From positions 1 to 51,957 of the forward strand of contig LCKS01000003.1 in assembly GCA_001001555.1 (NCBI GenBank): 51,957 nucleotides of DNA. Reading direction: 5' to 3'. Position numbers and translations under genes: made by a program. Of the stretch, positions 1 through 51,957 are shown piece after piece; the stretch's first letter is position 1, and each line of letters starts with the position of its first letter. The notes below the pieces were generated by a model. It was not told the origin of the DNA, made no database searches, and was given only the letters and a program-made list of their open reading frames with translations. The stretch is from Candidatus Amesbacteria bacterium GW2011_GWC2_45_19. Lineage in GTDB: Bacteria; Patescibacteriota; Microgenomatia; CAZETR01; Amesbacteraceae.

Positions 1-927
1 GGGGAATTTAACTTGAGTGGCATTATTCACCCCATTGGCGGTGACCGTAAATGAAGCGCCAGAGGTAATACAGGCCGGAAAGGTTACCCCGCTGCAGGTG
101 GGAGGAGGTGCAACACAGGTAATAGTTTTGGGACTCCCGCTAAGAAGCTTGTCGCTTCCTCCCTCAATGTTAATCGCATATGCATAAATATCACCGGAAG
201 TGCCGGCAGGAAGAGTAGAATTAAACCCATGGTTACGGTTACCTCCACAATTATCGCCAACGGCCTCTTCACGCGTAATATTGGCGGTTGTCTCGCCTAC
301 ATAATTCGTCCTATTTATATTAGTGTAAAACTTAACAGTTAAAGCTGTACTATAGTTATCGGCATCACAGGTCCAGCCCCCTGTGGTACAACTTGGGTTA
401 TCTGTACCATCATGCCAGCCGATAGGATCATTTCCCCCGCCGCCGCATGACCCGTCCGCTTGTTTGCACAAACCGCCGATACAATAGCCTCCGGAAGAGC
501 CGCAGCAATCCGCGTTCGTTGTGCAGGGACCCGAGCCGCAATTGTTTATCGTGCATCCGGGGGCAGGGGTAGGGGTTGGGGTAGGAATGGGGGCAGATAG
601 ACATGAATAAGTCATAGTCCTACTTTCTTCGCAGTAGTTACGACCATAACATTTATTGTTTCCCCAAAAATAAGTAGTACTGGTACTAGAACACGCAGCA
701 GCACTCGACGCCGCACATACACCATAGGAAACCCAAGAATATTGAGAACAACTTGAACAGATAAAACATCCAGGTTGTGATGGGTTTGGCTTGCAACCAG
801 TAGTATTTACTCCATAGTTAGTCCAAGAATAATAATTACAAATATAAGCTTTAATCTTATTTGGATAACTAAAAAATACAGACGCAAAAATCAACAAAGG
901 CAACATTAACCTACGCCAACTATTCAT
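1..927 (-). CDS. Cys-rich secreted surface protein with PTPTPTP linker, C-terminus runs off the left edge
   Basis: Hand translation of the minus strand from ATG at 925-927 (MNSWRRLMLPLLIFASVFFSYPNKIKAYICNYYSWTNYG...PIPTPTPTPAPGCTINNCGSGPCTTNADCCGSSGGYCIGGLC...) stays open to position 1; absent from the ORF track because there is no stop in the window. Confidence 0.75.
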   Translation of the reverse strand, partial: MNSWRRLMLPLLIFASVFFSYPNKIKAYICNYYSWTNYGVNTTGCKPNPSQPGCFICSSCSQYSWVSYGVCAASSAAACSSTSTTYFWGNNKCYGRNYCEESRTMTYSCLSAPIPTPTPTPAPGCTINNCGSGPCTTNADCCGSSGGYCIGGLCKQADGSCGGGGNDPIGWHDGTDNPSCTTGGWTCDADNYSTALTVKFYTNINRTNYVGETTANITREEAVGDNCGGNRNHGFNSTLPAGTSGDIYAYAINIEGGSDKLLSGSPKTITCVAPPPTCSGVTFPACITSGASFTVTANGVNNATQVKFP

Positions 928-1549
928 ACGATAACTCCACTATCCAACGTTTTCTGTCAGCCATCTTTCTAAACTCATTGATTACTTTTTCCCTCCACTC
1001 TAAGCTTCTCTCTCCTTCTGTTTTCTGTAGATATTTAGCCGCTTTTATTAAACGCATGTTTATTGTCGAATTTAATATTTCCAGATTCTGCTTCTGTGAA
1101 TAACCCAAGCCCAAGCCCAAAATGGATATTTGAAGAGTATTACCTGATATTGTTACGGCGTAACCATCCGCAAGATGAGCTTGACCAAACGTGGGTTCAT
1201 CAACAAACTGCACTCCCTTTGGCTCAGAAAGAATTATTTGAATCCTATCGGGCACAAGCAAACCCTGATTAGCTTCCACAGGCAATAAACTTGTATCAAT
1301 TGACTTTAAAATATTTCCTTTACTATCAAACCACAATCTCTCCAAACCTTTGGTGTCTACTTTAGTCAGCGACAAACCCGGTATTTCAGAAGTTACATAA
1401 ATTTCTCTATTGCCTAATTTTTCGAGAGCAGGCTTTTCTTTTCCAAGAAAGTATAAATATCCAAATATAAAACTTACGACTAGAAAAAAGGAAACAGCTA
1501 CCACAATTACAACAAGTGTCTTCCGTGTCATTAAGTTTATAATACACAC
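920..1549 (-). CDS. Membrane-anchored hypothetical protein (N-terminal TM)
   Basis: ORF track; hydrophobic N-terminus KTLVVIVVAVSFFLVVSFIFGYLYF. Confidence 0.6.
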   Translation of the reverse strand: MCIINLMTRKTLVVIVVAVSFFLVVSFIFGYLYFLGKEKPALEKLGNREIYVTSEIPGLSLTKVDTKGLERLWFDSKGNILKSIDTSLLPVEANQGLLVPDRIQIILSEPKGVQFVDEPTFGQAHLADGYAVTISGNTLQISILGLGLGYSQKQNLEILNSTINMRLIKAAKYLQKTEGERSLEWREKVINEFRKMADRKRWIVELSYE

Positions 1550-1600
1550 CCCTTAGGTCAAATTCAAATACTTACCTTCCATAGAGAGAAAGCGTGAAGA

Positions 1601-2785
1601 TTATTTTGCAAAGAGTATATGCTGACTATTTATATATTTCCAGGCGACAGGACCAAACTTTTGAATCACCCAGCCTCGCACCAGGTCTACCGGCCACATG
1701 GTTTTACCTTCAATTTCATCGGCTTGTTTTGAATTGGCTGCAGTTATCAATAAATGTGATATAACCCCGGGAAGCTTTTGTTCGATCCTCTGCCACGCAG
1801 TGGTAGCCAAAATTCGATTTTCAACAGGCGCTAAACCAAAAATTCTATTTCTTAAATCAGGAGTATTAACTCCATTGTAGTAAGTAGGAGAATAGAGCGG
1901 TTGAGATGTCTTATCAGGATATTCTTTGCCATTACCTGTTGCCACCTCAACCGCTGCAAATCCTGCCGTTCCTTCATCCGAACCGGCGCTCCAGGACGGA
2001 AAGGGAAGTGCGTGCCATAACTCATGGCCAAGTTGACGTCGTAATTCTCCTTCTCCCATGGAGGCCGTGGCCGCCACAGCAACGTTATTGGGTGGTAAAA
2101 ATCCCGGTGCCCCAGAAACTATCTCAATATCACCTTTATCACGCAAAAATCTGAATATGTTAGTGTCTCCGCCGGCAAAATACAAAAACCTATTTAAAAC
2201 TCTGTTGACTACTGCTCGCATCGTTTCGTGACCCACAGAATCTTTTTCATCATAAAGTAATACACTTTTCACTACTGGAGGGGAATCAAATCCCCTTATC
2301 AGGAGAACGCCTCCTTGATCTGAAGTGTGTCGAAGGCCTTCCCAAGTAAGAGCTCGAGAAACTGTCTCAACAGGAATGCCATAACTTTTAGATATTACTA
2401 CGTCGGTATCGCCTTTTTTAATCTGGTGTCTGATAATTTTTGGTTCTGGAAGATAGGACATAGGGAGTTTTGCGTATGCTGGTATATTTAGGGTGTCCCC
2501 GGGGTGTATTGTACTTTCTTCACTAAGTCCATTGGCTTCATAGATAAGGTCTATATACGTATGAAACACATCTGCGAACCACTGCATGCTGGTACCACTA
2601 AAAACACCCATGTGCAAAACGGGAATCTTTCCATCGGGAAGTTGATAGGTGTTTTCATCGAAAAGAAAACCAGAGGGAACTGCTTCTACTGGATGGGGCC
2701 ATCTGGGTAGTGCCAACCCGGCAAGAGTGGCCACTGATACTTTCAAAAAATCTCTTCGGATAAATGGTGTAAACGGCTCGCTCAT
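1601..2785 (-). CDS. Tat-signal protein with LysM-like segments and an HExxH zincin motif
   Basis: N-terminus RRDFLKVSVATLAGLAL; LysM-like GDTDVVISKSYGIPVETVSRAL; HELWHALPFPSWSAGSDEGTAG. Confidence 0.65.
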   Translation of the reverse strand: MSEPFTPFIRRDFLKVSVATLAGLALPRWPHPVEAVPSGFLFDENTYQLPDGKIPVLHMGVFSGTSMQWFADVFHTYIDLIYEANGLSEESTIHPGDTLNIPAYAKLPMSYLPEPKIIRHQIKKGDTDVVISKSYGIPVETVSRALTWEGLRHTSDQGGVLLIRGFDSPPVVKSVLLYDEKDSVGHETMRAVVNRVLNRFLYFAGGDTNIFRFLRDKGDIEIVSGAPGFLPPNNVAVAATASMGEGELRRQLGHELWHALPFPSWSAGSDEGTAGFAAVEVATGNGKEYPDKTSQPLYSPTYYNGVNTPDLRNRIFGLAPVENRILATTAWQRIEQKLPGVISHLLITAANSKQADEIEGKTMWPVDLVRGWVIQKFGPVAWKYINSQHILFAK

Positions 2786-2791
2786 AAAAAA

Positions 2792-3460
2792 TTACCTTCG
2801 TGGCGGCCCTGGGTTTTTCAAAAAAGTTCCTTCATGGCCACGATTTACAGCGCTAAAAACCGTTCCGCCCATTGGCTTTAAACCGCTTCCACTATCCCTT
2901 TCCCATCTATTAAACATACAAATTTGTCCAAAAAAACCACAATTTTCGGTTGAAGGCATTATTTTATGAGTATGTTTGCCTATTATTTTACCGTCTGGAT
3001 TAAACATTGAGTCAGCAAAATTGCCCAAGGGAAGATTTGTTTCTGTCAACCCAGCATAATATTGATAATCATCCGGCGAACCTTGAAAATCGCATGCCAC
3101 CTCAAGTTCCCATCTTTTCATCGGGTTTCCTTCAGAGGCTCTTTTTTCGATTTCTCCAACATGTGTGAGACTTAATTGGCAACCTACAGCCTTAGCAGCA
3201 TTTTGGGCTTCTGTATTAGATGAAAACGTACCATCCGGGTTTGGTGTGGACTCGAGAGTGGGGGTTGGGATGGGGGTAGCGGTGGGGGTGAGAGTTTCAA
3301 TGATCTGATCTCTGTTATTCCGGCCTACAATGGCCAAAGCGGCTACCGCCAAAAGGATGAGTACCAACTCCAATTTTCTGGCCGCCTCGTGCTCAAGCGG
3401 CAGAAGGTAACCCAATCCTCTTTTTATGTCCTTCATCTGACTTTGAGTATACCAAACCAA
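2792..3460 (-). CDS. Membrane-anchored protein with TPTPTP linker
   Basis: TM segment LELVLILLAVAALAIVG followed by TPTATPIPTPTLESTPNPDGTF. Confidence 0.55.
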   Translation of the reverse strand: MVWYTQSQMKDIKRGLGYLLPLEHEAARKLELVLILLAVAALAIVGRNNRDQIIETLTPTATPIPTPTLESTPNPDGTFSSNTEAQNAAKAVGCQLSLTHVGEIEKRASEGNPMKRWELEVACDFQGSPDDYQYYAGLTETNLPLGNFADSMFNPDGKIIGKHTHKIMPSTENCGFFGQICMFNRWERDSGSGLKPMGGTVFSAVNRGHEGTFLKNPGPPRR

Positions 3461-3669
3461 GTCAAGAATTGCAAATTATAGGTCTAGGTGAGATACGGAG
3501 GATTTTATGAAGTCTTTGACTTTATCCCAAGTAAGGCTAAGGCGACAACCCATTACGTGTAGATTTACACTGACGATAACGATCGTGGTGGTCAGTGTAA
3601 AAATTAGAGAGTAAAGTGAGCGGAAGTTAGAGGTGGAGGCGGGATTTGGCCAGACGGAGGGATTCGCGT

Positions 3670-3831
3670 TCAAAAAAAGGCTTTAACCGACTCCCAGGTT
3701 TTTTCCCAGGGGATATCGTTGAGCATTCGGGGTGTTTTGTCGTCTGCGGAATCGGCATCCCAGAAGTAGCGTTTGAACTCGGGGGGAAGTTTGGCAGACA
3801 TGATATTGATTTTAACATTTTTAGCAGTCAT
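3670..3831 (-). CDS. Small hypothetical protein (LPPEFKRYFWDAD...)
   Basis: C-terminal part of the 3670..4044 ORF (MTAKNVKINIMSAKLPPEFKRYFWDADSADDKTPRM...); the upstream part is antisense to pilM so an internal start is preferred. Confidence 0.45.
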   Translation of the reverse strand: MTAKNVKINIMSAKLPPEFKRYFWDADSADDKTPRMLNDIPWEKTWESVKAFF

Positions 3832-3842
3832 AATACATAGGT

Positions 3843-4817
3843 ATGCCTGACCTGCCCAAGATCGGAATTGATATCGGCAGCACCTCAATAAAACTGGCGG
3901 AGCTGGTGCCCGCCGGTAAACAATGGAAGTTGATATCCGCCGCTTCCGCTCCTGTGGGAACCGCGATCGCGGCCATAGTAAAGGAAGCGGGAATGAAAAG
4001 CCGGCGGGCGGTGGTGGCTCTGCCGGAGGAGCAAGTATCAACACACATAGTGGAGTTGCCGATGATGAAAGACGGAGAAATTGAACAAGCCTTGGAGTGG
4101 CAGGTGGAACAATATATTCCCATTCCTAAAAATGAGGCGGTGTGGAGCTGGGAGACGATACGGCGAGGCGAAGCGGGCGGAGGGGTGGAGATATTGCTGG
4201 TGGCGGCAGCCAAAACTTTGGTGGAATCGTACCGCAAGACGGTGGAAGCCGCGGGATTGGAACTGGTGGCGGTGGAGACGGAGCTGAACGCTACGGCCAG
4301 AGCGGAAATCAAACCCGGGTCTCCCCTGTCTGTAGTTGTAGATATAGGGGCCAAAAGCACGGACATGGGAATTGTCCGGGAGGGCCAGCTGATATTTGCC
4401 CGGACGATTCCGACTGCCGGAGACGCGTTTACCCGGGCTATTGAGACTGGATTGGGGCTGGATCGGACCCAGGCTGAACAATACAAAAATACTTACGGCA
4501 TGAACGACAAACAATTGGAGGGGAAATTGGCGGAAGCGATGAAGCCGGTGTTGACAGTAGTGGCTGGGGAGATCAGGAAAACCATTGATTTTTATGTGAC
4601 TAAACACCAGGGGGAAGCGGTGAAAATGGTAGTCTTGTCCGGAGGGGCGGCAAGCATGCCGGAGATGGTGGGGCAATTATCGGCCATCTTGGGACTGGAA
4701 GTAGTGATGGGTGATCCGTTTACGGGATTAGTGATGGACGAGGCGCAAAAGAAGGCCTTCGCCAATACCGGACCGTATTACGCGGTGGCTATTGGGCTGG
4801 CCGAAAAGCGGATATGA
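3843..4817 (+). CDS. pilM: Type IV pilus assembly protein PilM
   Basis: Actin-like ATPase: IGIDIGSTSIKLAEL..., VVDIGAKSTDMGIV, VVLSGGAASMPEM. Confidence 0.9.
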   Translation: MPDLPKIGIDIGSTSIKLAELVPAGKQWKLISAASAPVGTAIAAIVKEAGMKSRRAVVALPEEQVSTHIVELPMMKDGEIEQALEWQVEQYIPIPKNEAVWSWETIRRGEAGGGVEILLVAAAKTLVESYRKTVEAAGLELVAVETELNATARAEIKPGSPLSVVVDIGAKSTDMGIVREGQLIFARTIPTAGDAFTRAIETGLGLDRTQAEQYKNTYGMNDKQLEGKLAEAMKPVLTVVAGEIRKTIDFYVTKHQGEAVKMVVLSGGAASMPEMVGQLSAILGLEVVMGDPFTGLVMDEAQKKAFANTGPYYAVAIGLAEKRI

Positions 4818-5287
4818 TTAACCTTCTGGTGCGCGATAAAGGGTTGGCAGAGATAGAGCAGAAATACAAGGGCCGGGTGCAGGCGGTGACAGTGGCGGTG
4901 GCGGTCGTATATTTATTAGCTGTGGCAGCGTCCGCGGGTTGGTGGGTATGGGTGACTGGCCGGAATGTTAAAGCGGTGAAGGAAAGAGATAAACTGATAC
5001 AACAGCTGGGACAGCAAGCGGCTACGGAAGCTGTGGTGCGGCAAGCGGCGGCCCGGGTGGAGATAGTAGAGTCCGCTTTGGCTGGTCCAAAGTGGGGGCC
5101 GGTACTGGCCCGGGCTTTGCAAGAAGCACAAAAACAGGGATTGGAAATAGTGGGTTGGCAAGAGAGAGTAGTAACAGTGCGGGGAACAAATCTACAGACG
5201 CTGGAAAGTTTTGCAAACGGCCTGGAAGTAAAATCCGTGACTAAAAAATCGGATGGGGTGTGGGTGCAGGAGGTAGTATGGAAGTAA
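4814..5287 (+). CDS. pilN: PilN-like type IV pilus protein
   Basis: Position after pilM with 4-nt overlap; single N-terminal TM then coiled coil. Confidence 0.65.
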   Translation: MINLLVRDKGLAEIEQKYKGRVQAVTVAVAVVYLLAVAASAGWWVWVTGRNVKAVKERDKLIQQLGQQAATEAVVRQAAARVEIVESALAGPKWGPVLARALQEAQKQGLEIVGWQERVVTVRGTNLQTLESFANGLEVKSVTKKSDGVWVQEVVWK

Positions 5288-5928
5288 AAAAGTGGAGTTG
5301 GTTGGCGTTTCCGCTATTGGTGGGGGTGATGACGGTGGTTTCTTTCGGTAAGTTGGTGGCCGGGCCTGACCAGATATGGCGAAAATTGCGGTTGAACGAA
5401 GGGAAGGCAAAGGCAACCGAAATTGAGGTAGTGAAATTAAAAAGTAAATTAGATAGACTAAACCGAGTAGATACCGCTGAGCAAGGGAAGGTATTATCCG
5501 AACTGGGGAAAGCGGTCCCTAGTCAAATACAGCCGATGCTGCTGATTGGGGAGATGAATCAAGCCGCGTCCGAGTCCGGAGTGGCAGTAGAAAAATATAG
5601 GATTGACAATAGTGAAACGCGGCAAGCGTTGCAGGTGTCCATCCTGACGGAGGATGCGGGAAAACTGATAGATTGGGTAAATAATATGGAGGGATGGTTA
5701 CCGCTGGCGAGGATCGTTGGCATCAGTTATGAAAATGACCGGGCTGAAGTGACGGTAGAACAAGTGTGGAAGGAATCAGCGGCTTCGGGGACCAAACCGG
5801 AAGATGAATTGCCGGAGACGGGTGAGAGGGTGAAGAGCTTACTAAGTAAGCTGGGGGATTTTAGAGAAATAGGGACTAGCTCTGCTCAGACGAAGGATGA
5901 TGGGGCGGTGAATCCGAATCCGTTTTGA
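5260..5928 (+). CDS. pilO: PilO-like type IV pilus protein
   Basis: Position after pilN; TM + coiled-coil + small domain architecture. Confidence 0.6.
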   Translation: MGAGGSMEVKKWSWLAFPLLVGVMTVVSFGKLVAGPDQIWRKLRLNEGKAKATEIEVVKLKSKLDRLNRVDTAEQGKVLSELGKAVPSQIQPMLLIGEMNQAASESGVAVEKYRIDNSETRQALQVSILTEDAGKLIDWVNNMEGWLPLARIVGISYENDRAEVTVEQVWKESAASGTKPEDELPETGERVKSLLSKLGDFREIGTSSAQTKDDGAVNPNPF

Positions 5929-6139
5929 GAACAAGATTGGCATGGGGTAGACGATTGAGGGTGCAATAGGTGCGCAGCAAAGTGCGCAGAGCAGAGATGA
6001 TTATTCCGTGTTTGCCGATGACCCGGCCGGTGTCAACGTCGGATACGGTCAGATAAACGGCAGACCGGGTTTCGGAAACAGACAACTCGTTTGGTTTGGT
6101 AAGAAGGGGGGAAATGAGGAATTTCAGGAAATCTTGCAT
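5876..6139 (-). CDS. khpA: KH-domain RNA-binding protein (KhpA-like)
   Basis: KH-type GKHGIIISALRTLLRTY; adjacent to rpsP. Confidence 0.7.
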   Translation of the reverse strand: MQDFLKFLISPLLTKPNELSVSETRSAVYLTVSDVDTGRVIGKHGIIISALRTLLRTYCTLNRLPHANLVLKTDSDSPPHHPSSEQS

Positions 6140-6330
6140 AGCTGCCTGATTTTAAGTGAAGGCTGCGCGCCTTTTTTGATCCAATCGGCAAGAGCCACGG
6201 CGTCATAATGATCGGGTGTGCCTAAAAACGCGACGGGGGCGCCGGTGAGCTTAGAGCGGGCGGGGGCGACCACAATCCGATATTTGATATTTTTCTTTTT
6301 GCCGAAGGGTGTAAGACGAATGGCTAACAT
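6124..6330 (-). CDS. rpsP: 30S ribosomal protein S16
   Basis: MLAIRLTPFGKKKNIKYRIVVAPARSKLTGAPVAFLGTPD; internal start preferred over 6417. Confidence 0.85.
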   Translation of the reverse strand: MLAIRLTPFGKKKNIKYRIVVAPARSKLTGAPVAFLGTPDHYDAVALADWIKKGAQPSLKIRQLCKIS

Positions 6331-6395
6331 AAGTAGGGAAATTATATCACGTCCAAAGCGGCGGCGTGCGCTCCGTGTTATATAATGCTCTCTGT

Positions 6396-6902
6396 ATGGC
6401 GGAAAAATTAGCTCCATTAGCCAGAAGGGCTTTAGATACTAGAATTGCGGTTGTTTCTCAAAAAGCCGAGGAGCTTGCCCTTTCGTATGGAAAGATCGTT
6501 TCAGACGGAGGTGGAGATAGTTATGACGATGAGTTTGCTCGTCTCATTGAACAGGAAAAACTGATGGCTCAAGGAGCTGAATACACGGCCAGAGCTCTTC
6601 TCGCGTTGGAAATACTTACCCCCCCTACACAGTTTGAAGTTGTTGAAGTAGGTCATCGGGTAACGGTTAAATTTGAAGGAGATTCTGAATTAGGCGAGGC
6701 GGGAGTAACCGTATTAACTCCTGCTAATGTTATGCTATTAAAGGATTTATTTAATCAAAAAGATGAAATTATTGTGTCCGACCGAAGCCCTCTTGGTTCG
6801 GCTCTATTGAATAAGAGAGTTGGGGTTACGTTAAAATATACTCCCACATTATTTGCGAAGATACTCGAAATTAGTGTCAACGCCGAAATTTTTTTTGATT
6901 AA
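6396..6902 (+). CDS. GreA/GreB-like C-terminal domain protein
   Basis: C-terminal DRSPLGSALLNKRVGV resembles the Gre-factor SPLGRALLGKKVGD motif; likely start MAEKLAPLARR. Confidence 0.55.
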   Translation: MAEKLAPLARRALDTRIAVVSQKAEELALSYGKIVSDGGGDSYDDEFARLIEQEKLMAQGAEYTARALLALEILTPPTQFEVVEVGHRVTVKFEGDSELGEAGVTVLTPANVMLLKDLFNQKDEIIVSDRSPLGSALLNKRVGVTLKYTPTLFAKILEISVNAEIFFD

Positions 6903-7420
6903 GACAGTTCTCTTGACGACATCCAATCGAGAAAAGCACAATTTATGGCCTCTTTGAAAGCTTGTTCTCGAGATACTAATAATGAAACAACTTTATTTTC
7001 GTAAGGATTTTTATTTTGGTATGCAGCGAATTCTCGTATTATTTGGCTGAATTGATTTCCTCTGCTTATTTTTTCTGACACTTCAGCTGGTAAACGAAGT
7101 TTACTACTTATTCCAACAAACTCCTTCTTATCTTGATCGATTATTACTGCCGCACATACTAGAAAATATCCCAGATTTTCTATAAAGACGAGACCTCCCT
7201 CGAGACCTATTCCAATTTCCATATTCTCTTTTGCCTTCTTAGCAGCTATTGCCCTATTTCTCGCGCCATTTAAGGTGGTGACTTCATCTAACGGTTGGTT
7301 GGTTATACCTGATTTCACTGAAAAACTTATAATCTTTGCTTCTATTTTCAAGTCAGTCAAAACTGATTTCAAAATACGCCTTTTATCTTCAGATGTAGTT
7401 CCTAATGCAATTTTAGTCAT
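6899..7420 (-). CDS. DUF84-type inosine/xanthosine triphosphatase-like (YjjX family)
   Basis: VKSGITNQPLDEVTTLNGARNRA...IGIGLEGGLVFIENLGYFLVCAAVI. Confidence 0.7.
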   Translation of the reverse strand: MTKIALGTTSEDKRRILKSVLTDLKIEAKIISFSVKSGITNQPLDEVTTLNGARNRAIAAKKAKENMEIGIGLEGGLVFIENLGYFLVCAAVIIDQDKKEFVGISSKLRLPAEVSEKISRGNQFSQIIREFAAYQNKNPYENKVVSLLVSREQAFKEAINCAFLDWMSSRELS

Positions 7421-7425
7421 CGGAT

Positions 7426-8694
7426 TTATACATAATCTAACTTGTGACCCATGCGTCGTTTTTTTGTTTCTAAGTATTTCTTATTATGTTTTGTTGGTTG
7501 AATTTCCAGAACTTCAACGCTTTCAACAGGAACACCTAGGTCAATCAATTTGTTAATTTTGTCTGGGTTATTAGTTATTAATTTTATACTTCTAATACCT
7601 AGGTCATTTAATATGTCTCTGACTGCTTCGTAATTTCTTAGTTCAGCTGGGAAACCCAGTTTCTCGTTGGCATCTATCGTATCGAAACCGTCATCTTGTA
7701 GTCGATAAGCATTTATTTTATTAATAATATTTATTCCCCTTCCTTCCTGGAACAGATATATAAGTACTCCTTCGTTTTCATTATTAATTCTCTTCAAGGC
7801 TTTATGTAATTGGTTTCCACAATCACATCTTAAAGACGAAAACACATCCCCAGTAATGCACGAGGAATGAACCCGAACCATTACTCTAGTTTTGCCTTTA
7901 ACTTCTCCTCTTATTAAAGCTAAATGATATGAATAGTCAATTTGGGACTGAAATGAAAGCAGTACAAATTCTCCATACTTTGTTTGGAGTTTAGTGGCTG
8001 ATTTTTGACGATAAATCGGTAGCCCCTCTCTCGTGTTGCTCTTAATTTTCATTAGCATATTTGATGCGACTATCATCTCCGAATCATCTCCGTTCACACT
8101 AAAATAGTTTTCCGCTGACTGTTTAAGATTGTCAAAAACGGGCGTTATCTCGTTTAAATATTGTTGGTAGTCTTTTCTAACTAACTCTTTATCTATTTTT
8201 TCCGATTTTAGTGTAGACTTGTCTCTAGGACACATTCGCGATTGGGAATACAATGAGTCAGGGTCATAAGTTCTCCCGCATGTCCTACACAGTAACCTTT
8301 TTCTTAATCTAGAAACAATTGATTCTAGAGAAGTATTCACTTTGATTATGGCTTTAATTTTTAGATCATACTTTTTTACAATCTCGATCAACTTATCGGC
8401 CTCTTCCGTTCTTCTTGGAAACCCGTCTATCACTATTCCTTTACCCCCTTGCTTTAGCAGAAAACGACGTAATTTATCCTCGATTGCTCCAGCGATTAAA
8501 ACAGATTTTGTTTTATTATCAACCCTCTCGTTAACAATTTCGGAATACTCCTTGGGAAATTGTTTTTTGAATCTCTTGCTTCTTAAGAGTTTTCCCCATG
8601 AAATGTGTTGTAGTTTTAGATGTTCCGAAAGGACGACACCTTGCGTTGTCTTACCGCTTCCAGGTGCTCCCAGTATTAGATAAATATCAGTCAT
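7426..8694 (-). CDS. Fusion: N-terminal adenylate kinase-like domain + C-terminal GTP cyclohydrolase II (RibA-like) domain
   Basis: P-loop ILGAPGSGKTTQGVVLSEHL, Zn lid CRTCGRTYD...CPRD; RibA motifs RVHSSCITGDVFSSLRCDCGNQLHKAL, QEGRGINIINKINAYRLQDDGFDTIDANEKLGF, ITNNPDKI. Confidence 0.88.
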   Translation of the reverse strand: MTDIYLILGAPGSGKTTQGVVLSEHLKLQHISWGKLLRSKRFKKQFPKEYSEIVNERVDNKTKSVLIAGAIEDKLRRFLLKQGGKGIVIDGFPRRTEEADKLIEIVKKYDLKIKAIIKVNTSLESIVSRLRKRLLCRTCGRTYDPDSLYSQSRMCPRDKSTLKSEKIDKELVRKDYQQYLNEITPVFDNLKQSAENYFSVNGDDSEMIVASNMLMKIKSNTREGLPIYRQKSATKLQTKYGEFVLLSFQSQIDYSYHLALIRGEVKGKTRVMVRVHSSCITGDVFSSLRCDCGNQLHKALKRINNENEGVLIYLFQEGRGINIINKINAYRLQDDGFDTIDANEKLGFPAELRNYEAVRDILNDLGIRSIKLITNNPDKINKLIDLGVPVESVEVLEIQPTKHNKKYLETKKRRMGHKLDYV

Positions 8695-8703
8695 GGAGTA
8701 ATT

Positions 8704-9816
8704 TTACTTACTATGAGATAAAATTTCAAGAAATGTGTCTAGTTGGCTTGATGAAAAATCATGATTTAGGGAGATGGCCAGAATTTTTGATTTTAGATTG
8801 CGAGCGTCTTTGTATTTATTCCATTTTACATATTTATGAAGATAGCTCCAGAATGGTTGTATATGTTTTAACCCTTTTTGGTAACCGATATCAGCCACTT
8901 TGCTGGAATTATAAACCAAAATAGGGAAGTTTAACGGTACAACGTTTTTTTCCAAAACGCTCTTAATTATTAGATTAGGGTAGTAGCAATTAAAGAGCTC
9001 AAGTAAAAGAAGAAAGCGTTTACGACGAACAGCTGCAATGTCAGAAAAACTTATTCTACTAACTAAAAATTTTGCAATATTTGAAATTGACAACTTGTAA
9101 CCTCCCTCCTTAGAAAGACGAGGACCGTGCTGTGAAGGTAAGGATGCGCCCACGCTAGAGTAAATGTCTGATATGGGGGTAGATGGCGGGAAAAGGTTCT
9201 GCAACATACCGAGATATAAAAAGAGGTCGAATGACGAAGCTTGATTGGACGGTGGTTGGAATTGAGGGGGAGGAATTTCGGGAGAATTTATTAATAACGC
9301 TCCACCATGAGGTATTGGTAGAAATTTCCTAAGGCTGAATATGGATGCGTGACCAAACGTGCCCAAAGGCTGGTCGTTGAGTTTTCCTCCCAAAGCTTGG
9401 GCGCAGTCTTCTATTAGAAATAAGTTGTTTGCTTCGCATAGTTTTTTAATTTGGGAAGTGTTTGATTGGGGGAAGCCAAAATAATGAGTGATAAGTATTG
9501 CGCTAGTTTTGGAAGTGATACATCGTTCTAGGTCGTGTGGATCTATTTCTAAATTGGAATGGACTGGATAAGTTATTGAGGTAAATCCAGCTTTAATAAG
9601 ACTCTCTATCTCATCTCCACATGAGTATGATGGCACGAGTATCTCTCTTTTTTGTGGCCAATATTTAATGATTTGTAGTGATATGCCATGTAGAGCGTTT
9701 CTTCCATATAGAGTAAAGATTGCTTTGGGGGTAGATAGTGGTTGGGGAAGTTGGGTATAAAAGTTTTTGGGAATGCAACTAGCCAAATCCGATTCAAGTT
9801 GAAAATCTAGGTTCAT
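8704..9816 (-). CDS. DegT/DnrJ/EryC1-type PLP-dependent aminotransferase-like protein
   Basis: VPSYSCGDEIESLIKAGF...LFLIEDCAQALGGKLNDQPLGTFGHASIFSLRKFLPIPHGGALL. Confidence 0.75.
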   Translation of the reverse strand: MNLDFQLESDLASCIPKNFYTQLPQPLSTPKAIFTLYGRNALHGISLQIIKYWPQKREILVPSYSCGDEIESLIKAGFTSITYPVHSNLEIDPHDLERCITSKTSAILITHYFGFPQSNTSQIKKLCEANNLFLIEDCAQALGGKLNDQPLGTFGHASIFSLRKFLPIPHGGALLINSPEIPPPQFQPPSNQASSFDLFLYLGMLQNLFPPSTPISDIYSSVGASLPSQHGPRLSKEGGYKLSISNIAKFLVSRISFSDIAAVRRKRFLLLLELFNCYYPNLIIKSVLEKNVVPLNFPILVYNSSKVADIGYQKGLKHIQPFWSYLHKYVKWNKYKDARNLKSKILAISLNHDFSSSQLDTFLEILSHSK

Positions 9817-10796
9817 ATGCTTAATTCTACATCGAAGGACTGCAAATACCTTACTGGGTGAAATCTAAGTTTATGTTGGCGGGTTCCAAACTCTGATCCT
9901 AACTCTCCATCATTGACAAATTTGGCTCCGAGTTTTTTTAACTGAGAAAAAATATGTAGGTATGTAGCATCCGATGCGCCTCTGATACCCCCTTCCTCAG
10001 ACCGGTTAATGCCTTTGAGCATATAGATAATGCCGTATTGCAAAAATTGGGGGTGCAAAAAAAAGATACTTAGGCTACAGGTAAACGACCCCACCTTTCC
10101 CAGGAGAAGATTAAGTTCAGGATGGGTATACGAGAAACTTACAAGTTTTTCCAATACAAATTTCTCTTTATCCATTTTATTTTTAGAGTACTTGTATCCT
10201 TGGACTGAATTCCAGTGTTCTATTAACTTAAAACCTACGTGTAGGTTAGAATTGTTTATTTTTTCGAAGCAAACTTTATTTGAAGTTAGTAAACGGTTTC
10301 TAGTTTGTCGAAGATGGTTAAAAGCTTGACTAGGCAGAGAAGTAAGGAGATCTAAGTCATAAATTACTTCCTCTTTAGATCTGGAAAGCACACTCACAAG
10401 AGAAAACGTCTTATGGAGAAGCATAAGATTTTTATCAAGCCAAGATTGGCTGATATTTAAAACATCAAAGCTGTGCAGATTTAAACTTGACGCAAATTGT
10501 TTGAAGTTTAGAAAAAAGGTTGGATTTTGGATATCAGCCGTAAAAAGATGGAGTTTATTATCGCGGAATATCAGTACGCTTTGCCCATGAGGGCTGTAAA
10601 TGGAGTAAATATTCGATTTAAACTTAAGATAAGATAATATATGGATCCAATTTTGCTCGAAAATTGGGTCTGGTTCGCGTGCGAATAAGTGGGATATAAA
10701 ATCAACAGTTTCCTGAGAAGGTTGGTTTAATTCAGTAAGTAAAAAGTCATTTCTGTTCGCCATGCTACTCATATAATTAAAGTTTAGATTATCCAT
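9813..10796 (-). CDS. GNAT-fold/DUF2156-like acyl- or aminoacyltransferase candidate
   Basis: C-terminus DATYLHIFSQLKKLGAKFVNDGELGSEFGTRQHKLRFHPVRYLQSFDV resembles DUF2156-like tails; preferred start MDNLNFNY overlaps the upstream stop by 8 nt. Confidence 0.5.
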   Translation of the reverse strand: MDNLNFNYMSSMANRNDFLLTELNQPSQETVDFISHLFAREPDPIFEQNWIHILSYLKFKSNIYSIYSPHGQSVLIFRDNKLHLFTADIQNPTFFLNFKQFASSLNLHSFDVLNISQSWLDKNLMLLHKTFSLVSVLSRSKEEVIYDLDLLTSLPSQAFNHLRQTRNRLLTSNKVCFEKINNSNLHVGFKLIEHWNSVQGYKYSKNKMDKEKFVLEKLVSFSYTHPELNLLLGKVGSFTCSLSIFFLHPQFLQYGIIYMLKGINRSEEGGIRGASDATYLHIFSQLKKLGAKFVNDGELGSEFGTRQHKLRFHPVRYLQSFDVELSI

Positions 10797-11709
10797 TTTT
10801 AATTGGATAAATAATTGGTAAGGGGTTTTGTTGATCCATACCACTATACATTCGTCCTCGCTCATAAGCACTTTCGGTCCAATACATTAATCCAGACTTG
10901 TGGAGTATTCGAAAGGTATTGCCCATAAATGCATAACTTGCAGCTAAAATTTTTGTTCGTGTAGCTACTTGATCTTCTGACCAACCTAGGTTTTCTTTAT
11001 AAAATACTAGATTTCTTAGATAAACAGCGCGGCAAATATCGGCGGGAATGGGGGGATTATCTGCGATTAAACCAAATTCGCCGATTTTGTCTGTAAACGC
11101 TTGAACTTCTGATAGCAGTTTGGTTTCAATTATTCCTTGGGAGTTTTGTGATTCGAAGATTTGTTGGAAGTCTGAATAGTTACTGGCCAGATCAGAACGG
11201 TATGCCGTATTTTTAAGGAGATTGTAGTTTTCCAAAAGGAGATCGCTGAAATAAGCAATCCCATGTGTCGGAATTATTTCGTTTGAAGCGTGGATGAAAG
11301 TTGATATTTCAGATACCATTTTTTTGGTATGACTACCAGTGGTTCCGACGTATCCAATCTCTCCGACACCTTTCTTGTATGATGGGCAAAAAACTGAGTA
11401 AACCAATAAGGGGTGGCCGGATAAAACGACATCTATTATTACTTGCTGAATTTTCTTGGAAGTAAATTTATCCCTGAATTCTAAGGAACTAGTTTTGTTT
11501 AAGAACCTCCACCATTTAAGAAGTTTACAAAGTATGGCTATGTTGGATTCGGAATAACTTGTCTTTTGATAACTGATTGGAGTTCCAACCTTTCGTTGCC
11601 GTGCAATATTAACAAGCTGACCAATCTCAGGGATTGAAACCGAATTTGAGTTTGGAAGGCAGAGTTCTACGATTTCTTTCCAGCTGAATGTATTTTTTTG
11701 ACTTAACAT
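10789..11709 (-). CDS. Hypothetical protein of the ADK-RibA operon
   Basis: Long ORF; start MLSQKNTFSW placed just downstream of the tRNA-Thr 3' end. Confidence 0.7.
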   Translation of the reverse strand: MLSQKNTFSWKEIVELCLPNSNSVSIPEIGQLVNIARQRKVGTPISYQKTSYSESNIAILCKLLKWWRFLNKTSSLEFRDKFTSKKIQQVIIDVVLSGHPLLVYSVFCPSYKKGVGEIGYVGTTGSHTKKMVSEISTFIHASNEIIPTHGIAYFSDLLLENYNLLKNTAYRSDLASNYSDFQQIFESQNSQGIIETKLLSEVQAFTDKIGEFGLIADNPPIPADICRAVYLRNLVFYKENLGWSEDQVATRTKILAASYAFMGNTFRILHKSGLMYWTESAYERGRMYSGMDQQNPLPIIYPIKNG

Positions 11710-11718
11710 AAGTTCAGG

Positions 11719-11791
11719 AGCCCGGGGGTGGACTTGAACCATCGTCCTCTTGTAAACGAAACAAGCGCTCTCTCTGCTGAGCTACCCGGGC
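11719..11791 (-). tRNA. tRNA-Thr(CGT)
   Basis: Minus strand GCCCGGGTAGCTCAGCAGAGAGAGCGCTTGTTTCGTTTACAAG...GGTTCAAGTCC...CCCGGGC; anticodon stem CTTGT/ACAAG, loop TTCGTTT. Confidence 0.9.
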
Positions 11792-12459
11792 TTATTTGAA
11801 TTGAATCTAAAAATGGTTGATAGTTGGTCTGCTATTTTGTCTTGACTCTGCAATCCATCTATTTCTACCACATCTGATACTAGGTTGCGAAGAATAGGGA
11901 GAGTTTGGCTCATGTAGTCGTCAAAATCGTGGAAGCGTCTACTTAAAACTTCTGGAGAGTCATCTTCTCTTTGGGTTAATTTAATTAAACAATTTGGACA
12001 AGTGGGGCAAGAGAGAGATTTGCTGTCATGCATAGAAAATGTTTTCTGGCAATGGGGGCAAATTCGTCTACTCTCAGCGCGTTTTACGGCTTCATCAAGT
12101 GTGATACTAATAATAGCCACAGATCCGAGTTTAAGCCTGTGTTCCCTCGCAAGTTTTTCGAAGCTGTGTGCTTCACGGCCATATTTAGGATATCCGTCAA
12201 GAACGGCGATTGATGTGTTTGTTGTTAGTATGTGGGTTCGCAAAGTTTGGGTGATAAGTTCGGGCGGATATTCTTTAATTGCTTCAAGATAACTTTTAAG
12301 TTGTAAGCCCAGAGCTGAACCGCTGTTGATTTCATTTCGAGTAATATTTCCCACCGAAATGTAAGTCACGTCAGATTTATTAGCTAAATGTTGCATTGCT
12401 TCAGTTTTACCGCTGCATGGTCTACCGTAGATGAAGTGGAAAATTGTCTTCCTTTCCAT
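11782..12459 (-). CDS. Adenylate kinase-like P-loop NMP kinase with Zn-finger lid
   Basis: IYGRPCSGKTEAMQHL; RRICPHCQKTFSM...CPTCPNCLIKLTQREDDSPEVLSRRFHDFDDY. Confidence 0.8.
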   Translation of the reverse strand: MERKTIFHFIYGRPCSGKTEAMQHLANKSDVTYISVGNITRNEINSGSALGLQLKSYLEAIKEYPPELITQTLRTHILTTNTSIAVLDGYPKYGREAHSFEKLAREHRLKLGSVAIISITLDEAVKRAESRRICPHCQKTFSMHDSKSLSCPTCPNCLIKLTQREDDSPEVLSRRFHDFDDYMSQTLPILRNLVSDVVEIDGLQSQDKIADQLSTIFRFNSNKPG

Positions 12460-12504
12460 AGATAAGTTTTGCTATATAGCAAGTTGGGATTACAGTTACG
12501 GACA

Positions 12505-13143
12505 TTATATTACATTCAAAGCGGAAGCGGCGGCGGCGGATTCGGCCCGCTGTTTGCTATTCCCCTGGCCAGAGGCCAGCTTGCGGGAGCCAATAAAGAC
12601 GGCCACGGTAAACTCCCGCGCATGATCCGGGCCGCTGGTAGTGATGGTTTTGTATCGGGGAGTAGCGAATCCTTTGGCCTGGGCTTTTTCTTGAAGGAGG
12701 GATTTGGGATCTTTGACTTGGGAGGGAGACATGTTTAAAAGCTCGGGGTCGGGAAAAATTTCGGTCAGATATTTTTCGCAGGTCGATAGGCCTTTTTCCA
12801 GATACAGGGCGCCGAGAACGGCTTCGAAAGTATTGGCTAAGAGACTGGTGTTGGTGCGGCCTCCGGATTGTTCCTCGCCGGTACTTAATAACAATTTTTG
12901 GTCCAATTTAAGTTCTTTGGCTTTGGTGGCCAATGTCGAAGTTTGGACTAAAAACGAGCGGCGGGCAGTGAGCTGGCCCTCGGGCAAATCCGGCAGCAGC
13001 TGGTACAACCGGCTGGAGATGATAAGAGAGAGAATGGAATCCCCCAAGAATTCCAGGCGTTCATTGGAGGCGGCGCCGGGATGTTCGTTGACGTATGAGC
13101 GGTGGACGAAAGCTTGTTTAGAAGGGGGCATCATCTTCTTCAA
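12505..13143 (-). CDS. rnc: Ribonuclease III
   Basis: NERLEFLGDSILSLIIS, LLANTFEAVLGALYLEKG, C-terminal dsRBD. Confidence 0.92.
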   Translation of the reverse strand: MKKMMPPSKQAFVHRSYVNEHPGAASNERLEFLGDSILSLIISSRLYQLLPDLPEGQLTARRSFLVQTSTLATKAKELKLDQKLLLSTGEEQSGGRTNTSLLANTFEAVLGALYLEKGLSTCEKYLTEIFPDPELLNMSPSQVKDPKSLLQEKAQAKGFATPRYKTITTSGPDHAREFTVAVFIGSRKLASGQGNSKQRAESAAAASALNVI

Positions 13144-13357
13144 AGAGTTCTAATAAATTGCCGATAGTGGCGATGGCGGGCACTTTATCTTCAGGAAGAA
13201 TCACACCCAGAGATTCCTGGAGACGCTGGAGAAGATCCGTCAGTTGTTCGGCAGTTAGCCCCAGATCCGTGGTGAAACTGGTATCTGGATTGAGGTGGTC
13301 CGGGTCCAGCTGGAATTCATTGGCTAGGAACTGGATGATGGCGGGAGCGACTTGCAT
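13118..13357 (-). CDS. Acyl-carrier-protein-like, apparently without the canonical DSL serine
   Basis: TSFTTDLGLTAEQLTDLLQRLQESLGVILPEDKVPAIATIGNLLELF aligns with an ACP fold but lacks DSL. Confidence 0.7.
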   Translation of the reverse strand: MQVAPAIIQFLANEFQLDPDHLNPDTSFTTDLGLTAEQLTDLLQRLQESLGVILPEDKVPAIATIGNLLELFEEDDAPF

Positions 13358-13668
13358 ATAGTGCCGAGGACGCCGTTAACAAAGCCGGGACTAGCTGAAC
13401 CTCCGAATTGCTTAGCCAATTCCACAGCTTCGTCTATAATAACCTTGAGAGGGGCCTTTTTGTCAACAGTCAATTCCCACATAGCCAGGCGAAGAATAGC
13501 CAGGTCGATGGCGTTTAGTTTTTCCAGTGGCCACTCGGGGGCGGCGGCGGCAATGAGATGATCAGAGCTTTTAAATTTGGCGGGAACTTTGTTGCGAAAT
13601 GAAGCGGTAAATAACTGCTGCACTAACTTCTCTCTCTTTCTGTGCCGGGGGTCAAACGCGGTTTTCAT
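13324..13668 (-). CDS. nusB: Transcription antitermination factor NusB
   Basis: AIDLAILRLAMWEL...PLKVIIDEAVELAKQFGGSASPGFVNGVL. Confidence 0.88.
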   Translation of the reverse strand: MKTAFDPRHRKREKLVQQLFTASFRNKVPAKFKSSDHLIAAAAPEWPLEKLNAIDLAILRLAMWELTVDKKAPLKVIIDEAVELAKQFGGSASPGFVNGVLGTICKSLPPSSSS

Positions 13669-13787
13669 AAAGAGAGTATATCAGGTTTGATCGGTGTTCC
13701 ACTAAACACCGAAACTTTAGCCTCAAAAATAACGTTAATCCCATTTTCCCGCGGCCGCGAAAAAAGCGGATTAACACAACACCACTA

Positions 13788-13958
13788 TCATTTGATCTTT
13801 TTACTCTTGTAGAAGCCGCAGTGGGGGCAGACGATGTGGGGGCGGGTGGGCTGGTGACAATTGGAACAGGAGATCAGTTGAGGCAGAACCAGCCGGTGGG
13901 TGGCCCGGCGTTTGCCCTGGCGGCGGGTAGAATGGCGGCGTTTTTGTAAGGGAGTCAT
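13788..13958 (-). CDS. rpmF: 50S ribosomal protein L32 (56 aa, below the track cutoff)
   Basis: Hand translation MTPLQKRRHSTRRQGKRRATHRLVLPQLISCSNCHQPTRPHIVCPHCGFYKSKKIK; two CxxC pairs. Confidence 0.9.
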   Translation of the reverse strand: MTPLQKRRHSTRRQGKRRATHRLVLPQLISCSNCHQPTRPHIVCPHCGFYKSKKIK

Positions 13959-15883
13959 GCAGGAATAATTTTATCTTTTTCTACCAGCTCTTTCAATAAG
14001 GGAAGTTTATCCAGGTCAGGCAGGAGCTTTTCGGCGGCGGCGCGGGCGGCGGGAATGAGGGAAAAATCCTCATACTTGGCGATTTTAAAATTGGTCAGGC
14101 CGTGCTGGGAAGTGCCGTAGATATCACCGGCTCCGCGTAATTTAAGATCGATTTCGGCCAGTTCGGCGCCCGAGTGGTGAGTTTCCAGGGCCTTGAGGCG
14201 GGGCGAGGGAATGTCTGAAAATAATAGGCAGTATGATTGGACATTACTTCTGCCCACCCGGCCCCGCAGCTGGTGCAGCTGGGCCAGACCGAAACGTTCG
14301 GCGCCTTCGATGACCATAATAGTCGCGGTGGGAATGTCCAGGCCTACTTCGACTACCGGAGTGGCCACTAAAATGCCATACTCCCCTGCCCTGAACTTGG
14401 CTATAACCTGCTCTTTGTCTTTGGGTTTTAGTTTGCCGTGAAGTAAACCTAGTTTGGAATCCGAAAATATTTTTTCTAATTTAGTAAATTCTGCTTTGGC
14501 AGCTTTGACCGTAGTTAAAGATTCACTTTCCTCTATGAACGGACAAACTACAAAGATTTGAGATTTGAGATTTGAGATTTGAGATTTTATCCAGTTGTAA
14601 GCCGCTTCCCGCTTGGATTCGGGGACGACCCAGGTTTTGACGGGAATGCGGCCGGGGACGGAGTCCAAGATAGACAGGTCTAAGTCGCCATAGAGAGTGA
14701 GGGCGACGGTGCGGGGAATAGGGGTGGCGGTCATGGTTAATATGTGGGGAGAGTCGCCTTTGGCAGCAGCCAGGGCGCGTTGAGCCACGCCGAAGCGATG
14801 CTGCTCGTCGATAACAACTAGACCAACTTTATCTAATTGAAGTTTGTCTGACAGAAGAGCATGTGTCCCCACTAAAATTTTAAATTTTAAATTTGAAATT
14901 TTAAATTGTGAGGTTACGAGACCGATGTCAACGCCAAAAGGTTTGAAAAGAGATGATAAAGTCTGATGATGCTGGGAAGCTAGTATCTGGGTAGGGGCCA
15001 AAAGAAGAGTTTGCAAGCCGTTGAGATGAGCGATATAAGCGGCGATGGCGGCCACCACTGTTTTACCAGATCCCACGTCACCCTCTAGAAGCCGGTTCAT
15101 GGGATGCGTTTCGGATAGATCGGATAATATTTCTTTGATAGCTTGATTTTGGGAGGAAGTGAGGGTAAAAGGCAGGTTGGCTATAAACTGCAGGACTTTT
15201 TCTTGGTCCACGGTAAAAGGGTGAGACAGCTGGGTAGATTGCCATTCCTGTTTGTGTTTGAGGGCTGACAGTTGCAGTAAAAACAGCTCATCAAAAGCCA
15301 AATTTTTTTTAGCAGGCTCCACCAGTTCCGGTGAATAGGGGAGATGAACTTGATGGAGAGCGGCCGAATGCAGAGGGGAAATATCAGGAAGAGAAGTCAG
15401 GACGTTTTGGATTTTGGCCCGCAGCCATTTGGATGACAATCCGGCGGTTTCCGGATAAATTGGCACAAGCCCGGCCGAACTTTCTCCAATTTCATACTCC
15501 GGGGAGATTAAGGCGGGTTTGCGGTTAAAAAAATCTACCTTGCCGTATAAAGTAACTTGATCACCATCAGAAAAAACCTGGGACAAATACATCTGGTTGA
15601 ACCAGATGACGGGTAAGGTTCCGGAGCTGTCGGTAACTGTGGCGGTCTGCAGGCGCTTGCCGTTTTTGGTAAAAACATTGATGACCCGGCTGATGCGGCC
15701 AATGATGGTTAAGGTCTCCCCTACTTGGACGGCCGCGGCGGGACTGATTAAGCGGCGGTCTTGGTAACGGAAAGGCAGGTGATACAGCAGATCGAAGACA
15801 GTATAGATATCTAGCTTGGCCAATTTTTTGGCCATGATAGTGCCCACGCCGGTGATTGATGTGACGGGTGAGGTGAGGTTCAT
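13955..15883 (-). CDS. recG: ATP-dependent DNA helicase RecG
   Basis: LLEGDVGSGKTVVAAIAAY, VIDEQHRFGVAQR, TMTATPIPRTVALTLYGDLD, QLHQLRGRVGRS. Confidence 0.95.
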   Translation of the reverse strand: MNLTSPVTSITGVGTIMAKKLAKLDIYTVFDLLYHLPFRYQDRRLISPAAAVQVGETLTIIGRISRVINVFTKNGKRLQTATVTDSSGTLPVIWFNQMYLSQVFSDGDQVTLYGKVDFFNRKPALISPEYEIGESSAGLVPIYPETAGLSSKWLRAKIQNVLTSLPDISPLHSAALHQVHLPYSPELVEPAKKNLAFDELFLLQLSALKHKQEWQSTQLSHPFTVDQEKVLQFIANLPFTLTSSQNQAIKEILSDLSETHPMNRLLEGDVGSGKTVVAAIAAYIAHLNGLQTLLLAPTQILASQHHQTLSSLFKPFGVDIGLVTSQFKISNLKFKILVGTHALLSDKLQLDKVGLVVIDEQHRFGVAQRALAAAKGDSPHILTMTATPIPRTVALTLYGDLDLSILDSVPGRIPVKTWVVPESKREAAYNWIKSQISNLKSQIFVVCPFIEESESLTTVKAAKAEFTKLEKIFSDSKLGLLHGKLKPKDKEQVIAKFRAGEYGILVATPVVEVGLDIPTATIMVIEGAERFGLAQLHQLRGRVGRSNVQSYCLLFSDIPSPRLKALETHHSGAELAEIDLKLRGAGDIYGTSQHGLTNFKIAKYEDFSLIPAARAAAEKLLPDLDKLPLLKELVEKDKIIPA

Positions 15884-15981
15884 CTGATGATATACGGCAA
15901 TATTGTTCCCAAAATGAGAGCCAGAGACGAGATGATGATCAGAATGGTCCAGATTTTTCTTTGTTTGCGGTTTAAGATCAT
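15880..15981 (-). CDS. 33-aa single-TM peptide coupled to recG
   Basis: Hand translation MILNRKQRKIWTILIIISSLALILGTILPYIIR; stop overlaps the recG start (ATGA). Confidence 0.6.
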   Translation of the reverse strand: MILNRKQRKIWTILIIISSLALILGTILPYIIR

Positions 15982-15998
15982 ATAGAATATTATAGCTT

Positions 15999-18230
15999 AT
16001 GATGTTGAGGCGGGTGAGAGGGTGGAGGTCGCGGGTGGGGGTGACGCTGGCAGGCTTGGTTTTTGCAGGAGTAGTGATGGGAATGGTCGGGATCTTGGGG
16101 CTATTTGCTTATTACGCTAAAGATTTGCCAAACCCGGACAAGATCGTGCGGCGGGAGGGATTTGCCACCAAGATTTACGATAGAAATGGGAAACTGTTGT
16201 ATGATGTGTTTTCCGGAGCCAGGCGCAACCCGGTGGATATTAATCAGGTGCCGCTGACGGTCAAACAGGCCACGATTGCCATTGAAGACAAGAATTTTTA
16301 TAAACACGGCGGGTTTGACGTGGGAGGAATTTTGCGGGGGGCCTTCAGAAGTATATTTTTGGGCAGACTTCAAGGAGGATCGACGTTGACCCAACAATTA
16401 GTAAAGAACGTTTTATTGACGCGGCAAAGAACTATCACCCGCAAACTGAAAGAATTTATTTTGACGGTCCAGGTGGAACGCAAATACACCAAAGACCAGA
16501 TATTGCAGATGTATTTGAATGAGGCGCCTTACGGAGGGACGGCCTGGGGAATTGCCACGGCGGCGGATATGTATTTTGGCAAATCTGTAGATCAGTTGTC
16601 CTTACCGGAGGCGGTGATTCTGGCGGGATTGCCCCAATCGCCCAGCCGGTATTCGCCGGACGCGGGAACGCTGTACGTGGACCGAGGCAAGGAAGTGTTG
16701 CGGCGGATGCGGGAGGACGAATATATTACCAGGAGTCAGGAGTTAGAAGTTAGTAGTCAGTTGGTAAAAGTGCAGTTTGCCACCCAGTCAGGACTGCTTA
16801 AAGCTCCGCATTTTGTGTTTTACGTAAAAGACCAGTTAATTGCCAGATATGGGGAAAAGCAGGTGGAGGAAGGAGGATTGCGGGTGACAACGACTTTGGA
16901 CTTGGGATTGCAGGAAACTGCCCAGGCGGCGGTGACGGAAGAAGTAGGTAAAGTAAAAAATCTGAAAATTTCTAACGGGGTAGCCGTGGTTATTGATCCT
17001 AAAACGGGGCAAATTCTGGCCATGGTAGGCAGCAAAGGCTGGAGCGATCCCACTTATGACGGGAAGTTTAACGTGACGACGGCTAGCCGCCAGCCGGGAT
17101 CGGCTATCAAACCGGTGGTGTATTTGACGGGATTGCGCAAGGGCTATACGGCGTCCACGTTGCTCATGGATACGAAAACTTCTTTTCCGGGGGGAGATAA
17201 ACCGGAATATGTGCCGGAAAATTATGACGGGAAATTCAGAGGACCGATATTGGTAAGAGAAGCCTTGGGAAATTCCATTAACGTGCCGGCGGTCAAGATG
17301 CTGTCGCTGGTAGGAATAAAAGACATGCTGGAAGTGGCCTATGACATGGGGTTGACGACGCTTAAACCCACGGCGGAGACTTTGGCCCGGGTAGGATTGT
17401 CCGTAGCTTTGGGTGGAGGGGAGGTAAAGCCGCTGGAACTGGTGAGTGCGTATAGCGCTTTTGCCAACGGCGGCCAGCGGGTGGAGCCGGTGGCCATTTT
17501 GCAGGTGACGGACGGACAGGGGCGGGTGCTGGAAGAATGGAGGGATGGGTTTCATCGACAGGTGGCCATGCCTGAAGAAGCCTTTATTATTTCCTCGATT
17601 TTGTCTGATTCGAAAGCCCGGGACATCACATTTGGTCCCCGGTCGCTCATTAATATTCCCGGGCGGACGATTGCGGTCAAAACCGGAACGACCAATGACA
17701 AGCGGGACAACTGGACCGTCGGTTGGACGCCGTCGGTGGTGGTGGGGGTGTGGGTGGGGAACAACGATAATTCGTCGATGAAAGAAGTGGCCAGCGGCGT
17801 AACCGGGGCGGCGCCTATTTGGCGCAGAATAATTTTGCAGGCTTTGAAAGATAAGGGGGATGAACCGTTTGCTGTTCCTGGTGGAATAGTGGCTTTAGAA
17901 GTGGACAAGATTTCAGGTTACCGGGCCCATGACGGCTTTGAGGCTAAACAGGAATATTTTATTAAGGGCACGGAGCCGACGGCGGACGATCCAATACACA
18001 AAAAGGTTAAGAATTGCGCCGGGGAAGAAAAAGAATATTACTTTTTCAAAGAAGAAGACCCCAAGTGGCAAGAGGGAATACTAAATTGGTTAAAAGACCA
18101 AGGTGATGAGAAATATCATCCGCCGACCGAACCCTGCCCGTCCCCTACTCCAACTCCCCAGCCTTCGCCTACGGCTACGGCGGGCACAGCGACGCCCACA
18201 CCGGAACCAACACCGTCTCCCACTCCATAA
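15999..18230 (+). CDS. Class A penicillin-binding protein (transglycosylase/transpeptidase)
   Basis: GT51 motifs EDKNFYKHGGFD, GGSTLTQQLVKN; transpeptidase SRQPGSAIKP, KTGTTND; Pro/Thr-rich tail. Confidence 0.93.
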   Translation: MMLRRVRGWRSRVGVTLAGLVFAGVVMGMVGILGLFAYYAKDLPNPDKIVRREGFATKIYDRNGKLLYDVFSGARRNPVDINQVPLTVKQATIAIEDKNFYKHGGFDVGGILRGAFRSIFLGRLQGGSTLTQQLVKNVLLTRQRTITRKLKEFILTVQVERKYTKDQILQMYLNEAPYGGTAWGIATAADMYFGKSVDQLSLPEAVILAGLPQSPSRYSPDAGTLYVDRGKEVLRRMREDEYITRSQELEVSSQLVKVQFATQSGLLKAPHFVFYVKDQLIARYGEKQVEEGGLRVTTTLDLGLQETAQAAVTEEVGKVKNLKISNGVAVVIDPKTGQILAMVGSKGWSDPTYDGKFNVTTASRQPGSAIKPVVYLTGLRKGYTASTLLMDTKTSFPGGDKPEYVPENYDGKFRGPILVREALGNSINVPAVKMLSLVGIKDMLEVAYDMGLTTLKPTAETLARVGLSVALGGGEVKPLELVSAYSAFANGGQRVEPVAILQVTDGQGRVLEEWRDGFHRQVAMPEEAFIISSILSDSKARDITFGPRSLINIPGRTIAVKTGTTNDKRDNWTVGWTPSVVVGVWVGNNDNSSMKEVASGVTGAAPIWRRIILQALKDKGDEPFAVPGGIVALEVDKISGYRAHDGFEAKQEYFIKGTEPTADDPIHKKVKNCAGEEKEYYFFKEEDPKWQEGILNWLKDQGDEKYHPPTEPCPSPTPTPQPSPTATAGTATPTPEPTPSPTP

Positions 18231-18256
18231 TTGACAAGGTTGTTACAATGGATTGA

Positions 18257-18574
18257 GTGACAAGGAGACAATTTCCCACTGCTGGCACCGCGGGCGGCTT
18301 GCATCACGAGCGGGCAAGTTTCAGGTCGGGGTGGGGCAAAGCGGGAGAATTAATCAAGAGCAGAGTGTATCACGGAGATATGCCGGCGGAAGATGCCCTC
18401 CTTTTAATTAGATGGTATTCTATTAGAACGGCTCTGTTTTGGGAAGGAGACAGGGATGAATTTAAGCAAAAGGAGAAGGAGTTTAACGCAGCTATTCCCG
18501 AGAATGCCTCGAATGAGTTGTTTAATGCTTTGAGATTGATTACGGGGTACATGAACCGGAATGGCACTAAATGA
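18257..18574 (+). CDS. Hypothetical protein (start uncertain)
   Basis: ORF with GTG start; C-terminal portion looks protein-like. Confidence 0.35.
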   Translation: MTRRQFPTAGTAGGLHHERASFRSGWGKAGELIKSRVYHGDMPAEDALLLIRWYSIRTALFWEGDRDEFKQKEKEFNAAIPENASNELFNALRLITGYMNRNGTK

Positions 18575-20366
18575 GGGATTCTAGTTTTTGACGGATAGGA
18601 GCGATGTCTGTGGAAGAAAGTTGTTTTTTAGGATCGTGGTAAGTGAGGCGGAGGGTAAGTTTGTTTTCAAACTTATCTATAAGTTCGATTTGATTAATTA
18701 AACTGCTGATTTTTTTGATGCGGGCGACGATGGCGGCATAATTGCCGGTATAGGCCACATTGATATCTTCGATGATGGGGGGAAATTGAGAGATAATCGA
18801 GTAGGGATTGGTAAAACGCGGGAGCTGGGGTAAGAGTTGATCGACATTAATTTCTGCGCAAAAGATATTTTTCTGGGCAGTAATTTGAGGTTTAAGAGCG
18901 GTTCCTAAAAGCGCGGCTAGTTTTTGTATAACTCCGGTGAGGTCCTGAAGACGGACTTTGAGACTAGCGACACCAATCCCAAGCATCAAGCTTTCGGAGA
19001 ATTTGCTTTTGGATTTGCAGAAAACCTTGCCGATTTCAAAGATGGCTACCCGCGGTTGGTTGAAATTGAGCCAGCGGGTGGCGTATTGGGATAGCCCGGG
19101 CATAAGGCTGGTGCGCAGAACAGCGGCATCCGGGTCCGGGGGGTTGACGAGCCTAGCTGACGCGGGCGTGGCGAAACGGTTGCTAATGATAGGTAAGGTA
19201 ATAACCTCATTTAGACCGAGGGAGATAAGATGACGGCGCAGTTTTTCCTGGATAGAATATGAAGGGTAGGTTTGAGGAGCGGGGATGGCGCCGGAGAGCG
19301 GAGTTGAAGGAATGCGGTCGTATCCGTGAAGGCGCAAAACTTCTTCGACTAAATCTGCCGATTGTTCAATATCGGTGCGGAAAGAAGGGACGGTAACTTT
19401 GGGCAAAGCCACCTGGAATTCCAGACGGGCGAGAATGCCGGAAATTTCTGACGGGGGGATGTTGATTCCTCCTAGACGGACAACTTCTGCCGGGTCAAAA
19501 TTGATGACGACTTGACTTGGGGTTTGAGGATAGTAATCGGAAACTAAGCTGGTGGATTTGGCAGAGGCCAGTTCTTGAAGTAAGTAATAAGCCCTTTCTA
19601 AAGCCCAGATGACTTGAGCGGGGTGTAATAATTTTTCGTGGCGGGTGGAAGCGTCGGTAGTGATCTTTAGGCGGCGGGCGCAGCGGCGGCAATTGGCTTG
19701 ATTATAAACTGCCGATTCTAGGAGAATTTCGGTAGTGTGGTCAGTAACTTTGGAATGCAGGCCGCCGATCATGGTTAAAGCTTGGGGTTTTTCGGCGTCG
19801 CAGATAACTAAATCCTCTGATGTTAAATAAAGAACCTGGCCTTGGTGGATGGTGTGAAACTTTTCGCCTTTTTTGGCCCGGCGCAAAATGAGCCGGCGGC
19901 CTGACAGCTGGTCCAGGGCAAAGGCGTGCAGAGGCTGTCCAGTTTCGATCATGACATAGTTGGTAATATCTACGACATTATTGATGGCGGGCACGCCCCA
20001 GGCGGCTAAACGTTCGACCAGCCATGACGGAGAGGGTCTGACCTTAACCGCCAGGGTAAATCCGGTGTAACGAGTGACCAAGTCAGAGGCGGATTGGTCT
20101 ACGTTGACCAGAGGCGATTTTTTGTCTGTTTTTGGCAATGGAGTTGTGGGTGGAGACTGGAGACGGGTGTTAAAAATGGCCGCTACTTCGCGGGCCACAC
20201 CCACCAACCCCAGCATATCCGGCCTGTTGCCCCTAAGTTCCAGATCGATGCCGTTGGCGATAGTCTTGTCCAACATGTGCCCGACGGAAGTCAGTTTGTC
20301 CGTCAAATCGGAGACACGGGTGGGCAATTTGACGTACTCGGATAACCATTTGAGAGGAACAATCAT
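18567..20366 (-). CDS. pheT: Phenylalanyl-tRNA synthetase beta subunit
   Basis: VNVVDITNYVMIETGQPLHAFALDQL, EEVLRLHGYDRIP. Confidence 0.95.
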   Translation of the reverse strand: MIVPLKWLSEYVKLPTRVSDLTDKLTSVGHMLDKTIANGIDLELRGNRPDMLGLVGVAREVAAIFNTRLQSPPTTPLPKTDKKSPLVNVDQSASDLVTRYTGFTLAVKVRPSPSWLVERLAAWGVPAINNVVDITNYVMIETGQPLHAFALDQLSGRRLILRRAKKGEKFHTIHQGQVLYLTSEDLVICDAEKPQALTMIGGLHSKVTDHTTEILLESAVYNQANCRRCARRLKITTDASTRHEKLLHPAQVIWALERAYYLLQELASAKSTSLVSDYYPQTPSQVVINFDPAEVVRLGGINIPPSEISGILARLEFQVALPKVTVPSFRTDIEQSADLVEEVLRLHGYDRIPSTPLSGAIPAPQTYPSYSIQEKLRRHLISLGLNEVITLPIISNRFATPASARLVNPPDPDAAVLRTSLMPGLSQYATRWLNFNQPRVAIFEIGKVFCKSKSKFSESLMLGIGVASLKVRLQDLTGVIQKLAALLGTALKPQITAQKNIFCAEINVDQLLPQLPRFTNPYSIISQFPPIIEDINVAYTGNYAAIVARIKKISSLINQIELIDKFENKLTLRLTYHDPKKQLSSTDIAPIRQKLESLI

Positions 20367-21361
20367 ATTTTATATATGAGATCGCCGTTGTATAAAGCCC
20401 GGATGTCTCTCAGACCATAACGGGTCATGACAATGCGGTCCAGACCCATACCCCAGGCAAATCCGGAATATTTACGTGGGTCAAGGCCGACTTTTTTGAA
20501 CATGTTAGGGTGAATCATGCCGGCCCCTAACATTTCGATCCAGCCGCGGTTTTTGCAGACGGCGCACCCCCGGCCTTTGCAGAATTCGCAATCGGTGTCT
20601 ACACCGACTCCCGGTTCGACTTCGGGGTAATACTTGCAGCGGAAGCGGGTTTTTCGATTAGGTCCGAAAAACTTTTTGACAAAAGTGTCTAGAGTCCACT
20701 TGAGATTGGCCAGGGTGATCCCCTCTCCGACAGCGACTCCTTGGTATTGATAAAACATCATGTGGTTGCTGGCGTTGACGTTTTCGTAGCGGTATGACTT
20801 GCCGGGAAAGACGAAACGGTAGGGAGGCTGGTGGTCGGCTAGAATATGGGCTTCGACAGAACTGGTGTGAGTGCGCAAAAGCACATCCGGTTCGCGCAGA
20901 TATAGGGAATCCTGAAGATTACGGGCCGGATGATCGGGAGGAAGATTCAGCCGGTTGTAGTTGAATTCGTCATTCTCAATTTCCGGACCATCCGCTACGG
21001 AAAAGCCCAGAGACTGAAAGATGTCATTCATTTCTTCAGCCACAGCGGAGATGGGATGGGGCAAACCGACGGCGATGGGAGTGCCCGGAAGAGTGAGGTC
21101 CTCCTTAATTTCTAATTTCAAATTTCTAATTTCTAATTTCGAATTTAGAGCATCGGTAATGGCGGTTTTGGCGTCGTTGAACAGCTGGCCGATTTCAGAG
21201 CGTTCTTCCGGAGTTAATTTTGGCAGCTCTTTGGCTGCTTCTGCCAGCGCTCCCTTTTTGCCCAGATAGTGAGTGCGCAGGTTTTCTAGCTCTTCGGGAT
21301 TAGTGGCCTGAATAATCTGGGCCAGGGCCTCATTTTTTAAATTCTGGAGTTTCTCCCGCAT
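20363..21361 (-). CDS. pheS: Phenylalanyl-tRNA synthetase alpha subunit
   Basis: LLRTHTSSVEAH, GAGMIHPNMFKKVGLDPRKYSGFAWGMGLDRI. Confidence 0.96.
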   Translation of the reverse strand: MREKLQNLKNEALAQIIQATNPEELENLRTHYLGKKGALAEAAKELPKLTPEERSEIGQLFNDAKTAITDALNSKLEIRNLKLEIKEDLTLPGTPIAVGLPHPISAVAEEMNDIFQSLGFSVADGPEIENDEFNYNRLNLPPDHPARNLQDSLYLREPDVLLRTHTSSVEAHILADHQPPYRFVFPGKSYRYENVNASNHMMFYQYQGVAVGEGITLANLKWTLDTFVKKFFGPNRKTRFRCKYYPEVEPGVGVDTDCEFCKGRGCAVCKNRGWIEMLGAGMIHPNMFKKVGLDPRKYSGFAWGMGLDRIVMTRYGLRDIRALYNGDLIYKI

Positions 21362-21375
21362 GAAGAGATTATACT

Positions 21376-21669
21376 TTAAGCGGCGGCTGCTCCAAAAGTA
21401 GCAATTTCAAGTTTTTCGATGCGGTCCGTGCGATCGCTCATTTGGCCGGAAAGGACTGTTTGTTCCTCGTCGAACTTTTTGAATTGACCGGCGATGTCTG
21501 TTAGTTGGGTAATAACCGTGTCAACCTTTTGTTCTAAACCGTCAAATCTTTGTTCTAAACCGTCAAATCTTTGTTCTAAACCGTCAAATCTTTGTTCTAA
21601 AGGCTCAAGTGCGGAATGGATTTCTTCTTTAACAACGTCTCTAATGATTTGGCGAGTGATGGAGGGCAT
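21376..21669 (-). CDS. Small coiled-coil protein with tandem LEQRFDG heptads
   Basis: LEQRFDGLEQRFDGLEQRFDGLEQKVD; DNA shows tandem 21-bp units. Confidence 0.6.
   Translation of the reverse strand: MPSITRQIIRDVVKEEIHSALEPLEQRFDGLEQRFDGLEQRFDGLEQKVDTVITQLTDIAGQFKKFDEEQTVLSGQMSDRTDRIEKLEIATFGAAAA
21527..21599. repeat. Tandem 21-bp repeat (tttgttctaaaccgtcaaatc)
   Basis: Three near-perfect units plus a partial one read directly. Confidence 0.85.
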
Positions 21670-21678
21670 GGATTTACT

Positions 21679-22017
21679 CTAAACTTTGAGTTTAACCTTG
21701 TCAACGATCTGTTTAAAGGTTTCGGGTTGGCGGACGGCCAGGTCAGCCAGAATTTTGCGGTCCAGGCCGGTTTTAGCAAGGTGAGGCATGAATTTGGAAT
21801 AAGTTAGTCCAAGAGCCCGGAGGGCGGCGTTGAGGCGAATGATCCAGGTGCGGCGGAGATCGCGGCGGCGCAGGCGGCGGCCAAAGAAAGCGTATTGGCC
21901 GGCGTGGATGGTCGCTTCGTGAGCGACCTTGTACAGCCGGTGTTTAGTCATGCGGTAACCCTTGGCTAATTTAAGAACCTTATTATGCCGTTGGCGGCGG
22001 GGGGATTTGACACGCAT
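21679..22017 (-). CDS. rplT: 50S ribosomal protein L20
   Basis: [21 protein letters not shown]...[14 protein letters not shown]. Confidence 0.95.
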
Positions 22018-22018
22018 A

Positions 22019-22213
22019 TTATTTACCTAAAATTAACTTAATTTTACGAGCTCGAACTACGGGAAGTAACTTAACTTTTTTGTAGCGGCGGCGCGCTTGG
22101 GCTGATTTGTGGGAGCGCAGATGGCCGCGGAAAGAACTGCGGTGCAGAACTTTGCCGCGGGCGGTAACGCGAAAACGCTTGGAAATAGATTTTTTAGTTT
22201 TTAGTTTTGGCAT
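22019..22213 (-). CDS. rpmI: 50S ribosomal protein L35
   Basis: [24 protein letters not shown]. Confidence 0.93.
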
Positions 22214-22724
22214 TTTTGATGGGTGATAAGGTAGCTATATATTGGCGGCCGAACCATTTGGGTTGCTGGTCGACGGCGGAAATATCGGAAAGCAACTGGA
22301 AAGCGCGCTGCATGATTTTATCGCCAAATTCTTTGTGGCCTAATTGGCGGCCGACGAATTTGACAGCGACGCGCAGTTTGTGGCCGTCTGTAAGAAATTC
22401 ACGTCCCCGGTTAATTTTAACCGAAAAATCGTTTTCGGCCATGAATGGGGTAAGGCGGATTTCTTTGAGATCGACCTTTTTTTGGGTAGATTTAGCGGCC
22501 CGTTCTTTCTTGGACAGCTGGTATTGAAATTTTTTGTAATCAATCAGCTTAACTACGGGAGGGACCGCTAGAGGCGCGATTTCAACCGCGTCTACCCCAG
22601 CTGTTTTGGCTTGGGAAAGTGCTTCTTCGCGAGCGACAACTCCGACTTGGGTTCCGTCTTCCCGCAGCAGGCGCACCTCCTTGGCTTGGATTTGGGCGTT
22701 AGTGCGGTAATGTGTCGTACTCAC
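22194..22724 (-). CDS. infC: Translation initiation factor IF-3
   Basis: VRLLREDGTQVGVVAREEAL...VDLKEIRLTPFMAENDFSVKI. Confidence 0.93.
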   Translation of the reverse strand: MSTTHYRTNAQIQAKEVRLLREDGTQVGVVAREEALSQAKTAGVDAVEIAPLAVPPVVKLIDYKKFQYQLSKKERAAKSTQKKVDLKEIRLTPFMAENDFSVKINRGREFLTDGHKLRVAVKFVGRQLGHKEFGDKIMQRAFQLLSDISAVDQQPKWFGRQYIATLSPIKNAKTKN

Positions 22725-24436
22725 TAGACTTTGGCTATTATATCAGCTGTGACGCCCGAAATAAACTCTGCAATAGGTTTAGTGACGTTTTCTTTGTCCC
22801 CGCGGTGACGGATTGAGATTAATCCAGCCTCGGCCTCGCGGTTACCGACGACCAGGATATAGGGAATTTTTTGCATTTCGGCGTCCCGCACTCGCGCCGG
22901 TAGCGGCTCGTTCCGCAAAACTAATTCACAACGAATGTTAGCTAATTTCAACGAATCCAAAACCTTTTGGGCGTAATCGGCGTGTTTGTCGGAAATGGGC
23001 AGAATGACGGCCTGAACCGGCGCCAGCCAAAGCGGAAATGCCCCGCCGTAGTGTTCGATTAATATGCCAATGAACCTTTCTAATGATCCGTAAATGACTC
23101 TGTGAATGGTTACTGGAGTTTTTTGAGTTCCATCTGCAGCCGTATATTGGAGTTTGAATCGGCGGGGTTGTTGAAAGTCTAGCTGAACTGTTCCCATTTG
23201 CCACTCCCGTCCCAACGAATCCTTCATTAAAATGTCTACTTTTGGTCCGTAGAAAGCTCCGTCACCGTCAAGAATGGAATACTCTTTGCCGCTGTCTTCT
23301 AGGATCTTCTTTAAAGTAGCTTCGGCTTTGTCCCAAGTAGCTACGTTACCCATGAAATTCTCAGGATTCCTGGTGCCTAATCTGAAGGAATATTTAAGGT
23401 TAAAAACGGAGTAGAAACGTTCGACGATATCGAAGACCTCTTTGTATTCTGATTTAATTTGATCTTTTGAAACATAGATGTGGGCATCATCTTGGCGAAA
23501 TTCCCGAACTCGAAAAAGCCCGTTCAAGACACCCGATCTTTCATAGCGGTGCAATGAGTCTGTGTCGGAAAGCCTTAAAGGCAAATCTCTGTAACTTCTG
23601 GTTTTGGAGCCAAAAACCACATGTGCATTGGGGCAGTTCATAGCTTTGACGCCATATTCCCCTTCGTCATCTGTTTTAGCAACAAACATCTCGCTCCAGT
23701 AGTGATCGTAGTGACCTGAAGTGATATAGAGCTCTTTTTTGTTCAGAATAGGCGAAACTATTTCCTGATAACCTCTACTTTTGTGCTCCCGGCGCCAGAA
23801 ATTGACTAATTCATTGTAAATTATGACGCCTTTCGGAAGCCAATATGGCATGCCCGGGGCTGTTTCGTGGAACATAAAAAGTTCCAGAGCGGGGCCAAGT
23901 TTTTTGTGATCTCTCTTTTTGGATTCTTCCAACATAGTCAGATATTCGTCTAATTCTTTCCGGGTGGAGAAGGCAGTGCCGTAAATGCGGGAGAGCATCT
24001 TATTCTTCTCATTGCCACGCCAATAAGCCCCAGCTATAGATAGAAGCCTGAAATGTTTGAGTTCTTTAGATGGATGTTCACAATGACCGCCGCGGCATAA
24101 ATCGGTAAAGCTGCCGCTTTGGTAAATAGTTATTGGTTCATGGTTCTTAGTCAGATCAGCGATAAGCTCCAGCTTGTAGGAGTTATGGCTAAATTGTTGC
24201 ATGGCCTTCTGATCGTTGACTTCGATTTTTTTGAATTCACTCCATGATTTGACTAGTTCGTGCATTTTGGTTTCAATGCGGGGCAGATCTTCTCCGGAAA
24301 TTTTCAGATTATCGAAGTCGTAGTAAAAGCCGTTGTCGATAGCCGGGCCGATAGTAGGTAGAGCCTTGGGATAGAGATCCAATACAGCCGCCGCTAGCAG
24401 ATGGGCGCATGAGTGACGGAGGTTGTCGTAGTTCAC
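22724..24436 (-). CDS. thrS: Threonyl-tRNA synthetase
   Basis: HSCAHLLAAAV, KKRDHKKLGPALELFMFHETAPGMPYWLPKG, YERSGVLNGLFRVREFRQDDAHIY. Confidence 0.96.
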   Translation of the reverse strand: MNYDNLRHSCAHLLAAAVLDLYPKALPTIGPAIDNGFYYDFDNLKISGEDLPRIETKMHELVKSWSEFKKIEVNDQKAMQQFSHNSYKLELIADLTKNHEPITIYQSGSFTDLCRGGHCEHPSKELKHFRLLSIAGAYWRGNEKNKMLSRIYGTAFSTRKELDEYLTMLEESKKRDHKKLGPALELFMFHETAPGMPYWLPKGVIIYNELVNFWRREHKSRGYQEIVSPILNKKELYITSGHYDHYWSEMFVAKTDDEGEYGVKAMNCPNAHVVFGSKTRSYRDLPLRLSDTDSLHRYERSGVLNGLFRVREFRQDDAHIYVSKDQIKSEYKEVFDIVERFYSVFNLKYSFRLGTRNPENFMGNVATWDKAEATLKKILEDSGKEYSILDGDGAFYGPKVDILMKDSLGREWQMGTVQLDFQQPRRFKLQYTAADGTQKTPVTIHRVIYGSLERFIGILIEHYGGAFPLWLAPVQAVILPISDKHADYAQKVLDSLKLANIRCELVLRNEPLPARVRDAEMQKIPYILVVGNREAEAGLISIRHRGDKENVTKPIAEFISGVTADIIAKV

Positions 24437-24451
24437 GATATCTATTTTATA

Positions 24452-24802
24452 TCAATTTGCGGCGGAAATGCCAACTGCATCTTCAAGTCTTTTAATTTTG
24501 CCTCTAAGTTCGATTTCAACACTAGTGACTGCCAGGATAATGCTGTTTTCGGAACCCTCGATCATTTGTTTGATTTCCACTCGGGTAGCGAATTGCTTGA
24601 GGTCGTCTTTGGTAGCGTATTTAGCATCCTGGCGTTTTTCCATGGCAACGAGTTTGCTGTCAACCCGTTTTTCCATGGTGGATAGATCATTTTTAGTAAC
24701 GTATTTAGCATCCTGGCGTTTTTCCATGGCAACGAGGTCGTCTTTGGTGGCGAAAACTGACTTGAGGAGTTTGATATCGTCTTGATTAAGCGTTGCAGAC
24801 AT
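24452..24802 (-). CDS. Small coiled-coil protein with internal repeats
   Basis: MEKRQDAKYVTKNDL...VAMEKRQDAKYATKDDL; 37-bp direct repeat at 24616-24652 and 24700-24736. Confidence 0.55.
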   Translation of the reverse strand: MSATLNQDDIKLLKSVFATKDDLVAMEKRQDAKYVTKNDLSTMEKRVDSKLVAMEKRQDAKYATKDDLKQFATRVEIKQMIEGSENSIILAVTSVEIELRGKIKRLEDAVGISAAN

Positions 24803-24841
24803 GTGTTTATGATAACACCTTTATTGGCGTGTCAAGACTGG

Positions 24842-24915
24842 TGGACTGTGGAGGACTCGGACCTCCGGCCTTTCGAATGTGAATCGAACGCTCTAGCCAA
24901 CTGAGCTAACAGTCC
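24842..24915 (-). tRNA. tRNA-Val(CAC)
   Basis: GGACTGTTAGCTCAGTTGGCTAGAGCGTTCGATTCACATTCGAA...ACAGTCC; loop TTCACAT. Confidence 0.93.
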
Positions 24916-24919
24916 GTCT

Positions 24920-26236
24920 TTATATTTTATCAGAAGAGAAGAAGTGGTGACTGAAAGCCAAGCCTTTTTTAATTAGGTCAAGGCGGAAGTTTTCGTTGGC
25001 TCCATGCATATTACAATCTTCGTTTCCAAAGGGAACAGAAATGGTGTCGGTGCCAAAAGTTGCTTTGACATCCGAGATAAAAGGGATGGCTCCTCCTACA
25101 TATTTGAGGAGCGGTTTTTGGCCATAAACCCGAGTAAGGATGTCGGCGACGGACTTGAAAATCGGCTGGGACGTATTAAGCTTTACCGGATTGTGTATGC
25201 CGGCGGATGTAATTTCGTATTTTACGTATTTGGGGGTGTGCTGGGCGACGAATTTTTTGAACAAGGCGAGAATGTCTTTTGGCCTTTGGGAAGCAACGAT
25301 ACGAAAGTTGATTCTGGCTTCGGCTGTAGCAGGAACAATATTGGCATAGCCGGCGTCGATATACCCAGATTTGAGACCGGTAATTTGCAAGGTGGGCCGC
25401 AAACCGGTCTGGGTGTAGACGTTGAGGCCAGGTTCCATGAGCAGTTTTTTGACACCAAAGATTTCAAGAGGGTTGGCTGAGATTTTAAGCAGCTGCCGGT
25501 TGTTGGCTTTTTGGGCCGAGGTAATAGGATCCACATCTTGATATAGCCTGGTGAATTTTGGCAGGGTGGACAGGAAGCGGGAGAGCTCAAGAGCAGCATT
25601 GGGAACGGCTCCTCCGGCCAGGCCGGAATGAAGATTATTGGCGGCGGTGGTGTATTTGAGAGTGAGGTTAAATCCTCCCCGGAGCGACGATTCGATTACG
25701 GGACTGTCGCCGACAAGCTCGCCGTCCGAAACTAAAACGTAATCGGATTTTAGTTTTGTTTTGTTTTTACGCATGATACCCGGCAGGTCGGGGTTGGAGG
25801 TTTCCTCATTACCCTCAATCAGAAATTTGACGTTCAAGGCGAGTTTTTGCTGTTTGATTAATTGAAGAACAGAAAAAATATGAATTAAGACTTGGCCCTT
25901 GTTGTCGAGCACTCCCCTGCCCCACAACCGGCCTGCTTTGGAAACAAGACTGAAGGGGTCGGAATTCCAGCTGTCGGATCGGTCGGCGGGCTGGACGTCG
26001 TAGTGGCCGTAGACGAGGACGGTAGGTAGTGAGTTGTGGGTGGTGAGATGAGCTAAGACGATGGGATTACAGGATGGGCCGTTAAAAGTTTCGACATCAA
26101 AGCCGTGTTGGGTGAACAACTGCTTTAACCAATTAACTGTTTTAGTGATTTCCGGCGCGAAAGCCGGATCGGTGGAAATACTCTTGCAGGCAACGAATTG
26201 CGTCAGCAGTTTTTTAAATTCGTCCACTGTTTGCAT
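24920..26236 (-). CDS. M20-family dipeptidase
   Basis: VLVYGHYDVQPAD, WGRGVLDNKGQVL, IEGNEETSNPDL. Confidence 0.85.
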   Translation of the reverse strand: MQTVDEFKKLLTQFVACKSISTDPAFAPEITKTVNWLKQLFTQHGFDVETFNGPSCNPIVLAHLTTHNSLPTVLVYGHYDVQPADRSDSWNSDPFSLVSKAGRLWGRGVLDNKGQVLIHIFSVLQLIKQQKLALNVKFLIEGNEETSNPDLPGIMRKNKTKLKSDYVLVSDGELVGDSPVIESSLRGGFNLTLKYTTAANNLHSGLAGGAVPNAALELSRFLSTLPKFTRLYQDVDPITSAQKANNRQLLKISANPLEIFGVKKLLMEPGLNVYTQTGLRPTLQITGLKSGYIDAGYANIVPATAEARINFRIVASQRPKDILALFKKFVAQHTPKYVKYEITSAGIHNPVKLNTSQPIFKSVADILTRVYGQKPLLKYVGGAIPFISDVKATFGTDTISVPFGNEDCNMHGANENFRLDLIKKGLAFSHHFFSSDKI

Positions 26237-26951
26237 ATTCTTTTGATGGACTGATTTTAACAGGTAATGGGGTGAGTTTTACGACTTTATATTCGACTAG
26301 TTTTTTGAAGAGAATTTCGCACTCCGATTCAGCTTGGGCAGCCTTTTCTTGGTCGGTTCTTTTATCGTGCTTAACGTAACCAAGCTCAGCTTCTTTAACT
26401 CTTGCACCTGCGAGATAAGCGTCGATGAGGACACCAATAGTGACGTATCTATTCCCGATTTTTTCGGGAAATATAAATTCTCGCCTGATAGCAAAAAGTC
26501 CTGATAGAGGTTGAGATAGTTTGCTAAGTTCTGGAATAAATCTGCGCAGGAGTGGCCTAACTAAATACTCGGTGATTCTACCAAAGTTTTCGAACCCTCC
26601 CATTACGAGATCGGCGTAATCGTCGACAATCGGATTGATAAGGTTTGAGATCATTTCAGGTTGAGCGGATTCGATATCTGCGTCGAAAAAAACTAGAATT
26701 GGGCTATTGGAGTTTCTGATACCGGTCTTCCAGGCATTTCCTTGGCCTAAGTTTTGAGAGTGTGAGATGCATTTGACTCGAGAGTCTTTTGTGGAGAGTG
26801 CAATTTTTCTAGTATTGTCTGTTGAGCCATCGTCTATGACAACAATTTCCTTTGCTTGGGTTTGAAGTAACACGTCAAGTACATGTCCAATAGTCTTGGC
26901 CTCGTTGTGGGCAGGTACGATGATGGAGAAATTTTGACGGAGATCAGCCAT
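26214..26951 (-). CDS. Family 2 glycosyltransferase (DPM1-like)
   Basis: SIIVPAHNEAKTIGHVLDVLL...IVVIDDGSTDNTRKIA...LVFFDADIES. Confidence 0.8.
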   Translation of the reverse strand: MADLRQNFSIIVPAHNEAKTIGHVLDVLLQTQAKEIVVIDDGSTDNTRKIALSTKDSRVKCISHSQNLGQGNAWKTGIRNSNSPILVFFDADIESAQPEMISNLINPIVDDYADLVMGGFENFGRITEYLVRPLLRRFIPELSKLSQPLSGLFAIRREFIFPEKIGNRYVTIGVLIDAYLAGARVKEAELGYVKHDKRTDQEKAAQAESECEILFKKLVEYKVVKLTPLPVKISPSKEYANSGRI

Positions 26952-27611
26952 AGAAAATGTCGGTAATTTTAAAGGCTTCTGCGTAGTCGCCCTTTTTGTA
27001 CATCACTCCACGAAAACGATTGAGACCTAAAAAGGCGTCTACCAGGGGCTTACGCTGTATTTGGGATCCGTACGAAAGAAATATTTTTTCTTTGCTTCAA
27101 TTACGTCTGATATGTCTTCGCTGTGATTAGGATCAGCCATGGGCTTGTCTCCTTCAGCTTCCCAAAGCTGCTTGACTTTGTGAGATTGTCCACATTGGGG
27201 AAAGGCGGCCCTGCCAGAATGCCAGATAGCTCTTTTTACAATTCTAGCTATGAGAGTGTGTTCTGAATGGTAATCGGCTTCTTGAAGAATTATCACGACG
27301 TCAGGTTTGAACTCTCTAATTTCTTTGACACAAGGTAGAACAGTTTCATACGACAACTGAGGATAGTGTGGAAAATTGAGATACGACCATTTAGCCTTAA
27401 GTTTTTTGGCTGCAGTCCTGAATTCTTTGAGCCGAGTATCCCTTTCTGTTTCTCCCGAGAATTCAAATCTAGGTTCATAAGGATCGACACACAACACTAA
27501 CTTGACGGTTCCGCCGTTTTTTACAGTCTTGATTAAATACCCTCCAGCTCCGGCGATTTCATCGTCTGGATGAGCTGAAAAAAACATAACTTTTTGATGT
27601 TTTGTGATCAT
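26944..27611 (-). pseudogene. PIG-L/LmbE-like deacetylase with apparent frameshift (or indel artefact)
   Basis: ORF 27039..27611 has FFSAHPDDEIAGAGGYL; the missing C-terminus (QRKPLVDAFLGLNRFRGVMYKKGDYAEAFKITDIFYG) is in another frame, joined by one extra A at the A6 run (27084-27089). Confidence 0.7.
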
Positions 27612-28606
27612 AGAACTTGGTAATTTAGCAAGGGGTTAAGATCGCCGCCTAGAATTGATTGAGAAATGGTGGTGGGTCGGCCTGCCCAATACCTTTGAGC
27701 ACCCTCTACTTCTTCCCATCGAATATCAACTGTTTGGTGTTTGGCAAGCTTACTTTGAGCAAACTCATTTACTAGTTGCGGAAGGGGTTCTGGCGAAAGT
27801 GACCAGACAAACGAGATTTGCAGCAATTTAAGCATTAGTCCAGGCACATACTGATCTCTAAGCTCGATTTGCTTGTCTAAGTATCCAAGCCCTGTATATG
27901 CAAGTACAAATCCTTGTGCGCACAGCTCGAGAACTAACGCTTTGCCCTTTGGTACCACAACTCCATCAGGGTGCCGGGAGTATTCGTGTCTGTGGCCCCG
28001 GTTGTCAATTGACCAATAGCGATGCTTTCCCAACTCATTTATAAGAAGCGGAGGATTATTTGAGAAAAAATCTACCAAACTTTGATGACGGTCGATTCCG
28101 TGAGCGTGGCCCATAGATCGATAAATGTCATCAATGGTATGGCAACTCTGGAGGGCATCGATCCATTGGTTAGCCCTATAGTCAGACTCTTTGGCTATCC
28201 CGAGGATAGCGCCTACTGTTCTGGCCCAATTGGCCTCGCGAATAAGAAGATCTTTTACAAGACTTGCTAAGTGGTAATTTTGCCTTTCTGAATGTATGGT
28301 TTGAGAAGTATTTGGACCTGTCAGATGCGATAGCCCACTAGGAGCTTTATGAAAACTCCTGACGTTCCCAATTTCTACTCCCGGGACGGAAGGGGACCAT
28401 GGATTTTTTGAGGCAAGACTCCAATAATCAGTCCAGCCGTTTTTTGTGGAGGGGGTTGAACTCCCGTTTTGTTTCCATGGAGCGTCTGCGTCTTGAACAA
28501 GATATATATATGGGAGGCCCGCGGCGGCAACCGCCTGCATTCTAAGCCATCCCCCGGTCCAAGGGGATTGATCTCCTAAGATTATTCTGTTTTCGGTATT
28601 TGTCAT
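27608..28606 (-). CDS. Hypothetical protein
   Basis: Long ORF overlapping the deacetylase start (ATGA). Confidence 0.65.
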   Translation of the reverse strand: MTNTENRIILGDQSPWTGGWLRMQAVAAAGLPYIYLVQDADAPWKQNGSSTPSTKNGWTDYWSLASKNPWSPSVPGVEIGNVRSFHKAPSGLSHLTGPNTSQTIHSERQNYHLASLVKDLLIREANWARTVGAILGIAKESDYRANQWIDALQSCHTIDDIYRSMGHAHGIDRHQSLVDFFSNNPPLLINELGKHRYWSIDNRGHRHEYSRHPDGVVVPKGKALVLELCAQGFVLAYTGLGYLDKQIELRDQYVPGLMLKLLQISFVWSLSPEPLPQLVNEFAQSKLAKHQTVDIRWEEVEGAQRYWAGRPTTISQSILGGDLNPLLNYQVL

Positions 28607-28610
28607 AACA

Positions 28611-28636
28611 AAAAACCTCCCCTTTTTGGGGAGGTG
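28611..28636 (-). terminator. Intrinsic terminator
   Basis: Minus strand ACCTCCCCAAAAAGGGGAGGTTTTTTG. Confidence 0.75.
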
Positions 28637-28659
28637 TACTTTGAAAATTTAAGTTAAGT

Positions 28660-28740
28660 TTAGGCTTGAGTACCTCCCACAACGCTAGCGCCCCAAGTAA
28701 AGAGGACGCAGAGCATAATGGGGAGATACAAGGAATTCAT
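28660..28740 (-). CDS. 26-aa hydrophobic peptide MNSLYLPIMLCVLFTWGASVVGGTQA
   Basis: Hand-read ORF starting 1 nt after the stop of 28742..29287 and ending just before the terminator. Confidence 0.45.
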   Translation of the reverse strand: MNSLYLPIMLCVLFTWGASVVGGTQA

Positions 28741-28741
28741 A

Positions 28742-29287
28742 CTATCCAGTAGATGTTACCATATAACGCTCGGATGACAAGAGGTATTTTGAACCGGAGG
28801 CGCCGACCTGGCCCCAGTAGTAACTGCGTTTGGAGGCGCGCTGACTGTGGGTAGCTAACCAATGGCGGGATTGTTCAACTTTGGCCCGGATAGTCTTGAT
28901 GAAAGTGCGCAGTTGTCCGAAGAAAGAGCGGTGATAGGCGCCGGGGTTGACTACGGCTTGCATGGTGGCCACTTGGACTTCGTGGGCCATCAGGCCGGTG
29001 GATTTGGCCAAGACTTGGATTTCTTGGAGAAGGGAGGCGATTTGTTGTTTGGTTTCGGTTTCTGAACGTAAATACAGCAGGCGCTCTTCTTGGAAGCGGT
29101 TGTTAAACCTAACCTCGGTTTTGTGCAGAGATTCTAAGGAGACGGGTTGATTGGGTTGGAGATCGCCGGTAATCTGAATTTTGGCCTCAGAAATCACTCC
29201 CTTGCCCAATTCCTGCAGGGCTTCAAGAAAACTGTCGGGCGCCCGGACAGGGCGGCGCGCGCTCTTAAGGTTTGAGTCGGCGGCCAT
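28742..29287 (-). CDS. Conserved-looking CPR hypothetical (DUF5660-like)
   Basis: C-terminus KRSYYWGQVGASGSKYLLSSERYMVTSTG. Confidence 0.55.
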   Translation of the reverse strand: MAADSNLKSARRPVRAPDSFLEALQELGKGVISEAKIQITGDLQPNQPVSLESLHKTEVRFNNRFQEERLLYLRSETETKQQIASLLQEIQVLAKSTGLMAHEVQVATMQAVVNPGAYHRSFFGQLRTFIKTIRAKVEQSRHWLATHSQRASKRSYYWGQVGASGSKYLLSSERYMVTSTG

Positions 29288-29816
29288 GTTGAGATTGTAT
29301 TATACCTTGTTTGACTTCAGTTGCAAGTTTGGCTCTCAAGCTTTCCGGAGTCAATTTTTTCGCAGCCAGGTACTTATCTACCGTTATGCCCAAGCCGGAC
29401 AGGTTTTCCGCCAGAGTTGCCAGGCGGTGATCAGTTTGCAATTCTACCAACAGATCGGGAATTTGATGAACGGTGGGAGCTTCGCAGGTGATGGCCGTAA
29501 ACACCCAATCTTCTCCCTCTTTGCCAGAAACGATCTTGATTTGGGGATGAAGAATGGGTTTGAGGGAATGTTCCTTGACGGCGGCGGCATAAACTTTGGG
29601 GAGTAAATGTCCCAGGGCCTGACTTAGAATCCGGGTTTTGTTCAGTTTGGCCTCCACTAATTCACGCGGGGCTTTGCCCTTTCTAAATCCCGGGAGTTCG
29701 GCTTCAGCGACGTAGGCCTGCTGGATTTGGGTCCAGGAAATAGTCAAAGTCAACTCTAAATTGCCGTTTAAGGGTCTATTTAGAGAGGATGGTGGTGGAA
29801 AGGATGCGGTTACCAA
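29265..29816 (-). CDS. Trigger-factor-like protein (ribosome-binding domain)
   Basis: AYVAEAELPGFRKGKAPRELVEAKL. Confidence 0.7.
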   Translation of the reverse strand: MVTASFPPPSSLNRPLNGNLELTLTISWTQIQQAYVAEAELPGFRKGKAPRELVEAKLNKTRILSQALGHLLPKVYAAAVKEHSLKPILHPQIKIVSGKEGEDWVFTAITCEAPTVHQIPDLLVELQTDHRLATLAENLSGLGITVDKYLAAKKLTPESLRAKLATEVKQGIIQSQHGRRLKP

Positions 29817-30372
29817 CAGAAAGCTTGTTTACCGTGTCCATTCCGGATACTACACGGCCAAAGTAAGTGTATTCACCGTTTAGAAACTGGCTGTCTTTTT
29901 TGACGATGAAAAATTGGGAGTCGTTGCTGACTTCTTTAGGAAAATCCTTGCGGGCGACCCCCACACTACCCACTACAAACGACTCACCCGATGTCTCCGT
30001 GGGCAGATTTGACTGGCCGCCGTTGCCGTTGCCGGCCGGATCACAACCCTGGACAACCCAGTCTTCTATCCGGTGCCAGGTAAGATTATCACAGTAACCG
30101 GAATTGAATTTGGCTAAAAAGTTGGTGACGGTTTTGGGAGCTACGTCGGGACGCAGTTCAATGGTAAAATCGCCCTTAGAAGTAGAAATTAAGATTTGGG
30201 GCTTGGTTTTGAGAGGTTGTTGCAGAGTGCCGGATTCGCCGGCGGTGGGAGTGGCTTGGGTGATTTTTCCGGTGCTCAAGGTTTTTCTGTAATTCCGGCT
30301 AATAACTAATCCTACAATAATGGCGGCAATGACGACAATGGCGGCAATCAGGCTATTGCGGTTCATGTACAC
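29776..30372 (-). CDS. Membrane-anchored cyclophilin-type peptidyl-prolyl isomerase
   Basis: DFTIELRPDVAPKTVTNFLAK...NLTWHRIEDWVVQGCDPAGNGNGG...SQFFIVKKDSQFLNGEYTYFGRVVSGMDTV. Confidence 0.9.
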   Translation of the reverse strand: MYMNRNSLIAAIVVIAAIIVGLVISRNYRKTLSTGKITQATPTAGESGTLQQPLKTKPQILISTSKGDFTIELRPDVAPKTVTNFLAKFNSGYCDNLTWHRIEDWVVQGCDPAGNGNGGQSNLPTETSGESFVVGSVGVARKDFPKEVSNDSQFFIVKKDSQFLNGEYTYFGRVVSGMDTVNKLSVGNRILSTTILSK

Positions 30373-30381
30373 CGGAGTATA

Positions 30382-30786
30382 TCACATTAGGGGTCTGAAT
30401 TTGTAGCCGTAGACGATTATGCGTCTGTCGTTTCTTTCTATCAAAGGTTTGTCTAATCGTCTTGTGACCATTTCTACCGGCATTCCGATTTGCGCCTTCC
30501 CGTTGTCGATGTCTGTTAGTTGAGCTGTAACCAGGGGACCCTCCTCCGATCTGATTAGGGCAGCGGTGTAAGGAGCGAGCCCTTCAAAATCTTCGGGGGC
30601 GTCGTAGACGGTAGTGTATGAATAAACATTGCCCTTGCCGGAAAACCGATATGGGGTTTTGGCTTGTTCGCCACAATTTGGACAGACGTCTCGGGGAGGG
30701 AATATTTTTTCTTCACATCGTCCACATTCCTCTCCGATGAGGCCGTAACGTGCATGCTGGAGGCGCCAATGGCGGGCTATTTCCAT
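30382..30786 (-). CDS. DUF35-like Zn-ribbon/OB-fold protein
   Basis: GEECGRCEEKIFPPRDVCPNCGEQ...GKGNVYSYTTVYDAPEDFEGLAPYTAALIRSEEG. Confidence 0.75.
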   Translation of the reverse strand: MEIARHWRLQHARYGLIGEECGRCEEKIFPPRDVCPNCGEQAKTPYRFSGKGNVYSYTTVYDAPEDFEGLAPYTAALIRSEEGPLVTAQLTDIDNGKAQIGMPVEMVTRRLDKPLIERNDRRIIVYGYKFRPLM

Positions 30787-30821
30787 AAAGAGTTAGACGC
30801 AAACGGCGCCAAAACTACTTG

Positions 30822-30850
30822 TTGACAAAGAACTTTTGATTGTGTATCAT
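30822..30850 (+). promoter_or_regulatory. Sigma70-type promoter TTGACA-N17-TATCAT
   Basis: TTGACA 30822-30827 and TATCAT 30845-30850, 17-nt spacer. Confidence 0.65.
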
Positions 30851-30856
30851 TCGCAT

Positions 30857-30931
30857 ACTCTCGCAAGAGAGTCGGGATGAGCCGCAAGGCGAGTCTTGTT
30901 GAAAAGCCCTGGTCGCAAGACTGGGGTTTTT
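30857..30931 (+). ncRNA. Candidate stand-alone structured small RNA with three GCAA-capped hairpins ending in a terminator
   Basis: ACTCTC-GCAA-GAGAGT; GCC-GCAA-GGC; AAAAGCCCTGGTC-GCAA-GACTGGGGTTTTT; promoter directly upstream. Confidence 0.6.
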
Positions 30932-30936
30932 CTTTT

Positions 30937-31188
30937 CTACTCCTCCGGAATATCTAAATTACGGTCAAAAGAGGGAGCGGTTAGCTGGGGATCGTCCAGG
31001 CGGAAAGAGCGGATTTCATCAACAATGAGTTGAAGCTGGGTGGGGGCGTTAGAAACCGAGGCTGGAGGCTGAAGGCTGGAAGTTGGAGAGGGACTGGCCG
31101 TGACGGTGACTGGACGGGGGCGGGGAAGACGGGAGACAAAGAAAACCAGCAAGGCGGCAAAGGCGATAACGGGAATGAGAATTTTCAT
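30937..31188 (-). CDS. Small membrane-anchored hypothetical
   Basis: N-terminal TM MKILIPVIAFAALLVFFV. Confidence 0.5.
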   Translation of the reverse strand: MKILIPVIAFAALLVFFVSRLPRPRPVTVTASPSPTSSLQPPASVSNAPTQLQLIVDEIRSFRLDDPQLTAPSFDRNLDIPEE

Positions 31189-31727
31189 GGCAATTGCAGA
31201 AGGAGATTGGCAGCCTCAAGTAATAATTGGTAGCGTTGTTTGAGATCTGTGGTGAGGACCCCAAGTTTTTGTTTGGCCAGATCCAGAGTCGATGATGGTG
31301 ATGCTTGGTCTATAAACGGTTGGAGGCGGGAGGCGAGCTGGTCCAGGCGGTAGGAAAGGATTTGTTGGCGGGCGGAGGCGGCTAACTGATTGGATTTGTA
31401 TAAATGGGATTCCCAGGCTTTGGATAACTGTTTGGCCTGGGAGAGAGAAGTGAGTTGGGAAAATTCAGCGGTTTGGGCGTCTAAGTAATTGATTTCGGTT
31501 TCCAGATTGGTATCGCCGGCCAGTTGGCCACGCAGATTTTGCAGGTATGTTTTCCACAAAAGATTACGGGCGGTTAAAACCTGGCGGGTAGCGGTGACGG
31601 CTGTGAGTCTGGTAGATTCGGTTTTGTACTGTTGAAACTGGTTTTTGGCCAGCAGATACTGCTGGTAGGCCGCCCGGTAATCCGAACCGAGAGCGAACAA
31701 AGAGGCGACCAGAATCACGGGCAGCAT
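31185..31727 (-). CDS. Hypothetical coiled-coil/helical secreted protein
   Basis: Signal-like N-terminus, overlaps the next ORF by 4 nt. Confidence 0.5.
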   Translation of the reverse strand: MLPVILVASLFALGSDYRAAYQQYLLAKNQFQQYKTESTRLTAVTATRQVLTARNLLWKTYLQNLRGQLAGDTNLETEINYLDAQTAEFSQLTSLSQAKQLSKAWESHLYKSNQLAASARQQILSYRLDQLASRLQPFIDQASPSSTLDLAKQKLGVLTTDLKQRYQLLLEAANLLLQLP

Positions 31728-31742
31728 AGATTCATTGTAGCA

Positions 31743-31766
31743 TGTGGGCCGGAGAGGATTTGAACC
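31743..31766 (-). other. Truncated tRNA 3' end (T-loop/acceptor) resembling tRNA-Leu(TAG)
   Basis: GGTTCAAATCCTCTCCGGCCCACA vs GGTTCGAGTCCTTTCCGGCCCACA of the tRNA at 33591-33672. Confidence 0.6.
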
Positions 31767-31807
31767 CTGCCTGCCGGCAGGCAGGTATTTTTTGCGCGCG
31801 CGATTTT
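31765..31807. repeat. 43-bp direct repeat copy 1 with palindrome cctgcctgccggcaggcagg
   Basis: Identical to 32294-32336. Confidence 0.92.
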
Positions 31808-31826
31808 ATGCTCGCTTCGCGAGCAC

Positions 31827-32078
31827 TTAAACCTCTCTTATCGTTGTTCCCTCGTTTAAGGTAACACAAACTCTCGGTGTTTTGCCATCGGCTTGCTTAG
31901 GAGCACCTGGTGCTTTACACCAAACTACAACCTGATCTGTATCCTGTCCGTTTGCTTCTACACGAAGACGATACGGCTGCAAACACCACTCACCAAAAAG
32001 AGCCTGCCCATTTGCTTTACAATGTTGATCACAATCAACTTGCGTTTTTGCAACTATTTGAAATTCTCTCTCAGCCAT
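31827..32078 (-). CDS. Small Cys-containing hypothetical
   Basis: ORF track 83 aa with several Cys. Confidence 0.4.
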   Translation of the reverse strand: MAEREFQIVAKTQVDCDQHCKANGQALFGEWCLQPYRLRVEANGQDTDQVVVWCKAPGAPKQADGKTPRVCVTLNEGTTIREV

Positions 32079-32293
32079 TTAGTTATACACCTCCTCTGGA
32101 CAGATAATTGGCCATATTATATCAAGAAGTTATTGCAATTTCCACAAAAATTTTCTAGACTAATATTGTACCTAACATTTTCGATCTCTTTTTTGATGGC
32201 CGCATTGGACAACTTGAGAGATCGAGTTGGGTACAACCAGTGCGGCCTTTAAAGTTTAAGAGGTATTGTTCTTTAAAAATTTTCGCGCTTTTT

Positions 32294-32336
32294 CCCTGCC
32301 TGCCGGCAGGCAGGTATTTTTTGCGCGCGCGATTTT
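32294..32336. repeat. 43-bp direct repeat copy 2
   Basis: Identical to 31765-31807. Confidence 0.92.
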
Positions 32337-32422
32337 GTGCTTTTCGCCACCACGAAAAGCAATTCTAATTTAATAAATTTTACGGAATTTGTCATTAAAC
32401 AAACGAAAATATTTATTTGTTT

Positions 32423-32710
32423 TCATAACTCTAACTTTCCAGAACATGAATCAGAACTAACAGATGCAAAGCCCCTCCCTCTATTGCCTTTTTGTAAAAC
32501 GAATTGGTTATGCAATGACCTAACGTCCTTATCAATATGATGTTGTCTACAAGCTTTAATAAGGGGAGATTCGACAACTGATAGATCATTGATTTCAATT
32601 GTGAGTTGTCCAGTTGTATGCCAATTACAACTACCAGTCCGACATTGTGCAGTTACGCCTCCAATATCTCTATATTCAAACTCAAATAATCCTGGTTCTT
32701 TTTCAGGCAT
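32423..32710 (-). CDS. Small hypothetical
   Basis: ORF track 95 aa. Confidence 0.4.
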   Translation of the reverse strand: MPEKEPGLFEFEYRDIGGVTAQCRTGSCNWHTTGQLTIEINDLSVVESPLIKACRQHHIDKDVRSLHNQFVLQKGNRGRGFASVSSDSCSGKLEL

Positions 32711-32794
32711 AAGTGAATAATATCAATAAGCCATAGTTATTACAAGTATTGACACGCACCGGAAAGTTAGTTAAAGTTATTAATAGTTAACACT

Positions 32795-32971
32795 ATGGAA
32801 GAATATTTAACAACGCAAGAAATTGCAAGTTTATTGAAAGTAAACGAAATTACAGTTAGGCGATGGATTTTGCGCGGTTGGTTGCCTGCAATAAGATTTG
32901 GGAAAGTTTTTCGAATTAAAAAAGAGAATTTGGAAAAATACGGTAAATTTAACAAAAAGAAAAGAAAGTAA
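32795..32971 (+). CDS. MerR/excisionase-type HTH protein (58 aa, below the track cutoff)
   Basis: Hand translation MEEYLTTQEIASLLKVNEITVRRWILRGWLPAIRFGKVFRIKKENLEKYGKFNKKKRK. Confidence 0.85.
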   Translation: MEEYLTTQEIASLLKVNEITVRRWILRGWLPAIRFGKVFRIKKENLEKYGKFNKKKRK

Positions 32972-33088
32972 TTTGTTCTTTAAAAATTTTCGCACTTTTT
33001 CTTTGGCTGCTTACGCAGCCAATTCGAGCCGACTTTTTCGGAGGCGCGGCTGCCGCCGCACTCCGCTGATGGAAATTATGTGGTGAAG

Positions 33089-33319
33089 CTACTTTCTAAA
33101 TAGATCTATCGATAATTGAGATTGGCGGACAATGCTGCGCAAAGTGCCCATTGCTAGACCTTTCGAATGAAACGGCACTGTGGTGTGAGATTTTGTTGTT
33201 GGATTAAAGTATTGTTTGTGGCTACTCTTGCTAACATTTACCATAAAGCCGTTATTCAAGAGTATTTTTTCTACCTCGCGAGGCTTAAGAGGTATTAACC
33301 TGGGCATACTAATAGGCAA
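33089..33319 (-). CDS. hicA: HicA-like toxin
   Basis: LKPREVEKILLNNGFMVNVSKSSHKQYFNPTTKSHTTVPFHSKG. Confidence 0.78.
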   Translation of the reverse strand: MPISMPRLIPLKPREVEKILLNNGFMVNVSKSSHKQYFNPTTKSHTTVPFHSKGLAMGTLRSIVRQSQLSIDLFRK

Positions 33320-33566
33320 ATTTTGGAGCTCTAGATACAGTCACTTCGGTTTGGCTGAGATAAAACTCCCCCGTGTCAGGCCGAGGCACTTCACTACTAG
33401 TTTTGATCAAACCTTCTATATGACAGGCAATTGCTTTGTGTACGTGTCTTTTAGCAAAATCAACTGTAGCGCCAAAGTCGGAAATACCTAACGTAGGCGC
33501 ATAGGCCACAAAATATCTTCCCTCTTTACGGATAATAACATTGTATTTAAGTACGTTTGTTTGCAT
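33309..33566 (-). CDS. hicB: HicB-like antitoxin
   Basis: YNVIIRKEGRYFVAYAPTLGISDFGATVDFAKRHVHKAIACHIEGL; overlaps hicA. Confidence 0.75.
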   Translation of the reverse strand: MQTNVLKYNVIIRKEGRYFVAYAPTLGISDFGATVDFAKRHVHKAIACHIEGLIKTSSEVPRPDTGEFYLSQTEVTVSRAPKFAY

Positions 33567-33590
33567 GCTCCTCTTTAAGTATACCATTTG

Positions 33591-33672
33591 TGGGCCGGAA
33601 AGGACTCGAACCTTCACCCCTTGCGGGACAGGTTCCTAAAACCTGCGTGTATACCAGTTTCACCACCGGCCC
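33591..33672 (-). tRNA. tRNA-Leu(TAG)
   Basis: GGGCCGGTGGTGAAACTGG...CAGGTTTTAGGAACCTG, long variable arm, CCGGCCC. Confidence 0.92.
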
Positions 33673-33706
33673 GTGGGTGTAATTATACAATTATCTATGT
33701 TCCATT

Positions 33707-33745
33707 AAAAAAGCCCCGGCTCCTGCCCGATGCCGAGGCTTTTTT
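33707..33745 (-). terminator. Intrinsic terminator (bidirectional form)
   Basis: AAAAAAGCCCCGGC...GCCGAGGCTTTTTT. Confidence 0.75.
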
Positions 33746-33819
33746 AAGAATCCTACCGTACGACTGTTAAGCCGAACCGTAGGACCTGTGGATAAGTCTA
33801 CTATAGGTCCCGACGAATG

Positions 33820-34548
33820 TCAAATTTTTAATGCCAATATAAAAATGCTGGGGCCGAAGTAGATACTAGATAAGAGAAATTGGGAGATGGATTCCAGGCC
33901 TAAAAGAATTGGTAAAGGAATTATTTTTTTGAGAAACGGCGAACGGAAGTTGGAGACGGAGAGAGTTTTTACTGGAGAGAAGCCACAGACTGATAAAGCT
34001 TTGAGAATAGATTGAGGGTGGTGGTTGACGAAGGGAATCGATCCCCGGCGGATGTTAGATGCGCGGCGGCGCTCAAGAGGCAGGGTAGAAATGGGATGAC
34101 CGGCGATGAAGCTGGCAATTCTGGATTTTATATTTAGGGAGTTGGCAAATTCGAGAAGCAATAGTCCATCGGGTTTGAGGAGGCGGTGGGCCTCTTGGAG
34201 AGCGGATTGAGGGTTGGGGAGATGATGCAGGACGCGGATGATGGAGACAAAATCGAAGCTGGAAGCTGGAAGTCCGGTTGAGTCAGAAGTTCCAACGACA
34301 ATTTTTACGTCCGCGAGGACGAACCGGCGTTGTTTTGAGGATGGTTCGACTAAAGTTAGCTGATCGCAAAATTGGAGCAGGGTCGAGGCCAGGCGGCCGT
34401 AGCCGCCGCCGATGTCTACTCCTGAAGGAAAATGGCGTTTTCCCAGCAAGCGGCGGATGGCCATAACTTCGGCTGCGTGTTCGTAAGCCCTTCCTTGCCA
34501 ATATTTGGGATACGAAAACTCGGGGTCGTTATAATAATTCGATTTCAT
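33820..34548 (-). CDS. Class I SAM-dependent methyltransferase
   Basis: PSGVDIGGGYGRLASTLLQF...FDFVSIIRVLHHLPNPQSALQEAHRLLKPDGLLLLEF. Confidence 0.85.
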   Translation of the reverse strand: MKSNYYNDPEFSYPKYWQGRAYEHAAEVMAIRRLLGKRHFPSGVDIGGGYGRLASTLLQFCDQLTLVEPSSKQRRFVLADVKIVVGTSDSTGLPASSFDFVSIIRVLHHLPNPQSALQEAHRLLKPDGLLLLEFANSLNIKSRIASFIAGHPISTLPLERRRASNIRRGSIPFVNHHPQSILKALSVCGFSPVKTLSVSNFRSPFLKKIIPLPILLGLESISQFLLSSIYFGPSIFILALKI

Positions 34549-35161
34549 TCAGAAATTGGTTGATGCCTTTGGCCCAGGAACCCCCTTTTTCCGGAGATGA
34601 GGGGGTGTATTTAACCATGATTTCTTCGGGGCTGGTCAAGCCTGCGTCGATGTAATTTTTTTTCAGGCCGCGGGCCACGGCGTCGATAGCCTCTTCGTAT
34701 GAACCGAACTTAGTAACTTTGTCTCCATAAATGCCATAGCCCCAACAATTATAGGAAGAAGGGATAATTTTTTTGCACAGGTTAGACTCTTGCTGGGCGA
34801 TGGCGACTAATAGGCGGTAGTCTAGAGAATACCGGTCGGCAATAGTGACTAGATAATTGGCCAGGGGGACTAATGGCGATTTGTAGCGGTTTAAATACTT
34901 GTGTAAGACAGCGGGGCGGGCGTCGGCAGCAAAAACGGCGGAGCTGATTGAGGGAAAGGCAGGTGTGGAGGCGGAGAGGATGCGGGGGGCAGGCGGGGGG
35001 GCGGCCGTGGGAGCGGGAGAAAAAGTAAAAAACAGCAGGATAGCCGCGGTCAGGGTGCTGGGAACACCGACAGCGAAAGAAACGAGCCACAAGACACGGT
35101 TCATTATTTTGATTTTGCAGGAAAGGGGTAGAAGAATCAAGTTTTTTGAAGTATAATCCAA
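34529..35161 (-). CDS. Membrane-anchored lysozyme-like/transglycosylase-type protein
   Basis: YRLLVAIAQQESNLCKKIIPSSYNCWGYGIYGDKVTKFGSYEEAIDAVARGLKKNYI. Confidence 0.65.
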   Translation of the reverse strand: MDYTSKNLILLPLSCKIKIMNRVLWLVSFAVGVPSTLTAAILLFFTFSPAPTAAPPPAPRILSASTPAFPSISSAVFAADARPAVLHKYLNRYKSPLVPLANYLVTIADRYSLDYRLLVAIAQQESNLCKKIIPSSYNCWGYGIYGDKVTKFGSYEEAIDAVARGLKKNYIDAGLTSPEEIMVKYTPSSPEKGGSWAKGINQFLNEIELL

Positions 35162-35183
35162 GAGAGAATCGAGGCAAAGACTT

Positions 35184-35669
35184 ATGAGTAGCCTATCTGA
35201 ACATGAACGGAACCGAGCTTTTAAAAGGGAATTTTACGCCCGGCAAGCGGCAGAAGAAGCTGCCCGAAAATTGAAAGCTGAACGGGCAAACGCAACTCAT
35301 GGTGAGGTTAGGGAACAAAACGAGGCCTTTGCTCATGCTATGGGCGTTACAAGAGAAGAGTTTCATAAAACATTAAGTACTCACGCAGCTTTAGGACTTG
35401 AGGCGCTTCATTTAATGGGACAAGATCCGAAGGTTACTACGGTTAAGGAAGCGATCCGAATTTTATATGAAGAAGCAGGTCACAAAGCGAACAAATTGGT
35501 TAGTGGATTACAAGCATTAGGTAGCGAGAGGAAACTAACAAAAACAAGAAGAAAAAAACGAAAGACTAAGGGTCGTATCATTGAGATGGCTAACCGGCGG
35601 AGGCAAGAAAAAGAAAGACAAAAAGCTGCTGACTCGGCATTTGAAGCACTTGTGCGAGAGCAAAAATAA
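35184..35669 (+). CDS. Charged helical hypothetical
   Basis: ORF track 161 aa. Confidence 0.5.
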   Translation: MSSLSEHERNRAFKREFYARQAAEEAARKLKAERANATHGEVREQNEAFAHAMGVTREEFHKTLSTHAALGLEALHLMGQDPKVTTVKEAIRILYEEAGHKANKLVSGLQALGSERKLTKTRRKKRKTKGRIIEMANRRRQEKERQKAADSAFEALVREQK

Positions 35670-35737
35670 AGATCTAATCGTTCTTCCTTAACAAACACTT
35701 GGTCGGCGGAGCTTTGGTTAAAGCAAAGCCTTCTTGT

Positions 35738-36326
35738 TTAGCGCTGGTGTTTGGGGCTGACGCTGGTAAATAGGTTTGGGTTATTGGTGGCAGCTTGGCC
35801 GCGGAGCCAAAGGTCCAGATCGTGCAGGACGAATCTGAATTTATGTAGGTGGTTGGGGAGGAGCGACGGCAAATTTCCCAAGGTCTGGCGGAATTGTTCG
35901 GCCGTGGCTCGGCCCCGGTTTTCGGTAAAGAGGAGAATTTCCGTGTTGTCGCTAGAAGCAGATATTTCGGTTAAAAAAGCAGAAGCGAATTTGGTGAAAG
36001 CGGTAAAATTGTCGGGTTTGGTGAGCCAGTTGCGAGGGTCAATGCCGGCGGGGACCCAATTTTCTCCCAGATAATTTAAGCCGATCATTGCTCTGACCCC
36101 CTGTTTTTTAAGTTCTGCAAGGACTTCTTTGACAGCGTTTATTTCTTTGGGGTCGAGCTGGCCGTTGGCGTCTGGCTGAAGATAATACCAGGGGAGGACG
36201 AGCCAGATGGTATTAAGCCCGGCGTCTTTGATATGGGGAATATCTTTGGGGAGGGTGGCTAATAGTTCCGATTCCGGCGAGTTTGAGAAAACCCCGCCTG
36301 GATATCTCTGGTGATTCTGTATCCAT
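35738..36326 (-). pseudogene. Tat-exported glycoside-hydrolase-like protein, frameshifted after the signal peptide
   Basis: ATG at 36324-36326 encodes MDTESPEISRRGFLKLAGIGTISHPP; the continuation ATLPKDIPHIKDAGLNTIWLVLPWYYLQPDANGQLDPKEINAVKEVLAELKKQGVRAMIGLNYLG is in another frame and joins ORF 35738..36088. Confidence 0.6.
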
Positions 36327-36331
36327 GTTGG

Positions 36332-36403
36332 TCGGAGACCAGGGAATTGAACCCTGCACCTCCCGGTCCCAAACCGGGCGTTCTACCGATGAACTAGTCT
36401 CCG
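36332..36403 (-). tRNA. tRNA-Pro(TGG)
   Basis: CGGAGACTAGTTCATCGGTAGAACGCCCGGTTTGGGACCGGG...GTCTCCG. Confidence 0.93.
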
Positions 36404-36492
36404 GTGCTGTATTCTAAAGATAGTTCGAACGCATTTCGCCGCCTGCGGTGGCGAGGAGCCAGCGTAGCAAATCGCGGCTCCGCCGCGCCGAT
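36403..36492. repeat. IR90 left copy
   Basis: Perfect reverse complement of 37263-37352. Confidence 0.97.
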
Positions 36493-36524
36493 GACAATTT
36501 CAAGTTTTTCTTTGGCGGCAAATT

Positions 36525-37175
36525 CTATTTTAGAAATTTAAAAGTCGAAAGTATTTTATGAAAAACTGCTTTACTTTCAGAAACAACAGGTTGAAGTTCA
36601 AATGTTACTACTCCACCGTCAGGATGAGGAATCCAAACACTTGCTTTAATCTGCATGTTTTGTACTTCTTTCCCTTCTTTCGTAATCCTTGTAAATGGAA
36701 CGGCGATACCCCAATCAATCATCGAATTAACTCCACCTATCTCGGAGGATTCGCACCTCGGAACATCGTTCGGATAGGCACCGCAATAGGTAATCCCCAT
36801 TACATTCAATTGAGCTTGAGGGATATAACCAAGTGTTATCCAAAATGTTTTGTCTGCAGATTTAGCAATAAGTGGATCGTTTCTATATTCTTCCTTTATT
36901 GGATATCCAACAACAAAAGTTGTATCGCCTTCCATTCGCGAAGGCTCCAATGGGTCTGGTGGATACAGAAACTCATATCTAAGCGTGGAGTCTCTCTGTG
37001 TTTTCCAAGTCGCAATTTCGTCAGACTGTATGGACACCTGAGACTGTTTATTTATTTGATTTTGAGTAGTGGTTGGATCCGATCTCTTTGTCACAAAGAG
37101 ATAACCAATTATACCAGCGAACAAAACAATAATTACAACCAACGCTATTATATTTATAATCTTCTTTTGATTCAT
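36525..37175 (-). CDS. Membrane-anchored hypothetical cargo protein
   Basis: N-terminal TM IINIIALVVIIVLFAGIIGYLFV; 216 aa. Confidence 0.65.
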   Translation of the reverse strand: MNQKKIINIIALVVIIVLFAGIIGYLFVTKRSDPTTTQNQINKQSQVSIQSDEIATWKTQRDSTLRYEFLYPPDPLEPSRMEGDTTFVVGYPIKEEYRNDPLIAKSADKTFWITLGYIPQAQLNVMGITYCGAYPNDVPRCESSEIGGVNSMIDWGIAVPFTRITKEGKEVQNMQIKASVWIPHPDGGVVTFELQPVVSESKAVFHKILSTFKFLK

Positions 37176-37262
37176 ATGTTTGATACCATTATGATTAAAA
37201 AATTTTCTTTTCCCAAAATATGGTTCGAGCCGATGTTTTTAACAGGTTCTTTGGCAGTTTTT

Positions 37263-37352
37263 ATCGGCGCGGCGGAGCCGCGATTTGCTACGCTGGCTCC
37301 TCGCCACCGCAGGCGGCGAAATGCGTTCGAACTATCTTTAGAATACAGCACC
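37263..37352. repeat. IR90 right copy
   Basis: Perfect reverse complement of 36403-36492. Confidence 0.97.
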
Positions 37353-37445
37353 AGTAAGGAATTTGCAAGCGGTTTCGGTTCGCCTCGCTTTGCTCGGCGA
37401 CCAAATTGTAAGGAATTTTGGGCGAAAAAATCAGTTGGCGATTTC
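37348..37445. repeat. IR98 left copy
   Basis: Perfect reverse complement of 38844-38941. Confidence 0.97.
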
Positions 37446-37480
37446 ATTCTGGGAAAAGAAAATTTTTTAATCAAATCAAT

Positions 37481-39043
37481 ATGAAATACTTTATTTATGC
37501 TCGCAAGAGCACAGAAGAAGATGACCGTCAGGTCTTATCCATTGAAGCTCAACTTGTTGAGCTCAAAGAATTTGCCGCCAAAGAAAAACTTGAAATTGTC
37601 GCATCGCTTTGCGAGGCAAAAACTGCCAAAGAACCTGGACGAATAAAATTCGCAGAAATGTTGTCAATGATTGAAAAAGGCAAGGCAGACGGAATAATTT
37701 CGTGGCACCCCGACAGATTAGCAAGGAATAGCGTAGATGGCGGAAAGATAATCTATTTTGTAGATTGCGGCTTGATTAAGTCCCTCAAATTTCCCACTTT
37801 TTGGTTTGAGCCAACGCCGCAAGGACTTTTTATGCTCAACATCGCTTTTGGCCAATCAAAATATTTTGTAGATAATTTGCGAGAGAATGTAAAAAGGGGT
37901 TTGAGGCAGAAAATCAGAAATGGCGTTTGGCCCGGCTGGGCGCCAGTAGGTTATCTCAACAATCCTAAAACTCGCTTAATTGATATTGACCGAGAAAAAT
38001 CGGGTAAGGTAAGAAAACTTTTCGAGCTTTATTCCACCGGCGGATATACTCTAAAATCTCTCGCAAATTGGTGCAAAGAAAAAGGGTTGCGTGGAAATCT
38101 TGGAAAGGAAATCGCGATCGGCAACATTCAAAAGATTCTACAAAATATTTTCTACATTGGTTTGATGAAATATCGTAGGGAAATTTTTGAGGGACAACAC
38201 GAACCGTTAATTTTAAAGAAACTTTTTGATAAATGCCAAGAAGTGATGAGTAAACGCGGCAAAGTGCAAGAAGTGAGAAAACACCACTTCGCTTTTCTTG
38301 GCTTACTCAAATGTCCTTCCTGCGGTTGTTCAATCACTGGAGAGAGGCAGAAAGGGCATAACTATTATCGTTGCACCAAAAAGAAAGGGCCATGCCAAGA
38401 AAAGCACTATTTGAGAGAAGAAGCACTAACAGAGCAAATTAAAACATTCCTTCAAAAAGTTTCTTTGTCGAGCCAAGACACCGAGAAAGTTTTGGCGGCG
38501 TTAGACGCAGAACAGGAAAAAGCGAGAGAGGACGCGCAAAACGAGGTGGTAAATCTCAAAGAGGAATTAGCGAGTGTAGAAACGAAGTTAGCAAGGCTCC
38601 TCGATATTTATTTGGCAGACGCTTTATCCACAGAAGAATACGCCGCCAAAAAACAAAGTTTACTTTCACAAAAAGTGTCGTTGAGTGAAAAAATAACCGA
38701 CTTTGAGACAAAAGGTCTGTCTTGGCTCGAACCGGCTCGTGGGTTCGTAAAATCCTTAAATCAAGCCGCTAATCTCATTCAAACAGATACTCTTTCCGAA
38801 TTGCCAACATTTCTTAAAAACATCGGCTCGAACCATATTTTACGAAATCGCCAACTGATTTTTTCGCCCAAAATTCCTTACAATTTGGTCGCCGAGCAAA
38901 GCGAGGCGAACCGAAACCGCTTGCAAATTCCTTACTGGTGCCGGGAGCGAGACTCGAACTCGCACAGTCCAATGGACTGCGGGCTCTTAAGGCCCGTGTG
39001 TCTGCCATTCCACCACCCCGGCTGGTGCAATTGTTTGAACTAG
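37481..39043 (+). CDS. Large serine recombinase; true C-terminus uncertain because the ORF reads through the antisense of tRNA-Leu
   Basis: MKYFIYARKSTEEDDRQVLSIEAQL...GIISWHPDRLARNSVDGG; Zn ribbon CPSCGCSITGERQKGHNYYRCTKKKGPCQEKHYLREE. Confidence 0.92.
   Translation: MKYFIYARKSTEEDDRQVLSIEAQLVELKEFAAKEKLEIVASLCEAKTAKEPGRIKFAEMLSMIEKGKADGIISWHPDRLARNSVDGGKIIYFVDCGLIKSLKFPTFWFEPTPQGLFMLNIAFGQSKYFVDNLRENVKRGLRQKIRNGVWPGWAPVGYLNNPKTRLIDIDREKSGKVRKLFELYSTGGYTLKSLANWCKEKGLRGNLGKEIAIGNIQKILQNIFYIGLMKYRREIFEGQHEPLILKKLFDKCQEVMSKRGKVQEVRKHHFAFLGLLKCPSCGCSITGERQKGHNYYRCTKKKGPCQEKHYLREEALTEQIKTFLQKVSLSSQDTEKVLAALDAEQEKAREDAQNEVVNLKEELASVETKLARLLDIYLADALSTEEYAAKKQSLLSQKVSLSEKITDFETKGLSWLEPARGFVKSLNQAANLIQTDTLSELPTFLKNIGSNHILRNRQLIFSPKIPYNLVAEQSEANRNRLQIPYWCRERDSNSHSPMDCGLLRPVCLPFHHPGWCNCLN
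38844..38941. repeat. IR98 right copy, ending in the tRNA-Leu 3' end
   Basis: Perfect reverse complement of 37348-37445. Confidence 0.97.
38936..39022 (-). tRNA. tRNA-Leu(TAA), followed by CCA (38936-38938)
   Basis: GCCGGGGTGGTGGAATGGCAGACACACGGGCCTTAAGAGCCCG...TCCCGGCACCA. Confidence 0.92.
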
Positions 39044-39210
39044 CTCGGACCTATTTTACCAGTAATTTTTAGAAATTATTTTTACCGGGACAAAAAAGGG
39101 GTCAAAAGTGTATTTTCGTGAAGTCGATTAATTCTACTTAGTGTTCCAAATTGGAATTTATCCTATATTTGTAGTAGAATATAAAATGTCGTAAGAAGTA
39201 CTAGTATTGT

Positions 39211-39954
39211 ATGTCCAATTTTTCTGAAATTGCTGAGGTTGATCCAACTGCTGATTATGGATATGCTTACGGACCGAGAGAATTAGAAATACTATCAGTA
39301 GAAAATACCGTTGCTAAGCTGAGAGAGAAAGTTGCTCCTTTTCGATTTAGACTTGCTGCAAGAGATATTTCAAGGGAATTAGGACTGCAAGGTGGAGAAA
39401 GAATTTTGGAGTTAGGAAGCGGCCTTGGGCTTCTTGGCAAAGCGATGAAAGAAGAGGTTCATGGAGATCTAGAATACTATGGTGTAGAGCTTGCTTTTAA
39501 ACCTGCGACGAAAAGTAAAGAAAACTTAATTTTACCCATACAGGCCGATGTTGTAAAGCTACCGTTCGTGAACGAATCTTTCGATGCTGTAGTTTCAACT
39601 GACGTCCTGGAACATATTGCCAACGCCGATGGAGCAGTTGAAGAAATAAAAAGGGTTCTTAAGCCGGACGGTAAAGCATTTATTGTAATCGCCGATCCCT
39701 CCGAAGCGAGATTTCAAAATGTCACGGGGCATATAGCCAGGTCCAATAAAGGCCCCGATATATTTTTTTGGGAAGATTTGTTTAAAGCACATGGATTTCT
39801 AGTTTTAGAAAAAGAATCAAAAAAATACAGTGCACGAGACTGGAGAAGAATTTTTAATCTCCCTTTCTTAGTCAAACTGAAAAATAAACCAGGATTTGCT
39901 TGTGCTTTTAACCCCGTAAATCGTCCGGGAACATACATTCTCAAGAAAACTTAG
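39211..39954 (+). CDS. Class I SAM-dependent methyltransferase
   Basis: RILELGSGLGLLGKAMK...FDAVVSTDVLEHIANADGAVEEIKRVLKPDGKAFIV. Confidence 0.85.
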   Translation: MSNFSEIAEVDPTADYGYAYGPRELEILSVENTVAKLREKVAPFRFRLAARDISRELGLQGGERILELGSGLGLLGKAMKEEVHGDLEYYGVELAFKPATKSKENLILPIQADVVKLPFVNESFDAVVSTDVLEHIANADGAVEEIKRVLKPDGKAFIVIADPSEARFQNVTGHIARSNKGPDIFFWEDLFKAHGFLVLEKESKKYSARDWRRIFNLPFLVKLKNKPGFACAFNPVNRPGTYILKKT

Positions 39955-39979
39955 TCTACTGGCTTGTTCGAAATTTTTG

Positions 39980-40053
39980 TGGACGCTGAGGGACTCGAAC
40001 CCCCGGCCCCCGCTGTGTAAAAGCGATGCTCTGGCCAGCTGAGCTAAGCGTCC
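39980..40053 (-). tRNA. tRNA-Val(TAC)
   Basis: GGACGCTTAGCTCAGCTGGCCAGAGCATCGCTTTTACACAGCG...AGCGTCC. Confidence 0.92.
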
Positions 40054-40298
40054 AATACATTAATTATAGCTTGTTTAATCTTCTTTCCAAAACCCATTTT
40101 ATAAAAACTTTCTCTTTTTCGAGCATCTGCTTCGCAAAGATAATCTTCATGATAAATAAGTTTAAACGGCCCATTTGATTTAGTCCAAGTATTGGAACCA
40201 CTATTGTGTTCATCCAACCTGATTCTTGGATCTTTCGAAGTGAACCCAACGTAAACTTTATTATTGTTTACACTTCTTAAAAAATATACGTGATACAT
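40044..40298 (-). CDS. GIY-YIG endonuclease
   Basis: MYHVYFLRSVNNNKVYVGFTSKDPRIRLDEHNSGSNTWTKSNGPFKLIYHE; stop lies inside the tRNA-Val 5' end. Confidence 0.85.
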   Translation of the reverse strand: MYHVYFLRSVNNNKVYVGFTSKDPRIRLDEHNSGSNTWTKSNGPFKLIYHEDYLCEADARKRESFYKMGFGKKIKQAIINVLDA

Positions 40299-40354
40299 AA
40301 GCCAGCTGCCAGCCAGAGGCTGGTCGTCCTCTGGACGAAGCTAAGCGTCCAGTG

Positions 40355-40438
40355 TGCCGAGAAGAGGACTCGAACCTCCACGCCATTTCTGGCACATGTC
40401 CCTCAAACATGCCTGTCTACCAGTTCCAGCATCCCGGC
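40355..40438 (-). tRNA. tRNA-Leu(GAG)
   Basis: GCCGGGATGCTGGAACTGGTAGACAGGCATGTTTGAGGGACATG...TCTCGGC. Confidence 0.92.
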
Positions 40439-41059
40439 TCGTCTTCTGATTATACCTAACGCACGCTTAATTTTGAACCTTTTGCGCTTAAGGTAGATAT
40501 TGTTGTTGCCCTGATATATTTTACTGACCAGGGAAATAGAACTTTTTTTTGCGTACATAAGATGGTATGTCGATTTTCCTGAATATTTAATAGCTCCATG
40601 AATATTGTACAAAGACTCTACCTTTTCTTTGATCCATTCTAAGTGCCTTTTACTTGCGGATAAAAAACCCGTGTAAAACATAAAACTTGATTTCCACCGT
40701 TTGTCCCAATATGAATATGTGTATCCATCCCCATCTAGATGGCCTCTTAAAAAATGGGAGAAATACTTGTCTGGAATAATTAATTCTTGGAGTGACTTAG
40801 TTTTATTCGGGTGTAATCCAACTGATATAAGAAATTTGTAAAGTTTGACGTTGCTAAATTGAACAAAATAGTACTTTTTGATTCCAGTGTAGGAACTTGC
40901 CCTTTTATTAATTTTGCTATTTATCTTTATGGAATGTAGAAAATTTTGGATTTGATCTAAATCCTTAGATACGAGTGATAGGTGCCTGCCATCTTTAGAT
41001 AAATTTCCATCTGTGGTAATTAAACCTACTGCGTAGGCAAGATTTTTAGACCAATGCAT
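40403..41059 (-). CDS. LAGLIDADG-type homing endonuclease-like protein
   Basis: LAYAVGLITTDGNLSKDGRHLSLVSKD and HFLRGHLDGDGYTYSYWD; C-terminus AGMLELVDRHV is translated tRNA-Leu sequence. Confidence 0.82.
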   Translation of the reverse strand: MHWSKNLAYAVGLITTDGNLSKDGRHLSLVSKDLDQIQNFLHSIKINSKINKRASSYTGIKKYYFVQFSNVKLYKFLISVGLHPNKTKSLQELIIPDKYFSHFLRGHLDGDGYTYSYWDKRWKSSFMFYTGFLSASKRHLEWIKEKVESLYNIHGAIKYSGKSTYHLMYAKKSSISLVSKIYQGNNNIYLKRKRFKIKRALGIIRRRAGMLELVDRHV

Positions 41060-41110
41060 ACTATAATTATCTCAAGTGTATACCGTATACTTTTGGAAGC
41101 AAAATACGTG

Positions 41111-41194
41111 TGCCCAAAGGGAGACTCGGACTCCCACAGCCTTGCGGCCACATGCTCCTGAAGCATGCGCGTCTGCCAATTCCGCCATCTGGGC
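41111..41194 (-). tRNA. tRNA-Leu(CAG)
   Basis: GCCCAGATGGCGGAATTGGCAGACGCGCATGCTTCAGGAGCATG...TTTGGGC. Confidence 0.93.
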
Positions 41195-41222
41195 ACTAAG
41201 GTATTATATAATAGTCTCACTG

Positions 41223-41295
41223 GCCGAGGTAGCCAAGATGGTCAAGGCACCTGTCTGAAGAACAGGCTATGTCAGTTCGAGTCTGACCCTCGGCA
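41223..41295 (+). tRNA. tRNA-Phe(GAA)
   Basis: GCCGAGGTAGCCAAGATGGTCAAGGCACCTGTCTGAAGAACAGG...CCTCGGC. Confidence 0.92.
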
Positions 41296-41300
41296 CCCAA

Positions 41301-41371
41301 GCGGCTATGGTTCATCGGTAGAATATCTCCTTGCCAAGGAGAAGAGACGGGTTCAATTCCCGTTAGCCGCT
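41301..41371 (+). tRNA. tRNA-Gly(GCC)
   Basis: GCGGCTATGGTTCATCGGTAGAATATCTCCTTGCCAAGGAGA...TAGCCGC. Confidence 0.93.
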
Positions 41372-41409
41372 CACGAGAGGTAATGCGGTTTGACTGTTCT
41401 GGTTAAGTT

Positions 41410-42750
41410 CTATTCGTAGAACCAATCCCAGCCCGGGTTTTCTACTTCTATAATCTTGCTTTTGAGCATTTTGTAAACTCCGGCTTCTTTGATTGTTTGC
41501 CAGGTCCCTTCGTAAAAGTGCATCTCTGCTTCCCCGTCCACCCAATTTTTAGTCGAGAATTTCACAAAAGCCGTATCTTTGCTATTTTCGTATCTTTCGG
41601 ATTTAATAACGTCAACGTCCAGAATATCGGTAAACCGGTTTGTCCATTCTTCATAATTTGTCTTTTGGAGATACTCCTTGCTTAGTAAATTAAATCCATC
41701 CCGCATTCTTCTGGCTTTGAGATAAGTATAAAAGGCTTTTACCGCCTCGGCTGGAGAAACTGAAGGATCAACTTCTATTTTTGTAATATTCTGGTCTGTA
41801 AAACCCGGAGCCATGGTTTTGGCTTGATCGGCGGCGATAAACATCGACAGTCCGGCCAGACCCATCGTGTTGATACCCACGACGTTTCCGCACTGGTCCG
41901 CCAACGGGCCTCCACTCATTCCCGGAACCAGACTAAGATTTGTTTGGAGATAAACAACGGGGTTCTTATTGGATTTTCGAAAATCAATAAAATTACCTCT
42001 GACAACAGTCGCTTTTCCCACCAAATCTGTTCCCAGCGCATAGCCTGTCGATATTAACGGCTCATCTCCGCGGAGCATTACTTTGTCCGGAAGTGGTAAC
42101 ACTTTCTCCGGAAACTTCTTGTCAGTAAAAAGAACTGCCAAATCAACATCTTTATTTCCTAATATTTTATTTGGGGTGACAAAGCTACCGTCGGGAAAAA
42201 TAATCTTGGGGCTGGGTTCATCGGCAATAACATGGAAGTTGGTAATCACTTGATTGGGGGCAATGAAAAATCCCGTACCCTCTGAAAAACCGCCAACTAC
42301 ACGAACGACCGAACCAATCATTTTATCCCTTACCCCGAATGAACAAAGGAACTTGCCGACGTAACCATATTGATTAGTCAAATAATCGGCAATCACAAAA
42401 AGCGAAGCGGCTAGGTAAATGAAAATTCCGAGAATAAAAATTGACTTCAGAAAGTTTTTCAGGCTCTTGAAGGGGAAAATAAGCGTTTCAAAAATTAGTC
42501 CTATGAAGGCAAAAATAAATTTGATTAAAAACTTGACGAAATAGTAGGCAGTGTAGGTAACAAGTTTAATCGGGAAAAGATACAAAGGAAAAAGCAGGCG
42601 CTTAAAATAAGCGCCCAGCCCTTTAAGAAGGGAGCCCGCTCTCTCCTTAATATTTTTTATGGTGAGCTTGTCGAACCCATTCGCCAACCTACTTGTCCAT
42701 CGTAGCTTTAGCGAAGTTGGATCAAATTGTCTTTCAAGTATATTTATCAT
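41410..42750 (-). CDS. Membrane-anchored trypsin-like (S1C-type) serine protease
   Basis: FFIAPNQVITNFHVIADEP (His), NKDVDLAVL (Asp), LVPGMSGGPLADQCGNVVGI (Ser); N-terminal TM segments. Confidence 0.85.
   Translation of the reverse strand: MINILERQFDPTSLKLRWTSRLANGFDKLTIKNIKERAGSLLKGLGAYFKRLLFPLYLFPIKLVTYTAYYFVKFLIKFIFAFIGLIFETLIFPFKSLKNFLKSIFILGIFIYLAASLFVIADYLTNQYGYVGKFLCSFGVRDKMIGSVVRVVGGFSEGTGFFIAPNQVITNFHVIADEPSPKIIFPDGSFVTPNKILGNKDVDLAVLFTDKKFPEKVLPLPDKVMLRGDEPLISTGYALGTDLVGKATVVRGNFIDFRKSNKNPVVYLQTNLSLVPGMSGGPLADQCGNVVGINTMGLAGLSMFIAADQAKTMAPGFTDQNITKIEVDPSVSPAEAVKAFYTYLKARRMRDGFNLLSKEYLQKTNYEEWTNRFTDILDVDVIKSERYENSKDTAFVKFSTKNWVDGEAEMHFYEGTWQTIKEAGVYKMLKSKIIEVENPGWDWFYE
42720..42750. 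repeat. 31-bp direct repeat copy 1 (first codons of the protease gene)
   Basis: gatcaaattgtctttcaagtatatttatcat, identical to 44782-44812. Confidence 0.97.
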
Positions 42751-43757
42751 GCTTTTTTTGTCCTCATTTTTCTCGCCCTTAACAATTTTTTGATTTCTCT
42801 ATCAAAGTCGGATATGTAATTTTTATCTTGTTCCGCACGATATTTTTTATATTCTCCCAACGCTTTATCTCCAGCTTGCCTAGCGCTGACTTTGCCAGCC
42901 GAGTGCAATAATTTCTTTTCAGAAATAGTCAAAAATTCATCAAGCTTCCTAATCCAATCTTGCATTTTCATCAAACGGCCGCTGGCGGCTTGCAATTCTG
43001 CAAAATCAATATAAAGAGAAACAATCAGATTTAACTGATTTATTTCTGATTCGGTCAAATAGTTTTTTGCGATGACAATATCGTTTACTGTGATGTAGTC
43101 GCTTTTGAAACTAGTAAGCCCCATCAATGGCTTTTTGCTGTTGGCACGTAGAGTGATTATTTCAGCCGCGGTACATCCATGAACGGCGTAATGCATTTTA
43201 TTTTGCACCGTGGCAAAAAACTTTTGCGTCAGCTCTGTATCAACCTTGTAATCAATACTCGTCGCGTAAATATCAGTCACTTTCTGATAAAACATGCGTT
43301 CGCTGCTGCGAATGTCCCGCACGCGCTGGAGAAGTTCCTGGAAATACCGCGCTCTGCCGCCGGCCTGCTTGAGTCGCTCATCATCGAGAGTAAAACCCTT
43401 TATAAGGTACTCTCTTAATCTTTCGGTTGCCCATTTGCGGAATTGCGTTCCTTGGGCAGAATGTACGCGGTAACCCACAGCGAGAATCGCCTCGAGATTG
43501 TAGTGTTTTGTATTATAGTTTTTCCCATCATCCGCAGTTATCCGGAAATTCCGGATAACTGAATTTTTGTCCAGTTCTCCTTCTTTAATTATGTTAACGA
43601 TATGTTCATTTATAGTCCTCACGTCTACACTAAAAAGTTCGGCAATCATTTTTTGCGAGAGCCATACATTTTCATCTTCAATTCTGACGCGAATTTTTTG
43701 CCTATCGCCAAGAGTTTGATATATGACAATTTGCGGTTTTGTAGTTTCTTTTTTCAT
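42747..43757 (-). CDS. RhuM-family protein
   Basis: VWLSQKMIAELFSVDVRTINEHIVNIIKEGELDKNSVIRNFRITADDGKNYNTKHYNLEAILAVGYRVHSAQGTQFRKWAT. Confidence 0.88.
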   Translation of the reverse strand: MKKETTKPQIVIYQTLGDRQKIRVRIEDENVWLSQKMIAELFSVDVRTINEHIVNIIKEGELDKNSVIRNFRITADDGKNYNTKHYNLEAILAVGYRVHSAQGTQFRKWATERLREYLIKGFTLDDERLKQAGGRARYFQELLQRVRDIRSSERMFYQKVTDIYATSIDYKVDTELTQKFFATVQNKMHYAVHGCTAAEIITLRANSKKPLMGLTSFKSDYITVNDIVIAKNYLTESEINQLNLIVSLYIDFAELQAASGRLMKMQDWIRKLDEFLTISEKKLLHSAGKVSARQAGDKALGEYKKYRAEQDKNYISDFDREIKKLLRARKMRTKKA

Positions 43758-43769
43758 AGTTCTATATTC

Positions 43770-43919
43770 TCATATATTTTCTATCTTGTTTGGTTTTGAA
43801 TTTTGGTTGCTAACATCTATCACTTTTATACCAAAGTGTTCAAACATCTCTGTCAGTATATCTCTTTTCCCCGGTTTGAATTTTACCGTTTCAATCCGTA
43901 CCTTTTTCACTTTAGCCAT
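43770..43919 (-). CDS. 49-aa hypothetical (MAKVKKVRIETVKFKPGKRDILTEMFEHFGIKVIDV...)
   Basis: Hand-read short ORF. Confidence 0.4.
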   Translation of the reverse strand: MAKVKKVRIETVKFKPGKRDILTEMFEHFGIKVIDVSNQNSKPNKIENI

Positions 43920-44063
43920 ACACTAAACATATACCGAACACTACCCGAAGTCAATAGTTATATCCATATCTCTTGTTTCTCTCTTCGATTTTGGGAATTC
44001 TTTCTTCTAAGTTAGAAAAATCGGCCATATGCTCATATTACCATCAATTTGGGCAGTAGCTTT

Positions 44064-44261
44064 TTAAAAAAGTAAAATTAAAGTTAATAATGTCAAAATT
44101 ATAGTAAGAAAAACCAACCATCTTGAATAGAAAGTGGTGCTCTTTTCCAATTTATCAATAGAATATTTCAATCTACTCATCATTTCAACCAATGCCCCTT
44201 GTCCTCGAAGACCCATATCAGCTTGGTTAGCCAACTCTTGATCGCTAAATTTCTTCATCAT
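44064..44261 (-). CDS. Small C-terminally anchored membrane protein
   Basis: C-terminal TM WLVFLTIILTLLTLILLF. Confidence 0.5.
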   Translation of the reverse strand: MMKKFSDQELANQADMGLRGQGALVEMMSRLKYSIDKLEKSTTFYSRWLVFLTIILTLLTLILLF

Positions 44262-44701
44262 CGGTCTTTCTTAGCCCGAAAAGATTTAAGGTTCTTTTGG
44301 TAAGAATTAGAAAGTCCAATCATTTCTGCGGCTTCTATAATTATATTCAAATAACACACAGTAGGTAAAAGATTATTGTTAATTCTATTAGAGTCAGCTA
44401 GGTATGTAACCACTTCTGTAACTTTCCCATCTATCAATGTATTAATTGGCTTACTGCGGTGATAACCTTTCTCGAAACAGTCCAATAATTCAAACTTGTC
44501 TTCTGTCAGTTCAAAAACAACCCCTTCAACTATTGAATTTTTAGCAATTTCAATATTTGCTTTTCCACTTCCATCTACGCTTTTCTTGTTAAATTTTAGA
44601 GCAAATCCGTTAAGAGTAGCTTTCCCGATAATTTTAAAATTACCAACTCTACATTTAGTCTGACAAATATCCATATTTGAACCGTATGCAAAATAGTACA
44701 T
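44258..44701 (-). CDS. Gamma-glutamylcyclotransferase (GGCT/AIG2-like)
   Basis: MYYFAYGSNMDICQTKCRVGNFKIIGKATLNGFALKFNKKS. Confidence 0.8.
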   Translation of the reverse strand: MYYFAYGSNMDICQTKCRVGNFKIIGKATLNGFALKFNKKSVDGSGKANIEIAKNSIVEGVVFELTEDKFELLDCFEKGYHRSKPINTLIDGKVTEVVTYLADSNRINNNLLPTVCYLNIIIEAAEMIGLSNSYQKNLKSFRAKKDR

Positions 44702-44781
44702 ATGAAATCTATAAATCTTTTCGGGCAGTTTTAATTAACTCCAGTGTTGACGCCTGCCCGCCCCTGCCTTGCCGGCAGGCA

Positions 44782-44812
44782 GATCAAATTGTCTTTCAAG
44801 TATATTTATCAT
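44782..44812. repeat. 31-bp direct repeat copy 2 (orphan protease start)
   Basis: Identical to 42720-42750; lies 2 nt downstream of the nuclease stop on the minus strand. Confidence 0.97.
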
Positions 44813-44814
44813 TC

Positions 44815-45708
44815 TTAATTTTTGGGTGGCAACATAATTTGCAAGTCCTTATATATGCGGCCTGATAAATTTTGATCGAAATTGTAAACGTTGCCAACAA
44901 AAAAGGTTGTATGTGCCATTGGGAAATCAGTCTTAAAACCCGTGAGACAAGACAACCAATAAAGTATTAGACAGGGCTCGTAATCGCATATTTTTCTAAT
45001 CATAGGTAGGTTGTCTTGAGCAAATTGGCTAAGCGTAGCATTTAGAAAAGTTAGAGCCGATTGTTCATCTTTGCTATCGAGGATCAAGTCATCGCCTAAT
45101 ATGACTTGTTCAAGTGATAAAGCCATGGTGGATATGCTGCCACCATTTCGCGTTTTTCTTAGTTGTTTTAAGGCTTTTCTAATATGCCTCTCAAGAGATT
45201 TTGGTGAATAAGGTCTTTTGCACTCGATGTTATAAGTAAAGTTATCAGTTAGTAGTTGTAAATCTGGATTCGGACTACCGAGTTTAACTCGTAAATTTCT
45301 GGCGTAAAAAAAAGAAAACAAACTAAGTTCAAAAGTTGTATCCCTGGCTTGTGTATTATTGATATTCTCCTCTGAAAGTAAGTAGGTTCCCTTAGCCAAA
45401 TGTGTTAGTTTCTCTTTTAGGATATTCCCATCTAGCTTGGTATTCTGAAGGGCATCGATGATCTTGCATATCTCAAGTACATAGAATTGACTATAGTAAT
45501 ATTTCGCTTTATTTTTCTGGATCAACGCACGAAACTTATCTTTATCTAAAGTTCTCGATTTTTCAATTTCACCCAGATATTTAAAATATTTGCTTATTCG
45601 ATTAGACTCATCGAAATTTAGTCCAAGCTTGCAATACAAATCCTTGATTTTCTTCTTATATAATAAGAGGTCTGAGTATTTATATTTATTCATAGTTTGG
45701 GTTTTCAA
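44815..45708 (-). CDS. PD-(D/E)XK-type nuclease candidate
   Basis: FFYARNLRVKLGSPNPDLQLLTDNFTYNIECKRPYSPKSLERHI (PD...ECK). Confidence 0.65.
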   Translation of the reverse strand: MKTQTMNKYKYSDLLLYKKKIKDLYCKLGLNFDESNRISKYFKYLGEIEKSRTLDKDKFRALIQKNKAKYYYSQFYVLEICKIIDALQNTKLDGNILKEKLTHLAKGTYLLSEENINNTQARDTTFELSLFSFFYARNLRVKLGSPNPDLQLLTDNFTYNIECKRPYSPKSLERHIRKALKQLRKTRNGGSISTMALSLEQVILGDDLILDSKDEQSALTFLNATLSQFAQDNLPMIRKICDYEPCLILYWLSCLTGFKTDFPMAHTTFFVGNVYNFDQNLSGRIYKDLQIMLPPKN

Positions 45709-46418
45709 TCGTTTTTCCAGTTTTTTAAAACATCAAATAATTGTTCTAGATCAGAAAAGTATTGATTCAAGTCATCAGCCATACCTTTTACTGCACTATC
45801 TGGCAATGGTTTCCCGTCTCTTATAAATCCTTCGTAAAGTAACCCAAAATAAAAATAAAAATCGCTGAAGGTTCTCCGTAGTTTTAGTAACTTTCCCAAA
45901 ACGTGTGGTGGGAGAAATTCTTTATATAAGAGCAAGTTTTCAGATAAAGACGGTTTGATGAACATAAGGTCAAGTTGTAAATGTTGCCACCCGTCTTTGT
46001 TTAATCCAGAAAGTAATTTTGCCTTATCTCGATTTTTAATATCTTGAAGAATAAGTCCCAAAACCTCCGTGCTCCAAGCCTCCACATCTTTATCCCCCCT
46101 TTCATAATTAAAAACGGTGATTTTAAAGGGAGCGGCCATATAGGAAACCATCATATTTGCAAGCTGAGTTAAATCACTCTTTGCAGTATCATGTGCCTCG
46201 CTGAATTCTAATTTTTTTCTGTGATCAAGAATGACGTCGATCACAAATAAGGTTCCGATGAGTGTTGCCGATCCGGCGGACAAGTTAATCCAAAAATCCC
46301 CAAGTTCGATCATGTTTTTAAGCCCTAGCCATAAAAGTAATATCGTCACGATGAGTAAAACGATGAGCAATCCTTGAAACTTATGAATTTTATTTAAAAA
46401 ATCCTTCATACTAGACAA
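45705..46418 (-). CDS. Two-TM membrane protein
   Basis: LLIVLLIVTILLLWLGL and GSATLIGTLFVIDVIL; 4-nt overlap with the nuclease. Confidence 0.65.
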   Translation of the reverse strand: MSSMKDFLNKIHKFQGLLIVLLIVTILLLWLGLKNMIELGDFWINLSAGSATLIGTLFVIDVILDHRKKLEFSEAHDTAKSDLTQLANMMVSYMAAPFKITVFNYERGDKDVEAWSTEVLGLILQDIKNRDKAKLLSGLNKDGWQHLQLDLMFIKPSLSENLLLYKEFLPPHVLGKLLKLRRTFSDFYFYFGLLYEGFIRDGKPLPDSAVKGMADDLNQYFSDLEQLFDVLKNWKND

Positions 46419-47061
46419 TTACCCCTTTTACAAAATCACTAATTTGCTTTACATCTTTCGACAGCTCACTACTAATTGATAAGCCATCGCTTGAATAAAC
46501 CATTTCGTCCTCAACATCAGGATATTTTAGTAATGAATATTTATTGATAGCCTCTAGTTGTGTCCTAAAACTATTGAAGTTCTTATTGTCTTTGACGCAC
46601 TCGTTAAGTATTTTTATGAGGTCGTGGCTAAGCTTTCTAAATTCAACTAAGACCTGTTTTCCGGATAAGCTGGGATAGTGTTGTGGCGCGTTCCAGAATA
46701 AAAAGGCTTTTAGATATTTCTCTACTGCTTGGGCACAAAGAAAAGCGGCTTGATTCATAAAATCATAATCTCTGTCTTGGATGTTGAATAAGATAACTGC
46801 CGCCTCATAGTCTATATCTCCATATTCAATAAACTTATTTGCGTAATTGATATTCGGTGGTTTATCTCCTCGCTTATACTTTTCGTGAGTTCCTCCGGTT
46901 TTTCTTAATCCAATCATCTCACTTACTTTTATGGTTTCTTTAAGATTGATTTCGATAAAATTATGGCCGCAAGAAAGAAGGCTTCTGACCCCTTTGTCTA
47001 TAGGGCTTGATTTGACAACTTCTTTTTCTTCTTTACAGATTGAGCAAAATTTTTTAGTCAT
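46411..47061 (-). CDS. Zn-ribbon + HEPN-domain protein
   Basis: FCSICKEEKE...SCGHNFIEI; FMNQAAFLCAQAVEKYLKAFLFWN...RKLSHDLIKIL. Confidence 0.7.
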   Translation of the reverse strand: MTKKFCSICKEEKEVVKSSPIDKGVRSLLSCGHNFIEINLKETIKVSEMIGLRKTGGTHEKYKRGDKPPNINYANKFIEYGDIDYEAAVILFNIQDRDYDFMNQAAFLCAQAVEKYLKAFLFWNAPQHYPSLSGKQVLVEFRKLSHDLIKILNECVKDNKNFNSFRTQLEAINKYSLLKYPDVEDEMVYSSDGLSISSELSKDVKQISDFVKGVIV

Positions 47062-47106
47062 AAATTTAGTTTTTGTTTAACCTAAACATTACCTTTCAAT
47101 TTTTAT

Positions 47107-47796
47107 CTAATCACAACTATTAACTTCGCCGTCCAATAACTTAATAGATGTGTATGATTTTCTAGGATTTAGTAAAATAAATTCTTTGCGGTACTCGTGG
47201 CCTTGAGCAAGAACCATCACACAAACTCGGTATTTTTTTTCGCTACCAATTTCAAATTCAGGTTTCGACCATAAAGTGTCATATGGTAAATTGTATTCCG
47301 GATAATATAAGTAGCTTTCATTATTAAAACCAAATACGCTTTCGGATTTATCCGTTTTTATAACTACTGCAAGGGAGGCAGATTCACCAACTGGGATACT
47401 CTCTCTGGAGAGTACGAGTATAGAACTCCAATCGGGCCGACCAAAGTCATTTATTGGCTGTTTAGTTGATGCCCATCTTGCGCTCACTTTTACTATTTCG
47501 GAACTAGAATCGTAGTCCCTATAAGAAATCCATGCCCTTATGTTTTCTGCCGCTACATTTCCCCAAAGCCAGCTTTGCCACCATGGTCTAGCGCTGTTTT
47601 CTACGATTAGGTTAATAAATTTCCATTTGTAGTCTTTTCCTTTGATGTTTCTTTGACCTTCGTTTGGTGATTCTTCGATAGAAAAGACGAGGTTTGGTTT
47701 TCTAACCCACTCGTAAATCGCCGCCACTACTAAGGCAGTAAAAAAACCAACTAACCCCCCGACAGATAATTCTGGCCAATTTATATTTTCTAGCAT
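47107..47796 (-). CDS. N-terminal TM-anchored protein
   Basis: VGGLVGFFTALVVAAIYEWVRK, soluble C-terminal region. Confidence 0.6.
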   Translation of the reverse strand: MLENINWPELSVGGLVGFFTALVVAAIYEWVRKPNLVFSIEESPNEGQRNIKGKDYKWKFINLIVENSARPWWQSWLWGNVAAENIRAWISYRDYDSSSEIVKVSARWASTKQPINDFGRPDWSSILVLSRESIPVGESASLAVVIKTDKSESVFGFNNESYLYYPEYNLPYDTLWSKPEFEIGSEKKYRVCVMVLAQGHEYRKEFILLNPRKSYTSIKLLDGEVNSCD

Positions 47797-47804
47797 GTCT
47801 TGAA

Positions 47805-48110
47805 TTATTTTTTAAACTTTGCTTCAATGCTGGAACCAAGAATATAACCAGCAACCAAAGAAATTACAGGCATTGCCGCTTCCGAGCTAACTTTAGACTC
47901 GATCATTAAAGCGACTAACGAAAGGATGACAAAAAGACCGATGGCAACCTGTCCGTATGTCCTCATCATTTCAGAGAAGGATTGAGACACACTCGCGGGA
48001 TCACCCGAGCCAGGAAACAAGTTTTTTATACCAAAGTGGCTAATGTAAGCAATAATGCCAAACAACACTATTGCAAAAACTACAAGGCCCACAAAATATA
48101 AACTTATCAT
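47805..48110 (-). CDS. Small multi-TM protein
   Basis: FVGLVVFAIVLFGIIAYI, VAIGLFVILSLVALMI, AMPVISLVAGYILG. Confidence 0.6.
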   Translation of the reverse strand: MISLYFVGLVVFAIVLFGIIAYISHFGIKNLFPGSGDPASVSQSFSEMMRTYGQVAIGLFVILSLVALMIESKVSSEAAMPVISLVAGYILGSSIEAKFKK

Positions 48111-51100
48111 TATTTTTCACCTCCTTCGACAATAGCTATCTCCTCCGGCGTGAGGCCGTAGAGTTTATAAACTAATTGGTCAATTTTCTTTTCTAATTCA
48201 TATACCTTAAAATTCTCATTATCTATTTTAGTTGCGTTAATTATTTGGTCAACAACATTTGTTATCTCTTTTTGTTCTGATTGAGAGGGTTCTAAAATCG
48301 GGAGATCAATAATTGGTTCTTTATCTATCTGATAATTGTTTCCTTGCCTTTTTCCTTTATGCCTTAACCAAAAAGCGATCAAATTCGAATTTAATAGTCC
48401 CGTCAAATATTTCTGGCTCATTCTTTCTGTTTTAATTACATAAAACGTTGCTGATACATACGTATCAAAATCAGTATAGGTAAATGTGGGCTCTGTACAT
48501 TTCCTCAATGCAATAACTTTTTCTCCCATGAAAAAATGTTCGACTCTAGCTCGATGAAGCCCATATGGTTTATTATCGGAAGTAATGACTTTCTTGAATT
48601 GGTCAAGATGTGTCTTAATGCTTGGGTAATCTTCAACCTTTTTCTTGTCTCGAAAACTTGAATTAGTGTAAATTATCCATTTTCTATTTTCAGGATCCCC
48701 ATACCATCTTTGAAGTTCGTTAGTCGTATAATAAGGTTTTATGAGCTCCAATTCTTTCTCTGAAAGTCTAATAGTTTTGACCTCATTATCTGATAAAACA
48801 AATATTCCATCCCCAATTTTAAAATTGTCTCCTAGAACTTCTAGGCTAGACTTAATTACGTAATCTTGAGGACAGACTATGCCTTGAGCAACTTCCTTCA
48901 CTGGATCTAGGTGGAAATTTGCAGCTGATCTAATTTTTTCGAGTATCAATTCTGTACCCGAATTGCTGAAGGTAAGTGTCTTATCAATAAAACTTGCTCT
49001 ACTAATCTTGGGATTGAGATATTCAGCATTGTTATTACTGCTTTTACTCAAAAGAGCAAGGATATCATCGAGTACTAAATCGTTGCCTTGAAGCCTTCTA
49101 TAATCAAAAGAGTAGTTTTCTAATGAAACATCTTTTTTAAACACCATAACCATTGTCTGTATTCCTGCCTCAAAAATCTTGTATTCACCAAAATCTATAA
49201 GGCTAAGAATTTGTGCATCAGAGATTACTTTATCTCTCATCCTTGAGGCACCGTAACTTGTGACCCAATTATTCTGCGCAATAAAACACAAAACTCCACT
49301 TCGCTTCAGTAAGTCTAGCCCTCTGCAAACAAACACATACCAAAGATCCATTTTGCCCTGATAATAAGGCGATGTCCTAAGACCATTAAAAGCAGATTTA
49401 TTAACGTACTCTTTGACATACGGTGGATTGGCGATGACCACATCAAACCCGCCGTTCTTAAATACTTCATTAAAATTGAGATGCCATTCGAAGTGATCTG
49501 TAACAGAAACATCTTTCAATTTATCAAGCTCATCTAATTTTTTGGATAATTTCTTTTCTATATCTCCAAATGACGGCTGGATTGGGGCATCCTCAAATAT
49601 TTTTGTTTGTCCTTGATATCCTAGAAGTCGATGCCAAATTCTATCTTTCTCTATTTTTTGATCGTAATTGACTAAAATTTGCACTAAAGAATTGATTTTT
49701 TCTCGTAATTTTCTTTTTTGATCCATATCAAAAGCCGTGGAGTAATCTGCCTTCGTTATATTCAGTTCTTCAATGAGTTTATTTCGGTCCTGATCTGCGG
49801 TTCTTGACAATAGCGTCGTATTTAGAAGCTCTATCAGACTATTTCCTACCATAATTTTGTAGTCTAGGTTTGGCAAAGGTTCTATTTCAGGTAAGTTATA
49901 GTCAACAACAAGGGACAACCACAAACGAAGTTTAGCAATCTCAACAGCACCAGGATCAATGTCAACTCCGTAAAGACTATCCTGAATAGCCTCCTTCTTA
50001 AGTTGATATTCTGATTTATTTCTACCCAGCTCCCTATTAAGACTTAGTCGGGCGTTAATAACTTCGTGGAGCATACCAACCAAGAAAGCGCCAGAGCCAC
50101 AGGCAGGGTCTAAAACCTTAATATCAGCTAATTTTTCGTCTATTTCCTTTGCTTTCTCTCGTATAACAGAACTTAAAGTCTCCTTCTTTTCTAGGGACTG
50201 CTCACGATCCAAGAAATTCCTTATCACATCTTGATCTAGGCTAACTTCGGAAGCCAGATAGTTTATAAGGCTTTCATGGCACATATAGTGGACTATTTCT
50301 CGCGGTGTGTAGTAAGTACCTTTACCCTTGCGTAAATTCTCTTCAAGAAGATTCTCAAATACTTTACCCAACATTTCAGGGTCAATGGCAACCTCTTTTT
50401 CCAGCGGTTCATCTTCTTTTACAGTAAAGTTGTATTTTTCAAAAACCGAGAAAACTTGCTCGAATGAATCGTTATCGATGAGGACAATTTCCGAAGGATC
50501 ATTGTACTTGTAATCTGGCTCAAATAATCCTCCGTTTAAGAATGGAATTCTACCGCCAAACTGTGTCGCTTGGTCTGGTTTATCGCGGCGGGGATTATTG
50601 AGAGTGTCAAAAAAAAGCGGTTCGAGATAATCCTTAAAATAGTTTTTCTTATCTTTCTTCGCCTCCTGAAACTTGTTATAGAGGAATTTTTTATCACCGC
50701 TACCCCAACCATCAAAACAGTTAAGCCAACCTCTCTTTTGTATAAAGTAGAGGAACATTAAGCGACCAAGTAGAATTTTGACAAAGTTTTCTATAGAACC
50801 ATCTCTGGAAAAAAGCGTAAATTTTAGGTGTTTATTTTGTCTCGTAACTTCTCTTACTAATCTTTCAAAAACTTCCCGATATTCGGTAAAGAACTTCTTA
50901 GTAACTTTCTCAACACTAAAGGTGCTTTGAAATAATTTATAAACATCAACAGGGTTTTTAGTTTCACTAGAAAGAGCAAGACTCGTTAGTATTTCTTTGT
51001 CCGTATGGTAGGGTTGAGCGCTGTCAATGACAAGTTTTGTCAATTTGCGTTTGAACTCTCCGGGTCCCTCACGGACTTTTTCAACCAGAGTAAAAATGTA

Positions 51101-51415
51101 AGTCTTAAAATCTGGGGTAAAGATAATGAAAGGGAAGTCTACCTCGCGTAATATCTTCTCCGGTATGGTACGGATTGCTTCTTTGTTTTCCTCTTTGAGT
51201 TTAAATAAAAGAATCTGAAAACGGCGGTCATAATTTGAAACTGCATAAATCTTCTCAACTAATGCGGCTTCTTTGGCCGGTAAGTTATAAACTGACGGGT
51301 TTGTCTTGAGGTGAGAATCGAGTACCTTAAAACCAAGAGATTCGAAAAGCTGATACACCTTGTCCGGTGTATCCATTGTCGGTATAAATTCATCTAAGTC
51401 TAATTGAGTTCTCAT
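48110..51415 (-). CDS. Type IIG-like restriction-modification enzyme (Eco57I-type N6-adenine MTase)
   Basis: LDPACGSGAFLVGMLHEVI, VIANPPYVKEYVNKSAF, GKGTYYTPREIVHYM, C-terminal TaqI-like specificity region. Confidence 0.9.
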   Translation of the reverse strand: MRTQLDLDEFIPTMDTPDKVYQLFESLGFKVLDSHLKTNPSVYNLPAKEAALVEKIYAVSNYDRRFQILLFKLKEENKEAIRTIPEKILREVDFPFIIFTPDFKTYIFTLVEKVREGPGEFKRKLTKLVIDSAQPYHTDKEILTSLALSSETKNPVDVYKLFQSTFSVEKVTKKFFTEYREVFERLVREVTRQNKHLKFTLFSRDGSIENFVKILLGRLMFLYFIQKRGWLNCFDGWGSGDKKFLYNKFQEAKKDKKNYFKDYLEPLFFDTLNNPRRDKPDQATQFGGRIPFLNGGLFEPDYKYNDPSEIVLIDNDSFEQVFSVFEKYNFTVKEDEPLEKEVAIDPEMLGKVFENLLEENLRKGKGTYYTPREIVHYMCHESLINYLASEVSLDQDVIRNFLDREQSLEKKETLSSVIREKAKEIDEKLADIKVLDPACGSGAFLVGMLHEVINARLSLNRELGRNKSEYQLKKEAIQDSLYGVDIDPGAVEIAKLRLWLSLVVDYNLPEIEPLPNLDYKIMVGNSLIELLNTTLLSRTADQDRNKLIEELNITKADYSTAFDMDQKRKLREKINSLVQILVNYDQKIEKDRIWHRLLGYQGQTKIFEDAPIQPSFGDIEKKLSKKLDELDKLKDVSVTDHFEWHLNFNEVFKNGGFDVVIANPPYVKEYVNKSAFNGLRTSPYYQGKMDLWYVFVCRGLDLLKRSGVLCFIAQNNWVTSYGASRMRDKVISDAQILSLIDFGEYKIFEAGIQTMVMVFKKDVSLENYSFDYRRLQGNDLVLDDILALLSKSSNNNAEYLNPKISRASFIDKTLTFSNSGTELILEKIRSAANFHLDPVKEVAQGIVCPQDYVIKSSLEVLGDNFKIGDGIFVLSDNEVKTIRLSEKELELIKPYYTTNELQRWYGDPENRKWIIYTNSSFRDKKKVEDYPSIKTHLDQFKKVITSDNKPYGLHRARVEHFFMGEKVIALRKCTEPTFTYTDFDTYVSATFYVIKTERMSQKYLTGLLNSNLIAFWLRHKGKRQGNNYQIDKEPIIDLPILEPSQSEQKEITNVVDQIINATKIDNENFKVYELEKKIDQLVYKLYGLTPEEIAIVEGGEK

Positions 51416-51418
51416 AGC

Positions 51419-51956
51419 TCATGAAATATAGTCAACGCAAATAAGTTTTAACTTTTTCTCGTTGAATTCTTCAATAACTTCTGTCGGCGTCTCGACTTTA
51501 TCCGATAAAAAGTCGCTAATCTCCGATACTAATTTTCGCCAGCTCTTGTGCGTTTTTTTATAAGCGTTCCATGATCGTCTTAGATACTGTAAACGCTTTT
51601 TAGTAAAGTTCACTTCGTTAATCTTGAGGATAATTTCTTCTATTTTTGTTCTTTCCTTTTGATCTTCTTCAAACAAAACCTCTGTTTTTATATGTTCCAA
51701 TTCATCCCGCATATCAATTAAAAACTTTTCTTTCTTACCGGACGGAGTACGCATTTCAACTTCAAACCTTGTTTCGTTAAAAAGCTCTGCGATACGATTT
51801 TTTACTTCATCGTGAGCTGAATAAACATCGTAATCTTCGGGGACAACTCGACGCTCAACTTGCTTGCAGGCTATAAAGTCTAAAATTTCTGTTTTGTTGG
51901 TCTTAAACTCTTTGTCAATTAAATCGTACAGGTACCAGAAGTGATACTCCTCTGCA
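51419..51956 (-). CDS. Partial protein upstream of the R-M gene, N-terminus off the right edge
   Basis: The reading frame of ORF 51419..51754 stays open to the edge (AEEYHFWYLYDLIDKEFKTNKTEILDFIACKQVERRVVPEDYDVYSAHDEVKNRIAELFNETRFEVEMRTPSGKK...). Confidence 0.75.
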   Translation of the reverse strand, partial: AEEYHFWYLYDLIDKEFKTNKTEILDFIACKQVERRVVPEDYDVYSAHDEVKNRIAELFNETRFEVEMRTPSGKKEKFLIDMRDELEHIKTEVLFEEDQKERTKIEEIILKINEVNFTKKRLQYLRRSWNAYKKTHKSWRKLVSEISDFLSDKVETPTEVIEEFNEKKLKLICVDYIS

Positions 51957-51957
51957 T

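Follow-up and report, generated by a model that had tools for sequence, protein, structure and literature searches.

An attP located within an element's own gene is known from the SSV1-type archaeal integrases and from intP/intX of myxophage Mx8, and integration-dependent immunity is a property of some mycobacteriophages. All of these examples use tyrosine recombinases, and in each of them integration splits or alters the 3' end of the driving gene. To our knowledge, none is accompanied by an inverted spare of the lost 3' end. The element analyzed here encodes a serine recombinase. It lies within a stretch of 51,957 nucleotides (referred to as the window) from Candidatus Amesbacteria bacterium GW2011_GWC2_45_19 (contig LCKS01000003.1, positions 1 to 51,957) and is present as a single copy in this genome (814 kb, 21 contigs, 96% estimated completeness). 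We propose, with moderate confidence, that it is an integrative gene-cassette element harboring attP in its own recombinase gene, and that an inverted copy of this region provides a spare 3' end and a second attP.

Two modules bounded by inverted repeats

The left end of the element adjoins the 5' end of tRNA-Pro(TGG) (36329–36403, minus strand; ARAGORN and Rfam). The right end completes the 3' end of tRNA-Leu(TAA) (38936–39022, minus strand; ARAGORN), which is the integration target, with an offset (−5) that is identical in relatives. Both ends share the core GGTGC, and the element sits at a defined target. The left arm, L (36403–36492, plus strand, including the core), is the exact reverse complement of a second copy, L' (37263–37352, minus strand; 90 bp, 100% identity). 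Likewise, R' (37348–37445, minus strand) is the exact reverse complement of the right arm, R (38844–38941, plus strand, including the core), over 98 bp. The earlier note on this DNA had given the same coordinates, with perfect arms of 93 and 85 bp in addition to GGTGC; these lengths are correct because both repeat pairs share the 5-bp core. Perfect identity at such lengths excludes chance for both pairs. L' and R' meet at an internal inverted attP (37288–37445, minus strand; core GCACC at 37348–37352).

Self-comparison of the window revealed that four more inverted pairs link the two halves, all of them missed previously. Block C1 within the recombinase gene (37567–37600, plus strand) has an inverted copy, c1' (36493–36526, minus strand; 100% identity), at the inner edge of L, where it is conserved in relatives. 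Block C2 (37618–37637, plus strand), separated from C1 by a hairpin (37601–37617, plus strand), is copied as c2' (37243–37262, minus strand; 100%). Block D (38814–38841, plus strand), which adjoins R, is copied as d' (37209–37242, minus strand; 94% to 38814–38847). Block E, the leader ahead of the recombinase start codon (37446–37473, plus strand), is copied as e' (37192–37219, minus strand; 96%) upstream of the cargo start codon; d' and c2' are also located in the cargo leader. On the plus strand, the left half therefore reads core-L-c1'-[cargo, minus strand]-e'-d'-c2'-L'-core and the right half core-R'-E-[recombinase, enclosing C1-hairpin-C2 close to its 5' end and D close to its 3' end]-R-core-tRNA. 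This order implies two modules with separate terminal inverted repeats, of about 90 bp for the cargo module and 98 bp for the recombinase module, and places the inverted attP at their seam. The element is thus made of two abutting modules in opposite orientation, the cargo lying between L and L' and the recombinase between R' and R. Nested insertion, which the earlier note had considered as an origin of the internal junction, is not needed, since the junction is the meeting point of two modules bounded by inverted repeats.

Relatives were sought by scanning one genome per species, and 80 were collected, most of them labelled as Patescibacteria; the few labelled as other phyla may be mis-binned. 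Of 380 genomes sampled from the phylum, 116 contained recombinases related at E ≤ 1e-60. The inverted attP-like junction inside an integrated serine-recombinase element, the central claim of the earlier note, was confirmed and recurs widely: among relatives with enough flank, R/R' was present in 52 of 61 and L/L' in 40 of 50, counts that do not represent independent events as the elements are related to each other. The arms were usually 90–105 bp in length and mostly 97–100% identical within an element, and differed much between elements. The inverted copy was kept by recombinases only 45–50% identical, some of them in single-contig genomes (G148 and G179). It was entirely absent from some relatives, and L/L' was not found in many distant elements within the DNA examined. 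Dozens of unrelated genomes of ultra-small bacteria share the layout, each with a different passenger gene. Two other loci were observed during this survey. The window's own genome contains a remnant of another related recombinase, corresponding to residues 413–479 (G000:C4:22086-22289). In L022, a second, diverged recombinase module (116–1793), with its own inverted repeats of about 126 bp, is located at a tRNA-Lys and directly precedes the start of another composite element.

The cargo gene of the window (36525–37175, minus strand) encodes a protein of 216 aa with a predicted N-terminal membrane anchor and no match in Pfam or NCBIfam. Elements usually carried one small cargo gene, and these genes were highly diverse. 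Ten cargo proteins, picked for looking recognizable, were searched against Pfam and matched Na/Ca exchanger, sodium:solute symporter, NAD(P)H-hydrate dehydratase, SAICAR synthetase, dihydroorotate dehydrogenase, HisG, methyltransferase, RDD, HAD hydrolase, and LigT-like phosphoesterase. Many other cargoes, including that of the window, are short membrane-anchored proteins of unknown function. A common N-terminus resembling MNQKGFANIxLIVVIV was observed in the window cargo and in the otherwise unrelated cargo proteins of L010, L011, L020, L059, and L086; it is probably a membrane anchor or a signal.

The recombinase 3' end and the tRNA target

The recombinase gene (37481–38941, plus strand) comprises 487 codons within the element, without a stop. 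Its product matched the Pfam domains Resolvase, Recombinase, and Zn_ribbon_recom above gathering scores. The nearest named relatives were CcrB, CcrA, CcrC, and XisF of NCBIfam and the A118 integrase structure, all far below family cut-offs. The open reading frame (37418–39043) continues past the element through antisense tRNA-Leu, so that the integrated recombinase of the window has a tail beginning with RERDSNSHSP. The frame was free of stop codons before the R end in 43 of 44 relatives, and integrated copies therefore finish in antisense-tRNA or other host codons. Annotated recombinases in these genomes typically have RxxSNxxP-like tails, which are probably artefacts created when integration brings in antisense-tRNA codons.

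Read across the excised R-core-L junction, the frame enters L, encodes (C/S)IL(K/E)(I/L)(V/A)RTxF, and soon reaches a stop. In the window, this tail (CILKIVRTHFAACGGEEPA followed by a stop) is encoded by positions 36408–36467 of L, and the rebuilt frame, consisting of the recombinase and the L tail, is 506 aa long plus a stop; the inverted copy holds the same codons. R accordingly encodes the last ~33 codons of the recombinase, and L the conserved tail and the stop. Since the frame runs on across R-core-L into the conserved tail, attP is located inside the recombinase gene: the attP core lies within the coding frame, and the C-terminus changes on integration, the tail being swapped for host codons.

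The variation of L among relatives was then considered in the recombinase frame. L was in phase with R in 37 of 40 cases. In the recombinase frame, 36 of 36 L arms stayed open over 18 codons or more, as opposed to 6% and 31% for the other two forward frames. The entropy of the tail at codon positions 1, 2, and 3 was 0.60, 0.29, and 0.97, respectively. The ratio of synonymous to nonsynonymous codon variants was 53:47, compared with 16:82, 11:82, 9:91, 24:69, and 7:91 in the other five frames. L thus encodes a C-terminal tail under protein-level selection. The RTxF motif followed by an early stop was found in many recombinases only ~45–55% identical, and distant recombinases displayed similar tails at the R/L junction (..LFEKIRTSFRENR*, ..LMDEIRTFFQNNPDSE*, and ..LLEKVRTFYQQNPDAD*, where the asterisk marks the stop). 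In still more distant recombinases, the gene likewise runs into antisense tRNA, which suggests that attP was located at the 3' end of the gene before the spare copy arose. We infer that the internal inverted copy is a silent spare of the 3' end of the recombinase gene, R' holding the last ~33 codons and L' the tail and the stop.

Among relatives, the R end meets the 3' end of tRNAs of 13 isotypes at the same offset. The 3' end of the recombinase gene always faced the tRNA (39:0), all resolvable tRNA junctions being in the truncated state, and the D copy of the cargo module ran in the reverse direction relative to the recombinase in every case (50:0). On both counts, no flipped integrated form was found among the relatives, and no free circle was seen in the sequences examined. 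The suggestion of the earlier note that the locus may be an invertible switch still offers the best functional reading, on grounds other than those available to the note: the inverted copy is a spare gene end because attP overlaps the 3' end of the recombinase gene; however, only one orientation was found, and switching is inferred.

The empty site predicted previously, an attB formed by a near-abutting tRNA-Leu/tRNA-Pro pair, was not recovered in that form. In the congeneric genome G005, which lacks the element, the tRNAs follow in the same order (Pro, Leu-TAA, Val, Leu, Leu, Phe, Gly), but tRNA-Pro and tRNA-Leu do not abut: 415 bp of unrelated DNA separate them at the locus of the element (L153 1169-1582). 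A search of the family did not find the exact attB. Variant junctions were observed at a few loci. In L057 (3799–5520), a lone recombinase module is joined at both R ends to 3' sequence resembling that of tRNA-Ala, as though a second tRNA had been targeted through the internal attP. In L020, L031, and L046, the sequence just beyond the R end is no tRNA and instead resembles the L arm of another element (..TCGAACCTATTTT..), which points to insertion into other elements or beside them.

Blocks common to both modules

An unbiased comparison of the recombinase gene with the upstream half of the elements revealed only four duplicated stretches besides R. The blocks are short (20–29 nt) and sharply bounded, with median lengths of 27 nt for E, 29 for C1, 20 for C2, and 27 for D, and median identities of 97–100%. 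C1 ended at nucleotide 120 of the gene in 41 of 51 elements, and C2 started at nucleotide 138 in 38 of 47. These borders are flush with the 17-nt hairpin, the stem of which persists through sequence change and is kept in relatives beyond codon choice (mean stem of 6.7 bp versus 4.1 bp with synonymous codons). Conservation of C1 and D extends to the codon level (entropy of 0.25 and 0.33, respectively, versus 1.14 elsewhere). In the distant relative L136, a block-hairpin-block frame was found at the C-terminal end of the gene instead, indicating that the frame is kept rather than particular codons.

In 48 elements, the cargo copies matched their own recombinase gene better than in any of 2000 permutations. 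Protein-binding sites alone were rejected as an explanation, since the cargo copies track wobble and amino-acid changes of their own recombinase, which such sites do not easily explain. A conserved RNA was also rejected: there was no Rfam match except for the tRNAs, and no structure common to the cargo blocks emerged on folding. Pairing over long range along the whole strand remains speculative, since it would be pseudoknotted given the order of the blocks. Candidate roles are recombination homology, pairing of the modules, and cis sites homogenized by conversion. In L032, L061, L068, and L036, junctions are located exactly at blocks, which suggests that recombination takes place there. L032 (1138–3300) and L061 (3950–5344) are simple elements without the inverted copy, and their N-terminally truncated recombinases begin exactly at C1 or C2, as expected from recombination at blocks.

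Proposed working, alternatives, and known systems

In the proposed mechanism, the element's own large serine recombinase would recombine it into the 3' ends of tRNA genes. Integration via the first attP swaps the conserved tail for antisense-tRNA or other host codons, leaving the truncated form seen in chromosomes. Recombination between R and R', i.e. inversion of the module, would put the recombinase beside L' and restore the enzyme of 506 aa; leader E, which sits within the recombinase module, would move with the gene. Integration via the second attP would, as an alternative route, likewise join the recombinase to L'. The presence of only the truncated state in chromosomes fits a stable form and is no proof of switching, as it may result from selection or from the mode of integration. 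Alternatively, the swapped tail might change the direction of the reaction, to excision instead of integration, rather than disable the enzyme. The four blocks are left unexplained by the spare-end proposal. A broader version that includes them is put forward tentatively: the elements could form a phylum-wide, integron-like serine-recombinase cassette system in which insertion disables the element's own integrase, the inverted spare tail lets inversion re-enable it, and the blocks couple the modules by pairing or recombination.

The internal junction could instead be the seam of a cassette array, in which modules bounded by inverted repeats and built on a common frame were joined by the recombinase, the spare end being a by-product of shared arms. 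Such arrays exist. L139 (G236:C39, 1–2770) harbors three cargo cassettes in one orientation, each organized as C2-D-E-gene-C1-palindrome, with no recombinase within the 4 kb examined; L053 has two cargo units ahead of a single recombinase module; and L057, mentioned above, has only a recombinase module, flanked at its two R ends by tRNA 3' sequence. The very diverse cargo genes and the identical circular order of E, C1, C2, and D in the two modules point in the same direction. We nevertheless regard the array seam as a somewhat unlikely explanation, as it accounts neither for the protein-coding constraint on L in the recombinase frame nor for the constant orientation of the elements. That the inverted copy is a functionless remnant, inherited from an ancestral double integration or inverted dimer and maintained as identical through gene conversion, is improbable: near identity of L/L' and R/R' within elements and the rearranged L032, L061, L068, and L036, whose block junctions suggest homologous recombination on repeats, would agree with it, but the copy is kept with precise borders in most relatives across the phylum, and deletion derivatives without it, such as L054, exist only as a minority. 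A plain tandem dimer with a flipped center was rejected, as the center is inverted in nearly all relatives and the halves hold different genes. Assembly chimerism, raised by the earlier note, has a negligible probability: repeats of this size can mislead assemblers and the metagenome-assembled genome is in 21 contigs, but the relatives refute it, dozens of genomes assembled independently, single-contig ones among them, having the same anatomy while differing in tRNA and cargo.

Little is known of gene gain in streamlined, presumably host-dependent bacteria, and in this family of elements the genes that are moved singly differ widely in function. If true, self-truncation of an integrase that keeps an inverted spare end would represent a new mode of directional control over integration. 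The blocks common to the modules constitute a clear, testable puzzle, and recombinases using many tRNA 3' ends may be useful as genome-integration tools.

No description of such an element was found in the literature searched, the coverage of which leaves out most subscription journals. A viral origin was rejected, with only two partial matches in viral contigs and no virion gene in the 2.5-kb element. Plasmid homologues were less than 60% identical (24–29% among the matches listed). Large serine recombinase elements, including those with the staphylococcal cassette chromosome (Ccr) recombinases, have the same order of domains (Resolvase, Recombinase, zinc ribbon). In contrast to them, the elements described here carry one small cargo gene as a rule, target tRNA 3' ends, have attP inside the recombinase gene with an inverted second attP, and contain blocks common to both modules. 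Hin/Gin switches and the yeast 2-micron circle also have inverted repeats around a recombinase gene, and the predicted circle would hold two inverted identical recombination sites. By contrast, no flipped form was seen here, and the attP-like sites would act by rebuilding the end of a gene instead of turning a promoter around. Integrons likewise combine diverse single genes, a standard frame, palindromic recombination sites, and arrays, of which L139 and L053 are examples here, but they rely on the tyrosine recombinase IntI and attC sites. The present elements have arrays of diverse cassettes without IntI or attC, use a serine recombinase and inverted-repeat ends of 90–100 bp, and their recombinase shares the frame with the cargo. 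The element fits none of these systems fully: it belongs with the serine recombinases by its domains, with the own-gene attP systems by its gene end, and is integron-like by its cargo.
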